From Candidatus Omnitrophota bacterium (GTDB taxonomy: Bacteria; Omnitrophota; Gorgyraeia; Zapsychrales; Fredricksoniimonadaceae), in assembly GCA_903908245.1 (NCBI GenBank), contig CAIVRE010000014.1:95963-134326 (forward strand): a DNA stretch of 38,364 bases, given 5' to 3'. The position numbers and the translations under genes were made by a program. Positions 1-38,364 of this stretch are shown here, piece by piece; within the stretch, counting starts at the first letter, position 1; the number at the start of each line of letters is the position of its first letter. The notes beneath the pieces were generated by a model. The model made no database searches. It was not told the origin of the DNA and was given only the letters and a program-made list of their open reading frames with translations.

Positions 1-585
1 CTCGATCCTCTCCCCCATCCTCTCAAGAATAACAAAATAATTATCGATGATCGCGTCCAGAAGAGAATACGCCAGGTAATCCGCCTTCATCTTGCGGATA
101 CGCCCCTTGCCGACGCGGATCCGCTGGCGGATCTCGTTAAAGACATCGCCTCCTTTTTCTTCCTGGAACGTGATGACAAAATTGTCGCCCAGGATAAGGC
201 TCACCTGCTCCTCGAGGATCTCTTCCTTCTTGTCGTCGAGCGCCAGCATCTTCGCCGAAATATAAATATAATCCCCGAAGTCTTCGGCCTTGGGACGCTG
301 ATTGACATTAAGGATATCTTCCAGCACCAGATGATGGACCAGGTATCCGGAGCTCAACTGCTCGAGCACCTCCGTCTGGTGAACCCCGTCGACATTGATC
401 CAGGTCACGGTAGGCCGGTCTTTAAAAGACAGGCACTCCTTGACGTCCTTGACCTCTTTTTCCGTGCAGGTTGTCTCGTCGTAATCAAAGACCGTGATCC
501 TCGTCATGTCAGACCTTGCCGGCCCGTCATACAACAAGGCCTCCGGCTTGCCATGCATCCTGGATCTCTTGATAAATTTTGTCAT
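1..585 (-). CDS. corA: CorA-type Mg2+/Co2+ transporter, N-terminal part (runs off the window)
   Basis: The frame read down from the ATG at 585 is open for 195 codons to the window edge. It gives the cytoplasmic domain of a CorA channel: TVTWINVDG near residue 60, then LVLEDILNVNQRPK, EEQVSLILGDNFVITFQE and GKGRIRKMKADYLAYSL. These are hallmarks of the CorA funnel domain, which gates Mg2+ (and Co2+/Ni2+) uptake in the inner membrane. The C-terminal membrane helices with the GMN motif would lie to the left of the window. The start is chosen because a purine-rich AAGGATGGGG precedes it. It is the last visible gene of the SPFH-CBS-kinase run, 52 bases after the kinase stop, so co-transcription is plausible. 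The family call is secure; the linkage to the kinase is inference. Confidence 0.93.
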   Translation of the reverse strand, partial: MTKFIKRSRMHGKPEALLYDGPARSDMTRITVFDYDETTCTEKEVKDVKECLSFKDRPTVTWINVDGVHQTEVLEQLSSGYLVHHLVLEDILNVNQRPKAEDFGDYIYISAKMLALDDKKEEILEEQVSLILGDNFVITFQEEKGGDVFNEIRQRIRVGKGRIRKMKADYLAYSLLDAIIDNYFVILERMGERIE

Positions 586-637
586 TACTTCATCCCCATC
601 CTTCGCATCGACGCGTGTTATGCCTGCCCAAAATCCT

Positions 638-2830
638 TCAAACGATACCAAGATCCAGCGTAACAATAAATTCACTGCCCACGCCAACCTCAGACAGGAG
701 GCTGATCGTGCCCCCCATCAGATCGATCAACGCTTTGACTATATAAAGCCCCAGCCCCGCTCCCCCGCGCTCCCTGGCTCCTTCCAATTCATAGGATCGC
801 GCAAACGCATCAAAGAGCTGCGCCTGCCTCCCCTTTTCTATGCCGATGCCGGTGTCTTTCACCGAAAACCTCAAACGACACTTGTCGCCGGCATAACCTT
901 CAACGATCCGCTCGACCTTGACCACGATCTCTCCATGGTCCGTATACTTGACGGCATTATCCATAAGATTGGACAGGACCTGCGCGAGCCTCACGGCATC
1001 TGCTTTTAGCAACGGAATACCATCTTCCACAAAACACGTCATTTTTACATCCTTGTCCGCCAACACTGCCTCGGACATATCGAAAACGGACCGCACACAG
1101 TCTTTCAAATCGAATTCACACGCCCGCAACTCAAGCCGGCCGGACTCCAGCCTCGAAACATCCAGAAGATCATCGACTAAAGCCAGAAGGCCCTTGCTTT
1201 TCTGATTAATAATATTCGCAAACCTCTTCTGCTTCGCCGTCAAATTCTCCGACTGAAAAAACGCGCTGAACCCCATGATCGCATGCATGGGGGTACGAAA
1301 ATCATGGGCAATATTGGTCAAAAATTCACTCTTGGCCTTGCTAGCCGCCTCCGCATCCTCCTTGGCCTTCCTCAGGATATCTTCGACCCGCTTACGGTCC
1401 GTTATATCGCGAATAATCGACTGATAACTTCCGTCCAGCATCATCTTGGTGTGCATCTCGATAACGACTTCAACCTTGTCCGGGCGAAGGACCGTCCTCT
1501 CGCTCACAACCGTTTCCCCCTGACGCAACAGGTCGAACCGAAAAGGCACTTTGGACAGGCTTTCGGGTGTAAAAGCCAGACTGCGGATATCTTTACCGAT
1601 CAGCACTTCCTTCGTCAGTCCGATAAGCCGGCAGAAGCTCTCATTGGCTTCAATGATAGTGCCATCATTGGATCCGAGCAATATCCCGTCCACGGCAAGG
1701 ACCACCAGCCCGCGATAACGGCCCTCACTCTGACGAAGGCGCTCCTCCGCCTGCTTGCGCTCGGTAATATCTTCGTAAACACCCAGGATCCCGTAAGGGC
1801 GCCCTGTCTTGTCGACCAGCGGGGCCTTGGTCGTATCGACCCACAAACACTTCCCGTCCGCCTGCTGAAAAGGCTCGATAATATGCCGCTTCGGCCTGTT
1901 CTGGCTTAGAACTTCCTGGTCATCGGCCCGGTACATCTCGGCATCTTCACGCGACCAGACCAGATCAAAATCCGTCTTTCCAACGACCTCCTGAGAACTC
2001 CCTCTCCCCACCGCCTTCGCAAAATTATCATTGCAGCCGAGATACATCCCGTCGGCATCTTTCCAAAAGATCGACTGCGGTACGGAATTCAGAATGCCGG
2101 CAAGCATTGTCTGGCTCTTGCGTAATCTTTGCTGTATATCCAGGGTTTGCATGATCTGACTGTACGCCATGATCAGCAAAAAACCGATATACCCGTATTC
2201 CAGCGTATAAATAAATTTGTAAAATCCGGCGCTCACCATGACATCTTCAAGCATGGTCAGATAAAACAATGTGACCGCCAGCAATAACGGCAGGCCGCGG
2301 ACTGCATCTTTCTTCCAGTAAAAATGAAAACTTAACCAATAAACATAAGTGAAAAAACACAGCAGCCCGTAAGCCTCCAGGTCGGTCAAAAGGCCCTGCG
2401 CCACCTCTTGATAAGTGACCGCCGATCCAAAGAAATAAAATGTTTTGACCAACGGCTGTGATACGATCCAGGTAAGGTCGCTGCGGTCAACCCACTGGGC
2501 CAATACACAGAAACTGAAAAATCCCGTAATAAAATAAGCGGCCCTTCGGGTACTGTTTCGGGTGTAATCCAGGACAAACCACAGCAGGCTGACCGCAACC
2601 AGCCCAAGCGTCAAGAGCTGCAGGCGCTGCCATCCGGCGCCCTCCAGGACATTCGCCGAGTTATAATTACCGACACAACACAGGTCATAAAGCATGATCG
2701 ACAAACACATCAAAGAAAACCAGAGGTTAACACGGGGATCTTTACTCTTAAGATAGATGACAAGATAATAAAAGCCGATATAAAAAGCGATACTGGCCAT
2801 TATCAGCGGGGGGATACTTAGCAGGGTCAT
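638..2830 (-). CDS. 7TM-type membrane sensor histidine kinase with two PAS domains
   Basis: A protein of 730 residues. About 230 N-terminal residues form seven hydrophobic segments like the 7TM/HisK N-termini of other kinases. Two PAS domains follow: the first has SVPQSIFWKDADG and ends GVYEDITERK, the second ends SIIRDITDRK. A HisKA domain comes next, with the phospho-acceptor His in IAHDFRTPMHAI near residue 515. The HATPase_c domain shows the N box (NLMDNAVKYT), G1 (KDTGIGIE) and G2 (GAGLGLYIVK). It has no receiver domain, and no response regulator gene is adjacent, so its partner is unknown. The frame stays open up to 2896, but the ATG at 2830 starts directly at the first membrane segment and leaves room for the 55-aa gene just upstream, so it is preferred. 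Its SD (AAAAAGAAT) is weak. It probably reports membrane or redox state, but no ligand can be read from the sequence. Confidence 0.88.
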   Translation of the reverse strand: MTLLSIPPLIMASIAFYIGFYYLVIYLKSKDPRVNLWFSLMCLSIMLYDLCCVGNYNSANVLEGAGWQRLQLLTLGLVAVSLLWFVLDYTRNSTRRAAYFITGFFSFCVLAQWVDRSDLTWIVSQPLVKTFYFFGSAVTYQEVAQGLLTDLEAYGLLCFFTYVYWLSFHFYWKKDAVRGLPLLLAVTLFYLTMLEDVMVSAGFYKFIYTLEYGYIGFLLIMAYSQIMQTLDIQQRLRKSQTMLAGILNSVPQSIFWKDADGMYLGCNDNFAKAVGRGSSQEVVGKTDFDLVWSREDAEMYRADDQEVLSQNRPKRHIIEPFQQADGKCLWVDTTKAPLVDKTGRPYGILGVYEDITERKQAEERLRQSEGRYRGLVVLAVDGILLGSNDGTIIEANESFCRLIGLTKEVLIGKDIRSLAFTPESLSKVPFRFDLLRQGETVVSERTVLRPDKVEVVIEMHTKMMLDGSYQSIIRDITDRKRVEDILRKAKEDAEAASKAKSEFLTNIAHDFRTPMHAIMGFSAFFQSENLTAKQKRFANIINQKSKGLLALVDDLLDVSRLESGRLELRACEFDLKDCVRSVFDMSEAVLADKDVKMTCFVEDGIPLLKADAVRLAQVLSNLMDNAVKYTDHGEIVVKVERIVEGYAGDKCRLRFSVKDTGIGIEKGRQAQLFDAFARSYELEGARERGGAGLGLYIVKALIDLMGGTISLLSEVGVGSEFIVTLDLGIV

Positions 2831-2853
2831 ATTTATTCTTTTTCGAGCTGGCC

Positions 2854-3021
2854 TTAGCCACGGAAATGACTGGACACAATATCGTAACCAACCCACAGGG
2901 TAAACAAAGTAAAGACAACGCCCAAGACCAGAAAAAAAGATATAACGAATTTATTCGGCTTTGCGCCTGGGGCCTCTGCCGCAAAGGCCAAAACTCCCGT
3001 CGCTGACGACATTTTCTGCAT
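2854..3021 (-). CDS. small single-pass membrane protein (55 aa), unrecognised
   Basis: A 55-codon ORF between the CBS gene and the kinase gene. The ATG at 3021 follows AGGCGGGTGG at good SD spacing, and the stop lies 23 bases before the kinase ATG. Residues 1-24 are polar to mildly hydrophobic (Ala- and Pro-rich, ending AKPNK). Residues 25-47 form one strong membrane helix (FVISFFLVLGVVFTLFTLWV), and the tail is short (YDIVSSHFRG). I do not recognise the family. Size, topology, SD and position suggest a small accessory subunit of the SPFH proteins or the kinase. That role is inference; the ORF itself is well supported by context. An internal ATG at 3012 lacks an SD. Confidence 0.6.
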   Translation of the reverse strand: MQKMSSATGVLAFAAEAPGAKPNKFVISFFLVLGVVFTLFTLWVGYDIVSSHFRG

Positions 3022-3038
3022 ACGACCACCCGCCTGAT

Positions 3039-3428
3039 TTAAGGGCGTTTAAGCTTTACGATCTGCCGCACGATATCCCCGCGGCTGACAACCCCGACCA
3101 GTTTCCCGTTACGGACAACAGGGACACGCCGCTTGGTGGGGGTTTCAAGAAAGAATTCCCAGGCACTGATCACCGAAGCCGACTCATCGAACGACACGAC
3201 ATTCCTGGTCATGAAATCCTCGACCGTCTTAGGCTCGTCGGGAGTCGTTTCCTTGAGGAGGCGCAGGATATCATATTCCGACAGGATCCCGATCAGGGTA
3301 TTCTCCCCGTCAACAATAGGGATCCCGGTGACATGGTGGTCCACCATCAGAACGGCTGCGTCATAGATCGGGAGGTCCTTCCCCGCGGTCACCACATTGG
3401 TCGTCATGATATCTTTAAGCAAAAGCAT
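3039..3428 (-). CDS. tandem CBS-domain protein
   Basis: A 129-residue protein made of two CBS motifs. The first begins with LLLKDIMTTNVVTAGKDL and continues through HHVTGIPIVDGENTLIGILS; the second begins with VEDFMTRNVVSFDE and continues through KRRVPVVRNGKLVGVVSRGDI. A CBS pair is a Bateman module that binds adenine nucleotides and switches a partner protein. There is no catalytic domain, so it should act in trans. The start is the ATG at 3428, preceded by a near-perfect SD (GGAGGAGATAAT); the seven extra upstream codons are unlikely to be translated. It sits 51 bases after the second SPFH gene and just before the microprotein and kinase genes. An adenylate-sensing input to the SPFH/kinase/CorA unit is a reasonable inference; CBS domains are also known regulators of Mg2+ transporters in other families. 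Confidence 0.9.
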   Translation of the reverse strand: MLLLKDIMTTNVVTAGKDLPIYDAAVLMVDHHVTGIPIVDGENTLIGILSEYDILRLLKETTPDEPKTVEDFMTRNVVSFDESASVISAWEFFLETPTKRRVPVVRNGKLVGVVSRGDIVRQIVKLKRP

Positions 3429-3479
3429 ATTATCTCCTCCTGTGTTCACAACGGGCTTCTCGCAAGGAACAATAACAGA

Positions 3480-4388
3480 TCATTTGGGGGTCTGACGGGG
3501 ATCGACCATGAACTGGGTCAACAGATCCCCCCTTGAACGCGTCGGAAGGACAACGATATCGGCTTCGCCGGCAAGGATCTGACGGGCCTCAAGGATCTCA
3601 AAAAGCGTCTCCGCCACTTCCTTGTCCGCCGCAACCCTTTGCAGTTCCGCGCCAACGATCTCGGAACGGATCGCGGCGGCCCGCGCGAACTCGGTGGCGG
3701 CGTCTTTTTCCGCCGTACTGCTGATGATATTCACCGTGTTCGAACCATCCTGGCGGATGGCGGATGTGACCTGACGTAAACGGTTGACGACCTTTTCTTC
3801 GATCTGCTTGACCATCCCCCCGTCACGAAAATGCACCTTGCGAATATAGACCGACCCGAGGCCATAACCCCATTCATTCGATAGCGGCGAAACCTCCTCC
3901 CGCACCGTAACGCTCATCGCGTGACGGTCATCGAGCATATTGGCCAGCTTCATATTGCTTAAACAACGGACCGTCGCGCTGCTGACATTCGCGCGCAAGG
4001 ACCCGCGGGGGTCCAAATTACGGAAAACATGGGCCACAGGGTCCGTAATGAACATTTCATACCATACGCCGATCCCCATCGGCGCGCCCTCTTCGGAATT
4101 GACAGGATTGCTGCGGATATACTCCTGGTCCAGGCGGATATCCCGCACATGGCACTGCCCGAAAATATTCACGATCAGCGCGCTCGGGCCAAGCTCCACC
4201 CAGAGAAAATGCAGGCCGGGCTGACGGATAACCCCGACAACATTGCCAAAAAGCACGTAAACCCTTGCTTCGTTCTCATTGACAACAGCAAAAATACCCA
4301 GAAAATAGAGCACGCCCAGAATAAGCGGTTCAAGAAAAAAACACCCGACAACCGCAAGGATCACAATAACGAATGGAGGCAATATCAT
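3480..4388 (-). CDS. SPFH/Band 7 (HflC/stomatin-like) membrane protein
   Basis: A 302-residue protein with two hydrophobic segments in the first 37 residues, then the Band 7 fold: NENEARVYVLFGNVVGVIRQPGLHF, YIRSNPVNSEEGAPMGIGVWYEM, and helical stretches from about residue 120 on (VREEVSPLSNEWGYGLGSVYIRKVHF). A coiled-coil region at about 215-280 (TAEKDAATEFARAAAIRSEI) is typical of SPFH oligomers. Such proteins build large ring or cage assemblies in membranes and often control proteases such as FtsH; no protease gene is present here. The ATG overlaps the stop of the upstream SPFH gene by 4 bases (translational coupling) and has a GGAGG SD. It resembles HflC more than HflK by size, but neither name is safe. 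Confidence 0.87.
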   Translation of the reverse strand: MILPPFVIVILAVVGCFFLEPLILGVLYFLGIFAVVNENEARVYVLFGNVVGVIRQPGLHFLWVELGPSALIVNIFGQCHVRDIRLDQEYIRSNPVNSEEGAPMGIGVWYEMFITDPVAHVFRNLDPRGSLRANVSSATVRCLSNMKLANMLDDRHAMSVTVREEVSPLSNEWGYGLGSVYIRKVHFRDGGMVKQIEEKVVNRLRQVTSAIRQDGSNTVNIISSTAEKDAATEFARAAAIRSEIVGAELQRVAADKEVAETLFEILEARQILAGEADIVVLPTRSRGDLLTQFMVDPRQTPK

Positions 4389-5371
4389 CTGTCGGCCTCC
4401 ACAATAACTCTTTTCGCCTTGTTAAAGAGCTGAAGCTTGTAATTCCTCAAATACAATTGCATGGCCTCTGTACCCGTAGCCTTAAGCACTGACAACTGCT
4501 CGGACAATTGTTTGATAAGCTGGACCTCGGCCTGGGCCTTGAGCGTCTCGATCTCGACCGCCTTCTTGGACTGGACGATCTTCTGGTCCGCCCCGGCCTG
4601 CGACAGGCTTATCTCGGACGAAACCTGGTTATGCGCCGTATTGATGGCGGCAAGGGCGGACTCAACATCCGGCGGCGGATCGATCTCCGTAATGAGCGCG
4701 GCCTCAAAATTGATCCCGTAACGCGCGCCGGAAACGCGGCATTCTTTCTCCATATGGGCGTTAAGATTGCTCAAGTTCTTTCGAAGGTCATTGATCGATA
4801 TGCCCGATATGTGACTGGAAGAAAGCGGCACGCCATGCCCGACTTCCCCTTCCTTGGGGACAGGAGCCTCGAAATTCGCGATGCGCTCCCTGAGAACAGA
4901 AACAAAATACCCCATGACATGCGAAATGGGCTTGCGCACGCCGAAAAGATAAGCGTATAAATTCTTCTCGTCAACCTTATAGCGGATCTGCCCCTTCAGC
5001 CCTGTGTTGAGCTGGTCCTTGGTAACGGCTTCCAGCGACGTGCCGCCTTCGTTCGCCAGCGAACTGTCGGGATCAAAAGCAATGCTCGCCGTCTGGGTCG
5101 CGATGGACACCTTGCAGACCCTTTGCCAGGGAAATTTGAAATAAAGACCGGGATTGGTCACAACAAGAAGGGGATAGCGGTAACGTTCTTTTTCCTCGGG
5201 ATCAAGATCTGCAGAGATCGGGTCATCCGCCGTAGTCTTGTCCCCGAAGCGCGGCGCCTTGCCAAAGGTGGTCACAACCGCGCGTTCGTTCTGGTCAACG
5301 GTATAAAGCCCCGTGAACAAACACCGCAAGATAAACCAAATGACAATACCTGACAAAATTGAAAGGACCAT
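4385..5371 (-). CDS. SPFH/Band 7 (HflK-like) membrane protein
   Basis: A 328-residue partner of the next gene. An N-terminal membrane anchor (residues 1-23) is followed by TVDQNERAVVTTFGKAPRF and NPGLYFKFPWQRVCKV, classical HflK/stomatin entry motifs. Further on come TKDQLNTGLKGQIRYKVDE and a long C-terminal helix (about 240-310) rich in Ala, Gln, Glu and Lys (AGADQKIVQSKKAVEIETLKA). Pairs of this kind form alternating hetero-oligomers, as HflK and HflC do. The start at 5371 is preceded by GGGGGTGT, and a good promoter lies at 5398-5426, so this is probably the first gene of the six-gene run down to corA. There is no GTPase (HflX) or protease neighbour, which differs from the classical hfl locus. 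Confidence 0.87.
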   Translation of the reverse strand: MVLSILSGIVIWFILRCLFTGLYTVDQNERAVVTTFGKAPRFGDKTTADDPISADLDPEEKERYRYPLLVVTNPGLYFKFPWQRVCKVSIATQTASIAFDPDSSLANEGGTSLEAVTKDQLNTGLKGQIRYKVDEKNLYAYLFGVRKPISHVMGYFVSVLRERIANFEAPVPKEGEVGHGVPLSSSHISGISINDLRKNLSNLNAHMEKECRVSGARYGINFEAALITEIDPPPDVESALAAINTAHNQVSSEISLSQAGADQKIVQSKKAVEIETLKAQAEVQLIKQLSEQLSVLKATGTEAMQLYLRNYKLQLFNKAKRVIVEADR

Positions 5372-5397
5372 ACACCCCCGAAATAAATCCGCCTTGC

Positions 5398-5426
5398 AAT
5401 ATACCGCTACTTTAACAACAACTCAA
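5398..5426 (-). promoter_or_regulatory. predicted sigma70-type promoter of the SPFH-CBS-kinase-corA run
   Basis: On the minus strand TTGAGT (5421-5426), a 17-base spacer and TATATT (5398-5403), 27 bases before the first SPFH start codon. Matches are 4/6 and 5/6 to the consensus. No operator-like repeat is obvious. Confidence 0.5.
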
Positions 5427-5449
5427 TCTTCGGTCAACAATATATACGG

Positions 5450-6739
5450 CTACTCCTTCCACTCCTTCTGATAAAAGAAGTACGCCTCCCGCAACTGACG
5501 CATGAACGGGCTTTTTGAGCCGTCTCCCTGCGATGTCACGCCGAACCATTCCACGCCAGGAACCCCCATCCATTCGCCGCTGTCGTGCTGCCAGGGACTG
5601 CCCGCCAGCGCCCACTGGTCGCACCAGACAAATAACGCCCCGCCGATACTGTTCCCGACACCTGTCCCGCCATATTTATTGTCCACGATATCCGCCCAGG
5701 CCTCCTGATGATATCTGGCCTGGACCATCCCGTTCTCTTTCCCGTCAAGGATCGCCGGAAGGCCGTATTCCGTCAGCATCACGGGGCGGTCAAAATACAG
5801 CCTGGCCTTCTTCCAGACCGGCTCGAACCGCCGTGAATAGGCATTCATCCCGAAAATATCCACCGCCGGGCAATATTTCCGCATCTGTTCAATATTCCGG
5901 TCCGCCAGATTGCAGAGCGCCACCGGATGATGAGGATCAAGCCGGTGGATCAATTTTGCGGCTTCATTGACCAGCGTAAGATAGGCCTCCACCTGTTTCT
6001 CGGCATTGTCCTGATCGAACGGATTAAAATTCTCATTACCGATGACCCACATCAGCGTATACGGCTCGTCCTTATGCTCCTCGACCATCACCCGGATCCC
6101 TTCCAGCAAATTTTTTCTCTGCCGGGGATCCGTAAAATCGGCCCCCTGCTCCCATTTCGCGCCGGAGCCGATCGTCCATTCCCCGAAGAAATGGCCGACC
6201 ATCGTCATGATCCCGTAACGCGCGTAAAGATCACGAAAAAGTTCCTTGTTCGGAGGATGCACGAAGGTAAGCCGCTGGCCCTGATCAATATAGAGAGGAG
6301 CGATCCGTGCGTCGGCGCTGGGCATCTGATAAACGCGGATGGTATTAGCGCCCATCTCCTTGAGCAACTGCCAATCGCCGACGGCCGGCTCATCGGCATC
6401 CTGGATATTGTTCCCGTTCTTATCGACCCAGGAATCATACGCAACGTCCACACGGCCGTTCTTGTCCGTATCGAGGATGCTCCAGTCCCGCAAAGTGCCG
6501 GTGTTGTGGTCGTCGCCAATGGCCCAGAAATTATAAACAACACCTTTAATAAAATAAGGCTTTCCATCAACCAGCAGTTCCCACTGGCCGGCCCCATGCT
6601 TCACCGTCTTGACATCCCTCGATCTCGCATCGCCGGCAGGAACGAATGTAAAGGATAAGGCCGCCGTCATAAGAACAACGACCCACCCGCGCCCGATCGC
6701 TTCATGAATATGCTGCGGAATCTTCCTGTATCCGATCAT
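5450..6739 (-). CDS. exported (beta/alpha)8-barrel glycoside hydrolase, GH2/GH5-like (clan A)
   Basis: About 429 residues with a basic start and a hydrophobic export segment (GWVVVLMTAALSFTFVPA). The mature protein begins with the clan A entry signature: WELLVDGKPYFIKGVVYN, then EMGANTIRVYQ. The acid/base Glu is probably in MWVIGNENF and the nucleophile Glu in RPVMLTEYG. WCDQWALAGSPW and VEWFGVTS close the barrel. Unusually, two Asp/Asn-rich loops (DTDKNGRVDVAYD and DKNGNNIQDADE, about residues 85-115) look like EF-hand or dockerin-type calcium loops inserted after the first strand. The substrate is not readable; beta-1,3-glucan or beta-mannan-type chains are possible. The ATG at 6739 is preferred over the GTG at 6757 because a likely -10 element covers the GTG, but neither has a convincing SD. 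Confidence 0.82.
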   Translation of the reverse strand: MIGYRKIPQHIHEAIGRGWVVVLMTAALSFTFVPAGDARSRDVKTVKHGAGQWELLVDGKPYFIKGVVYNFWAIGDDHNTGTLRDWSILDTDKNGRVDVAYDSWVDKNGNNIQDADEPAVGDWQLLKEMGANTIRVYQMPSADARIAPLYIDQGQRLTFVHPPNKELFRDLYARYGIMTMVGHFFGEWTIGSGAKWEQGADFTDPRQRKNLLEGIRVMVEEHKDEPYTLMWVIGNENFNPFDQDNAEKQVEAYLTLVNEAAKLIHRLDPHHPVALCNLADRNIEQMRKYCPAVDIFGMNAYSRRFEPVWKKARLYFDRPVMLTEYGLPAILDGKENGMVQARYHQEAWADIVDNKYGGTGVGNSIGGALFVWCDQWALAGSPWQHDSGEWMGVPGVEWFGVTSQGDGSKSPFMRQLREAYFFYQKEWKE

Positions 6740-6747
6740 ACATGAAA

Positions 6748-6776
6748 AGAATACCACGAAATCCCGATATGCGAAG
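6748..6776 (-). promoter_or_regulatory. possible extended -10 promoter of the glycoside hydrolase gene
   Basis: The minus strand carries TGGTATTCT with TATTCT at 6748-6753 and a weak TTCGCA at 16-base spacing. The same TGGTATTCTT string occurs at 10319-10331 before the DUF1861 fusion gene. If real, the transcript begins almost at the ATG at 6739. Confidence 0.3.
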
Positions 6777-6805
6777 TCGATATTTCACGGCATTAAAAAG
6801 AAAAA

Positions 6806-6835
6806 CCCCTTGCGGCCTGTTCCGGCCGCAAGGGG
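6806..6835 (-). terminator. Rho-independent terminator of the 118-aa exported protein gene
   Basis: A perfect 12-bp stem (CCCCTTGCGGCC with its complement, 6806-6817 and 6824-6835) with a 6-base loop. It is followed on the minus strand by TTTTTCTTTTT, and lies just after the stop at 6863. Confidence 0.92.
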
Positions 6836-6862
6836 TGTAAAAATGCGCCAAAGGATGATCCG

Positions 6863-7219
6863 TTACTTCTTTGCTGGTTCGCTCGCCGCTTCAACCTTGG
6901 GTTCGGGACTGGATTCCCCTTTGAGGACCCTGACACCCGCCGATTCATCGGTCCCCGCCTTAAGCTTGATCCTGACCCTGTCTCCGGCTTTAAGCTCCGC
7001 GGCCGCCCTGGCACTGATCTTTATGGTCCTCGACGCCCCGCTCTTCTCTTCCTTGACAACAATTGTTTTGGCTGCGGCATCAAGAGAAACAACCTCCGCA
7101 ATGATCCTGTCATACTTCTCCGCCGATTTCTTTTTGCTGTCCGTTTTCGCCGCAAAACTCGGCATTGAAATGCCCGCCACGAACAACACCGTTAAAACGA
7201 TTCCCAGGACCCTCTTCAT
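6863..7219 (-). CDS. small exported protein with a beta-rich domain, unrecognised
   Basis: 118 residues. A clear Sec signal peptide (MKRVLGIVLTVLFVAGISMPSFAA) is followed by a Lys/Ser linker and a domain at about residues 35-98 with alternating strands (RIIAEVVSLDAAAKTIVVKE, RTIKISARAAAELKAGDRVRIKL). This pattern resembles the small OB/SH3-like barrels of DUF5666-type exported proteins; the likeness is by eye only. The tail is Pro, Glu and Ala rich. The SD GGAGGG is well placed and a strong terminator follows, so it is a monocistronic unit. The ELKAGDRVRI phrase is typical of domains that bind metals or other small ligands, but no function can be claimed. Confidence 0.72.
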   Translation of the reverse strand: MKRVLGIVLTVLFVAGISMPSFAAKTDSKKKSAEKYDRIIAEVVSLDAAAKTIVVKEEKSGASRTIKISARAAAELKAGDRVRIKLKAGTDESAGVRVLKGESSPEPKVEAASEPAKK

Positions 7220-7300
7220 AACAAAACCCTCCTTGATTGCTTAATGTTTGATCGCCTTGATAATCTTAGCAAAAATTACAAATGTCCCAATGATTTTCGA

Positions 7301-7819
7301 TCAATATTCCGCGGAACGCAATTTCCCGTTCAAAACCCGCACCAGGATCTCTCTCTCATCGTCATCCACGCCATCGGACAAAGCCCGGTCGAATTTTGCG
7401 ATCCTGTCCTTCTTCTCCAGGAAATTGGCAATGTCATAACTCGTCCGTATCGCATCCTCCAGGATCCCGCTCAATTTCATCGCGTCCTGTTCACTGCAAT
7501 CCCTGCCCTCGAATCCCCGCAGAACACCAGCAAGCCGCTTGTACTCTTCCAGCCAGCCGTTAAGATCATTCTCCGCATTAATGTAACTCTCCGCATCCCC
7601 GACGATCCACATCCTTGTCAATGCGGCCTCTTCGGCTGAAAGCTGCCCGTTAGCCGCCAGCTTGCCGAGGATCTCCGCGATCTTGCCAGCCGTCTTCTCC
7701 TGCATGATCTCCCGAAGATCCTCCCGGTTCTGGCTTAATACCGCTGCCGCCTGCTGAAATGCACCATCTGAAGCCTGCTCCAGCGCGGCCATCATTGACT
7801 TTGTCACTTGAAGGGCCAT
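7301..7819 (-). CDS. helical protein of 172 aa, unrecognised
   Basis: The ATG at 7819 follows AAAGGA at normal SD spacing, and the frame uses codons like its neighbours. The product is acidic and almost wholly helical, with no signal peptide, membrane segment or Cys cluster. It begins MALQVTKSMMAALEQASDG and ends with DGVDDDEREILVRVLNGKL. The first 20 residues look like an amphipathic helix. I do not recognise the family. It is read after the DUF1861 fusion gene (53-base gap) and may share its transcript. Confidence 0.65.
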   Translation of the reverse strand: MALQVTKSMMAALEQASDGAFQQAAAVLSQNREDLREIMQEKTAGKIAEILGKLAANGQLSAEEAALTRMWIVGDAESYINAENDLNGWLEEYKRLAGVLRGFEGRDCSEQDAMKLSGILEDAIRTSYDIANFLEKKDRIAKFDRALSDGVDDDEREILVRVLNGKLRSAEY

Positions 7820-7872
7820 AGTCCGTTCCTTTCTGATTATTTAAAACACTTTTGATCATTTTCGGCAGTGAC

Positions 7873-10299
7873 TCAACGGATGTCAAGAAGAATACTCCTG
7901 GCGACACTCACAGGCGTAATACTGATAATGTCAGGCACAAAGCCATCAATATGCTGCAGATCAACGGGCAAATTGCCCGGGGAGACGGAAATGCCTTGGC
8001 CGCTGCGCTGTGTCCGCAAATGCAACAATTCCGAATTAAAATTAATACCGCCTAAAGGGGACCCGGAGCTCTCCGGTAAGGCCACGAAAGCCGTTGCCGG
8101 GCTCGTGAATGGATCGACGATCTCAGCCACGACCGTCCTTGTGTCACGGACTCCACCAAATAAAAAGAACCGGCCCTTGTCAACGATCACATTCGTGCCG
8201 AACCATACACGCGCGAGATCCAGCGGTTTTTTGGGATCCGGCACCTTGATGGGGATATCCTGATCCAATAATTTCTCCAAATCTTCCCAGCGCCCGATCA
8301 TCTTTAAGGAACTGAACTCTCCCGTATCAGGATCAAACTCGAACGTCATCGGCGCGTACTCCCTGTTGCCTTCTGCGTTATACCGGGCAATATGCCCTAA
8401 TACCCCGACATTCCCGTTCTCCAGGAGATAAATATTGTTCGCCCCGCCCCACTGATCATCCGCAAACATCTCCTCAAGGACCTTGCCGCCTTCCATCATC
8501 TTTGCCAACAGGCTTTCTTCTTTACCGCCCTCGGCTAATTCAACAAATTTCTTAAGATCCTGAACAATAAAATAACCTATTTTCCCCGGCCCGTATTTTC
8601 CGCCCTGCGGCCGCGTCATGATCAGGATGCGGCCATCCTGCAATACTTCCAGACGAATATCCTTCATCAATAATGGCCCCTGCGCAAGGCGCTTCGCCGG
8701 ATCCAGCCCAATCAGAGTTTCACATTGAAAAAATTCCGAAAAATAAACCAGCCGCGGCGACCCATTGGACAGTTTTTCACCCCGCTCTTCAACCTTGACC
8801 ATCGATATAACAAACGTATTGCCGATCTTTTTAACAGAAGGGTCCTGGGCATTCTCAAAAACCGGAGCACCCTTGATCGGATACCATTTCCCATCCGGCC
8901 CCTGTTGAAAGAACATCACCCGGCTTAATTCACTTGTTCTGTCTTCCACCCTTCCTGCAATGATCGTTGTTTCCTTCTCATCGCCGGGATAGACCCTGGC
9001 CTGGAATATGCTGCTGTTATAAACGTCCTTATCACCGACCCCTGCAAACTCATATACAGCCGCCTGGAGCAGATGCGGGCCGTCGCTTAACTCGTAGTTG
9101 GCAATAAGCTCATCGACCGTAACTGCTTTCCGGGGCCGCTCCGGTCCGGATCCTTTCAGCACGACCTTCGTGCTGAAATCTTTCTCACCGGGCCTGCCCG
9201 CCGCGGCACGCATGGCCTCCTCACCTGTCCGCTGATCAAGTTTCGGCACAACACCCACAATGCCACCCGAGAAATATTTCCTTGGGATCATCTGCCCCGT
9301 TGCAAGATCGTTCTCTTCACGAATATAATTAAATACACCCTTTTGAAGCGCCGCGACATACTGTTGATATATCTTTCCGGCGATGCCTTTATCTTTAACA
9401 TCCACACCGCTGATCTTGTTCTTGTCCATGTAGATCTGCCCCAGCAGGCCTGCGCGCAAGTTCTCTTTATACCATTTCGCCAGGATCATCGAATTGTACA
9501 TCTGCCTCAACTCAATAAAGTTTTTGCCTTCATTAACCTCCCGTTCGATCGCCGGGATCAGGATCTCGCGCGCGATCTGTGCCGATATGCTGCTTAACCT
9601 CCCGGCAGGATCTTTCGACGGCACATCCAGGCCGGAAGGCTCGCCCCCTGAATTCTTCTGCAGCGCGATATAATCTTCCTCCAGCATCACTTTTAAATGT
9701 TTTTCTACCACAAAAACACTATGGTCCTTTTCATACACCGCCGCCATGTCCGGCAAGATCCATATTTTATGGAACGCATCGATCGGGATCTCTGTCGTCC
9801 CATACTCTTGCACAGCCTTGGCGTAAACTTTATCCCAAAACTCCCGCCCCAACGCCTGCTCTGGCGAGATCAACGACGATGTTAACTGCTTAAGCATATA
9901 ATCCTGCAACAACATGTCCCGGCCCATCTGCGTCTGCCCGAAGCCCTGAGGAATGATACGGTCCTTTTCATAAACGGAAAGGTTAACCCATGTGTCTTTC
10001 TCGGGAACCGTCAAAGAAGCCAGGAAATATTTAACCAGCTTCTCAACCTCCCGCCGGAAAGCAGCGCCTTTTAGACCGGCGTCTCCCGCATCTATAATGA
10101 AATCAAATTGTAACGGGTCTTCGGGATGGATGGTGAGCCCCTTGATAAGAGCAGGCGCAAATGCCGGCGTTAACAGGACCTTTGTTCCGGGCTGAGGAAG
10201 ATCAGGCAGGCCTTGTCCGTATCCCATGGAAGAGAACACAAACACGCTTAGAGAAAAGACCATCGCGATGAAATAAGAAAAAATACGGCCTCCCCCCAT
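7873..10299 (-). CDS. exported fusion protein: Omnitrophota-specific N-domain + DUF1861 (GH130-like) beta-propeller + Omnitrophota C-tail
   Basis: About 808 residues. A hydrophobic export segment is followed by a domain at roughly 35-380 with motifs I associate with Omnitrophota proteins: LIKGLTIHPEDPLQFDFIID, EKDTWVNLSVYEKDRIIP, GFGQTQMGRDMLLQDYMLKQ, FHKIWILPD. Residues about 405-735 match DUF1861, a predicted five-bladed propeller near GH130 phosphorylases: IIAGRVEDRTSELSRVMFF, GPLLMKDIRLEVLQDGR, MTRPQGGKYGPGKIGY, DDQWGGANNIYLLENGNVG, LGHIARYNAEG. The last 60 residues return to an Omnitrophota pattern (SPLGGINFNSELLHL, DGFVPDII). The role may be binding or cleavage of mannosides, but catalysis is unproven for this family. 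Start: the frame opens at a GTG (10332) that lies in the likely promoter, so the ATG at 10299 is used; 10263 is possible. Confidence 0.85.
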   Translation of the reverse strand: MGGGRIFSYFIAMVFSLSVFVFSSMGYGQGLPDLPQPGTKVLLTPAFAPALIKGLTIHPEDPLQFDFIIDAGDAGLKGAAFRREVEKLVKYFLASLTVPEKDTWVNLSVYEKDRIIPQGFGQTQMGRDMLLQDYMLKQLTSSLISPEQALGREFWDKVYAKAVQEYGTTEIPIDAFHKIWILPDMAAVYEKDHSVFVVEKHLKVMLEEDYIALQKNSGGEPSGLDVPSKDPAGRLSSISAQIAREILIPAIEREVNEGKNFIELRQMYNSMILAKWYKENLRAGLLGQIYMDKNKISGVDVKDKGIAGKIYQQYVAALQKGVFNYIREENDLATGQMIPRKYFSGGIVGVVPKLDQRTGEEAMRAAAGRPGEKDFSTKVVLKGSGPERPRKAVTVDELIANYELSDGPHLLQAAVYEFAGVGDKDVYNSSIFQARVYPGDEKETTIIAGRVEDRTSELSRVMFFQQGPDGKWYPIKGAPVFENAQDPSVKKIGNTFVISMVKVEERGEKLSNGSPRLVYFSEFFQCETLIGLDPAKRLAQGPLLMKDIRLEVLQDGRILIMTRPQGGKYGPGKIGYFIVQDLKKFVELAEGGKEESLLAKMMEGGKVLEEMFADDQWGGANNIYLLENGNVGVLGHIARYNAEGNREYAPMTFEFDPDTGEFSSLKMIGRWEDLEKLLDQDIPIKVPDPKKPLDLARVWFGTNVIVDKGRFFLFGGVRDTRTVVAEIVDPFTSPATAFVALPESSGSPLGGINFNSELLHLRTQRSGQGISVSPGNLPVDLQHIDGFVPDIISITPVSVARSILLDIR

Positions 10300-10322
10300 T
10301 AAAAGTAATATCTTGTCGTATA

Positions 10323-10352
10323 AGAATACCACTTATTTGAGGGCAATGCCAA
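10323..10352 (-). promoter_or_regulatory. predicted promoter of the DUF1861 fusion gene
   Basis: On the minus strand TTGGCA (10347-10352), an 18-base spacer and TATTCT (10323-10328) with an extended TGG. This is 5/6 and 4/6 to consensus. The frame's first GTG (10332) lies inside it, which argues for the downstream ATG as the start. Confidence 0.5.
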
Positions 10353-10377
10353 ATGCCGCCTGGAACAAAAGAAAAAA

Positions 10378-10407
10378 GCCCTCGCAACTCATTCGAGCTG
10401 CGAGGGC
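10378..10407 (-). terminator. Rho-independent terminator of the coiled-coil exported protein gene
   Basis: A 9-bp perfect stem GCCCTCGCA with its complement, then one mismatch and three more pairs. TTTTTTCTTTT follows on the minus strand. It lies directly after the stop at 10425. Confidence 0.88.
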
Positions 10408-10424
10408 AGTTCATTGATAAAGAT

Positions 10425-11063
10425 TCACCCGCCATTGCGAAATGAACTATTCTGGTATTTTTCCTGTTGATCTTCAAGAAACTTCCGGGCATCGGCTTTC
10501 TGAGCCTTGAAAAAATCCTGCACAGCCTTAGCTAATTTCTCGCCTTCAATAGAAGAGTCTTTAAGCAAGGCGTCAATAAAACTCATATTTTCCTGCTGTT
10601 TCTGTGCATGAAACGCCTTAAGCTCTTCATAATCCCTATCGATACGGGCAAATATCTGTTCTTTCCTCGCCAAAGGCATGTTCGGCCGCGCTCCAAGCTG
10701 CTGTTCGATACGCGCCCTTCTTTCTTGGTACATCTTTTCCCGGAACGCACAATTCTTCCTGTAGTGACCGGTCTTAAAAATCCGTATCGCTTCCAGCTTT
10801 TCTTCCTTGCTTTTGCCAGCAAGGGTCTTTAAAAAATCTTCGTTTTCCCGGTCGAGCTGTTCGGTATATTCCCGGGATTTCTTTTGCTGCCGAAGTTTAA
10901 ACTGTTCCAGGGTTTCGTCCCGTCCCTCCACAGCCGCTTCCTTCTGAAAAGACGCGGGAAGTTTGGCTGAAGTATCAGGAGACACTTTCTTTGGAGCATC
11001 TGCAAATGAAGAAGAAACCGCCCAAAATAATCCAATCAAAACAATTAAAACCTTTTTCTCCAT
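10425..11063 (-). CDS. exported charged coiled-coil protein, unrecognised
   Basis: 212 residues with a signal peptide (MEKKVLIVLIGLFWAVSSSFA). The rest is highly charged and helical, with Lys, Glu, Arg and Gln heptad patterns (TLEQFKLRQQKKSREYTEQL, MYQERRARIEQQLGARPNMP, LAKAVQDFFKAQKADARKFL). This composition recalls periplasmic Spy/CpxP-type chaperones and other envelope-stress helpers, but the LTxxQ motif is absent, so no family is assigned. The SD AGAAGGTG precedes the ATG, and a strong terminator follows. It is the last gene of the block that starts with the Cys-rich protein, separated from the TPR genes by 131 bases, so it may have its own promoter. Confidence 0.72.
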   Translation of the reverse strand: MEKKVLIVLIGLFWAVSSSFADAPKKVSPDTSAKLPASFQKEAAVEGRDETLEQFKLRQQKKSREYTEQLDRENEDFLKTLAGKSKEEKLEAIRIFKTGHYRKNCAFREKMYQERRARIEQQLGARPNMPLARKEQIFARIDRDYEELKAFHAQKQQENMSFIDALLKDSSIEGEKLAKAVQDFFKAQKADARKFLEDQQEKYQNSSFRNGG

Positions 11064-11194
11064 ATGGACACCTTCTAATAAATATAGGACCTGTTTAATA
11101 ACCGATCCGAATTAACTAAAACCACGCTCTAATTTAAAAATGTCTGCCGATCAAGGCAATGCGCTATCTTGACTTTCCGATGAGAGATCTATGG

Positions 11195-12088
11195 CTACTT
11201 GATGCGAGTATATATTCTCGGAACACCTTCCCCATGACACTGTTCACTCAAAAACTGTCCGTCATCACTTATAGTTGCCACACAAGGACGCCGATCATTT
11301 AGAAAAGAAGGTTGCGGCACTTGAAACTGTTTGTTCCGTATCTTTTGGCTCATGCTTTGGTCGTTAAAATGCATTTGTCCTATCGATGCCGTCTTAAAAT
11401 CAACCGGCCACCCATAAATCCACCCCCAACTTACCTCATCACCATTGATATAATAAACAACGTACGCCGGATCATGTTCATGCCCGATCGATCCCTGTTC
11501 CGTGGGTGAACTTATGAATCTCGCGCCATCCAGGTTCTTCAGCCAAACATCATATTCGTTTTCTTTTTTCGCAGCGACTACCTCAGGGCTGGATTCCTTC
11601 GCTACCTTATTCGCGGCATATTCAAGTCCACCAATACGCTTGAGCACGTCATTCGCGTCTTTTGCATCCGGCGCCACGGTAAGATAAAGATTGAAATTCC
11701 TGACCGCCGCATCAAATTTCTCCGCCTTCTCATAAGCAACACCGCAGTTAAAATAATCCTGGGCCAACCACGGGGCCAGAAGGAGCGCGTCTTCGTACTC
11801 TTTAGCCGCATCGGCAAAATCCACGGCTGTCTTTGCATTCTTAAAGGCAAACTCTGCCGCTCCCTCATGCCTGATCACGTCCTTGGGCGCCTGAGGCAGC
11901 GAGCTCATCGTCAAGACCAACTTGATAATCTTCTCACGCAGGGCGTTGTCGCCGGGATTCTTCTGAAGATCGGCGACGTATTGCTGAAGCGCTTCCTGCG
12001 CGCTGCCGGGCTGCGCCTGCGTAGACGCAATGAAGTTGCCAAGAAAAAATACCATCGCCAATAAAATGAAGCCTTTTTGAAGTTTCAT
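11195..12088 (-). CDS. exported TPR protein (paralogue A)
   Basis: 297 residues. The start at 12088 is fixed by GGAAGGAGAAA. A signal peptide (FILLAMVFFLGNFIASTQA) is followed by about 150 residues of TPR-like helices (YEDALLLAPWLAQDYFNCG, YEKAEKFDAAVRNFNLYL). The linker AKESSPEVVAAKKENEYDVW and the phrase LKNLDGARF lead into a C-terminal beta-rich domain of about 110 residues (YVVYYINGDEVSWGW, CVATISDDGQFLSEQC) with a Cys pair. The whole architecture is repeated in the gene upstream, with the linker almost identical, so the two arose by tandem duplication. The C-terminal domain is unknown to me. Three genes in line (Cys-rich, TPR-B, TPR-A) with gaps below 50 bases suggest one envelope complex. 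Confidence 0.78.
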   Translation of the reverse strand: MKLQKGFILLAMVFFLGNFIASTQAQPGSAQEALQQYVADLQKNPGDNALREKIIKLVLTMSSLPQAPKDVIRHEGAAEFAFKNAKTAVDFADAAKEYEDALLLAPWLAQDYFNCGVAYEKAEKFDAAVRNFNLYLTVAPDAKDANDVLKRIGGLEYAANKVAKESSPEVVAAKKENEYDVWLKNLDGARFISSPTEQGSIGHEHDPAYVVYYINGDEVSWGWIYGWPVDFKTASIGQMHFNDQSMSQKIRNKQFQVPQPSFLNDRRPCVATISDDGQFLSEQCHGEGVPRIYTRIK

Positions 12089-12137
12089 TTTTTCTCCTTC
12101 CTTCAAGCCGGATCATCCTCCCCCTGCACGATATTCT

Positions 12138-13016
12138 CTACTGGCGGTAAAACGTAAACGTGCCTCCGTTTTTCGTCTGCGAAACTTGAGTAATGCTGCT
12201 GCCATCTTCGCTGATGGTAAAAATGTCATTGGGATTTGGCAATGGAGGAATAAAGCGCTTTGCCTCTCGTCCGACGATTTGCATCCGTCCCCCATATTGA
12301 GCCAAGTCGTACCATTGCCCAAGAGGAAAATCCAGCACACAATTCGAACAAGCATAGGTCGTGCGCTGCCTCCAGGTCAGGATATTGCCTCGAATGACGA
12401 GTTCATTATCCCATGTAAGATCATTTCCGAGATTGCTCTGCCCCGTATATCGCGCCCCGTCTAGTTTCTTCAGCCACTCGGCGTAATTCGATTCCTTCTT
12501 GGCCGCAACCACCTCTGGATTAGATTCCTTGGCGGCCTTTTCCTGCTTGGCTTCGAGGACATAAATCTTATCTTGGACCACACGCGCATCAGTATCAGGG
12601 AGTTTGAATAGTTGGTAAAGCTTCAGATTCGCCATGGCACTGGGATAGTCACCTGACGATTCAAGGGCAAGAGCCAGATTGTAACGCGCATCGGGCCACC
12701 ATGGCGCAAGCCGGGCCGCCTGGGCAAATTCATCCCGGACTTGGGTGAAATCTGCCAAACTCTTGGCCTCTTTGAATAATGCAGCGCCTTTGACAAAATG
12801 CTTCCTGGCCTCCTCCGGAACCGTTGGCAATTGGTCCAAGGCCAAGGCCAATTTAATAACCTTATCTGCCCCCTCGACACTTGGCGATTTCTGATACTCT
12901 GTCAGGGCCTGCTGAAAATCAACATTGGTGGTTTGTGCTCGAGCTTGAGGCATGAGTACACATACTAAAACGCCGGTAACAAACAGCCCTGCCGCGATCT
13001 TCAACGGATAGGTCAT
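12138..13016 (-). CDS. exported TPR protein (paralogue B)
   Basis: 292 residues, SD AAAGGAGAAAG. Signal peptide ending MPQARAQ, then helical repeats with FAQAARLAPWWPDARYNLA and LESSGDYPSAMANLKLYQLF, which align with the TPR region of paralogue A. The linker AKESNPEVVAAKKESNYAEW and LKKLDGARYTG are nearly the same as in A. The C-terminal beta domain has diverged strongly but keeps the order: a WDNELVIRGNILTWRQ strand block, a CSNC pair, and an IFTISEDGSSITQV hairpin near the end. The fast divergence of the beta domains beside a conserved TPR and linker suggests different ligands on one scaffold. That is inference. Confidence 0.78.
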   Translation of the reverse strand: MTYPLKIAAGLFVTGVLVCVLMPQARAQTTNVDFQQALTEYQKSPSVEGADKVIKLALALDQLPTVPEEARKHFVKGAALFKEAKSLADFTQVRDEFAQAARLAPWWPDARYNLALALESSGDYPSAMANLKLYQLFKLPDTDARVVQDKIYVLEAKQEKAAKESNPEVVAAKKESNYAEWLKKLDGARYTGQSNLGNDLTWDNELVIRGNILTWRQRTTYACSNCVLDFPLGQWYDLAQYGGRMQIVGREAKRFIPPLPNPNDIFTISEDGSSITQVSQTKNGGTFTFYRQ

Positions 13017-13060
13017 AGGCTTTCTCCTTTTTTCAAGATTCTCATTCTACAGACACACCG

Positions 13061-13825
13061 CTACTTCCGCGGCTGCACTTCACATTTAGACAGCGTGGGA
13101 CATTCAAAGTTCTCGGCGGCATAGCACTTGCAATCGCAATGGTTCAAATAAGGAAGGCCCTTCGGGCAGCACACATACGGGCATCCTGTATCCCCTCCGC
13201 AAAAATAGGTCATGGCCACAAGATTGCCCGGGCAGAGGTCTGTCGTGATAGGGGCCGTTCTGTTTGGCACAGTCGGTCCGCAATTCGCCGGGTACGCGCG
13301 GTCTCCCCGCGATTCGACTTTATTAGGAGCCGTTTTAAGCCCAAAATCGGCTGATACTGATCCTGTTCCCCCAACGCCTTTTAATCCCGTGTCGTCAGTC
13401 GCGGTAATGCCTTTGAGGCCAAGACCGCTGTCTGCGCCGGCACCTTTAAGCCCGAGCTCATCCCCCGTCACGCCTTTCATGCTTTTCAGGGCTTCCTCTT
13501 TTTTCTGTTCAAACTCTGCCTGCATTTGCCTGGCTTCCTCCGCCTCTTTCCTGGCCTGTTCTTCGCGCTCGGCCTGCCTTTGCCTCGTCTCTTCATCCTC
13601 ACGCTGGCGCTCGGCCTCGTAATCATAGGCTGGAGGCGCATAGGATGGCGCCGAAGTCACAGGTGCCGACCCGCCGCAAGCGGTCCTGCAATCCTCCTCA
13701 CCGCATGGCGGACGAAGAAATTTGCCACAAACACAATTGCAGCCTGCGAAATCAGCGAAGACAGGATGATGATCGAAGAGTAATAGAACGGCCAGAAGAA
13801 TAGCGGACATTAAGATCTTTTTCAT
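13061..13825 (-). CDS. exported Cys-rich protein with charged coiled coil and LGLKG repeats
   Basis: 254 residues in four parts. A signal peptide (MKKILMSAILLAVLLLF...VFA) is followed by a Cys cluster (CNCVCGKFLRPPCGEEDC, 6 Cys). A strongly charged helix at about 70-115 (ERQREDEETRQRQAEREEQA) comes next, then a Gly-rich section with four spaced copies of an LGLKG/TGLKG/FGLKT unit (GLGLKGITATDDTGLKGVG). The C-terminal Cys-rich region has about 14 Cys (CGGDTGCPYVCCPKGLPY, HCDCKCYA) and looks like a disulphide knot. I do not know the family. It leads the operon with the two TPR paralogues; a promoter is visible at 13892-13920. The ATG follows GAAGAGAG. Confidence 0.75.
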   Translation of the reverse strand: MKKILMSAILLAVLLLFDHHPVFADFAGCNCVCGKFLRPPCGEEDCRTACGGSAPVTSAPSYAPPAYDYEAERQREDEETRQRQAEREEQARKEAEEARQMQAEFEQKKEEALKSMKGVTGDELGLKGAGADSGLGLKGITATDDTGLKGVGGTGSVSADFGLKTAPNKVESRGDRAYPANCGPTVPNRTAPITTDLCPGNLVAMTYFCGGDTGCPYVCCPKGLPYLNHCDCKCYAAENFECPTLSKCEVQPRK

Positions 13826-13891
13826 GGCTCTCTTCGCAGATGCTTTGTTGGTGTTAATAAAAACAAAATTCTCAGCGAGAAATTATATAAA

Positions 13892-13920
13892 ATACTAATG
13901 CCTTGGGTTCATCTTGTCAA
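13892..13920 (-). promoter_or_regulatory. predicted promoter of the Cys-rich/TPR operon
   Basis: On the minus strand a perfect TTGACA (13915-13920), a 17-base spacer and TAGTAT (13892-13897), 67 bases before the start codon at 13825. Confidence 0.5.
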
Positions 13921-13936
13921 AATATGAACAATTGAC

Positions 13937-13961
13937 CCTGAACCCGTCTAACGACTTCAGG
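13937..13961 (-). terminator. weak hairpin at the end of nirD
   Basis: CCTGAA/TTCAGG stem with an inner GTC/GAC pairing and a 3-base bulge, overlapping the nirD stop. There is no clear U-tract, so termination may be leaky. Confidence 0.3.
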
Positions 13962-14274
13962 CTAAAAACTCAAGCTGGATCATCCCGTTAACAATGCGTG
14001 CAGGGTAAACCTTCACACGCTCACCAGGTTCACTGCCTTCCCCGGTAGAAAGATTAAATTTATGCCCATGATTGGGGCAAATCACAAGGCCATCGCCCAT
14101 CAGCCCGTCTGCCAGCGGACCGCCACGATGCGGACATGTATGCTGGATCGCATAAACCTTGCCATCCCGTCCATGAAAAACGGCTACGCGCTGGCCCTTG
14201 ATCTCAAAACATTTTCCCTGCCCCTGTGCGATCTGCGCCAGCGGGCCTAAATCAACAACAATCGGCTCAGACAT
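13957..14274 (-). CDS. nirD: nitrite reductase small subunit, Rieske-type ferredoxin
   Basis: 105 residues with a complete Rieske [2Fe-2S] site: Cys47-Pro-His49 (TCPHRGGPL) and Cys66-Pro-Asn-His69 (CPNHGHKFNLSTGEG). It lies 12 bases after the nirB stop, with a GGAAG SD, so the pair is NirBD, the cytoplasmic NAD(P)H nitrite reductase that makes ammonium. Many enterobacterial NirD proteins have lost the iron ligands; this copy keeps all four, so it can carry electrons itself. Without the nirB context it would be called a bacterial Rieske ferredoxin. Confidence 0.9.
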   Translation of the reverse strand: MSEPIVVDLGPLAQIAQGQGKCFEIKGQRVAVFHGRDGKVYAIQHTCPHRGGPLADGLMGDGLVICPNHGHKFNLSTGEGSEPGERVKVYPARIVNGMIQLEFLA

Positions 14275-14286
14275 AAATCTTCCATC

Positions 14287-16788
14287 CTATCCGTTGTTTT
14301 CCACATCCTTTAGGACCTGCACCAGCTGCGGGCCTTCGAACTGTGACGGGTACGCGGGAATATCCGCCTCCTGCCAGGGATCACAGTAAGCGTCCACAGC
14401 AGTCTGCATCCGTTCATCCAGCTGAGCATTAATTCCCAGAGAATCCTTGATCAAAATATTCTTCAATACCTCGACACCCAAACGTGCCACAAAACTGTAG
14501 GTGCGTTCAGCATATTTCGCGTGTTCACGGTAATACTGCATGAACCGGCCAATGGTCCTGACCACCGCCTCTTCACTTTCCTCCACGCATAACAGATCGG
14601 CCTTGCGGATAATACTGGCCGCCCCGCCACCGATATAAACTTCCCATTTCCCGCCTTCAATAGCCACCACACCCACATCCTTGATCAACGCCTCGGAACA
14701 ATTACGGGGACAACCGGCCACAGCCATTTTCATTTTATGCGGTGTTTCGATCCCCTGGAAGCGATGCTCGATCACACTCGCCAATTTAATTGATGCCCCC
14801 AGACCATAACGGCAGAAATCAATGCCCACACAACTCTTGCATGTTCGCATGGTCTTGGCATACGCGTGCCCGCTTGGCATACCCAGATCCTTCCACATAT
14901 GCGGCAGATCCTCTTTTTTGACCCCAAGGAGGTCAATGCGTTGCCCACCGGTAAGTTTAACCATAGGAACATTATATTTTTGTGCGACCTGAGCGATCTT
15001 CATAAGCTCTTGTGGCGTGATCACACCAGCATAAACCCTGGGTACAACCGAAAACGTCCCGTCTTTTTGGATATTGGCATGGACCCGGTCATTGATAAAG
15101 CGCGCGTCGCGTTCATCCTGGTATTCTTTGGGCCAAAGTATCTTTAACAATGAGGCCAAGCCGGTCTTACTATCCGGATCCTCTTTACCTGACGCCAATT
15201 CCTGAAAAACCGCGCTAACCGAGGTCAAATGCTTTTGCATGATCTGGGCGACCAGTTGCGATTTCTCCAAAGGAACACCCGGCACATAATAGTTTTCCCG
15301 CGGATCATACTCCACCTGACCGCGCTTCCATTCTATCAATTGAGCGATCAATCCCTTGCATGAACCGCAGCCTTTTCCTGCCTTTGTCTTATCCCCCACG
15401 GCCGAAACACTTGAACATCCCTTATTCACGATCGCGTCAACAATAACCCGCTTGGAAACGCCGTTACAGTTACAGATCTGCGCCTGATCAGGAAGATCTT
15501 TGGCATTGATCATGGTTGCCCCGGTCACTGAACCAAACAAAAGTTCAGCATGCTTTTCCGGCAACGCCCCCCCGGAAGAATAAAGGCGCAAAAGCGTATC
15601 CGCAAATTCGATCTCTCCCAAGAGGATCGCCCCGTGGATCTGGCCATTGCGGATGATCAATTTTTTATAAACCCGACGATAAGGATCACGGTAAACGATC
15701 AACTCATCGGCCGGATCCGAAGGGTCTTTCTCGCCGATCGCCACCAGCTCCACCCCCATGACCTTTAGTTTGGTACCGGCGCGCGTCCCCTCATACCTGG
15801 CATTAGGATCTGACGACGTCAGGATATCCGCCAGCACCCGCGCCTGTTCCCATATCGGCTCAACCAGGCCATAAAGCTTGCCGCGATGCTCGATGCATTC
15901 ACCCAAGGCAAAAATAGACGGATCACTGGTTCGCATCTGGTCATCACAAATAATGCCTTTATTGACGGCCAGCCCGGCCTCGCCGGCGATCTCGGTGATC
16001 GGACGAATGCCGATGCTGACAACCACCAGGTCGGTTTCCAACACACGGCCATCGCTTAAGGCCACACCACTGACCCTGCCTTCCCGTCCTTCGATCCGGG
16101 ACGCCCGAACATTGGTCAGGACGCGGATGCCCATCGCGGCCAGTGACTGTTCCAGGATCGCAGCCGCCTCCTGGTCCAATTGCGCGGGCATCAACTGTGG
16201 CGCCGCCTCCAAAACCGTCACTTCCAAATGATGTGTTAACAGTCCCCGTGCGGCTTCAAGCCCCAGGATCCCTCCGCCCATGACCACCGCTTTATGGCAC
16301 TTTTCCGCGTAACCTGCAATGTGCCGGCAATCATCAATGGTACGAAAAACAAATGTCCCGGCAAGGCCAAAACCTTCCAGGGGAGGGACAGCCGGACGGG
16401 AACCCGTGGCAATGATCAATTGATCATAATGTTCCTCCATCAACCCTGCCCTGGTCCGAGTCGGGGCATCATGAAGGTAAGCCGCCTCCCCATCCGTCAG
16501 CTTCCTGGCCAAGACCCGTCGATCTTTGCGGTCTATTGCAACGACCCTGGCCCCGGTATAAAGGAGAATATTGTTCTTCTGATACCAATCGAGCGGATTG
16601 ATAAAAATATCCTCCACCGTCTTGGTCTGATTAAGCACATTGCTCAAAGAAATGCGGTTATAATTTCCATATGGTTCGGCGCCAAACATGATGATCTCAA
16701 ATTTGTCGGGAGACCTTTCAATGATCTCCTCGACAACCCGCGCGCCCGCCATGCCATTGCCGATCACTACCAACCGTTGCTTCTTCAT
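14287..16788 (-). CDS. nirB: NAD(P)H nitrite reductase large subunit
   Basis: 833 residues, normal length for NirB. Order: FAD and NAD(P)H binding folds (VVIGNGMAGARVVEEI; VVMGGGILGLEAARGL), a BFD-like [2Fe-2S] domain (ICNCNGVSKRV ... GKGCGSCKGLI), the ferredoxin-like half domain (VKLTGGQRIDLLGV) and the sirohaem/4Fe-4S domain with SCVGIDFCRYGLG and AGCPRNCSEALIKDVG, which supply the four cluster Cys. It reduces nitrite to ammonium by six electrons. The ATG at 16788 is preceded by AAAAGGGATCG; the longer frame to 16860 lacks an SD. No nitrate reductase, nitrite transporter or sirohaem gene is present in the window. Confidence 0.95.
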   Translation of the reverse strand: MKKQRLVVIGNGMAGARVVEEIIERSPDKFEIIMFGAEPYGNYNRISLSNVLNQTKTVEDIFINPLDWYQKNNILLYTGARVVAIDRKDRRVLARKLTDGEAAYLHDAPTRTRAGLMEEHYDQLIIATGSRPAVPPLEGFGLAGTFVFRTIDDCRHIAGYAEKCHKAVVMGGGILGLEAARGLLTHHLEVTVLEAAPQLMPAQLDQEAAAILEQSLAAMGIRVLTNVRASRIEGREGRVSGVALSDGRVLETDLVVVSIGIRPITEIAGEAGLAVNKGIICDDQMRTSDPSIFALGECIEHRGKLYGLVEPIWEQARVLADILTSSDPNARYEGTRAGTKLKVMGVELVAIGEKDPSDPADELIVYRDPYRRVYKKLIIRNGQIHGAILLGEIEFADTLLRLYSSGGALPEKHAELLFGSVTGATMINAKDLPDQAQICNCNGVSKRVIVDAIVNKGCSSVSAVGDKTKAGKGCGSCKGLIAQLIEWKRGQVEYDPRENYYVPGVPLEKSQLVAQIMQKHLTSVSAVFQELASGKEDPDSKTGLASLLKILWPKEYQDERDARFINDRVHANIQKDGTFSVVPRVYAGVITPQELMKIAQVAQKYNVPMVKLTGGQRIDLLGVKKEDLPHMWKDLGMPSGHAYAKTMRTCKSCVGIDFCRYGLGASIKLASVIEHRFQGIETPHKMKMAVAGCPRNCSEALIKDVGVVAIEGGKWEVYIGGGAASIIRKADLLCVEESEEAVVRTIGRFMQYYREHAKYAERTYSFVARLGVEVLKNILIKDSLGINAQLDERMQTAVDAYCDPWQEADIPAYPSQFEGPQLVQVLKDVENNG

Positions 16789-16917
16789 AAACGATCCCTT
16801 TTCATTGGACAAGCTCTTGTGCAAGCTGACAAAAAGATCTCCATACGCATCAAGTGGCAACCGCCTTGATCATCTCACCGATCCATTGAAGACTATTCTC
16901 TAAATTATCAGGTTTTG

Positions 16918-16946
16918 ATTATACCCTTCACAAATCGCCTTGCCCA
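16918..16946 (-). promoter_or_regulatory. predicted nirB promoter
   Basis: On the minus strand TGGGCA (16941-16946), 17 bases, then a perfect TATAAT (16918-16923). A short ATCA-N5-TGAT inverted repeat (16907-16919) overlaps the start-site region and may be an operator. The leader would be about 120 bases long; no Fnr-like full site was seen. Confidence 0.5.
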
Positions 16947-16985
16947 TATAATAAAGACAGCTAATTGCATTAAACATAAAACAAA

Positions 16986-17019
16986 AACCCCTTACAAGGC
17001 GTAAACCTTATAAAGGGTT
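16986..17019 (-). terminator. terminator of the SmbP-like/micro-ORF transcript
   Basis: A 14-bp stem (16986-16999 with 17006-17019) that pairs fully as minus-strand RNA when two G-U pairs are allowed. Loop of 6, then TTTTTGTTTT. The 129 bases between it and the 16-aa ORF hold no credible gene. Confidence 0.75.
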
Positions 17020-17148
17020 ATAAAGAAGGGTGGCTGGGGGGCGAGCCTGCTTAATGAGCTACCCGATCAGGTCTACACCGTGATTGAGCACAGTCCCGCA
17101 AATACATATTAATCAACTGCCGGGTATTCCAATGATCCAAAATGAAAA

Positions 17149-17199
17149 TTACTTTTTAACCTTCTTGGCCTTCTTCTTGTTCGCAACTTTGTCTCCCAT
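17149..17199 (-). CDS. lysine-rich micro-ORF (16 aa), unrecognised
   Basis: A 17-codon ORF with one of the best SDs in the window (GAGAGGAGGTGGCTGAC before ATG 17199). It encodes MGDKVANKKKAKKVKK: nine Lys in 16 residues, predicted pI very high. It lies 34 bases after the SmbP-like gene and before a clear terminator, so it would be co-transcribed. Its tail resembles the basic tails of ribosomal and nucleic-acid-binding proteins; a role in binding RNA, DNA or anionic lipid is only a guess. It may instead be a leader whose translation matters more than its product. Confidence 0.5.
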   Translation of the reverse strand: MGDKVANKKKAKKVKK

Positions 17200-17233
17200 G
17201 TCAGCCACCTCCTCTCAAGCTTCAGACCTGTAT

Positions 17234-17545
17234 TTATTTCTTGTCAGAAGCCAACGCCTGCTCTAACTCTGCCAATGCCTGATCAATAGCCTGTATCGCC
17301 TTAACGCGATGGCCAGCATAATCATGAGCCGCTTTCTCGAGATCTTCCTTGGCCACCCTCAGCTTCCTGATAGCCTTATGAATCTCGGGATGATGCTCTT
17401 TATGCTCGCCCTGTCCTTCCCCCATGGCGGCTTTCGGTGTTGGCGTCGCTGCCGCCGGGCCTGTTTGGGCAAACGCACAAGGTATGGCGATCAAACTCAA
17501 AATCAATGCTCCACTTACCGCGTTAATCGACAAAGCCGTCTTCAT
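17234..17545 (-). CDS. exported His-rich small metal-binding (SmbP-like) protein
   Basis: 103 residues. Signal peptide (ALILSLIAIPCAFAQ), an Ala/Pro/Thr linker, then a His/Glu stretch (GEHKEHHPEIHKAI) and a helical repeat RKLRVAKEDLEKAAHDYAGH followed by RVKAIQAIDQALAELEQAL. This is the four-helix pattern of SmbP-like proteins (HxxIxxA...L..A..DyxGHR..A), which bind Cu, Ni or Zn in the periplasm of nitrifiers and others. The likeness is by motif only, and the metal is unknown. Start fixed by CGGGAGGGAAG before ATG 17545; the upstream frame to 17731 has no SD. Confidence 0.72.
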   Translation of the reverse strand: MKTALSINAVSGALILSLIAIPCAFAQTGPAAATPTPKAAMGEGQGEHKEHHPEIHKAIRKLRVAKEDLEKAAHDYAGHRVKAIQAIDQALAELEQALASDKK

Positions 17546-17666
17546 TTGTTCTTCCCTCCCGATGTTTAATTTTATCGCTGTCCGCCTTATGCGGCTAGTC
17601 TCAAAAGCAAGCTTACTTAATACGTGACAACCGATATACCATATGGCCATCTGCAATTCCTCATTA

Positions 17667-17672
17667 ATCATA
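17667..17672 (-). promoter_or_regulatory. possible extended -10 of the SmbP-like gene
   Basis: TATGAT with an extended TGG on the minus strand; the -35 is poor. The leader would be about 115 bases and contains a short CCGC/GCGG hairpin just before the SD. Confidence 0.3.
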
Positions 17673-17718
17673 CCATAGCTTAAATGTTTACAACATCTCG
17701 TTAGGTAGCACAAAGAAA

Positions 17719-17751
17719 AAGCCCCTGTCACTCAACGAGTAACAAAGGCTT
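17719..17751 (-). terminator. terminator of the CBM48 protein gene
   Basis: A 15-bp stem (17719-17733 with 17737-17751) that pairs fully with G-U pairs as minus-strand RNA, a 3-base loop, then TTTTTCTTTG. Confidence 0.8.
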
Positions 17752-17802
17752 ATTTAAACGGGTCAGAAAACGGATTTGGAAGACTGCAAACACACACGGT
17801 CA

Positions 17803-18105
17803 TTACCTTATCTCAAAAACGGCGTTCGAACTCCCAAATTCATTTGGCACAATTTTGTTCGCCTTGGGATCACTGACCCATTTCCCATCAACATAAAAAC
17901 GATACTGATAACTACCCGGTTTTAAACGAAGAGACCCTCTCCAAGCGCCTGAGAAATCCTTTTTAAGAGGGATCGCGCCAGCGGTCCAGTTATTGAATGT
18001 CCCTGCCACACTAACTGTTTTTGCATCTGACGCCGTATAAGAAAACTTCACGAGCTGTTCTGCCTGTGACGCCGACGGGATGCGTTGGATCGTATTGGTT
18101 TCCAT
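17803..18105 (-). CDS. stand-alone CBM48/AMPK-type glycogen-binding domain protein
   Basis: 100 residues. After 20 polar residues comes one E-set domain with all CBM48 marks: VKFSYTASDAKTVSVAGTFN, the GTFNNW core, LKKDFSGAWRGSLRLKPGSY, then YQYRFYVDGKWVSDPKANK. Such domains bind alpha-glucans; alone they may be regulators or starch/glycogen granule proteins. There is no signal peptide, so it should act in the cytoplasm. The ATG at 18105 follows AAAGGAAG. No glycogen enzyme lies nearby. It comes 60 bases after the 60-aa gene, with a hairpin between them. Confidence 0.88.
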   Translation of the reverse strand: METNTIQRIPSASQAEQLVKFSYTASDAKTVSVAGTFNNWTAGAIPLKKDFSGAWRGSLRLKPGSYQYRFYVDGKWVSDPKANKIVPNEFGSSNAVFEIR

Positions 18106-18127
18106 TCTACACTTCCTTTCTAAAAGA

Positions 18128-18158
18128 TTCAGGGGGAGATATTGCATCTCCCCCTGAA
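18128..18158 (-). terminator. strong hairpin between the 60-aa gene and the CBM48 gene
   Basis: Perfect 13-bp stem TTCAGGGGGAGAT with its complement (18128-18140, 18146-18158) and a 5-base loop. The U-tract (TCTTTTAG) is short, so it may be a partial terminator or an mRNA stabiliser. Confidence 0.6.
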
Positions 18159-18165
18159 TATATTG

Positions 18166-18348
18166 TTATTTCACTCCTGGTACAGGCGCTGCTTGCGACC
18201 TGGTTTGCTCAGGCTTTTGTGCCTGGGACAGCGGCATTGCACCGCATGAAGCTTGTGTCTTGCAAGACTGATCATTTTGTACAGGCTTTGCAACCCCCTT
18301 GAGGGTCTTCTTTTGTCCTTGAGGAACATTTGGAATAGGATTAGCCAT
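18166..18348 (-). CDS. small Pro/Gln/Lys-rich protein (60 aa), unrecognised
   Basis: The ATG at 18348 is preceded by GAAAGGGGGTGAG, a strong SD; a GTG at 18357 lies inside that SD. The product has no hydrophobic segment and looks disordered (MANPIPNVPQGQKKTLKGVA, KPEQTRSQAAPVPGV), with two Cys eight residues apart or less (SCKTQASCG). I do not recognise it. It lies 115 bases after the TetR gene and before the CBM48 gene, so TetR control is possible but not shown. Confidence 0.55.
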   Translation of the reverse strand: MANPIPNVPQGQKKTLKGVAKPVQNDQSCKTQASCGAMPLSQAQKPEQTRSQAAPVPGVK

Positions 18349-18463
18349 TTTTCTCACCCCCTTTCAAATATAAAATGATTGATGGATAATTGGACTGCAG
18401 AAAATCTACGTGTGGCTTATGGCAGGATCGTTCTTAAAAATAAAAGATCTTGCTGTCAGGCTC

Positions 18464-19072
18464 TCATTTACTGCACAACCCCCTGGCATATTGACTAAAC
18501 ATCCCATCGAGCGTGCGGTTCTTTAAATGATAACTAAAATCACTTAACACCCAAAAAGTCACTGCGGCTTGTATCATTCCAAAAAATGCAATACCAGCGG
18601 CAACAGCATCTACATCTTTGTTAATTATATTCAGCTTAATCCCTTCCTTAATAACAGCTATTATCGTCTCCTGATAACGGGACATCACTTTAAGCATTTT
18701 CTTCTTAATTTTTGCATCTCTGATCATGAAGCTCTCATTAATAATAATTAAGGTCATACCCTTCCGTTTTTCAGCATAGGACAAGTGTGCAAAAAATATA
18801 TTCTTTAGCTTCGCGACAGGATCTCCGGGAAAATGAGCCGGCTTATCAATAACCATCAAAAGCGACCTTTCGATATCATCTATTAACAAACTAATGATCT
18901 CGTGTTTACTTTTGAAATGCCTATAAAGAGCCCCGTCCGTTACCCCCATTTCCGTAGCTATCGCATGGATAGTCAAGCTTTCAAACCCCTTTGAAATTAT
19001 GATTCTCTTTGCCGCGTCAACAATAGCTTGCTGGCCATTCGTTACCGATGTAACACTTGATCTCTTTATCAT
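18464..19072 (-). CDS. TetR/AcrR family transcriptional repressor
   Basis: 202 residues. The N-terminal HTH is typical: QAIVDAAKRIIISKGFESLT, HAIATEMGVTDGALYRHFKS, KHEIISLLIDDIERSL. The ligand-binding half is helical and unassigned (LKNIFFAHLSYAEKRKGMT). A perfect 20-bp palindrome lies between its -10 box and its start codon, so it very likely represses itself. Codon and base use is more AT-rich than most neighbours, which fits transfer. The next genes downstream (60-aa, CBM48) are possible targets. The ligand cannot be inferred. Confidence 0.92.
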   Translation of the reverse strand: MIKRSSVTSVTNGQQAIVDAAKRIIISKGFESLTIHAIATEMGVTDGALYRHFKSKHEIISLLIDDIERSLLMVIDKPAHFPGDPVAKLKNIFFAHLSYAEKRKGMTLIIINESFMIRDAKIKKKMLKVMSRYQETIIAVIKEGIKLNIINKDVDAVAAGIAFFGMIQAAVTFWVLSDFSYHLKNRTLDGMFSQYARGLCSK

Positions 19073-19086
19073 TTTTTAGCTTTCTA

Positions 19087-19106
19087 GTAAATAAACGTTT
19101 ATTTAC
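19087..19106 (-). promoter_or_regulatory. TetR operator: 20-bp perfect palindrome
   Basis: GTAAATAAACGTTTATTTAC is its own reverse complement. It abuts the -10 box (19107-19112) and ends 15 bases before the TetR ATG, so a bound dimer would block start of transcription. Confidence 0.8.
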
Positions 19107-19134
19107 ATATTAAAACAAATATTGACTTTGTCAA
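19107..19134 (-). promoter_or_regulatory. tetR promoter
   Basis: On the minus strand a perfect TTGACA (19129-19134), 16 bases, TAATAT (19107-19112). The -35 lies in a second inverted repeat (ATTGAC-TTT-GTCAAT, 19121-19135). Confidence 0.65.
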
Positions 19135-19197
19135 TACTTTCTATTTCAACGCAGGGTTTTTCTTGCTGGAGGGACGAAGTTCGAACCCCAAAAAAGC

Positions 19198-19227
19198 AAA
19201 GACCCCCATAGTGTTATGGAGGTCTTT
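19198..19227 (-). terminator. terminator of the COG4705 gene
   Basis: A 12-bp stem (19198-19209 with 19216-19227, one G-U pair on the minus strand), a 6-base loop, then GCTTTTTTGG. It lies 27 bases after the stop at 19255. Confidence 0.8.
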
Positions 19228-19254
19228 TCCCTTACTTGCTCAATATGGGGCGGG

Positions 19255-20082
19255 CTACAGGACGTATTCCGCAACCCGACCCGTTTCTGGCGGGATCTCG
19301 TCCTTTCTCGTTAATGTGAGATAAACAACCAAACCTAAGATCAACCCAAGGAAAATATAACTTGTTGCCGTTGCCCCAAGGCCCAAACCACCATTGGCGT
19401 GGTCCTGTGAAAGCCAGTCGCCTATAGACGCTCCGAGTGGCCGGGTGAATATGTACGCCAGCCAAAAAGTAAAGACCGCATTCGCAGAATGGTGGCTATA
19501 TTTCTCGCCCAGAATTCTCTTAACGGCATAGAAGGCACCTGTTACGACCGCAATAAGTCCGGCAAATATGAACAGTGATGTTAAATAGCCGAGACGGAAC
19601 TTCTCCGCAGTAAGGTCTCCGGCAGCTGTACCCAAAGCGAAAGTGAACAGAATAACCAACCAATAGAAGGTTTCACGGCGAGTCGTAACAATGGAATGGA
19701 CAGACAATGTTCTTTCAAAGGCAAACCACACGGCAAAAGACACCGCAAGCAGAATGGAAAATACAATGGTCGTTGTTTCTAACGGAACACCGAGATTATC
19801 TGTCAGATTATCCGTGATCAGCGTGCCGACAACGCTAATGAGAACAACGGCAAGCCAGTATAAAGATGGAACATACTTCTTCGCCCTGAACTGAAAGAAC
19901 AATGCTACGAGAAGTAGAGCCCCCATCACCAAAGTCGTTCCGGTCAGCCCAAAATGCAATGTCCCGTTCAAATAATCTGCAAATGTCTCACCCACTGTCG
20001 TACCACAGACCTTGATGATCCAGAAGAAAATCGTGACTTCCGGGACCTTATTTAACATTTGCTTTAGTTTTTCTGAACTCAT
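19255..20082 (-). CDS. COG4705-type polytopic membrane protein
   Basis: 275 residues with about nine membrane helices in regular pairs. It opens with LNKVPEVTIFFWIIKVCGTT, followed by VGETFADYLN; the same TTxGEtxxDyl motif returns as GTAAGDLTAEKFRLGYL and ASIGDWLSQDH. This repeated Gly-Asp/Glu motif is typical of the uncharacterised COG4705 family. The molecular function is unknown. The frame is open to 20232, but the stretch before 20082 is GC-rich and not protein-like, so the ATG at 20082 is chosen; its SD is weak. A promoter lies at 20246-20275 and a terminator follows, so it is a separate unit from the two-component genes. Confidence 0.82.
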   Translation of the reverse strand: MSSEKLKQMLNKVPEVTIFFWIIKVCGTTVGETFADYLNGTLHFGLTGTTLVMGALLLVALFFQFRAKKYVPSLYWLAVVLISVVGTLITDNLTDNLGVPLETTTIVFSILLAVSFAVWFAFERTLSVHSIVTTRRETFYWLVILFTFALGTAAGDLTAEKFRLGYLTSLFIFAGLIAVVTGAFYAVKRILGEKYSHHSANAVFTFWLAYIFTRPLGASIGDWLSQDHANGGLGLGATATSYIFLGLILGLVVYLTLTRKDEIPPETGRVAEYVL

Positions 20083-20245
20083 ATGGTCTTTGCCGATCTG
20101 GTAGCGATCTTTAATAATGCAATGAACGCCATTATAAGTCTCACCTTCTGCCTTGCCCATAACTATTAAACGGCTCACGGGCTCGAACTTCCAGGTCCGG
20201 GGGCGGATGCGGGGCGCCGGTCCCGCGGGCAAAGAAAAGTGGAGA

Positions 20246-20275
20246 ATTATACCGCCTTTCTCAAATTCTCCTCAA
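20246..20275 (-). promoter_or_regulatory. promoter of the COG4705 gene inside the response regulator end
   Basis: On the minus strand TTGAGG (20270-20275), 18 bases, perfect TATAAT (20246-20251). The -10 contains the response regulator stop codon. The leader would be about 155 bases and GC-rich at first. Confidence 0.5.
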
Positions 20276-20624
20276 TGCAGGCAGTAAGCTCCTCCAGACT
20301 CACCGGCTTGGCAAGGCAAGGGTAATCATTGACACTTGTTTTGTTGTCGGCTGATTTGCTCTTGGCCACAAGCGCTGTTATAAATACGATAGGGATATTT
20401 TTAGAGCCCACGAGCTCCTTTAACTTTCTCGCTACCTCACATCCATCCATATCAGGCATCATCACATCCAACAAGATCAGATCAGGATGGAACTCCTGAA
20501 CAACAGCACAAACAGAGCCCCCATTATTCTCAACCCTGACATTGTAAACAGCCTCCAAATTTACCCGCACTACCCGCGTAAAAGACTCTTCATCATCTAC
20601 GACCAATATTCTTTTCTTCTCCAT
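20247..20624 (-). CDS. single-domain response regulator (receiver only)
   Basis: 125 residues: one REC domain and nothing else. Acidic pocket Asp10-Asp11, phospho-acceptor Asp53 in LILLDVMMPDMDG, Thr83 in VFITA and Lys106 in LAKPVS are all present, so it should be phosphorylated normally. Having no output domain, it must act through a partner (CheY/Spo0F-like). The ATG at 20624 follows AAAAGGAGGGGCGAT and lies 13 bases after the stop of the kinase gene, so the pair forms one operon. Confidence 0.93.
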   Translation of the reverse strand: MEKKRILVVDDEESFTRVVRVNLEAVYNVRVENNGGSVCAVVQEFHPDLILLDVMMPDMDGCEVARKLKELVGSKNIPIVFITALVAKSKSADNKTSVNDYPCLAKPVSLEELTACIEENLRKAV

Positions 20625-20637
20625 ATCGCCCCTCCTT

Positions 20638-22392
20638 TTATATCTTAAACCACAACGTTGCCTGAACACCCTGCCCTTCTCTCTTATTCTCCAGTGCTAT
20701 CTTGCCTCCATGCATCTCCATGATATTTCTTACGATCGATAGCCCAAGGCCTGTACCTCCGATAATGCGCTTCGTGGTTACAAAAGGAACAAACAGGTCC
20801 TTCACAACACCCTCCGGGATCCCGGAACCCGCATCTTCGATCCGGATCACGACCCAAGACGGGCCATCGCCCGATCCCTCCCTGCGAGTCTTGATCGTAA
20901 GCTCACCGCCGGAAGGCATGGCCTGGATAGCATTCATGTAAAGATTAACAAAAACCTGCTCGATCTTGTTCCCGTCGAAGCTCAGCAAAGGAATGTCTTT
21001 CCCAAGATCCTTTAGCACATGAACATGCTTTTCGATCAGAAGAGATTTCACCAGCAATAAAGATCTTTCAATAAACTCATGCACATCCTGTTCACTTTTT
21101 TCAAGATCAGAGATCGAGGAGAAATCTAAAAGCCCCTTGACGATCCTGTCCGCACGGCCCACCGCGTTCTTGATATCATCTAAAATGGCGGGTACATGCC
21201 CATCCATAGACTTAAGATGATTTTTCAGGTATCCCACTCCCAATAAGATGACCGCCAAAGGGTTTTTCACTTCATGTGCCACCCCGGCAGCCAATTTGCC
21301 TACGACCTCCATTTTAGCCGCCTGAATGAGCAATGACTGGGTCGATCTTAATGTCTCCAGGTTTTTTGCTAAATCTTTGTAGAGACGCTGGAGCTCAGCG
21401 TTCTCTTTTTTCTGGTCCTGATAAAAAGCAAATGCCGATAAAAACAATACAAGGATGACAACCAACGCAAAGCTAATATTGTCTTTCACGTTCTTGTTAA
21501 GCGGCCTGGCGATCGCATCATAATTGATCACGGTGATCAAAAACCACTTTTTCTCTCCAAAAAATACTGGAGAAAAAGCCACAATGACCTCCTGTGCTTT
21601 ATGAGGACTACCTAAAGACAATAACTGACACCCCCCAGAACCCTCCTCACCTTTTTTGATCCTCTCCATCACTGCTTCGAATCTGCTTTCTTTCATCGAC
21701 AGGTTGTTATCCTTAAAGAGAGTTGTTATTTTCTCCCCAAGGTAATGTTCGTCAGGATAACTCAAAAGACGGCCTTCCTGATCTAAAAGAAAGGAATATG
21801 TATCTCCCCCTTCTTGACGGCTGAGACGAGAGTGAAGGGTTTCCAAACGAATAACAGCCCGCAGCTGACCAACAAACTTATCCCGCTTGAATACGGGCTG
21901 ATCAAAGATCAAGACCGGTGACCCTGAAGTCATGTTGATGATCCTGCTTGCCGGAACATAATGATCGGTTAATTCCCGTGAAGCTTCGACTTCTGAAGAG
22001 ATGTCCTTTCCCAGATCGTCCTTATAGGGCGCTTTGTAGATAACCACGCCTCTCGTATCAAGCAGCCTTAAAGACGTCGCCAGGGCTTTAATATTCTTAT
22101 AGGAATCTTCCAGAAAGAAGAATCTCTCCTCTGTTGTCTTGCTGTAACTATCAGAAAACGCCTCTCGAACAATGCCCTCTTTGGAAAGCATTTCCACTTC
22201 CTGCGTCAAACTCAAGAGCCGTTGATTCAACAACCGGCTCTCAACGCGAACCGTATCAAGAAGCTGACGGCGAACTTGAGCAACAATAGTCTTCTCAAAA
22301 TTATCATGACTTTGTTTAGCAAAATAGCCGACAACGATCATCACAATGACCATGCCCGCATAAGGGAGCACCTTTTTAGAGAATGTCTTCAT
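20638..22392 (-). CDS. Cache-domain sensor histidine kinase
   Basis: 584 residues. Membrane helix 1 at about 9-25, an extracytoplasmic sensor of roughly 260 residues with dCache features (LRLLDTRGVVIYKAPYKDDL, GSPVLIFDQPVFKRDKFVGQ, SFLLDQEGRLLSYPDEHYLG), membrane helix 2 (ISFALVVILVLFLSAFAFY), then a coiled coil, HisKA with AAGVAHEVKNPLAVI, and HATPase_c with NLYMNAIQAM, RIEDAGSGIPEG and GGTGLGLSIVRNIM. dCache domains bind small ligands such as amino or carboxylic acids. HKs of this layout usually pair with receiver proteins, here the next gene. The start has a modest SD (ACAGG). Confidence 0.92.
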   Translation of the reverse strand: MKTFSKKVLPYAGMVIVMIVVGYFAKQSHDNFEKTIVAQVRRQLLDTVRVESRLLNQRLLSLTQEVEMLSKEGIVREAFSDSYSKTTEERFFFLEDSYKNIKALATSLRLLDTRGVVIYKAPYKDDLGKDISSEVEASRELTDHYVPASRIINMTSGSPVLIFDQPVFKRDKFVGQLRAVIRLETLHSRLSRQEGGDTYSFLLDQEGRLLSYPDEHYLGEKITTLFKDNNLSMKESRFEAVMERIKKGEEGSGGCQLLSLGSPHKAQEVIVAFSPVFFGEKKWFLITVINYDAIARPLNKNVKDNISFALVVILVLFLSAFAFYQDQKKENAELQRLYKDLAKNLETLRSTQSLLIQAAKMEVVGKLAAGVAHEVKNPLAVILLGVGYLKNHLKSMDGHVPAILDDIKNAVGRADRIVKGLLDFSSISDLEKSEQDVHEFIERSLLLVKSLLIEKHVHVLKDLGKDIPLLSFDGNKIEQVFVNLYMNAIQAMPSGGELTIKTRREGSGDGPSWVVIRIEDAGSGIPEGVVKDLFVPFVTTKRIIGGTGLGLSIVRNIMEMHGGKIALENKREGQGVQATLWFKI

Positions 22393-22482
22393 TATTAACC
22401 TGTCAAGACGCCAAGAGATCTGAAAGAAAAAATAATCCGTCCCTATAAATGACCTTATTACTTATTTTAAGGAGGCCCCGAA

Positions 22483-22521
22483 ATGAATCAATTGTACTGT
22501 AGTATAACAGGTCCAGATTAA
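22483..22521 (+). other. 12-codon ORF with a perfect SD (possible truncated 5' end of a lost gene)
   Basis: AAGGAGG with a 7-base spacer precedes ATG; the product would be MNQLYCSITGPD. It is the only plus-strand ORF with a strong SD. It lies in the gap between the kinase gene and the recombinase relic, so it may be what remains of a gene cut by that relic. The rest of 22393-22691 shows nothing convincing; a minus-strand frame ending at 22532 contains YDADLERGILVAARRQRL and may be a gene fragment. Confidence 0.25.
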
Positions 22522-22691
22522 ACGGGAGAATTCATAACCTTTGACGACGGGCGGCGACGAGAATACCCCGTTCCAGGTCCGCGTCGTACATCATCTTCCT
22601 GAACTGATACAGCTGCTCGCGCTCATTACCGGAGCGCATGATCTCCAGCAGCTGGCCTTGTCCAGCGGGAATGCTTGCAGGCAAAGAAAAA

Positions 22692-22734
22692 CCCCAGACG
22701 CTTGTGGTTCGGCTTGTCGCCGATTCGTCTGGGG
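22692..22734 (-). terminator. terminator hairpin next to recombinase relic 1
   Basis: CCCCAGACG (22692-22700) pairs with 22726-22734; a small CGGC/GCCG hairpin sits in the loop. TTTTTCTTTG follows on the minus strand. It is the first terminator after the nine-gene operon. Confidence 0.7.
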
Positions 22735-22741
22735 GTAACAT

Positions 22742-22930
22742 ATGGGGTCTTACAGGCCTCGATCGGCCTTCCGCTCTCGAAAATACAGCCAAGAAGCACA
22801 CCCGGAAAAAACCTGCCAATCTGCGGCCGCGAAACTCAATGTCCACCGCAAGCGCATTGCCAAATTTCTCACGATCGCCAACAACCTGCTCTATCTTGCC
22901 TCACAGCCGAATCCTTGCTGCACCTCATCT
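22742..22930 (+). pseudogene. relic 1 of a serine-recombinase C-terminus
   Basis: The plus frame from 22742 contains SAAAKLNVHRKRIAKFLTI, which matches SAAPKLNIHRKRIAKLLRL in relic 3 at 33.9 kb. Both start with a shared ATGGGGTC at the left edge and share an AAATACA tract. Relative to relic 3 this copy has lost about 190 bases in the middle and the end after the helix-turn-helix. No start codon or SD fits. The recombinase assignment rests on relic 2, where the typical recombinase end is clearer. Confidence 0.6.
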
Positions 22931-22963
22931 ATCTAAATAATTTCGTATTTATTGAACATCCGT

Positions 22964-23149
22964 CTAATTTTTAATTCCAAACTTTTGCAATACCCACATC
23001 ATCGGGCACCAATTCGTGAACGCTGACTGAAAAAGGTTCAGCCCAATAAAAGCCGTGAACCAGATCCACAACGGACTGATGTAATGGGCCAAAAGTAAAC
23101 TGATCAATAAAAAGACGCCAGCGATCCCCCTTAATGTTCTTTCCATCAT
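22964..23149 (-). CDS. DUF2892 (YgaP-like) two-helix membrane protein
   Basis: 61 residues: MERTLRGIAGVFLLISLLL, then HYISPLWIWFTAFIGLNLFQ, and the end SAFTNWCPMMWVLQKFGIKN. The FQSAFTNWCPM motif is the signature of DUF2892 proteins. Its start overlaps the RND pump stop by 4 bases and has an AAAGGAGGAC SD, so it is tightly coupled to the pump. DUF2892 proteins often follow rhodanese, metal or efflux genes; the function is unknown. It is the last gene of the operon. Confidence 0.9.
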   Translation of the reverse strand: MMERTLRGIAGVFLLISLLLAHYISPLWIWFTAFIGLNLFQSAFTNWCPMMWVLQKFGIKN

Positions 23150-26100
23150 TTTGTCCTCCTTTGATTAACGCGCAACCGGCCTAATGCGGTCAACATAAGC
23201 CGCACGTTTAATTTCATCCGGGACAAAAACGACCCGGATGTTCTTGGTAAACCTGAATGACAATCCTTCGGCCTCATAACCATGTAATAAATGACCGGTA
23301 TCGCAGTGCGTGACAAGATTGTTGAAGCAATCTCCCCGGCCATCAAGGACAACGCCAACCCCTGAAAGATCGGATCGAACAGGATAACCGAAGCACCAAC
23401 GACAACCGCCGCCGCAGTCAAAAGCATAGGACGGAATCTCTTGGCTCCCGCATCAATAACGGCCTCTTCCAGCGGCATACCTTCCCTGACACGCATTTCA
23501 ATAAAATCCACAAGGATGATAGAGTTACGCACAACGATCCCGGCACCCGCTATCATGCCAATCATGGACGTTGCCGTAAAAAACATCCCCGTCATCCAGT
23601 GCGCCGGTAAAATACCAACTAATGTCAAAGGTATGGGCAGCATAATAATAAATGGCGTCTTAAACGACTGGAACCAACCAACAACAAGTGTAAAGATCAG
23701 GATCAGGACGATCGCGAAGGCGATCCCAAGATCACGGAACACTTCAAACGTGATTTGCCATTCTCCGTCCCATTTGATCGACCAGCGGTCATTGGTTTCC
23801 GGTTGGTTGGTGAAAAGAAGATCCGGCTTCTTTTGCGATTCCAGCTTCGGCTCAGGAATCAAAAGCTTTTCAAGACCGCCGTTCAAATCCATCATGGCGT
23901 AAACCGGGCTATCAAACCGGCCCTGCACATCGCCAATCACATAGGACACGCGTTCAAGATTCTTATGGTAGATCGCGTAGTCCTTGAACGTCTTCTCAAC
24001 CGTGACGAGATCCTTAATTGGTATCCGGCTTCCGAATCTGGACAAGACGGTCATGTCTAAAGTCGCGTCCAATGTTTCACGCTGTCCTTTAGGTAGCCGC
24101 ATAACGATCTCAAGAGGCTCATTCTCACCAGAAAGATGCGCAAGATCTGCCCGACTCCCTTTAAGAGAATCCGAAATGATCGCTGCCACAGAATCCACCG
24201 GAACCCCATTCAAAGAACATTTCTGCTTATCAACCTTCAAACTGTCCAGCTTTTCCTGCCGTCCAACATAACTATCAACGTCGGTAACCCCGCCGTTACT
24301 ATTAAGAAGATCCTCGATATCAACAGCTAATTTACGCTCTCCCTCTAACGTCGGGCCGTACACTTCCAGCACAAGCGTTGAAAGTACGGGCGGCCCCGGA
24401 GGGACTTCCGCGACTTGAACATGTCCATTGTATTTTGAAACGATCTCATGAACTTTTACACGGACAGAATTCGCAATGGCATGACTCTGGCGCTTACGCT
24501 CATCCTTCCCAACCAAATTAACCTGGAGATCGGCCTGCCATGGTTTGGATCGCAGGAAATAATGACGAACGAGTCCGTTAAAATTATACGGAGCACTCGT
24601 CCCGACATACGCCGTGATATTCTTCACTTCCGGCGTCGCGCTAATATAGGTCGCCAGTTCATTAATAGCCGACCTGGTCTGATCCAAAGATGCACCTTCC
24701 GGCATGTCCAATACCACCTGAAACTCATTCTTGTTATCAAACGGCAGCATCTTAACCTTGACCAGCTTAAGCGGAACAAGCATGATCGCCCCGGACAGCA
24801 TTACGAGAAGTGCGATGATAAACCCTTTTCGAACCTTCGCGCTATAGATCAACGGCTTCATATACGAACGGTAGATCCTCGTCAAAAGATCATCCTGCTC
24901 TCCATGCTCCCCATGATCCTTTAACTTCCCCTGCCGTTGCGCGTTTCCAAGTATCCTGTAGGCGGCCCACGGTGTGGCGACAAAGGCCACCATCATAGAA
25001 AAGACCATAGCCATACTTGCCCCGATCGGGATCGGGCGCATATATGGCCCCATCAAACCGCTTACAAAAGCCATAGGGAGAATAGCCGCGATAACTGTCA
25101 GCGTTGCCAGAATAAGGGGGCTTTGAACTTCCTTGAAAGCCTCAATCGTTACATCAAGCAGATCACGACCCTTATTCTTCGCCATGCGAAGATGCCGGAC
25201 GATGTTCTCAACCCCAACGATAGGATCATCGACCAGAATACCGATAGAAAATATAAGCGCGAAAAGCGTGATCCGGTTCAACGTAAAGCCAAGAAAATAG
25301 AACCCCGCCAGTGTTAAAGACAACGTCATAGGAATTGCGATAGCCACAACCCCAGACTCACGCCAGCCCAACGCAAGCGCCATCAGGAGAGTCACGGCAA
25401 CGACCGCAATAAGCATATGAAATAGAAGCTCATTGGACTTCTCATCTGCCGTTGCACCATAATTACGAGTGACAGTATAAACAACATCACCGGGTATAAC
25501 ACTCCCTTGCAAGTTCTCGACACTTTTCAAAATCTTTTCACACAGTCGCGATGCGTTAGAACCTTTTCTTTTTGAAATAGAAAGTGTCACGGCATTGAAC
25601 GGCCCTTTGGCATTAGTTTTATCTGCCGCGCCAAAACGAATATCAACCGCGTTTTCTTCTTCATCCGGGCCGTCAACGATCTTGGCCACATCCTTCAAAT
25701 AAACCTGTCCGCCTTGGCTGACGCTGATCACCAAGTTCTCAAGATCTTCTTTAGACCGGAAAAACCCGTCAGCCTCAACATTCACAAGTTCAGAGGTGCT
25801 TTCCAAATGCCCTGCTGATACTTTCACATTGGCTTGCTGGATTGAACGGCTTATCTCAAGAGGATCCAAGAACCGCGCATTCAGCTTCCCCTCATCAAGA
25901 TACACATGGAATTGCCGCTTGCGCCCGCCAGTAATGCCGGTCTCGGAAACATCGGGGATCGCACTGATACTATTCTGAACCTCGGACACAACCTTCCGTA
26001 AACGAACCTGATCATTATTCACGCTATGGAACGTCAATGTCATCACAGGGACATCGTCGATCGACCGGATCTTGATGAACGGCTGAGAACCGCCCTTGGC

Positions 26101-26481
26101 AAGCACATCAAGATTAGAGTGAACTTTTGTGTAAAGCTTGATCAGGCTTTTCTCAACATCTTCACCAACCTTGAATCGAACGGTGATGACCGCACCTTCA
26201 GACTGAGTCATTGAATAAACATACTCAACACCCTTGATCTCCCAAAGCTTGCGTTCACCAACGTTGACGATACGACGTTCAACCTCTTCCGCCGTGGCTC
26301 CCGGATAGGAAACAAAAATATCAAACATCGGCACGGAGATCTGCGGTTCCTCTTCCCTCGGCAGATTGATAACGGCCATCACACCAAGAAAGATCGAAAA
26401 GCCGATAATAAGGGGTGTGACCTTTGACTTAACAAAGACCCCGACAACCCGTGCGATAAAACCTTCTTGCGGTGCGCTCAT
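23146..26481 (-). CDS. RND efflux pump permease (AcrB/HAE-like)
   Basis: 1111 residues with the RND duplication: a helix at the N-terminus, a large periplasmic loop, six helices, a second loop and the last helices. Seen motifs: NLPREEEPQISVPMFDIFVS, YPGATAEEVERRIV, and in helix 4 GILVDDPIVGVENIVRHLR with the Asp-Asp pair that relays protons in HAE/AcrB pumps. Heavy-metal (CzcA) pumps differ at this site, so drugs, lipids or organics are more likely than metal ions. It overlaps the TolC gene by 4 bases. The expected periplasmic adaptor (MFP) gene is absent here. The C-terminal 40 residues are basic and may be a cytoplasmic tail. Confidence 0.94.
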   Translation of the reverse strand: MSAPQEGFIARVVGVFVKSKVTPLIIGFSIFLGVMAVINLPREEEPQISVPMFDIFVSYPGATAEEVERRIVNVGERKLWEIKGVEYVYSMTQSEGAVITVRFKVGEDVEKSLIKLYTKVHSNLDVLAKGGSQPFIKIRSIDDVPVMTLTFHSVNNDQVRLRKVVSEVQNSISAIPDVSETGITGGRKRQFHVYLDEGKLNARFLDPLEISRSIQQANVKVSAGHLESTSELVNVEADGFFRSKEDLENLVISVSQGGQVYLKDVAKIVDGPDEEENAVDIRFGAADKTNAKGPFNAVTLSISKRKGSNASRLCEKILKSVENLQGSVIPGDVVYTVTRNYGATADEKSNELLFHMLIAVVAVTLLMALALGWRESGVVAIAIPMTLSLTLAGFYFLGFTLNRITLFALIFSIGILVDDPIVGVENIVRHLRMAKNKGRDLLDVTIEAFKEVQSPLILATLTVIAAILPMAFVSGLMGPYMRPIPIGASMAMVFSMMVAFVATPWAAYRILGNAQRQGKLKDHGEHGEQDDLLTRIYRSYMKPLIYSAKVRKGFIIALLVMLSGAIMLVPLKLVKVKMLPFDNKNEFQVVLDMPEGASLDQTRSAINELATYISATPEVKNITAYVGTSAPYNFNGLVRHYFLRSKPWQADLQVNLVGKDERKRQSHAIANSVRVKVHEIVSKYNGHVQVAEVPPGPPVLSTLVLEVYGPTLEGERKLAVDIEDLLNSNGGVTDVDSYVGRQEKLDSLKVDKQKCSLNGVPVDSVAAIISDSLKGSRADLAHLSGENEPLEIVMRLPKGQRETLDATLDMTVLSRFGSRIPIKDLVTVEKTFKDYAIYHKNLERVSYVIGDVQGRFDSPVYAMMDLNGGLEKLLIPEPKLESQKKPDLLFTNQPETNDRWSIKWDGEWQITFEVFRDLGIAFAIVLILIFTLVVGWFQSFKTPFIIMLPIPLTLVGILPAHWMTGMFFTATSMIGMIAGAGIVVRNSIILVDFIEMRVREGMPLEEAVIDAGAKRFRPMLLTAAAVVVGASVILFDPIFQGLALSLMAGEIASTILSRTAIPVIYYMVMRPKDCHSGLPRTSGSFLSRMKLNVRLMLTALGRLRVNQRRTK

Positions 26482-27860
26482 AGCCCGGCTCCTTCTACTA
26501 ATTTCTTCATCCCATCTTCATTTAACTGGCCAGTCAGAAAAAGTAATCGCGCTTCTGACAGCCATATTCCCATAACAGCCTTGTTATACGCCTGCGCTGA
26601 CTGCAGATACGCACGACGAACTTCCAGCAAGTCGGCGATAGACTTGCGGCCTTCACTATAAAGCGGCACCACAAGAGTCACCGCCTCTTTTGCATCATCG
26701 GTCATGCCTTTTAGAACGGGCATGTTATCCCGGAGCGTATCATAACGGGCGTTTTCCTCGGCAATGTCGCGTCCGATAGCATCTTTAAGGATCTGAACAT
26801 TATGCTCCAGCTGATCTTTTCTGGCTTTAGCCTCTTTAACACGACCCTCACGCGAAGGATCAAAGAGTGGCAATTCAGCCTTAACGCCGACGGTATAGTT
26901 GTTCCCGCCTGACTCTCCGATCTTGTTCCTGTCATTGGTCGCATCACCAAATGCGCTTAAAGTCGGCAACACCGTGGACTTTTCACGGGACAGTTCGGAA
27001 TCAAAAGCCTGAAGGCGGGCATTAAGCGAAGACAAATCAGGACGATTGGCCCATGCCATTTCCATTAACTTCTGTTGATCCTGTAATGGCGCTTCTGCCT
27101 CTTTGATCGTACTGGCAAGCGTCCAGGTCTTATCCACTGACTCGCCCATCAAGATATTCAAAAGAGCTGTCATCGCTACCTTCTGACGAGAAATCTCATT
27201 CTTCATCCGCGTAAAATCGCCAAACATGACACGGGCTGAATAATAATCTGCCCCCAGGATCATGCCCTTGTCCTTCAGATCCTTCGCCTTTTGAAGATCA
27301 TCATCAGAGTTCTTCTGCACCTCATCGATAATGGCTGACAGTTTTTCCAATGTCAGCGCATTCAAATAAGCGTCTTGCGCCATCAAAAGTGATTCCATTT
27401 TCGTATACGCCTCATCCGCTTGGGATGCTTTCACAAACTCTCTAGCAGAACGTGCCCGGCCAATCGTCTGCATAGCATCAAAGAGTGGCCACTCTGCATG
27501 AAACCCGGCAGAAAAGTCCTGATGACGGTCTGGTGTATTCAATCGCTTGAGATCAAAGTCAGCCGATGTGAAGCGTTCCTGACGAAGAAGCATCCCGAAC
27601 ACATTCACCGGATCATCACTGGCCTTATATCCAGCAGATAAATCCAGGGAAGGCCAAAATCCGGCCTTGGCCTGCATCTGTTTTGCCAAAGCAACATCCA
27701 CGTCACTGTGCACAACTTTAAACTTGGGATAATACGCGAGAACTTTCCGGGAGAATGTCTGAAACGATAAGGCGGGTGCCCCTGACGAGGATTCACCAGC
27801 AAATGACGCCGTTGTAAAAAGGATCCCAGCAAGAACAACCAAGAATAGTCGAGATAGCAT
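26478..27860 (-). CDS. TolC-family outer membrane efflux protein
   Basis: About 460 residues. The start at 27860 is fixed by AAGGAGAATAA; a signal peptide follows (LSRLFLVVLAGILFTTASFA). Two OEP repeats of mostly helical sequence: KAGFWPSLDLSAGYKASDDP and STVLPTLSAFGDATNDRN mark the strand-helix joints, and RPDLSSLNARLQAFDSELSR the second coiled coil. PLYSEGRKSIADLLEVRRAY is the usual near-C-terminal motif. It forms the outer membrane and periplasmic channel for the RND pump encoded next. It starts 11 bases after the YeiH stop, so it is part of the nine-gene operon. Confidence 0.9.
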   Translation of the reverse strand: MLSRLFLVVLAGILFTTASFAGESSSGAPALSFQTFSRKVLAYYPKFKVVHSDVDVALAKQMQAKAGFWPSLDLSAGYKASDDPVNVFGMLLRQERFTSADFDLKRLNTPDRHQDFSAGFHAEWPLFDAMQTIGRARSAREFVKASQADEAYTKMESLLMAQDAYLNALTLEKLSAIIDEVQKNSDDDLQKAKDLKDKGMILGADYYSARVMFGDFTRMKNEISRQKVAMTALLNILMGESVDKTWTLASTIKEAEAPLQDQQKLMEMAWANRPDLSSLNARLQAFDSELSREKSTVLPTLSAFGDATNDRNKIGESGGNNYTVGVKAELPLFDPSREGRVKEAKARKDQLEHNVQILKDAIGRDIAEENARYDTLRDNMPVLKGMTDDAKEAVTLVVPLYSEGRKSIADLLEVRRAYLQSAQAYNKAVMGIWLSEARLLFLTGQLNEDGMKKLVEGAGL

Positions 27861-27871
27861 TTTTATTCTCC

Positions 27872-28786
27872 TTATAAAATACTTCGTACAACCAGTAAAG
27901 AAACAACAGAGATCAGCATCCATAAAATAACGCCCTGAACCACCGGCTTTACTCCAACAGTCTTCAATGTTTCCCGTGACAAACCAGCCCCGATCAGAAA
28001 CAAGGTAACTGTTAATCCGATCTTGGAAACACTCACAACCCCTGCATATATTACCTTAAAATCCGGCAGAAGCGTCACCGCCAATGATGCTCCGATGAAA
28101 CCCAAAATAAAATAAGGAAATTGTATCTTTGCTGCCTTGTTCTTTACGGCTATCGCCGTTCCCAAAGCGACCGGGATGATCCATAAGGCTCTGGTCAATT
28201 TTACTGTTGTGGCGATCTTAAGCGCCCCATCTCCATATCGCGCCGCCGCGCCAACGACAGAACTAGTGTCATGGATCGCAATCGCTGACCACATCCCAAA
28301 CTGCTTCATCGTCAGCCCTAAATAATGCCCCAAAGGCGGAAACAGAAAAAGCGCAACTGAATTAAGAATAAATACCGTACCAAGCGCGATCGCAACTTCG
28401 TTCTCATCAGCGTCGATGATCGGAGCAACGGCAGCAATAGCGCTCCCGCCACAGATAGCTGTTCCCGTCGATATTAGATAAGATGTCTTTTGATTTATCG
28501 ACATCCATTTCCCTATTAGATAGCCAACGATCAATATGCCAAGGATTGAAACAACCGTAAAAAGAACACCTGTCTTCCCCGCATTAACAACCTCGCCAAA
28601 ATTCAGCCCAAACCCAAGTCCAATAACAGATATCTGAAGAAGATACTTAATAACTCGTCCGTTAAACTGCTTAAATGGATGACCCACCGTAAACGCCATG
28701 ACCAACCCCAAAGCCAACGCTAACGGCGGCGATGCCCAGGACGTCAAACAAAAGAAAAGACCAGCCATGAAGATTACCTGTGGCAT
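27872..28786 (-). CDS. YeiH/UPF0324 family putative sulfate exporter
   Basis: 304 residues, about ten membrane helices. Family marks: GLVMAFTVGHPFKQF, ISVIGLGFGLNF, STGTAICGGSAIAAVAPII, and AIHDTSSVVGAAARYGDGAL. The CGGSAIAA loop is highly conserved in YeiH proteins, which are named putative sulfate exporters (sulfolactate/sulfoacetate degradation context), though direct transport data are few. The ATG at 28786 follows AAAAGGG; the methyltransferase stop is 4 bases upstream. Confidence 0.9.
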   Translation of the reverse strand: MPQVIFMAGLFFCLTSWASPPLALALGLVMAFTVGHPFKQFNGRVIKYLLQISVIGLGFGLNFGEVVNAGKTGVLFTVVSILGILIVGYLIGKWMSINQKTSYLISTGTAICGGSAIAAVAPIIDADENEVAIALGTVFILNSVALFLFPPLGHYLGLTMKQFGMWSAIAIHDTSSVVGAAARYGDGALKIATTVKLTRALWIIPVALGTAIAVKNKAAKIQFPYFILGFIGASLAVTLLPDFKVIYAGVVSVSKIGLTVTLFLIGAGLSRETLKTVGVKPVVQGVILWMLISVVSLLVVRSIL

Positions 28787-28790
28787 CACT

Positions 28791-29420
28791 TTACCCTTTT
28801 CGCCCGGTTACCAAGAAAACATCAAAAACCCTGTCCTGGCCATCTGCCCCTGTCTTCTTCATTTGTGCTGCAGTCGCAAATTGAATATCCGTGAATCCTG
28901 CATCTACGAACAATCCGCCAAGCTTCTCCCGGTTAAAACCAAAATAAAACACGCCGTCGTTATTATCATGAAACCGACCATCTTCCTCATCCAGGTCAGC
29001 AATAGCGATCTGCCCGCCAGGAAGTAATGCCCCATAAAAGTGTTCAAGAAGCTTTTGAGTGTCCTTTACATGATGAAGTGTCATGCTGCTTACAATCGCG
29101 TAATAATGATCACCGACAACATCGCCCTTGGTTAAATCAAGATAACGCGTCTTAACATTATCTACTTGTTGTTTCTGGATCTTACTCTCAAAGACCTCCA
29201 GCATGCCTTTTGAGCTGTCCACACCGGTGATGGAATAGACTAAAGCATTGAAAGGCAGCGTCACAAGACCCGTTCCGCAACCAAAATCAAGAATATCCAT
29301 ATCTTTCGTCAGATGAAGACGTCCCAACATCGCTTTAGAAATATCTCCTGCCAATTTAACCCGTGGCGGGGTATCCCAAGTTGCAGCTTCTTTATCAAAA
29401 TCACGTTTGCCTAAATTCAA
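28791..29420 (-). CDS. class I SAM-dependent methyltransferase
   Basis: 209 residues. Motif I is MDILDFGCGTGLVTLPF, motif II region VYSITGVDSSKGMLEVF, then YYAIVSSMTLHHVKDTQKLL and LPGGQIAIADLDEEDGRF. It is closest in style to UbiE/ArsM-like small-molecule methyltransferases; ArsM-type Cys are absent, so arsenite is unlikely. The start is a TTG at 29420 with AGGAG six bases before it. It sits between two transporters (TSUP and YeiH), so its product or substrate may be exported, for example a methylated thiol or selenium compound. That is a guess. Confidence 0.88.
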   Translation of the reverse strand: MNLGKRDFDKEAATWDTPPRVKLAGDISKAMLGRLHLTKDMDILDFGCGTGLVTLPFNALVYSITGVDSSKGMLEVFESKIQKQQVDNVKTRYLDLTKGDVVGDHYYAIVSSMTLHHVKDTQKLLEHFYGALLPGGQIAIADLDEEDGRFHDNNDGVFYFGFNREKLGGLFVDAGFTDIQFATAAQMKKTGADGQDRVFDVFLVTGRKG

Positions 29421-29429
29421 AGCTTGCTC

Positions 29430-29789
29430 CTATTTCGAAAAAATCATGTTTATTGAAACCAGAAATAAGAAAACACCAAACAATTTCTTTAAGACTGGAT
29501 CCGAGACACTCTGTGCTAAATTCGCACCCAGAAGTCCACCGAATAAAAAACCCAAACAAATGAACCCTGCCATCGGAAAATTAATATAGCCGTTTTGATA
29601 ATATCGCCACGCGGCAAGGATCCCGACAGGAGGAACCAGCACAGCAAGTGTCATCCCTTGAGCCTGATGCTGTGTCATTCCAAAAAGAAAAATCAATGCC
29701 GGAATTAAGATCAAGCCTCCGCCGATCCCAAAGACACCCGCAAAGGCTCCCGCAACTAAACCCAAAATGATGTACAGTACGATATTCAT
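29430..29789 (-). CDS. half-size TSUP (TauE/SafE) permease
   Basis: 119 residues, four membrane helices. The TSUP mark is GAFAGVFGIGGGLILIPALI; the second piece is GFLFGGLLGANLAQSVSDPV. The normal family length is about 250 residues with two such halves; the short form occurs in many genomes and probably works as a dimer. TSUP proteins move sulfite, sulfonates or other organic anions. The next gene but one is YeiH, also an anion exporter type, which points to oxidised sulfur species. Gaps to both neighbours are about 10 bases. Confidence 0.88.
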   Translation of the reverse strand: MNIVLYIILGLVAGAFAGVFGIGGGLILIPALIFLFGMTQHQAQGMTLAVLVPPVGILAAWRYYQNGYINFPMAGFICLGFLFGGLLGANLAQSVSDPVLKKLFGVFLFLVSINMIFSK

Positions 29790-29799
29790 CTGCGCCCCC

Positions 29800-30510
29800 T
29801 TAAAGCTTTATCTCTTGCCCTTCTCGTACTAAAAAACAGCCTGATCCAAACGACTGCTTGAAAACCTTTTCCGCTCTGGATCCTGTGCAGTGCAGAGGCG
29901 CAACCATATCAACGCCGGCACCCCTAAGCCCATCCACCACAGCACCAATGCCTTCTTGAGAATGATCCTTCAGGTGAAATCCGCCGATCACTCCGTGAAC
30001 CGAATTACGAAAAGCTTTCTTCACATGATCAACGATCGTCAGTATCCCCGGATGCGCACATCCTGCAATAATGACCAAACCTTTTCCAGTCTCAAGAACC
30101 ATAGCCTGTTCCGGCATGTCCTTGTCTGCATAACGACCAATAATCTCACCAGACGCATAAACGCCATCCTTAAGTCTTACAGGATCGCTGACCTTAATAG
30201 CCTCCCCGCCCCAGGCACGGATCTTGTCCTTAAGAACAGGGTTAGTGTGCTGCGGCAAATAGATCTTGAGCCCAGGCATTTGCGGTAAAAAAGAACTAAG
30301 GCCTTCCACATGATCCCAATGCTCATGGGAGACTACGACCTGTTTTATCCCGCTAATATCAACCTTGAATCGACGCAAATTCCCCATCAACACCCGGGCG
30401 TCGCCGAAGGCATCGAACAGGATGTCATCATCAATGAGAAACGACAGCCCCCAACGCCTGATCCAGCGTTCCCATGGGCGTGATCCATTGGCGATAAGCT
30501 TTACCTTCAT
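29800..30510 (-). CDS. metallo-beta-lactamase fold hydrolase (COG1237-like)
   Basis: 236 residues. The zinc site is complete: SHEHWDHVEG, GCAHPGI, VIGGFHL and PLHCTG. The combination of these four is typical of COG1237 proteins, named after a methanopterin-like pathway enzyme but found widely near NifX/DUF134 genes. FDAFGDARVLMGNLRRF near the N-terminus fits. The ATG at 30510 has a GGAAG SD; a TTG at 30528 would overlap the upstream stop. Substrate unknown. Confidence 0.85.
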   Translation of the reverse strand: MKVKLIANGSRPWERWIRRWGLSFLIDDDILFDAFGDARVLMGNLRRFKVDISGIKQVVVSHEHWDHVEGLSSFLPQMPGLKIYLPQHTNPVLKDKIRAWGGEAIKVSDPVRLKDGVYASGEIIGRYADKDMPEQAMVLETGKGLVIIAGCAHPGILTIVDHVKKAFRNSVHGVIGGFHLKDHSQEGIGAVVDGLRGAGVDMVAPLHCTGSRAEKVFKQSFGSGCFLVREGQEIKL

Positions 30511-30524
30511 GATCCCGCTTCCAA

Positions 30525-30890
30525 TCAATGACAGTCGTGGTGAGCACAGGCATTATTAACTGATATCTCCTCAAGCTTGCCACTGGCAAACTGATCCGCA
30601 ACATCCGCGACTGTTCCAGAAATAGCCCGGTAAACTTTGATCCCGCCTTGATTCAATTTCTGAATAGCCCCTGCACCCGCACCGCCTGTCACAACAGCAT
30701 TAACACCTTTTCCACCCAGCGCCGCCATCGGCTGACACATACCATGGGCATGGTGCTGGTTGGCATTGGTAATGATCTCAACAGACCCGTTGTCTGTGTC
30801 ATAGATCGTGAAGAATGGCGCACTGCCAAAATGACCAAAGACCGTAGCCTCTTTACCTTTGTTCGTTTCCGTTGGGATACAAATCTTCAT
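30525..30890 (-). CDS. NifX/NifB-C-terminal-like (dinitrogenase iron-molybdenum cofactor) family protein
   Basis: 121 residues. Begins MKICIPTETNKGKEATVFGH, FGSAPFFTIYDTD, then HHAHGMCQPMAALGGKGVNA, VVTGGAGAGAIQKLNQGGI and ends with a His/Cys-rich tail CAHHDCH. The family binds Fe-S or Fe-Mo-like clusters; nif genes are not present, so this is one of the many non-nitrogenase members. The tail and the internal HHAHGMC are likely metal ligands. The start overlaps the DUF134 gene stop by 4 bases. With DUF134 this is a known pairing; a metal or cluster sensor role is inferred. Confidence 0.9.
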   Translation of the reverse strand: MKICIPTETNKGKEATVFGHFGSAPFFTIYDTDNGSVEIITNANQHHAHGMCQPMAALGGKGVNAVVTGGAGAGAIQKLNQGGIKVYRAISGTVADVADQFASGKLEEISVNNACAHHDCH

Positions 30891-31210
30891 CTCTCGACCT
30901 CTTTTATTTGTTGGTTTAATTTCTTGGCAAATCTAGGACAATTTATACGAAGCGCTTTCCCTCTTATTAGCGCCTCCGCGATCTTGGCATGAGCACGATT
31001 AATAATGTTGCCAAATGTTGGACGTGAAATACCCATTTTTACCGCCGCATCTTCTTGGTATTTACCTTCAAGATCTGCAAGACGCACCGCCTCCATTTCA
31101 TCCACCTCAAGGACGATCTCGGACAGTTCGGTCATGGGAATACCGCGTGGCTTAAAGTAAGCCGTCTTCAGATCAAGACATACGGTTCTTTTCTTACAAG
31201 GCCTTGACAT
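30887..31210 (-). CDS. DUF134 DNA-binding protein (likely operon regulator)
   Basis: 107 residues. N-terminal MSRPCKKRTVC and FKPRGIPMTEL, then LEVDEMEAVRLADLEGKYQE and a sigma4-like helix-turn-helix DAAVKMGISRPTFGNIINRA, ending with INCPRF. This is the DUF134 pattern. Two Cys near the start and one near the end may bind a metal or cluster. It is the first gene of nine, the SD is AAGAGGT, and tandem direct repeats lie over its promoter, so self-regulation is likely. Confidence 0.92.
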   Translation of the reverse strand: MSRPCKKRTVCLDLKTAYFKPRGIPMTELSEIVLEVDEMEAVRLADLEGKYQEDAAVKMGISRPTFGNIINRAHAKIAEALIRGKALRINCPRFAKKLNQQIKEVER

Positions 31211-31237
31211 AATTACCTCTTAAATTTCATTATTAGC

Positions 31238-31277
31238 ATATGTCAATAATAACAACAAAAAAATATATGTCAATAAT
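31238..31277 (-). promoter_or_regulatory. promoter and tandem operator of the DUF134 operon
   Basis: The 13-base repeat ATATGTCAATAAT occurs twice (31238-31250, 31265-31277), 27 bases apart. On the minus strand the right copy holds a TTGACA -35 (31268-31273); 16 bases on, TATTAT (31246-31251) overlaps the left copy. A protein bound to both copies would cover the promoter. Confidence 0.6.
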
Positions 31278-31319
31278 TCATTCCGGCCACAAGAACTATT
31301 CAAACTGCAACGCCTTGAT

Positions 31320-31705
31320 CGGGTCTAACAACGACGCCTTTCTTGCTGAACGAACTCGGGTCTGCCATTGTCAAACATGAGAACGCCGACAGCAATTATC
31401 TTGCTCAAGGCAATCACATTCTAGAACTCTGTAACAAAGCGTACGACTTATACTTACAGCAACCTCTCATGGAACACGCTCAATTGCTCAGATACATACT
31501 TCTGAACTGCATTCTAACTGACGCAACTATATGCCCTACATAAAGAAACCCCTTCAGCTTGTTAGCCAAAGGGGGCTCTTGTCAAACATGGGGTCTGTTA
31601 CTTGGCGAAAGTCAAAACCACGAAGCCCAATGGGTTCAACTGGTTGCGAGAATTTACATGCGTAAGACCCGACGACTTGAGCTGTCTATTGACCAACCTT
31701 TATAA
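31320..31705 (+). pseudogene. relic 2 of a serine-recombinase C-terminus
   Basis: Plus frame from about 31322: LGSAIVKHENADSNYLAQGN, then HILELCNKAYDLYLQQPLME, HAQLLRYILLNCILTDATIC, PT-stop, then NPFSLLAKGGSCQTWG and, downstream, RKTRRLELSIDQPL. This follows the end of large serine recombinases (a helix ending ELA.KAY.LY, LL...LLSNC...., a PTY+KPF.LLA element). The stop after PT and the missing N-terminal domains make it dead. RKTRRLELSIDQP matches RRTTRLEVSIDDP of relic 3. Its end overlaps the HNH gene by about 20 bases. The first 100 bases after the DUF134 promoter are otherwise empty. Confidence 0.7.
31549..31574 (-). terminator. terminator of the AAA_14-HNH transcript, inside relic 2
   Basis: CCCCTT/AAGGGG stem with inner GCT/AGC pairs and a 4-base loop; TTTCTTTATG follows on the minus strand. 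It occupies the codons that would read KKPFSLLAK in the relic. Confidence 0.55.
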
Positions 31706-32420
31706 AAGTATCGCTTTTGCCAAGATTACACGCTTCGCAAAGTGTCTGCAAATTTTCCAGAACACTTTTCCCGCCTTTAGAAAAAGGCGTTACGTGATCG
31801 ATGTGTAGCTTTGTTCCAAAATCTGTAGCCGGACTCTTCCCGCAGAAAGAGCACCGAAAATTGTCTCTACTTAATACTTTCAGCCTCAAACCAAGCGGAA
31901 TATCTCGTGAGCTTTCCTTCTTGTAATCAGTCTTGCCAACTTGTTGCGATGCCTGCTCAACAATAACAAAATCTTCCGCTAAAATATCCCCACCCATCTT
32001 ATGCTCAATAAATTTCAGACAAGCATTTGTCCACCCACCAAAACGCTTCTTATAACATGGATAACTAATCCGCGGTTCTGACATCTCCCATTCGGTTTTT
32101 GATGGTCGCTGACCAACTTTCTGCCAAATCCGTTCCATTTCAGCAAATAACTCTTTGTCAGAATATATTCTATTTGGAGCATGTGGCCGCGGTGATAAGC
32201 TTAATCCCTTTTCTTGAAGGCGCTTTCTTAACGCTTCAAGCCCCTTCTTCCAACCGCCATACCGTTTTTTAACGAGACTGCCGCTTATATCAGCAATCTT
32301 GCTAAACTCACGATGTCCAAACTCTATATAATTAAAATGTTTGGCGGCTTTCTCAAGCTCATCCAATATTTTCGCTTCGGGTATTTCGTTAAGTCTTTTT
32401 CTTTGAAATTTAAAGTCCAT
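31686..32420 (-). CDS. HNH endonuclease with homing-endonuclease-associated repeats
   Basis: 244 residues. Two copies of the HNH-associated repeat: FSKIADISGSLVKKRYGGWK then KGLEAL, and EWEMSEPRISYPCYKKRFGG then WTNACLKFI. After a linker comes the HNH nuclease: RCSFCGKSP, KLHIDHVTPFSKGGKSVLEN, LQTLCEACN, with two CxxC zinc pairs and the His-His-Asn core. Such proteins cut DNA and belong to homing endonucleases, restriction systems or phage genes. The ATG at 32420 is preferred; a TTG at 32432 overlaps the upstream stop. The region is AT-rich and flanked by recombinase relics, which fits a mobile island. Confidence 0.9.
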   Translation of the reverse strand: MDFKFQRKRLNEIPEAKILDELEKAAKHFNYIEFGHREFSKIADISGSLVKKRYGGWKKGLEALRKRLQEKGLSLSPRPHAPNRIYSDKELFAEMERIWQKVGQRPSKTEWEMSEPRISYPCYKKRFGGWTNACLKFIEHKMGGDILAEDFVIVEQASQQVGKTDYKKESSRDIPLGLRLKVLSRDNFRCSFCGKSPATDFGTKLHIDHVTPFSKGGKSVLENLQTLCEACNLGKSDTFIKVGQ

Positions 32421-32424
32421 GCAA

Positions 32425-33576
32425 TTACCCAAAGATTGTGTTCATCCCGCCCATGATCTGATGAAACGGTACGACGGAAATCTTCTTATTAAGCTCGTAT
32501 CGTTTTGACCCAGGATAGATGACCGCGATGCGTTCAAGTTTCAAGTCCTCCAGCGCGATGCGCATAGACGGCGTCATGACCGGGGCATCCTGACGCTTGA
32601 TCTCAACACCATACATCCGCCCGCCTTTAAACAAAACCAGATCGATCTCCGCGCCTTGATGAGTCGCCCAAAAATACACATCATCCGGCTCAACCGCGTG
32701 AATGATCTCCTCGATCACGAAGCCTTCCCACGATGCACCGCAACTGGGGTGGCGTGGAACATCCACTTCAGTCTTAATCCCAAGTAACGAATTGAGAATG
32801 CCCGTATCACGGATATAAATTTTCGGCGCCTTCACCTGGCGCTTTTTGATATTGGCATACCACGGCTGGATCTGACGAACCATAAACAAACCCGTCAAGA
32901 TATCCAAATACTTCCGCACGGTCGGCTGACTTAATCCAAGAGAGGTCGCAAAAGGCGCGGCATTCCATATTTGCCCATGACTGTGGGCAAGCATGGTCCA
33001 AAATCGATGTAAAGCAACCGTCGGAACATCAATGCCCTGCTGGCGAAGATCGCGCTCTAGGAATGTCTTTATAAAACTGTTCCGCCAAGCGAAGCTGTCC
33101 GCATCGCTCTTGGCCAAAAACGACAAAGGGAATCCGCCTCGTACCCAAAGAGACGATGCTTTCTTCTCTCCTACCTCGGACAAATTGAATCCGTCCATTT
33201 CGATTAATTCTAAACGTCCGGCAAGAGATTCGGAGGATTGTCTTAACAGGTCAGGTGATGCACTTCCGAGTATCAGAAACTTGGCAGGTAACGGCGTGCG
33301 ATCTAACAATACTCGCAGGATTGGAAAAATTTCTGGACGCCGCTGAACTTCATCAATAACAACCAGTCCCTTTAAGGGAGCAAGTGCCGTCTTGGGATCA
33401 GCCAAACCAATCAGGCTGGAATTGTCTTCAAGGTCAAAATAATTGGGAGAATCAATATCAACGAACTCCCGAGCCAAAGTCGTCTTACCGCACTGACGCG
33501 GACCCAGTAATGCCACGGCACGGCTGCGACCCAGTGCTTTCTCCACAAACTCTTCGTAATCGTCTCGTTTTATCAT
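32425..33576 (-). CDS. AAA_14/DUF4143 ATP-binding protein
   Basis: 383 residues. Walker A ALLGPRQCGKTTLAREF, Walker B region LKGLVVIDEVQRRPEIFP, sensor ILGSASPDLLRQSSESL, then LAGRLELIEMDGFNLSEV; the second half is DUF4143: RDLRQQGIDVPTVALHRFW, a winged helix FATSLGLSQPTVRKYLDIL, and a nuclease-like end (ATHQGAEIDLVLFKGGRMYG, VEIK) with the ExK signature of PD-(D/E)XK folds. This is a very widespread family in mobile and accessory DNA; the role is unknown. The SD is weak (GAGG too near the ATG). Its promoter lies inside an inverted repeat. Confidence 0.93.
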   Translation of the reverse strand: MIKRDDYEEFVEKALGRSRAVALLGPRQCGKTTLAREFVDIDSPNYFDLEDNSSLIGLADPKTALAPLKGLVVIDEVQRRPEIFPILRVLLDRTPLPAKFLILGSASPDLLRQSSESLAGRLELIEMDGFNLSEVGEKKASSLWVRGGFPLSFLAKSDADSFAWRNSFIKTFLERDLRQQGIDVPTVALHRFWTMLAHSHGQIWNAAPFATSLGLSQPTVRKYLDILTGLFMVRQIQPWYANIKKRQVKAPKIYIRDTGILNSLLGIKTEVDVPRHPSCGASWEGFVIEEIIHAVEPDDVYFWATHQGAEIDLVLFKGGRMYGVEIKRQDAPVMTPSMRIALEDLKLERIAVIYPGSKRYELNKKISVVPFHQIMGGMNTIFG

Positions 33577-33582
33577 GCCTCA

Positions 33583-33626
33583 AGCATACCATGAAATATG
33601 AAAGTGTCAATTTATTATTTCATGGT
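33583..33626 (-). promoter_or_regulatory. AAA_14 gene promoter inside an 11-bp inverted repeat
   Basis: On the minus strand TTGACA (33605-33610), 16 bases, TATGCT (33583-33588). ACCATGAAATA at 33588-33598 is mirrored at 33616-33626, with 17 bases between the arms, so the arms flank the -35. This looks like a repressor site. Confidence 0.5.
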
Positions 33627-33641
33627 TAATAAATCTATGAA

Positions 33642-33678
33642 AAAGCCCTGCTCCGACGATATATCGAAGCAGGGCTTT
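33642..33678 (-). terminator. terminator hairpin at the left edge of relic 3
   Basis: AAAGCCCTGCT pairs with 33668-33678 (11 bp), with an inner CGA/TCG pairing. TTTTTCATAG follows on the minus strand. It would end transcripts coming from the LTxxQ protein gene. Confidence 0.75.
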
Positions 33679-34143
33679 CGCCGCCTGTTGGTTTCGCATT
33701 GGCGACAAGTATGGGGTCCCGAACGAGACGCCAGTCGAATCACGCAAATACACACAGTGCAATTACTTATAGCATTTCACCGGAGACGGACGACCCGCTT
33801 GGAGGTCTCGATTGATGATCCATTCCCGGAAAAGCCACGTCCCAAGCCTCCGGTGAATGTGATCCAACAGGCACTAATGGTCAGAGCGTTCATGCACGCT
33901 AACCCTGACGAGAACTACTTGTCCGCGGCACCAAAGCTGAACATTCACCGGAAACGGATCGCCAAACTCCTGCGTCTGATCGAGAATTTACCTGACGACT
34001 TCATTGAACAAACTAAAGAATGTCGCGATGAGAAGATGTTACACAAAATGTCTGTAGAACGACTTATTAGAGACCTCGCGTTCAAAACAACCCCCAAGCC
34101 CCTGGCATCAACCCCAGCAACACAAACAAAAGTAAGCAGCTGA
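33643..34143 (+). pseudogene. relic 3 of a serine-recombinase C-terminus with HTH tail
   Basis: An open plus frame from 33598 to 34143, but with no SD and no N-terminal domain. It contains RRRTTRLEVSIDDPFPEKPR (as in relic 2), then YLSAAPKLNIHRKRIAKLLR (as in relic 1), LIENLPDDFIEQTKECRD and KMLHKMSVERLIRDLAFK. The helix-turn-helix is like the C-terminal HTH tails seen in some large recombinases. After about 34085 the frame only reads the antisense of a signal peptide, so the right border of the relic is near there. It may still be translated, but I consider it a remnant. Confidence 0.6.
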
Positions 34144-34153
34144 CCTTGTTCAT
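34082..34153 (-). pseudogene. signal-peptide stub of an exported protein gene cut by relic 3
   Basis: An ATG at 34153 with TTAGGA upstream, 10 bases after the stop of the LTxxQ gene. The 23-codon product is a complete signal peptide (MNKVSCLLLFVLLGLMPGAW, then Gly-Leu-Phe and a stop) and nothing else. The mature part appears to have been removed where relic 3 begins. Confidence 0.45.
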
Positions 34154-34163
34154 AACACAGGTC

Positions 34164-35726
34164 CTAATTATTATCCCGTCTTGGCGGTCTATTCCCGCCG
34201 CCCTGTCTGTTACGATCATTGGAATTACCAAAACTTTCAGGAGGCGTTGTTTGCCCTGCATCTGAAGGAACAGCCCCAACACCGAACATAAAATCAGTAT
34301 TGGGAAGTATCGGCATCGCCACCGGCGTCGAGAACCGATACGCGCCTTCTGGCACAACATCCAGATTGCGCAACTTGACCAGTGCTGCCCGCTGATCTGC
34401 CGTTAACGTCTTGTTAACTGTTGAAAAACGAGCCGCATAAAGCCCGGACATCTGACCGTCCAGCTCGCCATAGCGTTCAATCAGAGAATAGACCTTGGCC
34501 TTGTCGATAGCCCCGCCATTGATTCCCTTACGCAATTCAACAGACACATCCGTCCTTATCTGCTTGATTTCCTCAAGAGCGGACCGCTGTTCATCAATGA
34601 TTCCGGTGATCAAAGCCCTCTGCTGAGGATTCAGTATGTTAAGGAACTCTTTACCGCTGTCTCCGGTAATAGCCGTACTAATGAAATAATTCGGATTGTG
34701 CATCGCCGGGTAGTCTTTCATGAAGAACCCGCCGAAGTACGTACCATGGCGCTCGGGACAAAAATAGACATCCGCCGTCAAACTCCCCTTGTACCAGGAG
34801 AACAACTCACTGGCGTAGGTCATTACTGCCACAAATTGATTATTGGTCATGCCTCTTTTAAGGTTTTCATCCTCGTTCACATCTGGCCACGATGCGTAGT
34901 TATTAAACTGCATCTTGGATAGGTACGCCTTCTGCTCGTCCGTCAAAGAATTGATGATCTCACCCACAACAACAGCACGGTTATAACTCAAGTCCGCATC
35001 ATTCTTATAGAGCCCAGCTGTATATTTAGAAACAGCCGGGATATTAAGGCCCGACGACCCTGACGGGATGTCCCCCTCCAAACTGCGACGAAAGACATTA
35101 GTAAGAAGGAAACGATTATACGCAAACTTGATATAGATCGGCGCCTGCTCTTTTGCCAGCGCCACCAGCTTGGCCTTCTGCGCATCATTCAGAATATAAA
35201 GAATGTTGCTAGCCACCTTGGTCAGGAATGTGGTGTTATGCCCATACCCAGCCGTATCCACATCGCGCATATACTGAAACCCAAAGAAATCTGCCACCTT
35301 GCCAGGCGGAAAGAAGGTGTCCCCACCAGCATTACCGGTAATGAATGCCAGCCCGCTGAAAGAAATTGTCGTCAACTGGGCATTGTCGCTCATGGCTTGC
35401 TCAAGAGTGTATTGACTGCCCTGGCCTTGTTTCTTCTGCTGCTGCCCTTCATCTCTTTGATCACCTTCAGAAGAAGCACTGCGATTTGAATCGCCTCTCT
35501 CTGGTCTACAAGCAAAGTACTTATTATCCGGCGTGTAGGCGCAATCTCCGGACTTTGTTCCATCAGGAGTCGACACCTCACAAGCCGTGCCCTCTGATTG
35601 TCCTGCGCAGGCATCAATGGCAGACTGCGGCGGCATACGTGATTCCTGTGCCAAAGAGCTTGAAGGATAACTTGCGACCGCTAGCAAAATCGTTACTAAC
35701 CATATCGTCGAACCTGTCTTTACCAT
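34164..35726 (-). CDS. exported protein with LTxxQ (Spy/CpxP-like) repeats
   Basis: 520 residues. Signal peptide (IWLVTILLAVASYPSSSLAQ). Residues 30-75 have four Cys (ACAGQSEGTACEVSTPDGTK, then a DCAY and FACRP). A Q/G-rich linker follows. From about 170 on, the protein is helical with Spy/CpxP-like LTxxQ-type motifs: LNDAQKAKLVALAKEQ, SLTDEQKAYLSKM, LNPQQRALITGIIDEQ, TLTADQRAALVKL. Such motifs mark periplasmic chaperones of envelope stress and metal resistance; this version is about three times longer than Spy. The tail is Arg/Asn/Gly-rich like that of the next gene upstream. Start fixed by ACAGGAGGCGTCAA. Confidence 0.82.
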   Translation of the reverse strand: MVKTGSTIWLVTILLAVASYPSSSLAQESRMPPQSAIDACAGQSEGTACEVSTPDGTKSGDCAYTPDNKYFACRPERGDSNRSASSEGDQRDEGQQQKKQGQGSQYTLEQAMSDNAQLTTISFSGLAFITGNAGGDTFFPPGKVADFFGFQYMRDVDTAGYGHNTTFLTKVASNILYILNDAQKAKLVALAKEQAPIYIKFAYNRFLLTNVFRRSLEGDIPSGSSGLNIPAVSKYTAGLYKNDADLSYNRAVVVGEIINSLTDEQKAYLSKMQFNNYASWPDVNEDENLKRGMTNNQFVAVMTYASELFSWYKGSLTADVYFCPERHGTYFGGFFMKDYPAMHNPNYFISTAITGDSGKEFLNILNPQQRALITGIIDEQRSALEEIKQIRTDVSVELRKGINGGAIDKAKVYSLIERYGELDGQMSGLYAARFSTVNKTLTADQRAALVKLRNLDVVPEGAYRFSTPVAMPILPNTDFMFGVGAVPSDAGQTTPPESFGNSNDRNRQGGGNRPPRRDNN

Positions 35727-35759
35727 TTGACGCCTCCTGTATCTCTCATTTCTTTAAGA

Positions 35760-35797
35760 AGAACCGGGACACCCTGGATTCGTTGTATCCCGGTTCT
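35760..35797 (-). terminator. terminator of the EF-hand/Q-N-rich protein gene
   Basis: A perfect 10-bp stem AGAACCGGGA with its complement at 35788-35797, and an 18-base loop; TTCTTCTTAAAG follows on the minus strand. The hairpin is 33 bases before the LTxxQ start, so partial read-through is possible. Confidence 0.65.
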
Positions 35798-35805
35798 GTA
35801 TTCTA

Positions 35806-36945
35806 TCACCGCTGTCCACCTCTATTACCGCCCCCCTGGCCACGTCCATTGCGCCCCTGACCTTGACCATGATCCCTTACGCCATTATTACCTCTATCCT
35901 GTCCCATGCCAGGCCCGCCCTGCGGCCCGCCATTATCCTGACCAGGACCAAACCCACCCTGTTGTCTTGGAGGATTATCACCATTCATTCCAGGACCACC
36001 ACGACGAGGCGGCGGATTATTACCATTCCCCTGATTCTGATCTGATCCCTGATCACCTTGAGCACCCTGTTGATTATCCCAATTTTTACCACGACCCCCG
36101 CGACGAGGCGGTGGCGGAGGATTATTGCTATCACCCTGATTCTGCCCTATACCTTGACCGCCTTGAGACTGATCATTGCTCTGCCCTTGAGAATCATTGC
36201 CGTTGCCTTGATCCTGATTAAAGCCCCGACCATGACGACGCGGCGGATTACTGTTATCTCCCTGATTCTGCCCTATTCCCTGGCCACCTTGAGATTGATC
36301 ATTCCCCTGCCCCTGTGAATCATTGCCACTTCCTTGATCCTGATTCGATCCGCGATCATGACGACGCGGAGGCGGTGGAGGATTGTTATTTCCCTGATCC
36401 TGATTTGATCCCTGATTGTTCTGAGCCGAAGAAGAATTATCGTTATTCCGGCTTTTATTCCTGTCAGCCTTCTTGCTTTCATAAGCCTGCTTTTCTTCAT
36501 CCGATATAACGCCATCCTTGTTTGTGTCTGTCCGAGCGGTTGTTTTATCAGACCGCAATTCCTTCCTTGCAGAACTTAAAGTTTCATTATAAGTCTTCAT
36601 CTCCTGCATATTCGTCTCATGCGTCGTCTTCAGCTGCTCTTTTAATGTCTGGGCCGTTGCCGTATCACCAGCCTGTTCCGCGGTCCTGATCTGTTCGCGC
36701 AGTGCTTTCTCTTCTGTCCTGGCTGCGGCATCAGCCGTATTGATCGCATCCCTCGCAGCTTTCAGTGCTGCCTTATCAGTTGTTATCTCCTGCTTATAGT
36801 CGACACTTGAAGCACTGGTCCCCGATGTGCTTTGCGACTGATCATCTGTTGAAGTCCTTGTGGTCGCATCATCCGCTTTCGCGCTGGCGATTGCCAGCAT
36901 AAAGACCGCAAGAAAAACTCCGAAACATGTTAATAGCCTTTTCAT
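35806..36945 (-). CDS. exported EF-hand protein with Q/N/G/P-rich tandem repeats
   Basis: 379 residues: a signal peptide (LLTCFGVFLAVFMLAIASAKA), a Thr/Ser-rich stretch, a helical charged domain at about 50-130 (ALREQIRTAEQAGDTATAQT), one EF-hand loop DTNKDGVISDEEKQAYESKK near 140-155, then about 220 residues of disorder. That region has two tandem copies of a roughly 45-residue unit (NQDQGSGNDSQGQGNDQSQG, then GQGIGQNQGD) and repeated blocks (N)PPPPPRR(H/G). It resembles prion-like or adhesive low-complexity tails. SD GGAAGGGGACACT. The repeats are partly conserved as DNA, so recent duplication is likely. Function unknown; calcium binding is likely from the loop. Confidence 0.8.
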   Translation of the reverse strand: MKRLLTCFGVFLAVFMLAIASAKADDATTRTSTDDQSQSTSGTSASSVDYKQEITTDKAALKAARDAINTADAAARTEEKALREQIRTAEQAGDTATAQTLKEQLKTTHETNMQEMKTYNETLSSARKELRSDKTTARTDTNKDGVISDEEKQAYESKKADRNKSRNNDNSSSAQNNQGSNQDQGNNNPPPPPRRHDRGSNQDQGSGNDSQGQGNDQSQGGQGIGQNQGDNSNPPRRHGRGFNQDQGNGNDSQGQSNDQSQGGQGIGQNQGDSNNPPPPPRRGGRGKNWDNQQGAQGDQGSDQNQGNGNNPPPRRGGPGMNGDNPPRQQGGFGPGQDNGGPQGGPGMGQDRGNNGVRDHGQGQGRNGRGQGGGNRGGQR

Positions 36946-36960
36946 AGTGTCCCCTTCCTT

Positions 36961-37125
36961 TTATAAAATGTCCAAAACTGCCATCTTCCAAAGTTGCACA
37001 ATTTTATACGGGATCAACAAGAAACCCTTTTCCCCATCGATCCACTCCAGGAATCGGTAACACATGAACACCAGCACTTCTTTTTGCGAGGCCCTCCTTT
37101 CTCCCTTGACAGCTGATGTCCTCAT
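36961..37125 (-). CDS. small basic protein (54 aa), unrecognised
   Basis: The ATG at 37125 follows CCAGGAGGATGTT, an excellent SD; the stop is 15 bases before the EF-hand gene start, so the two are probably translated from one message. The product begins MRTSAVKGERRASQKEVLVF, then MCYRFLEWIDGEKGFLLIPY and KIVQLWKMAVLDIL. It has no clear signal or transmembrane segment but an amphipathic end. A longer overlapping frame (37004-37246) has no SD and poorer composition. The family is unknown. Confidence 0.5.
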   Translation of the reverse strand: MRTSAVKGERRASQKEVLVFMCYRFLEWIDGEKGFLLIPYKIVQLWKMAVLDIL

Positions 37126-37250
37126 AACATCCTCCTGGTTCTCGCGGCATTTCTTCGCCGCTCTGAAAAGTTAAATCCAAGAACCAAAAGAAAGTTTCGG
37201 TCTTTTTCAAAGGAAAATACTGCGGAAAGCTAATTTTTACGCACAAATAT

Positions 37251-37279
37251 CCCGCCGTGAAAACGTTTTCACAGACGGG
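37251..37279 (-). terminator. long hairpin after the DUF3106 gene, with a cre-like palindrome core
   Basis: CCCG/CGGG arms surround GTGAAAACGTTTTCAC, a perfect 16-bp palindrome. It lies 24 bases after the DUF3106 stop and can act as a terminator, though no U-tract follows. The core equally fits a LacI/CcpA-type operator (TGWAANCGNTNWCA). Confidence 0.45.
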
Positions 37280-37303
37280 CTTTATGTGTCATACAGTACA
37301 AAT

Positions 37304-38227
37304 TTACGGTCTCAGCGGGCGTTGATCGCGTGCAGGCTGACCGCCGTTACGCGGTCCTTGAGGAGGATTATCTGTACGGGGGCCATGGCCATTCCGTGGT
37401 CCGGGTGCATTATTATCATTTCCGATATTATTACCATTATCAGTACCTGAAGCAGATCCATCTTGTGCTCCATTATTCAAACAAGGATGTGATTTATCGC
37501 CGCAGCGCTGTCCTTTGCCTGATGAGCCTGGGCGCGGCCCCGGAAGATTGTTCCCGTTTCCTCCGTGCATACCATCATTGGGACCTGGACCAGGTCTTCC
37601 CTGTCCCTGCGGGCCAGGCCGCATCTCACGGTCGGGTCTTTCACCAGGACCCCCTTGGCGCGGACCAGGACCATTCTGGGGTCCGGACTGATTTTCCAAG
37701 TTTTGTCCAACCTTCTCTTGGCGGGGGCCACCTTGGGAACGAACACCTATAGTATCCATCCCTGGACGATTTACCTGGCCCTGACCATCTTGTACACGGC
37801 GCTGTTCCTGAACACGACGACGCATCTCATCACGCTTTGCCGGAGGAAGTTGTCGGAAGCCGCGAGACCCCTGCTCAAGTGCCTCACGACGCTCGGGAGG
37901 CAATGCACGGAACTTTTGGAAATTCTCACGCAAAGATTCCCTATCCTGTTCAGGCATAGCGCGGTACTCTTTGGCCTTCTCCTGCAACGCCGCGCGATCC
38001 GCTTTTGGCATCGCTGCCGCTTGATCCCGGATTGCCTGACGCTGCTCCTCTGTCATACTTTGCCAGCGGCGAAAATTGGCTTGGTATCTCTCTTCATCCG
38101 ATGATGTCACCGTAGAAGCGTCCTGTGCCCAGACTACGGATGATGAAGCAAAAGAAGAAAACACTCCCCCTACGATCAAAAGCAGGAGCAAGGTCTTCAA
38201 TCTGTACCCCATCAAGCGTGAGCTCAT
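37304..38227 (-). CDS. exported DUF3106-type protein with Gly/Pro/Gln-rich tail
   Basis: 307 residues. Signal peptide with Ala cleavage site (LLLLLIVGGVFSSFASSSVV...WAQ). Residues about 45-140 are four to five repeats of a 20-residue helical unit (RWQSMTEEQRQAIRDQAAAM, FQKFRALPPERREALEQGSR, FRQLPPAKRDEMRRRVQEQR), the DUF3106 pattern of LPPExRxxL motifs. The remaining half is disordered, rich in Gly, Pro, Asn, Gln and Arg, with a small Cys pair (CGDKSHPCLNN). The ATG at 38227 overlaps the upstream stop by 4 bases and has an AAGGAGAAG SD. DUF3106 genes are often placed after ECF sigma/anti-sigma pairs; that fits the fragment upstream. Confidence 0.85.
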   Translation of the reverse strand: MSSRLMGYRLKTLLLLLIVGGVFSSFASSSVVWAQDASTVTSSDEERYQANFRRWQSMTEEQRQAIRDQAAAMPKADRAALQEKAKEYRAMPEQDRESLRENFQKFRALPPERREALEQGSRGFRQLPPAKRDEMRRRVQEQRRVQDGQGQVNRPGMDTIGVRSQGGPRQEKVGQNLENQSGPQNGPGPRQGGPGERPDREMRPGPQGQGRPGPGPNDGMHGGNGNNLPGPRPGSSGKGQRCGDKSHPCLNNGAQDGSASGTDNGNNIGNDNNAPGPRNGHGPRTDNPPQGPRNGGQPARDQRPLRP

Positions 38228-38364
38228 GATGACTTCTCCTTCATCGACGACACCACATCCATATCGGCAACCACATCCATCTTCTTTAACATTTCGGCGT
38301 TCTCATACATATCCAAATTCGCAATGATGTCCCGATCCTTATCCACCTTGGCGATCATTGGCAC
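38224..38364 (-). CDS. C-terminal end of an unknown protein, possibly an anti-sigma factor (runs off the window)
   Basis: The last 46 codons of a gene that enters from the right. The visible end is acidic and Met/Asp-rich (KVDKDRDIIANLDMYENAEM, then LKKMDVVADMDVV and MKEKSS). The repeated D-(I/M/V)-(I/V)-(A/V) phrase is like the ends of zinc-finger anti-sigma factors placed before DUF3106 genes. That is by memory of context, and weak. Its stop overlaps the DUF3106 ATG by 4 bases (ATGA), showing coupled translation. Confidence 0.5.
   Translation of the reverse strand: MPMIAKVDKDRDIIANLDMYENAEMLKKMDVVADMDVVSSMKEKSS

Follow-up and report, generated by a model that had tools for sequence, protein, structure and literature searches.

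Among described systems, Chlamydia is known to secrete glycogen enzymes (PMC4829429). For the phylum Omnitrophota, the passages covered of an earlier paper report traits of predation or symbiosis, and long ORFs (open reading frames) whose role is left unassigned (PMC10066038). The enzymes of the DUF1861 family include the MPT proteins of Leishmania, which are classified as CAZy GT108 and have a fold in common with GH130 (PMC8950772). In the window analysed here, a stretch of 38,364 nt from an Omnitrophota genome, one gene encodes a DUF1861 domain placed between an N-domain and a C-terminal tail. We propose, with a probability of about 0.78 for the model as a whole, that the two ends form an export carrier frame with nested, exchangeable and partly functional enzyme passengers. 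The literature searched, which did not extend to preprints, gave no description of this frame, and a carrier system for exporting ordinary cell enzymes is apparently undescribed.

The framed gene of the window (7873..10332, minus strand) can be read as 819 aa from a GTG start or as 808 aa from an ATG at 10299. The ATG is the likelier start, because a candidate promoter, recognised by consensus match only and having an extended -10 element, lies at 10352-10323; residue numbers for the N-domain, DUF1861 and the tail refer to the 819-aa reading. The order of parts in the protein is a signal peptide, an N-domain of about 310 residues, a linker, the DUF1861 propeller and a tail of about 60 aa (Table 1). 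The N-domain and the tail had no match in Pfam or NCBIfam (for the tail, none at E<=1). A strong terminator-like hairpin was observed just upstream of the framed gene, at window 10378-10407 on the minus strand; the gene is thus probably its own transcription unit.

Table 1. Features of the framed gene, in window coordinates
Feature	Position	Strand	Basis
Promoter-like site TTGGCA-18-TATTCT, extended -10	10323..10352	-	Directly upstream of the ATG; consensus scan only
ATG start and predicted signal peptide MGGGRIFSYFIAMVFSLSVFVFSSMGYGQ	10213..10299	-	Sequence
N-domain, residues 45-357, C-terminal end KYFSGG	9262..10200	-	25 genome copies, alignments, AlphaFold
Passenger region, from ...FSGG to GGIN...	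8053..9261	-	Alignment boundaries and passenger swaps in congeners
DUF1861/GT108-like five-bladed propeller, residues 423-743	8104..9066	-	PF08950 match, Asp497 alignment
3' junction word GGC GGT ATT AAT (Gly-Gly-Ile-Asn)	8041..8052	-	Sequence; family-wide synonymous constraint
C-terminal tail, residues 761-819 (59 residues), GGINF...	7876..8052	-	Shared C-terminal end; model pLDDT 86-87 at residues 761-780

An earlier note on this DNA had described a complete DUF1861 propeller enclosed by the two ends, and the profile search bore this out: PF08950 matched residues 423-743 with E=4e-59 over profile positions 11-295 of 296, that is, at full length. The residue aligned with Asp497 is D94 of Leishmania MPT-2, which is mutated in the D94N structure 6q4z. 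The passenger is a predicted GT108/GH130-like beta-mannoside phosphorylase/transferase with the catalytic Asp aligned. Since DUF1861 was present in one of 384 Omnitrophota genomes, namely the source genome, and there inside the frame only, it is most simply regarded as an acquired passenger. The N-domain, on the other hand, was found in 137 of the 384 genomes, so the ends do not occur only with DUF1861. All of the matches listed for the N-domain belong to the same class, to which it is restricted inside the phylum.

The 2.16-Mb source genome harbours 25 ORFs with the N-domain, ranging from 517 to 5163 aa, and the other copies are 43-57% identical to the window copy. The tail was found at the extreme C-terminus of 23 of these 25 ORFs, and of 52 of the 56 complete N-domain ORFs in two congeners. 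In the 80 named loci, which are the best 80 matches of a pattern scan over 84,980 species, 67 of the 73 complete N-domain ORFs had the tail, giving 142 of 154 overall for the source genome, the two congeners and the named loci. Most of the tail-less exceptions in the named loci are split, and the next ORF then carries the tail. The frame reaches about 79 copies in one congener; framed genes account for about 4.6% of the source genome and about 12% of that congener, the latter figure being extrapolated from 28 copies. Of the suggestion that the two ends either follow each other directly or flank other domains, the flanking part held. Direct succession was seen in none of the complete copies extracted and only in ORFs cut by contig ends. 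Two labels of origin were also checked. The Planctomycetales label of locus L121 was rejected; the locus is Omnitrophota, its contig being apparently shared with genome G350, which the genome search puts in the same order. Three IMG/VR viral contigs (L328-L330) carry frame ORFs, L329 and L330 being apparently the same locus, and they are probably host sequence binned as viral. An origin of the frame from a mobile element was rejected, as no phage match was found and the viral contigs with frame ORFs look like host sequence.

The AlphaFold model of the N-domain, based on an alignment of 102 sequences, had a pLDDT of 89 and a pTM of 0.87. The modelled fold is apparently new; no PDB or viral structure matched it at E<0.001. 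In the full-length model the N-domain and the tail were confident and the passenger was not, as is to be expected when the aligned middles are unrelated. The pLDDT and pTM values, together with covariation, lead us to infer that the N-domain and the tail would form one fold.

What lies between the ends is highly diverse. The 188 passengers (at least 60 aa and up to 4748 aa) fell into 137 clusters at BLASTP 1e-6. Among the 57 passengers of the two congeners, a BLAST relative was found for just 2 of the 25 source-genome passengers, and the cytosolic phosphoglycerate kinase (PGK) of the source genome is 88.8 and 89.8% identical to those of the same two congeners. The clearest swap concerns L277 (genome G303) and L263 (genome G114). 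Their N-domains are 91.8% and their tails 85.7% identical, and their passengers (602 and 668 aa) show no similarity (E=9); the change points lie directly behind ...YFSGG and directly ahead of GGID. The source-genome copy L045 and L255 likewise have unrelated passengers between N-domains that are 84% and tails that are 57% identical.

Within single genomes, distances between N-domains correlate with distances between tails (Mantel test, Spearman 0.53 in the source genome and 0.58 in G114, each with 0 of 1000 permutations; 0.29 in G303, 5 of 1000 permutations), and the two ends thus behave as one unit. The tail could also be an independent C-terminal sorting signal of a type IX-like kind, with the N-domain as a separate module rather than part of one carrier domain. 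This would fit other families of the class, in which the same N-domain, with GGIDF kept, is followed by a different helical tail. It is rather improbable given the correlation of the distances, and given that a tail lacking an N-domain was seen only where a locus end truncates the ORF, or directly after an N-domain ORF that is broken. The tails of other genera (e.g. L095, L099 and L136) have 20-40 extra residues, which often end in a short motif, for example LSYSIN, SSLN or ISYN.

The second Gly codon of the GGI[D/N] motif is GGT in 91% of cases (n=128); for the remaining Gly-Ile pairs of these genes the figure is 21% (n=1180). Of 354 aligned columns, this codon stands out most strongly in synonymous usage. 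It sits exactly at the 3' swap point. The synonymous constraint holds for the window site at 8041-8052 and, in 140 relatives, for its counterpart. One possibility is that the 3' junction (candidate sequence GGTGGTATYGAY) is a recombination site, and the codon bias there gives only a hint of direct recombination behind the swaps.

Relatives of the N-domain were also found in 5 of 72,556 plasmid records, all from Streptomyces, with 22-28% identity. The ends proved class-restricted within Omnitrophota and are not, as had been supposed, strictly phylum-specific; among the 72,556 plasmid records and the best 80 loci of the scan, they were not found to be common outside the phylum. Three of the Streptomyces proteins were read (the megaplasmid proteins L331, L332 and L333). 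Each combines a signal peptide with a C-terminal membrane segment and lacks a passenger. Past the end of the N-domain the relatives continue uninterrupted (TYIYGGVDLSRLQL or TMVFGGVDFSKLDV), and YIYGGVDLS spans the junction unbroken. From the way in which the N-domain end runs on, the passenger would seem to break up a single ancestral domain at GG. The real tail scored only 1.8-5.6 bits above a reversed-tail control on these relatives, which makes the argument a weak one. GGIDF or GGVDF also occurs directly before the N-domain in L331, L332 and L333.

About half or more of the passengers had no Pfam match. Those that matched represent dozens of unrelated families, and many are copies of cytosolic proteins. 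Besides DUF1861, the matches include GT5, protein kinase, ABC1 kinase, GluDH with AlaDH, UDPGP, methyltransferases, HATPase, PGK, enolase, glucose-6-phosphate isomerase (PGI), GAPDH, PPDK, acyl-CoA dehydrogenase, methylmalonyl-CoA mutase, AMP-binding, GH116, ankyrin, M48, LMW phosphatase, DnaJ, PGM/PMM, radical SAM, B12-binding, acetolactate synthase small subunit, HrcA DNA-binding, PP2C, TPR and CofD; HEAT and aldolase are further classes. The longest glycolytic series, in L248 (2991 aa), comprises in one ORF the N-domain, two GAPDH domains, PGK, enolase, class-II FBP aldolase and the tail. The passenger of L243 is PGK plus enolase, that of L245 PGK plus a phosphoglycerate-mutase-type domain, and that of L110 two GAPDH domains plus acyl-CoA dehydrogenase. 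Two passengers look circularly permuted: in L306:1345-6030 (G302, contig C8) Enolase_C (936-1250) precedes Enolase_N (1269-1363), and in L046:6615-11258, which encodes GluDH and alanine dehydrogenase, the AlaDH C domain (1020-1152) precedes the N domain (1179-1300).

Framed enzymes occur beside housekeeping copies. A PGK match was obtained in 67 of the 73 genomes of the order, mostly as one unframed copy of about 400 aa with about 490-540 bits, and a minority of these genomes have an additional diverged PGK in a long ORF (about 50-350 bits). Where the surrounding DNA was fetched, most of the long-ORF PGKs had the N-domain and the tail in the same ORF, and the rest were cut by the contig or the stretch. 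Enolase followed the same pattern. In G302 (Candidatus Aceula lacicola), a bin given as 95% complete, the framed enolase was found and no unframed one; the missing copy may be a gap. Unframed PGI is of a compact type of about 430 aa and scores weakly in Pfam (mostly 64-106 bits). Framed PGI, by contrast, is of a long type near E. coli 3nbu (three have 630-666 bits, with a 407+229 split in G115), and thus it was not copied from the resident gene.

A signal-like hydrophobic 10-mer precedes the N-domain in 169 of the 171 framed ORFs with a 5' end, compared with 7.6% of internal control segments. Together with the 188 passengers in 137 clusters, this supports, as far as export is concerned, the earlier note's suggestion of a modular export or surface-display frame carrying a passenger; its proposed check, a search for unrelated passengers between constant ends, likewise turned up the dozens of families listed above. 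On these sequence data an export frame is very probable. The passengers are also poor in cysteine, with about 0.11% Cys compared with 1.24% in unframed soluble ORFs of the same loci. Framed PGK has 0.09% and cytosolic PGK 0.61%; framed enolase has none and its cytosolic counterpart 0.94%. Other genes of the window have 1.06%. Export alone may not explain the loss, because unframed signal-peptide-like neighbours are not Cys-poor (1.33%).

The cysteines that remain are informative. In L248, as in L110 (Candidatus Aceula lacicola), each GAPDH domain has a single Cys, the catalytic one of SNASCTTN. The PGI of L101 keeps its catalytic motifs and has no Cys beyond the signal-peptide region. For framed PGK and enolase we took the catalytic residues to be those of general enzyme knowledge; on this assignment the enolases of L243 and L248 keep their catalytic and metal residues, and the PGKs of the same two ORFs keep their motifs. 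Catalytic residues are lost in the framed PGKs of L245, L250, L252 (some) and L254 (most), so not all passengers are enzymes today. The honest reading of these alignments would be a mixed population, intact and degenerate, and functional enzymes are likely in a good share of the passengers.

Two other explanations bear on these residues. If the passengers were exported folds serving as adhesins, coat or variable surface, with enzyme activity incidental or lost, the extreme passenger turnover within the genus, the degenerate PGKs and the giant framed members of up to 5163 aa would all be expected, and glycolytic enzymes are described as surface adhesins of other bacteria in the part of a paper covered here (PMC6604927). 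We consider this improbable, since catalytic residues are kept while much else diverges, the catalytic Cys of GAPDH was spared from the purge, PGI motifs are intact and several glycolytic enzymes are fused in one ORF. Functionless decaying products of gene capture, or chimeric assemblies, could be suspected because the draft genomes are fragmented, many copies lie near contig ends and a few ORFs are split (L105, L112, L142 and L162). More than 140 ORFs, however, are intact in numerous independent assemblies and agree in the order of their parts, in the Cys purge and in conserved active sites. This makes such an origin extremely unlikely, and we rejected misassembly or gene decay on these grounds.

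A point against the export carrier is that PGK, GAPDH and acyl-CoA dehydrogenase depend on nucleotides or CoA, which one would not expect outside cells. The framed proteins might be effectors that are delivered by injection into a partner or prey cell and act in its cytoplasm, which contains ATP, NAD and CoA. The presence of cofactor-dependent enzymes, kinases, phosphatases, methyltransferases and ankyrin, HEAT and TPR passengers would agree with this, as would the predatory or symbiotic traits in the covered passages on Omnitrophota (PMC10066038) and the sugar enzymes secreted by Chlamydia (PMC4829429). It is nevertheless unlikely: the signal peptides look Sec-type and cleavable, unlike one-step secretion signals, and the Cys purge argues for a long stay outside a reducing cytosol.

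We favour the export carrier, which would work as follows. A Sec signal peptide would take the framed protein out of the cytoplasm, and the N-domain and the C-terminal tail would act jointly as one carrier unit, with the passenger nested between ...FSGG and GGI[DN]... as an interchangeable cassette, in many cases copied from a cytosolic protein. Loss of Cys outside catalytic positions would let the passenger fold and, in some cases, probably work outside the cytoplasm. The carrier would stay at the outer envelope or cross it, with the passenger looping out, and a dedicated machine of the outer membrane or of secretion would presumably recognise it; a search for SprA matched none of 36 genomes, and control genomes likewise had no match. 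As to the final place of action, we infer that the passenger would work at the envelope, in a compartment shared with a partner, host or prey cell, or on metabolites or polymers of that cell. Omnitrophota are, to our knowledge, suspected of predation or symbiosis, and we know of no isolate of the phylum so far. Action of the exported enzymes on a partner cell is a tentative reading, at somewhat less than even odds. More speculative still is the proposal that this Omnitrophota lineage runs part of central carbon metabolism (glycolysis and sugar-polymer turnover) outside the cytoplasm on a dedicated carrier, which would capture, cysteine-purge and exchange cytosolic enzymes, with up to five glycolytic domains per exported polypeptide.

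The frame would give a large share of the unannotated long Omnitrophota proteins a common, testable basis. Metabolic enzymes fitted for extracytoplasmic work would challenge the assignment of glycolysis to the cytosol by default in genome-based metabolic reconstructions, which would miscount PGK, enolase or PGI in framed form. With swap points of this precision, the carrier could be explored as a protein-display scaffold.

The known systems differ from the frame in various ways. The giant ORFs reported for Omnitrophota come from the same phylum and are very long with few annotated domains, but they exceed 20 kb and have transmembrane helices and adhesion domains, and the passages covered name no common frame or passenger enzymes (PMC10066038). 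In autotransporters and two-partner secretion a dedicated carrier part also holds an exported passenger; the framed proteins scanned individually had no beta-barrel or TPS match in Pfam, and their N-domain is helical/beta without a PDB fold match. Polymorphic toxins likewise join a constant trafficking part to exchanged payload cassettes, as in the passenger swaps. The payload of the frame, however, is internal, nested between constant ends with a conserved tail rather than C-terminal, and the payloads identified are mostly housekeeping (metabolic or signalling) enzymes, not toxins. By analogy, the use of the exported enzymes would most likely resemble glycogen enzyme secretion in Chlamydia trachomatis, likewise a member of the PVC group with exported enzymes of sugar metabolism; GT5, phosphoglucomutase and UDPGP are found among the framed passengers as well. 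The Chlamydia enzymes (GlgA and others) are individual substrates of type 3 secretion and have no common carrier domain (PMC4829429). Type IX cargo resembles the frame in its signal peptide, its conserved C-terminal module, the very diverse cargo between them and the many copies per genome. Pfam and NCBIfam gave no match for the tail at E<=1, so that by these profiles it is not a Por/T9SS C-terminal domain, and the frame adds a constant N-domain of 310 aa.
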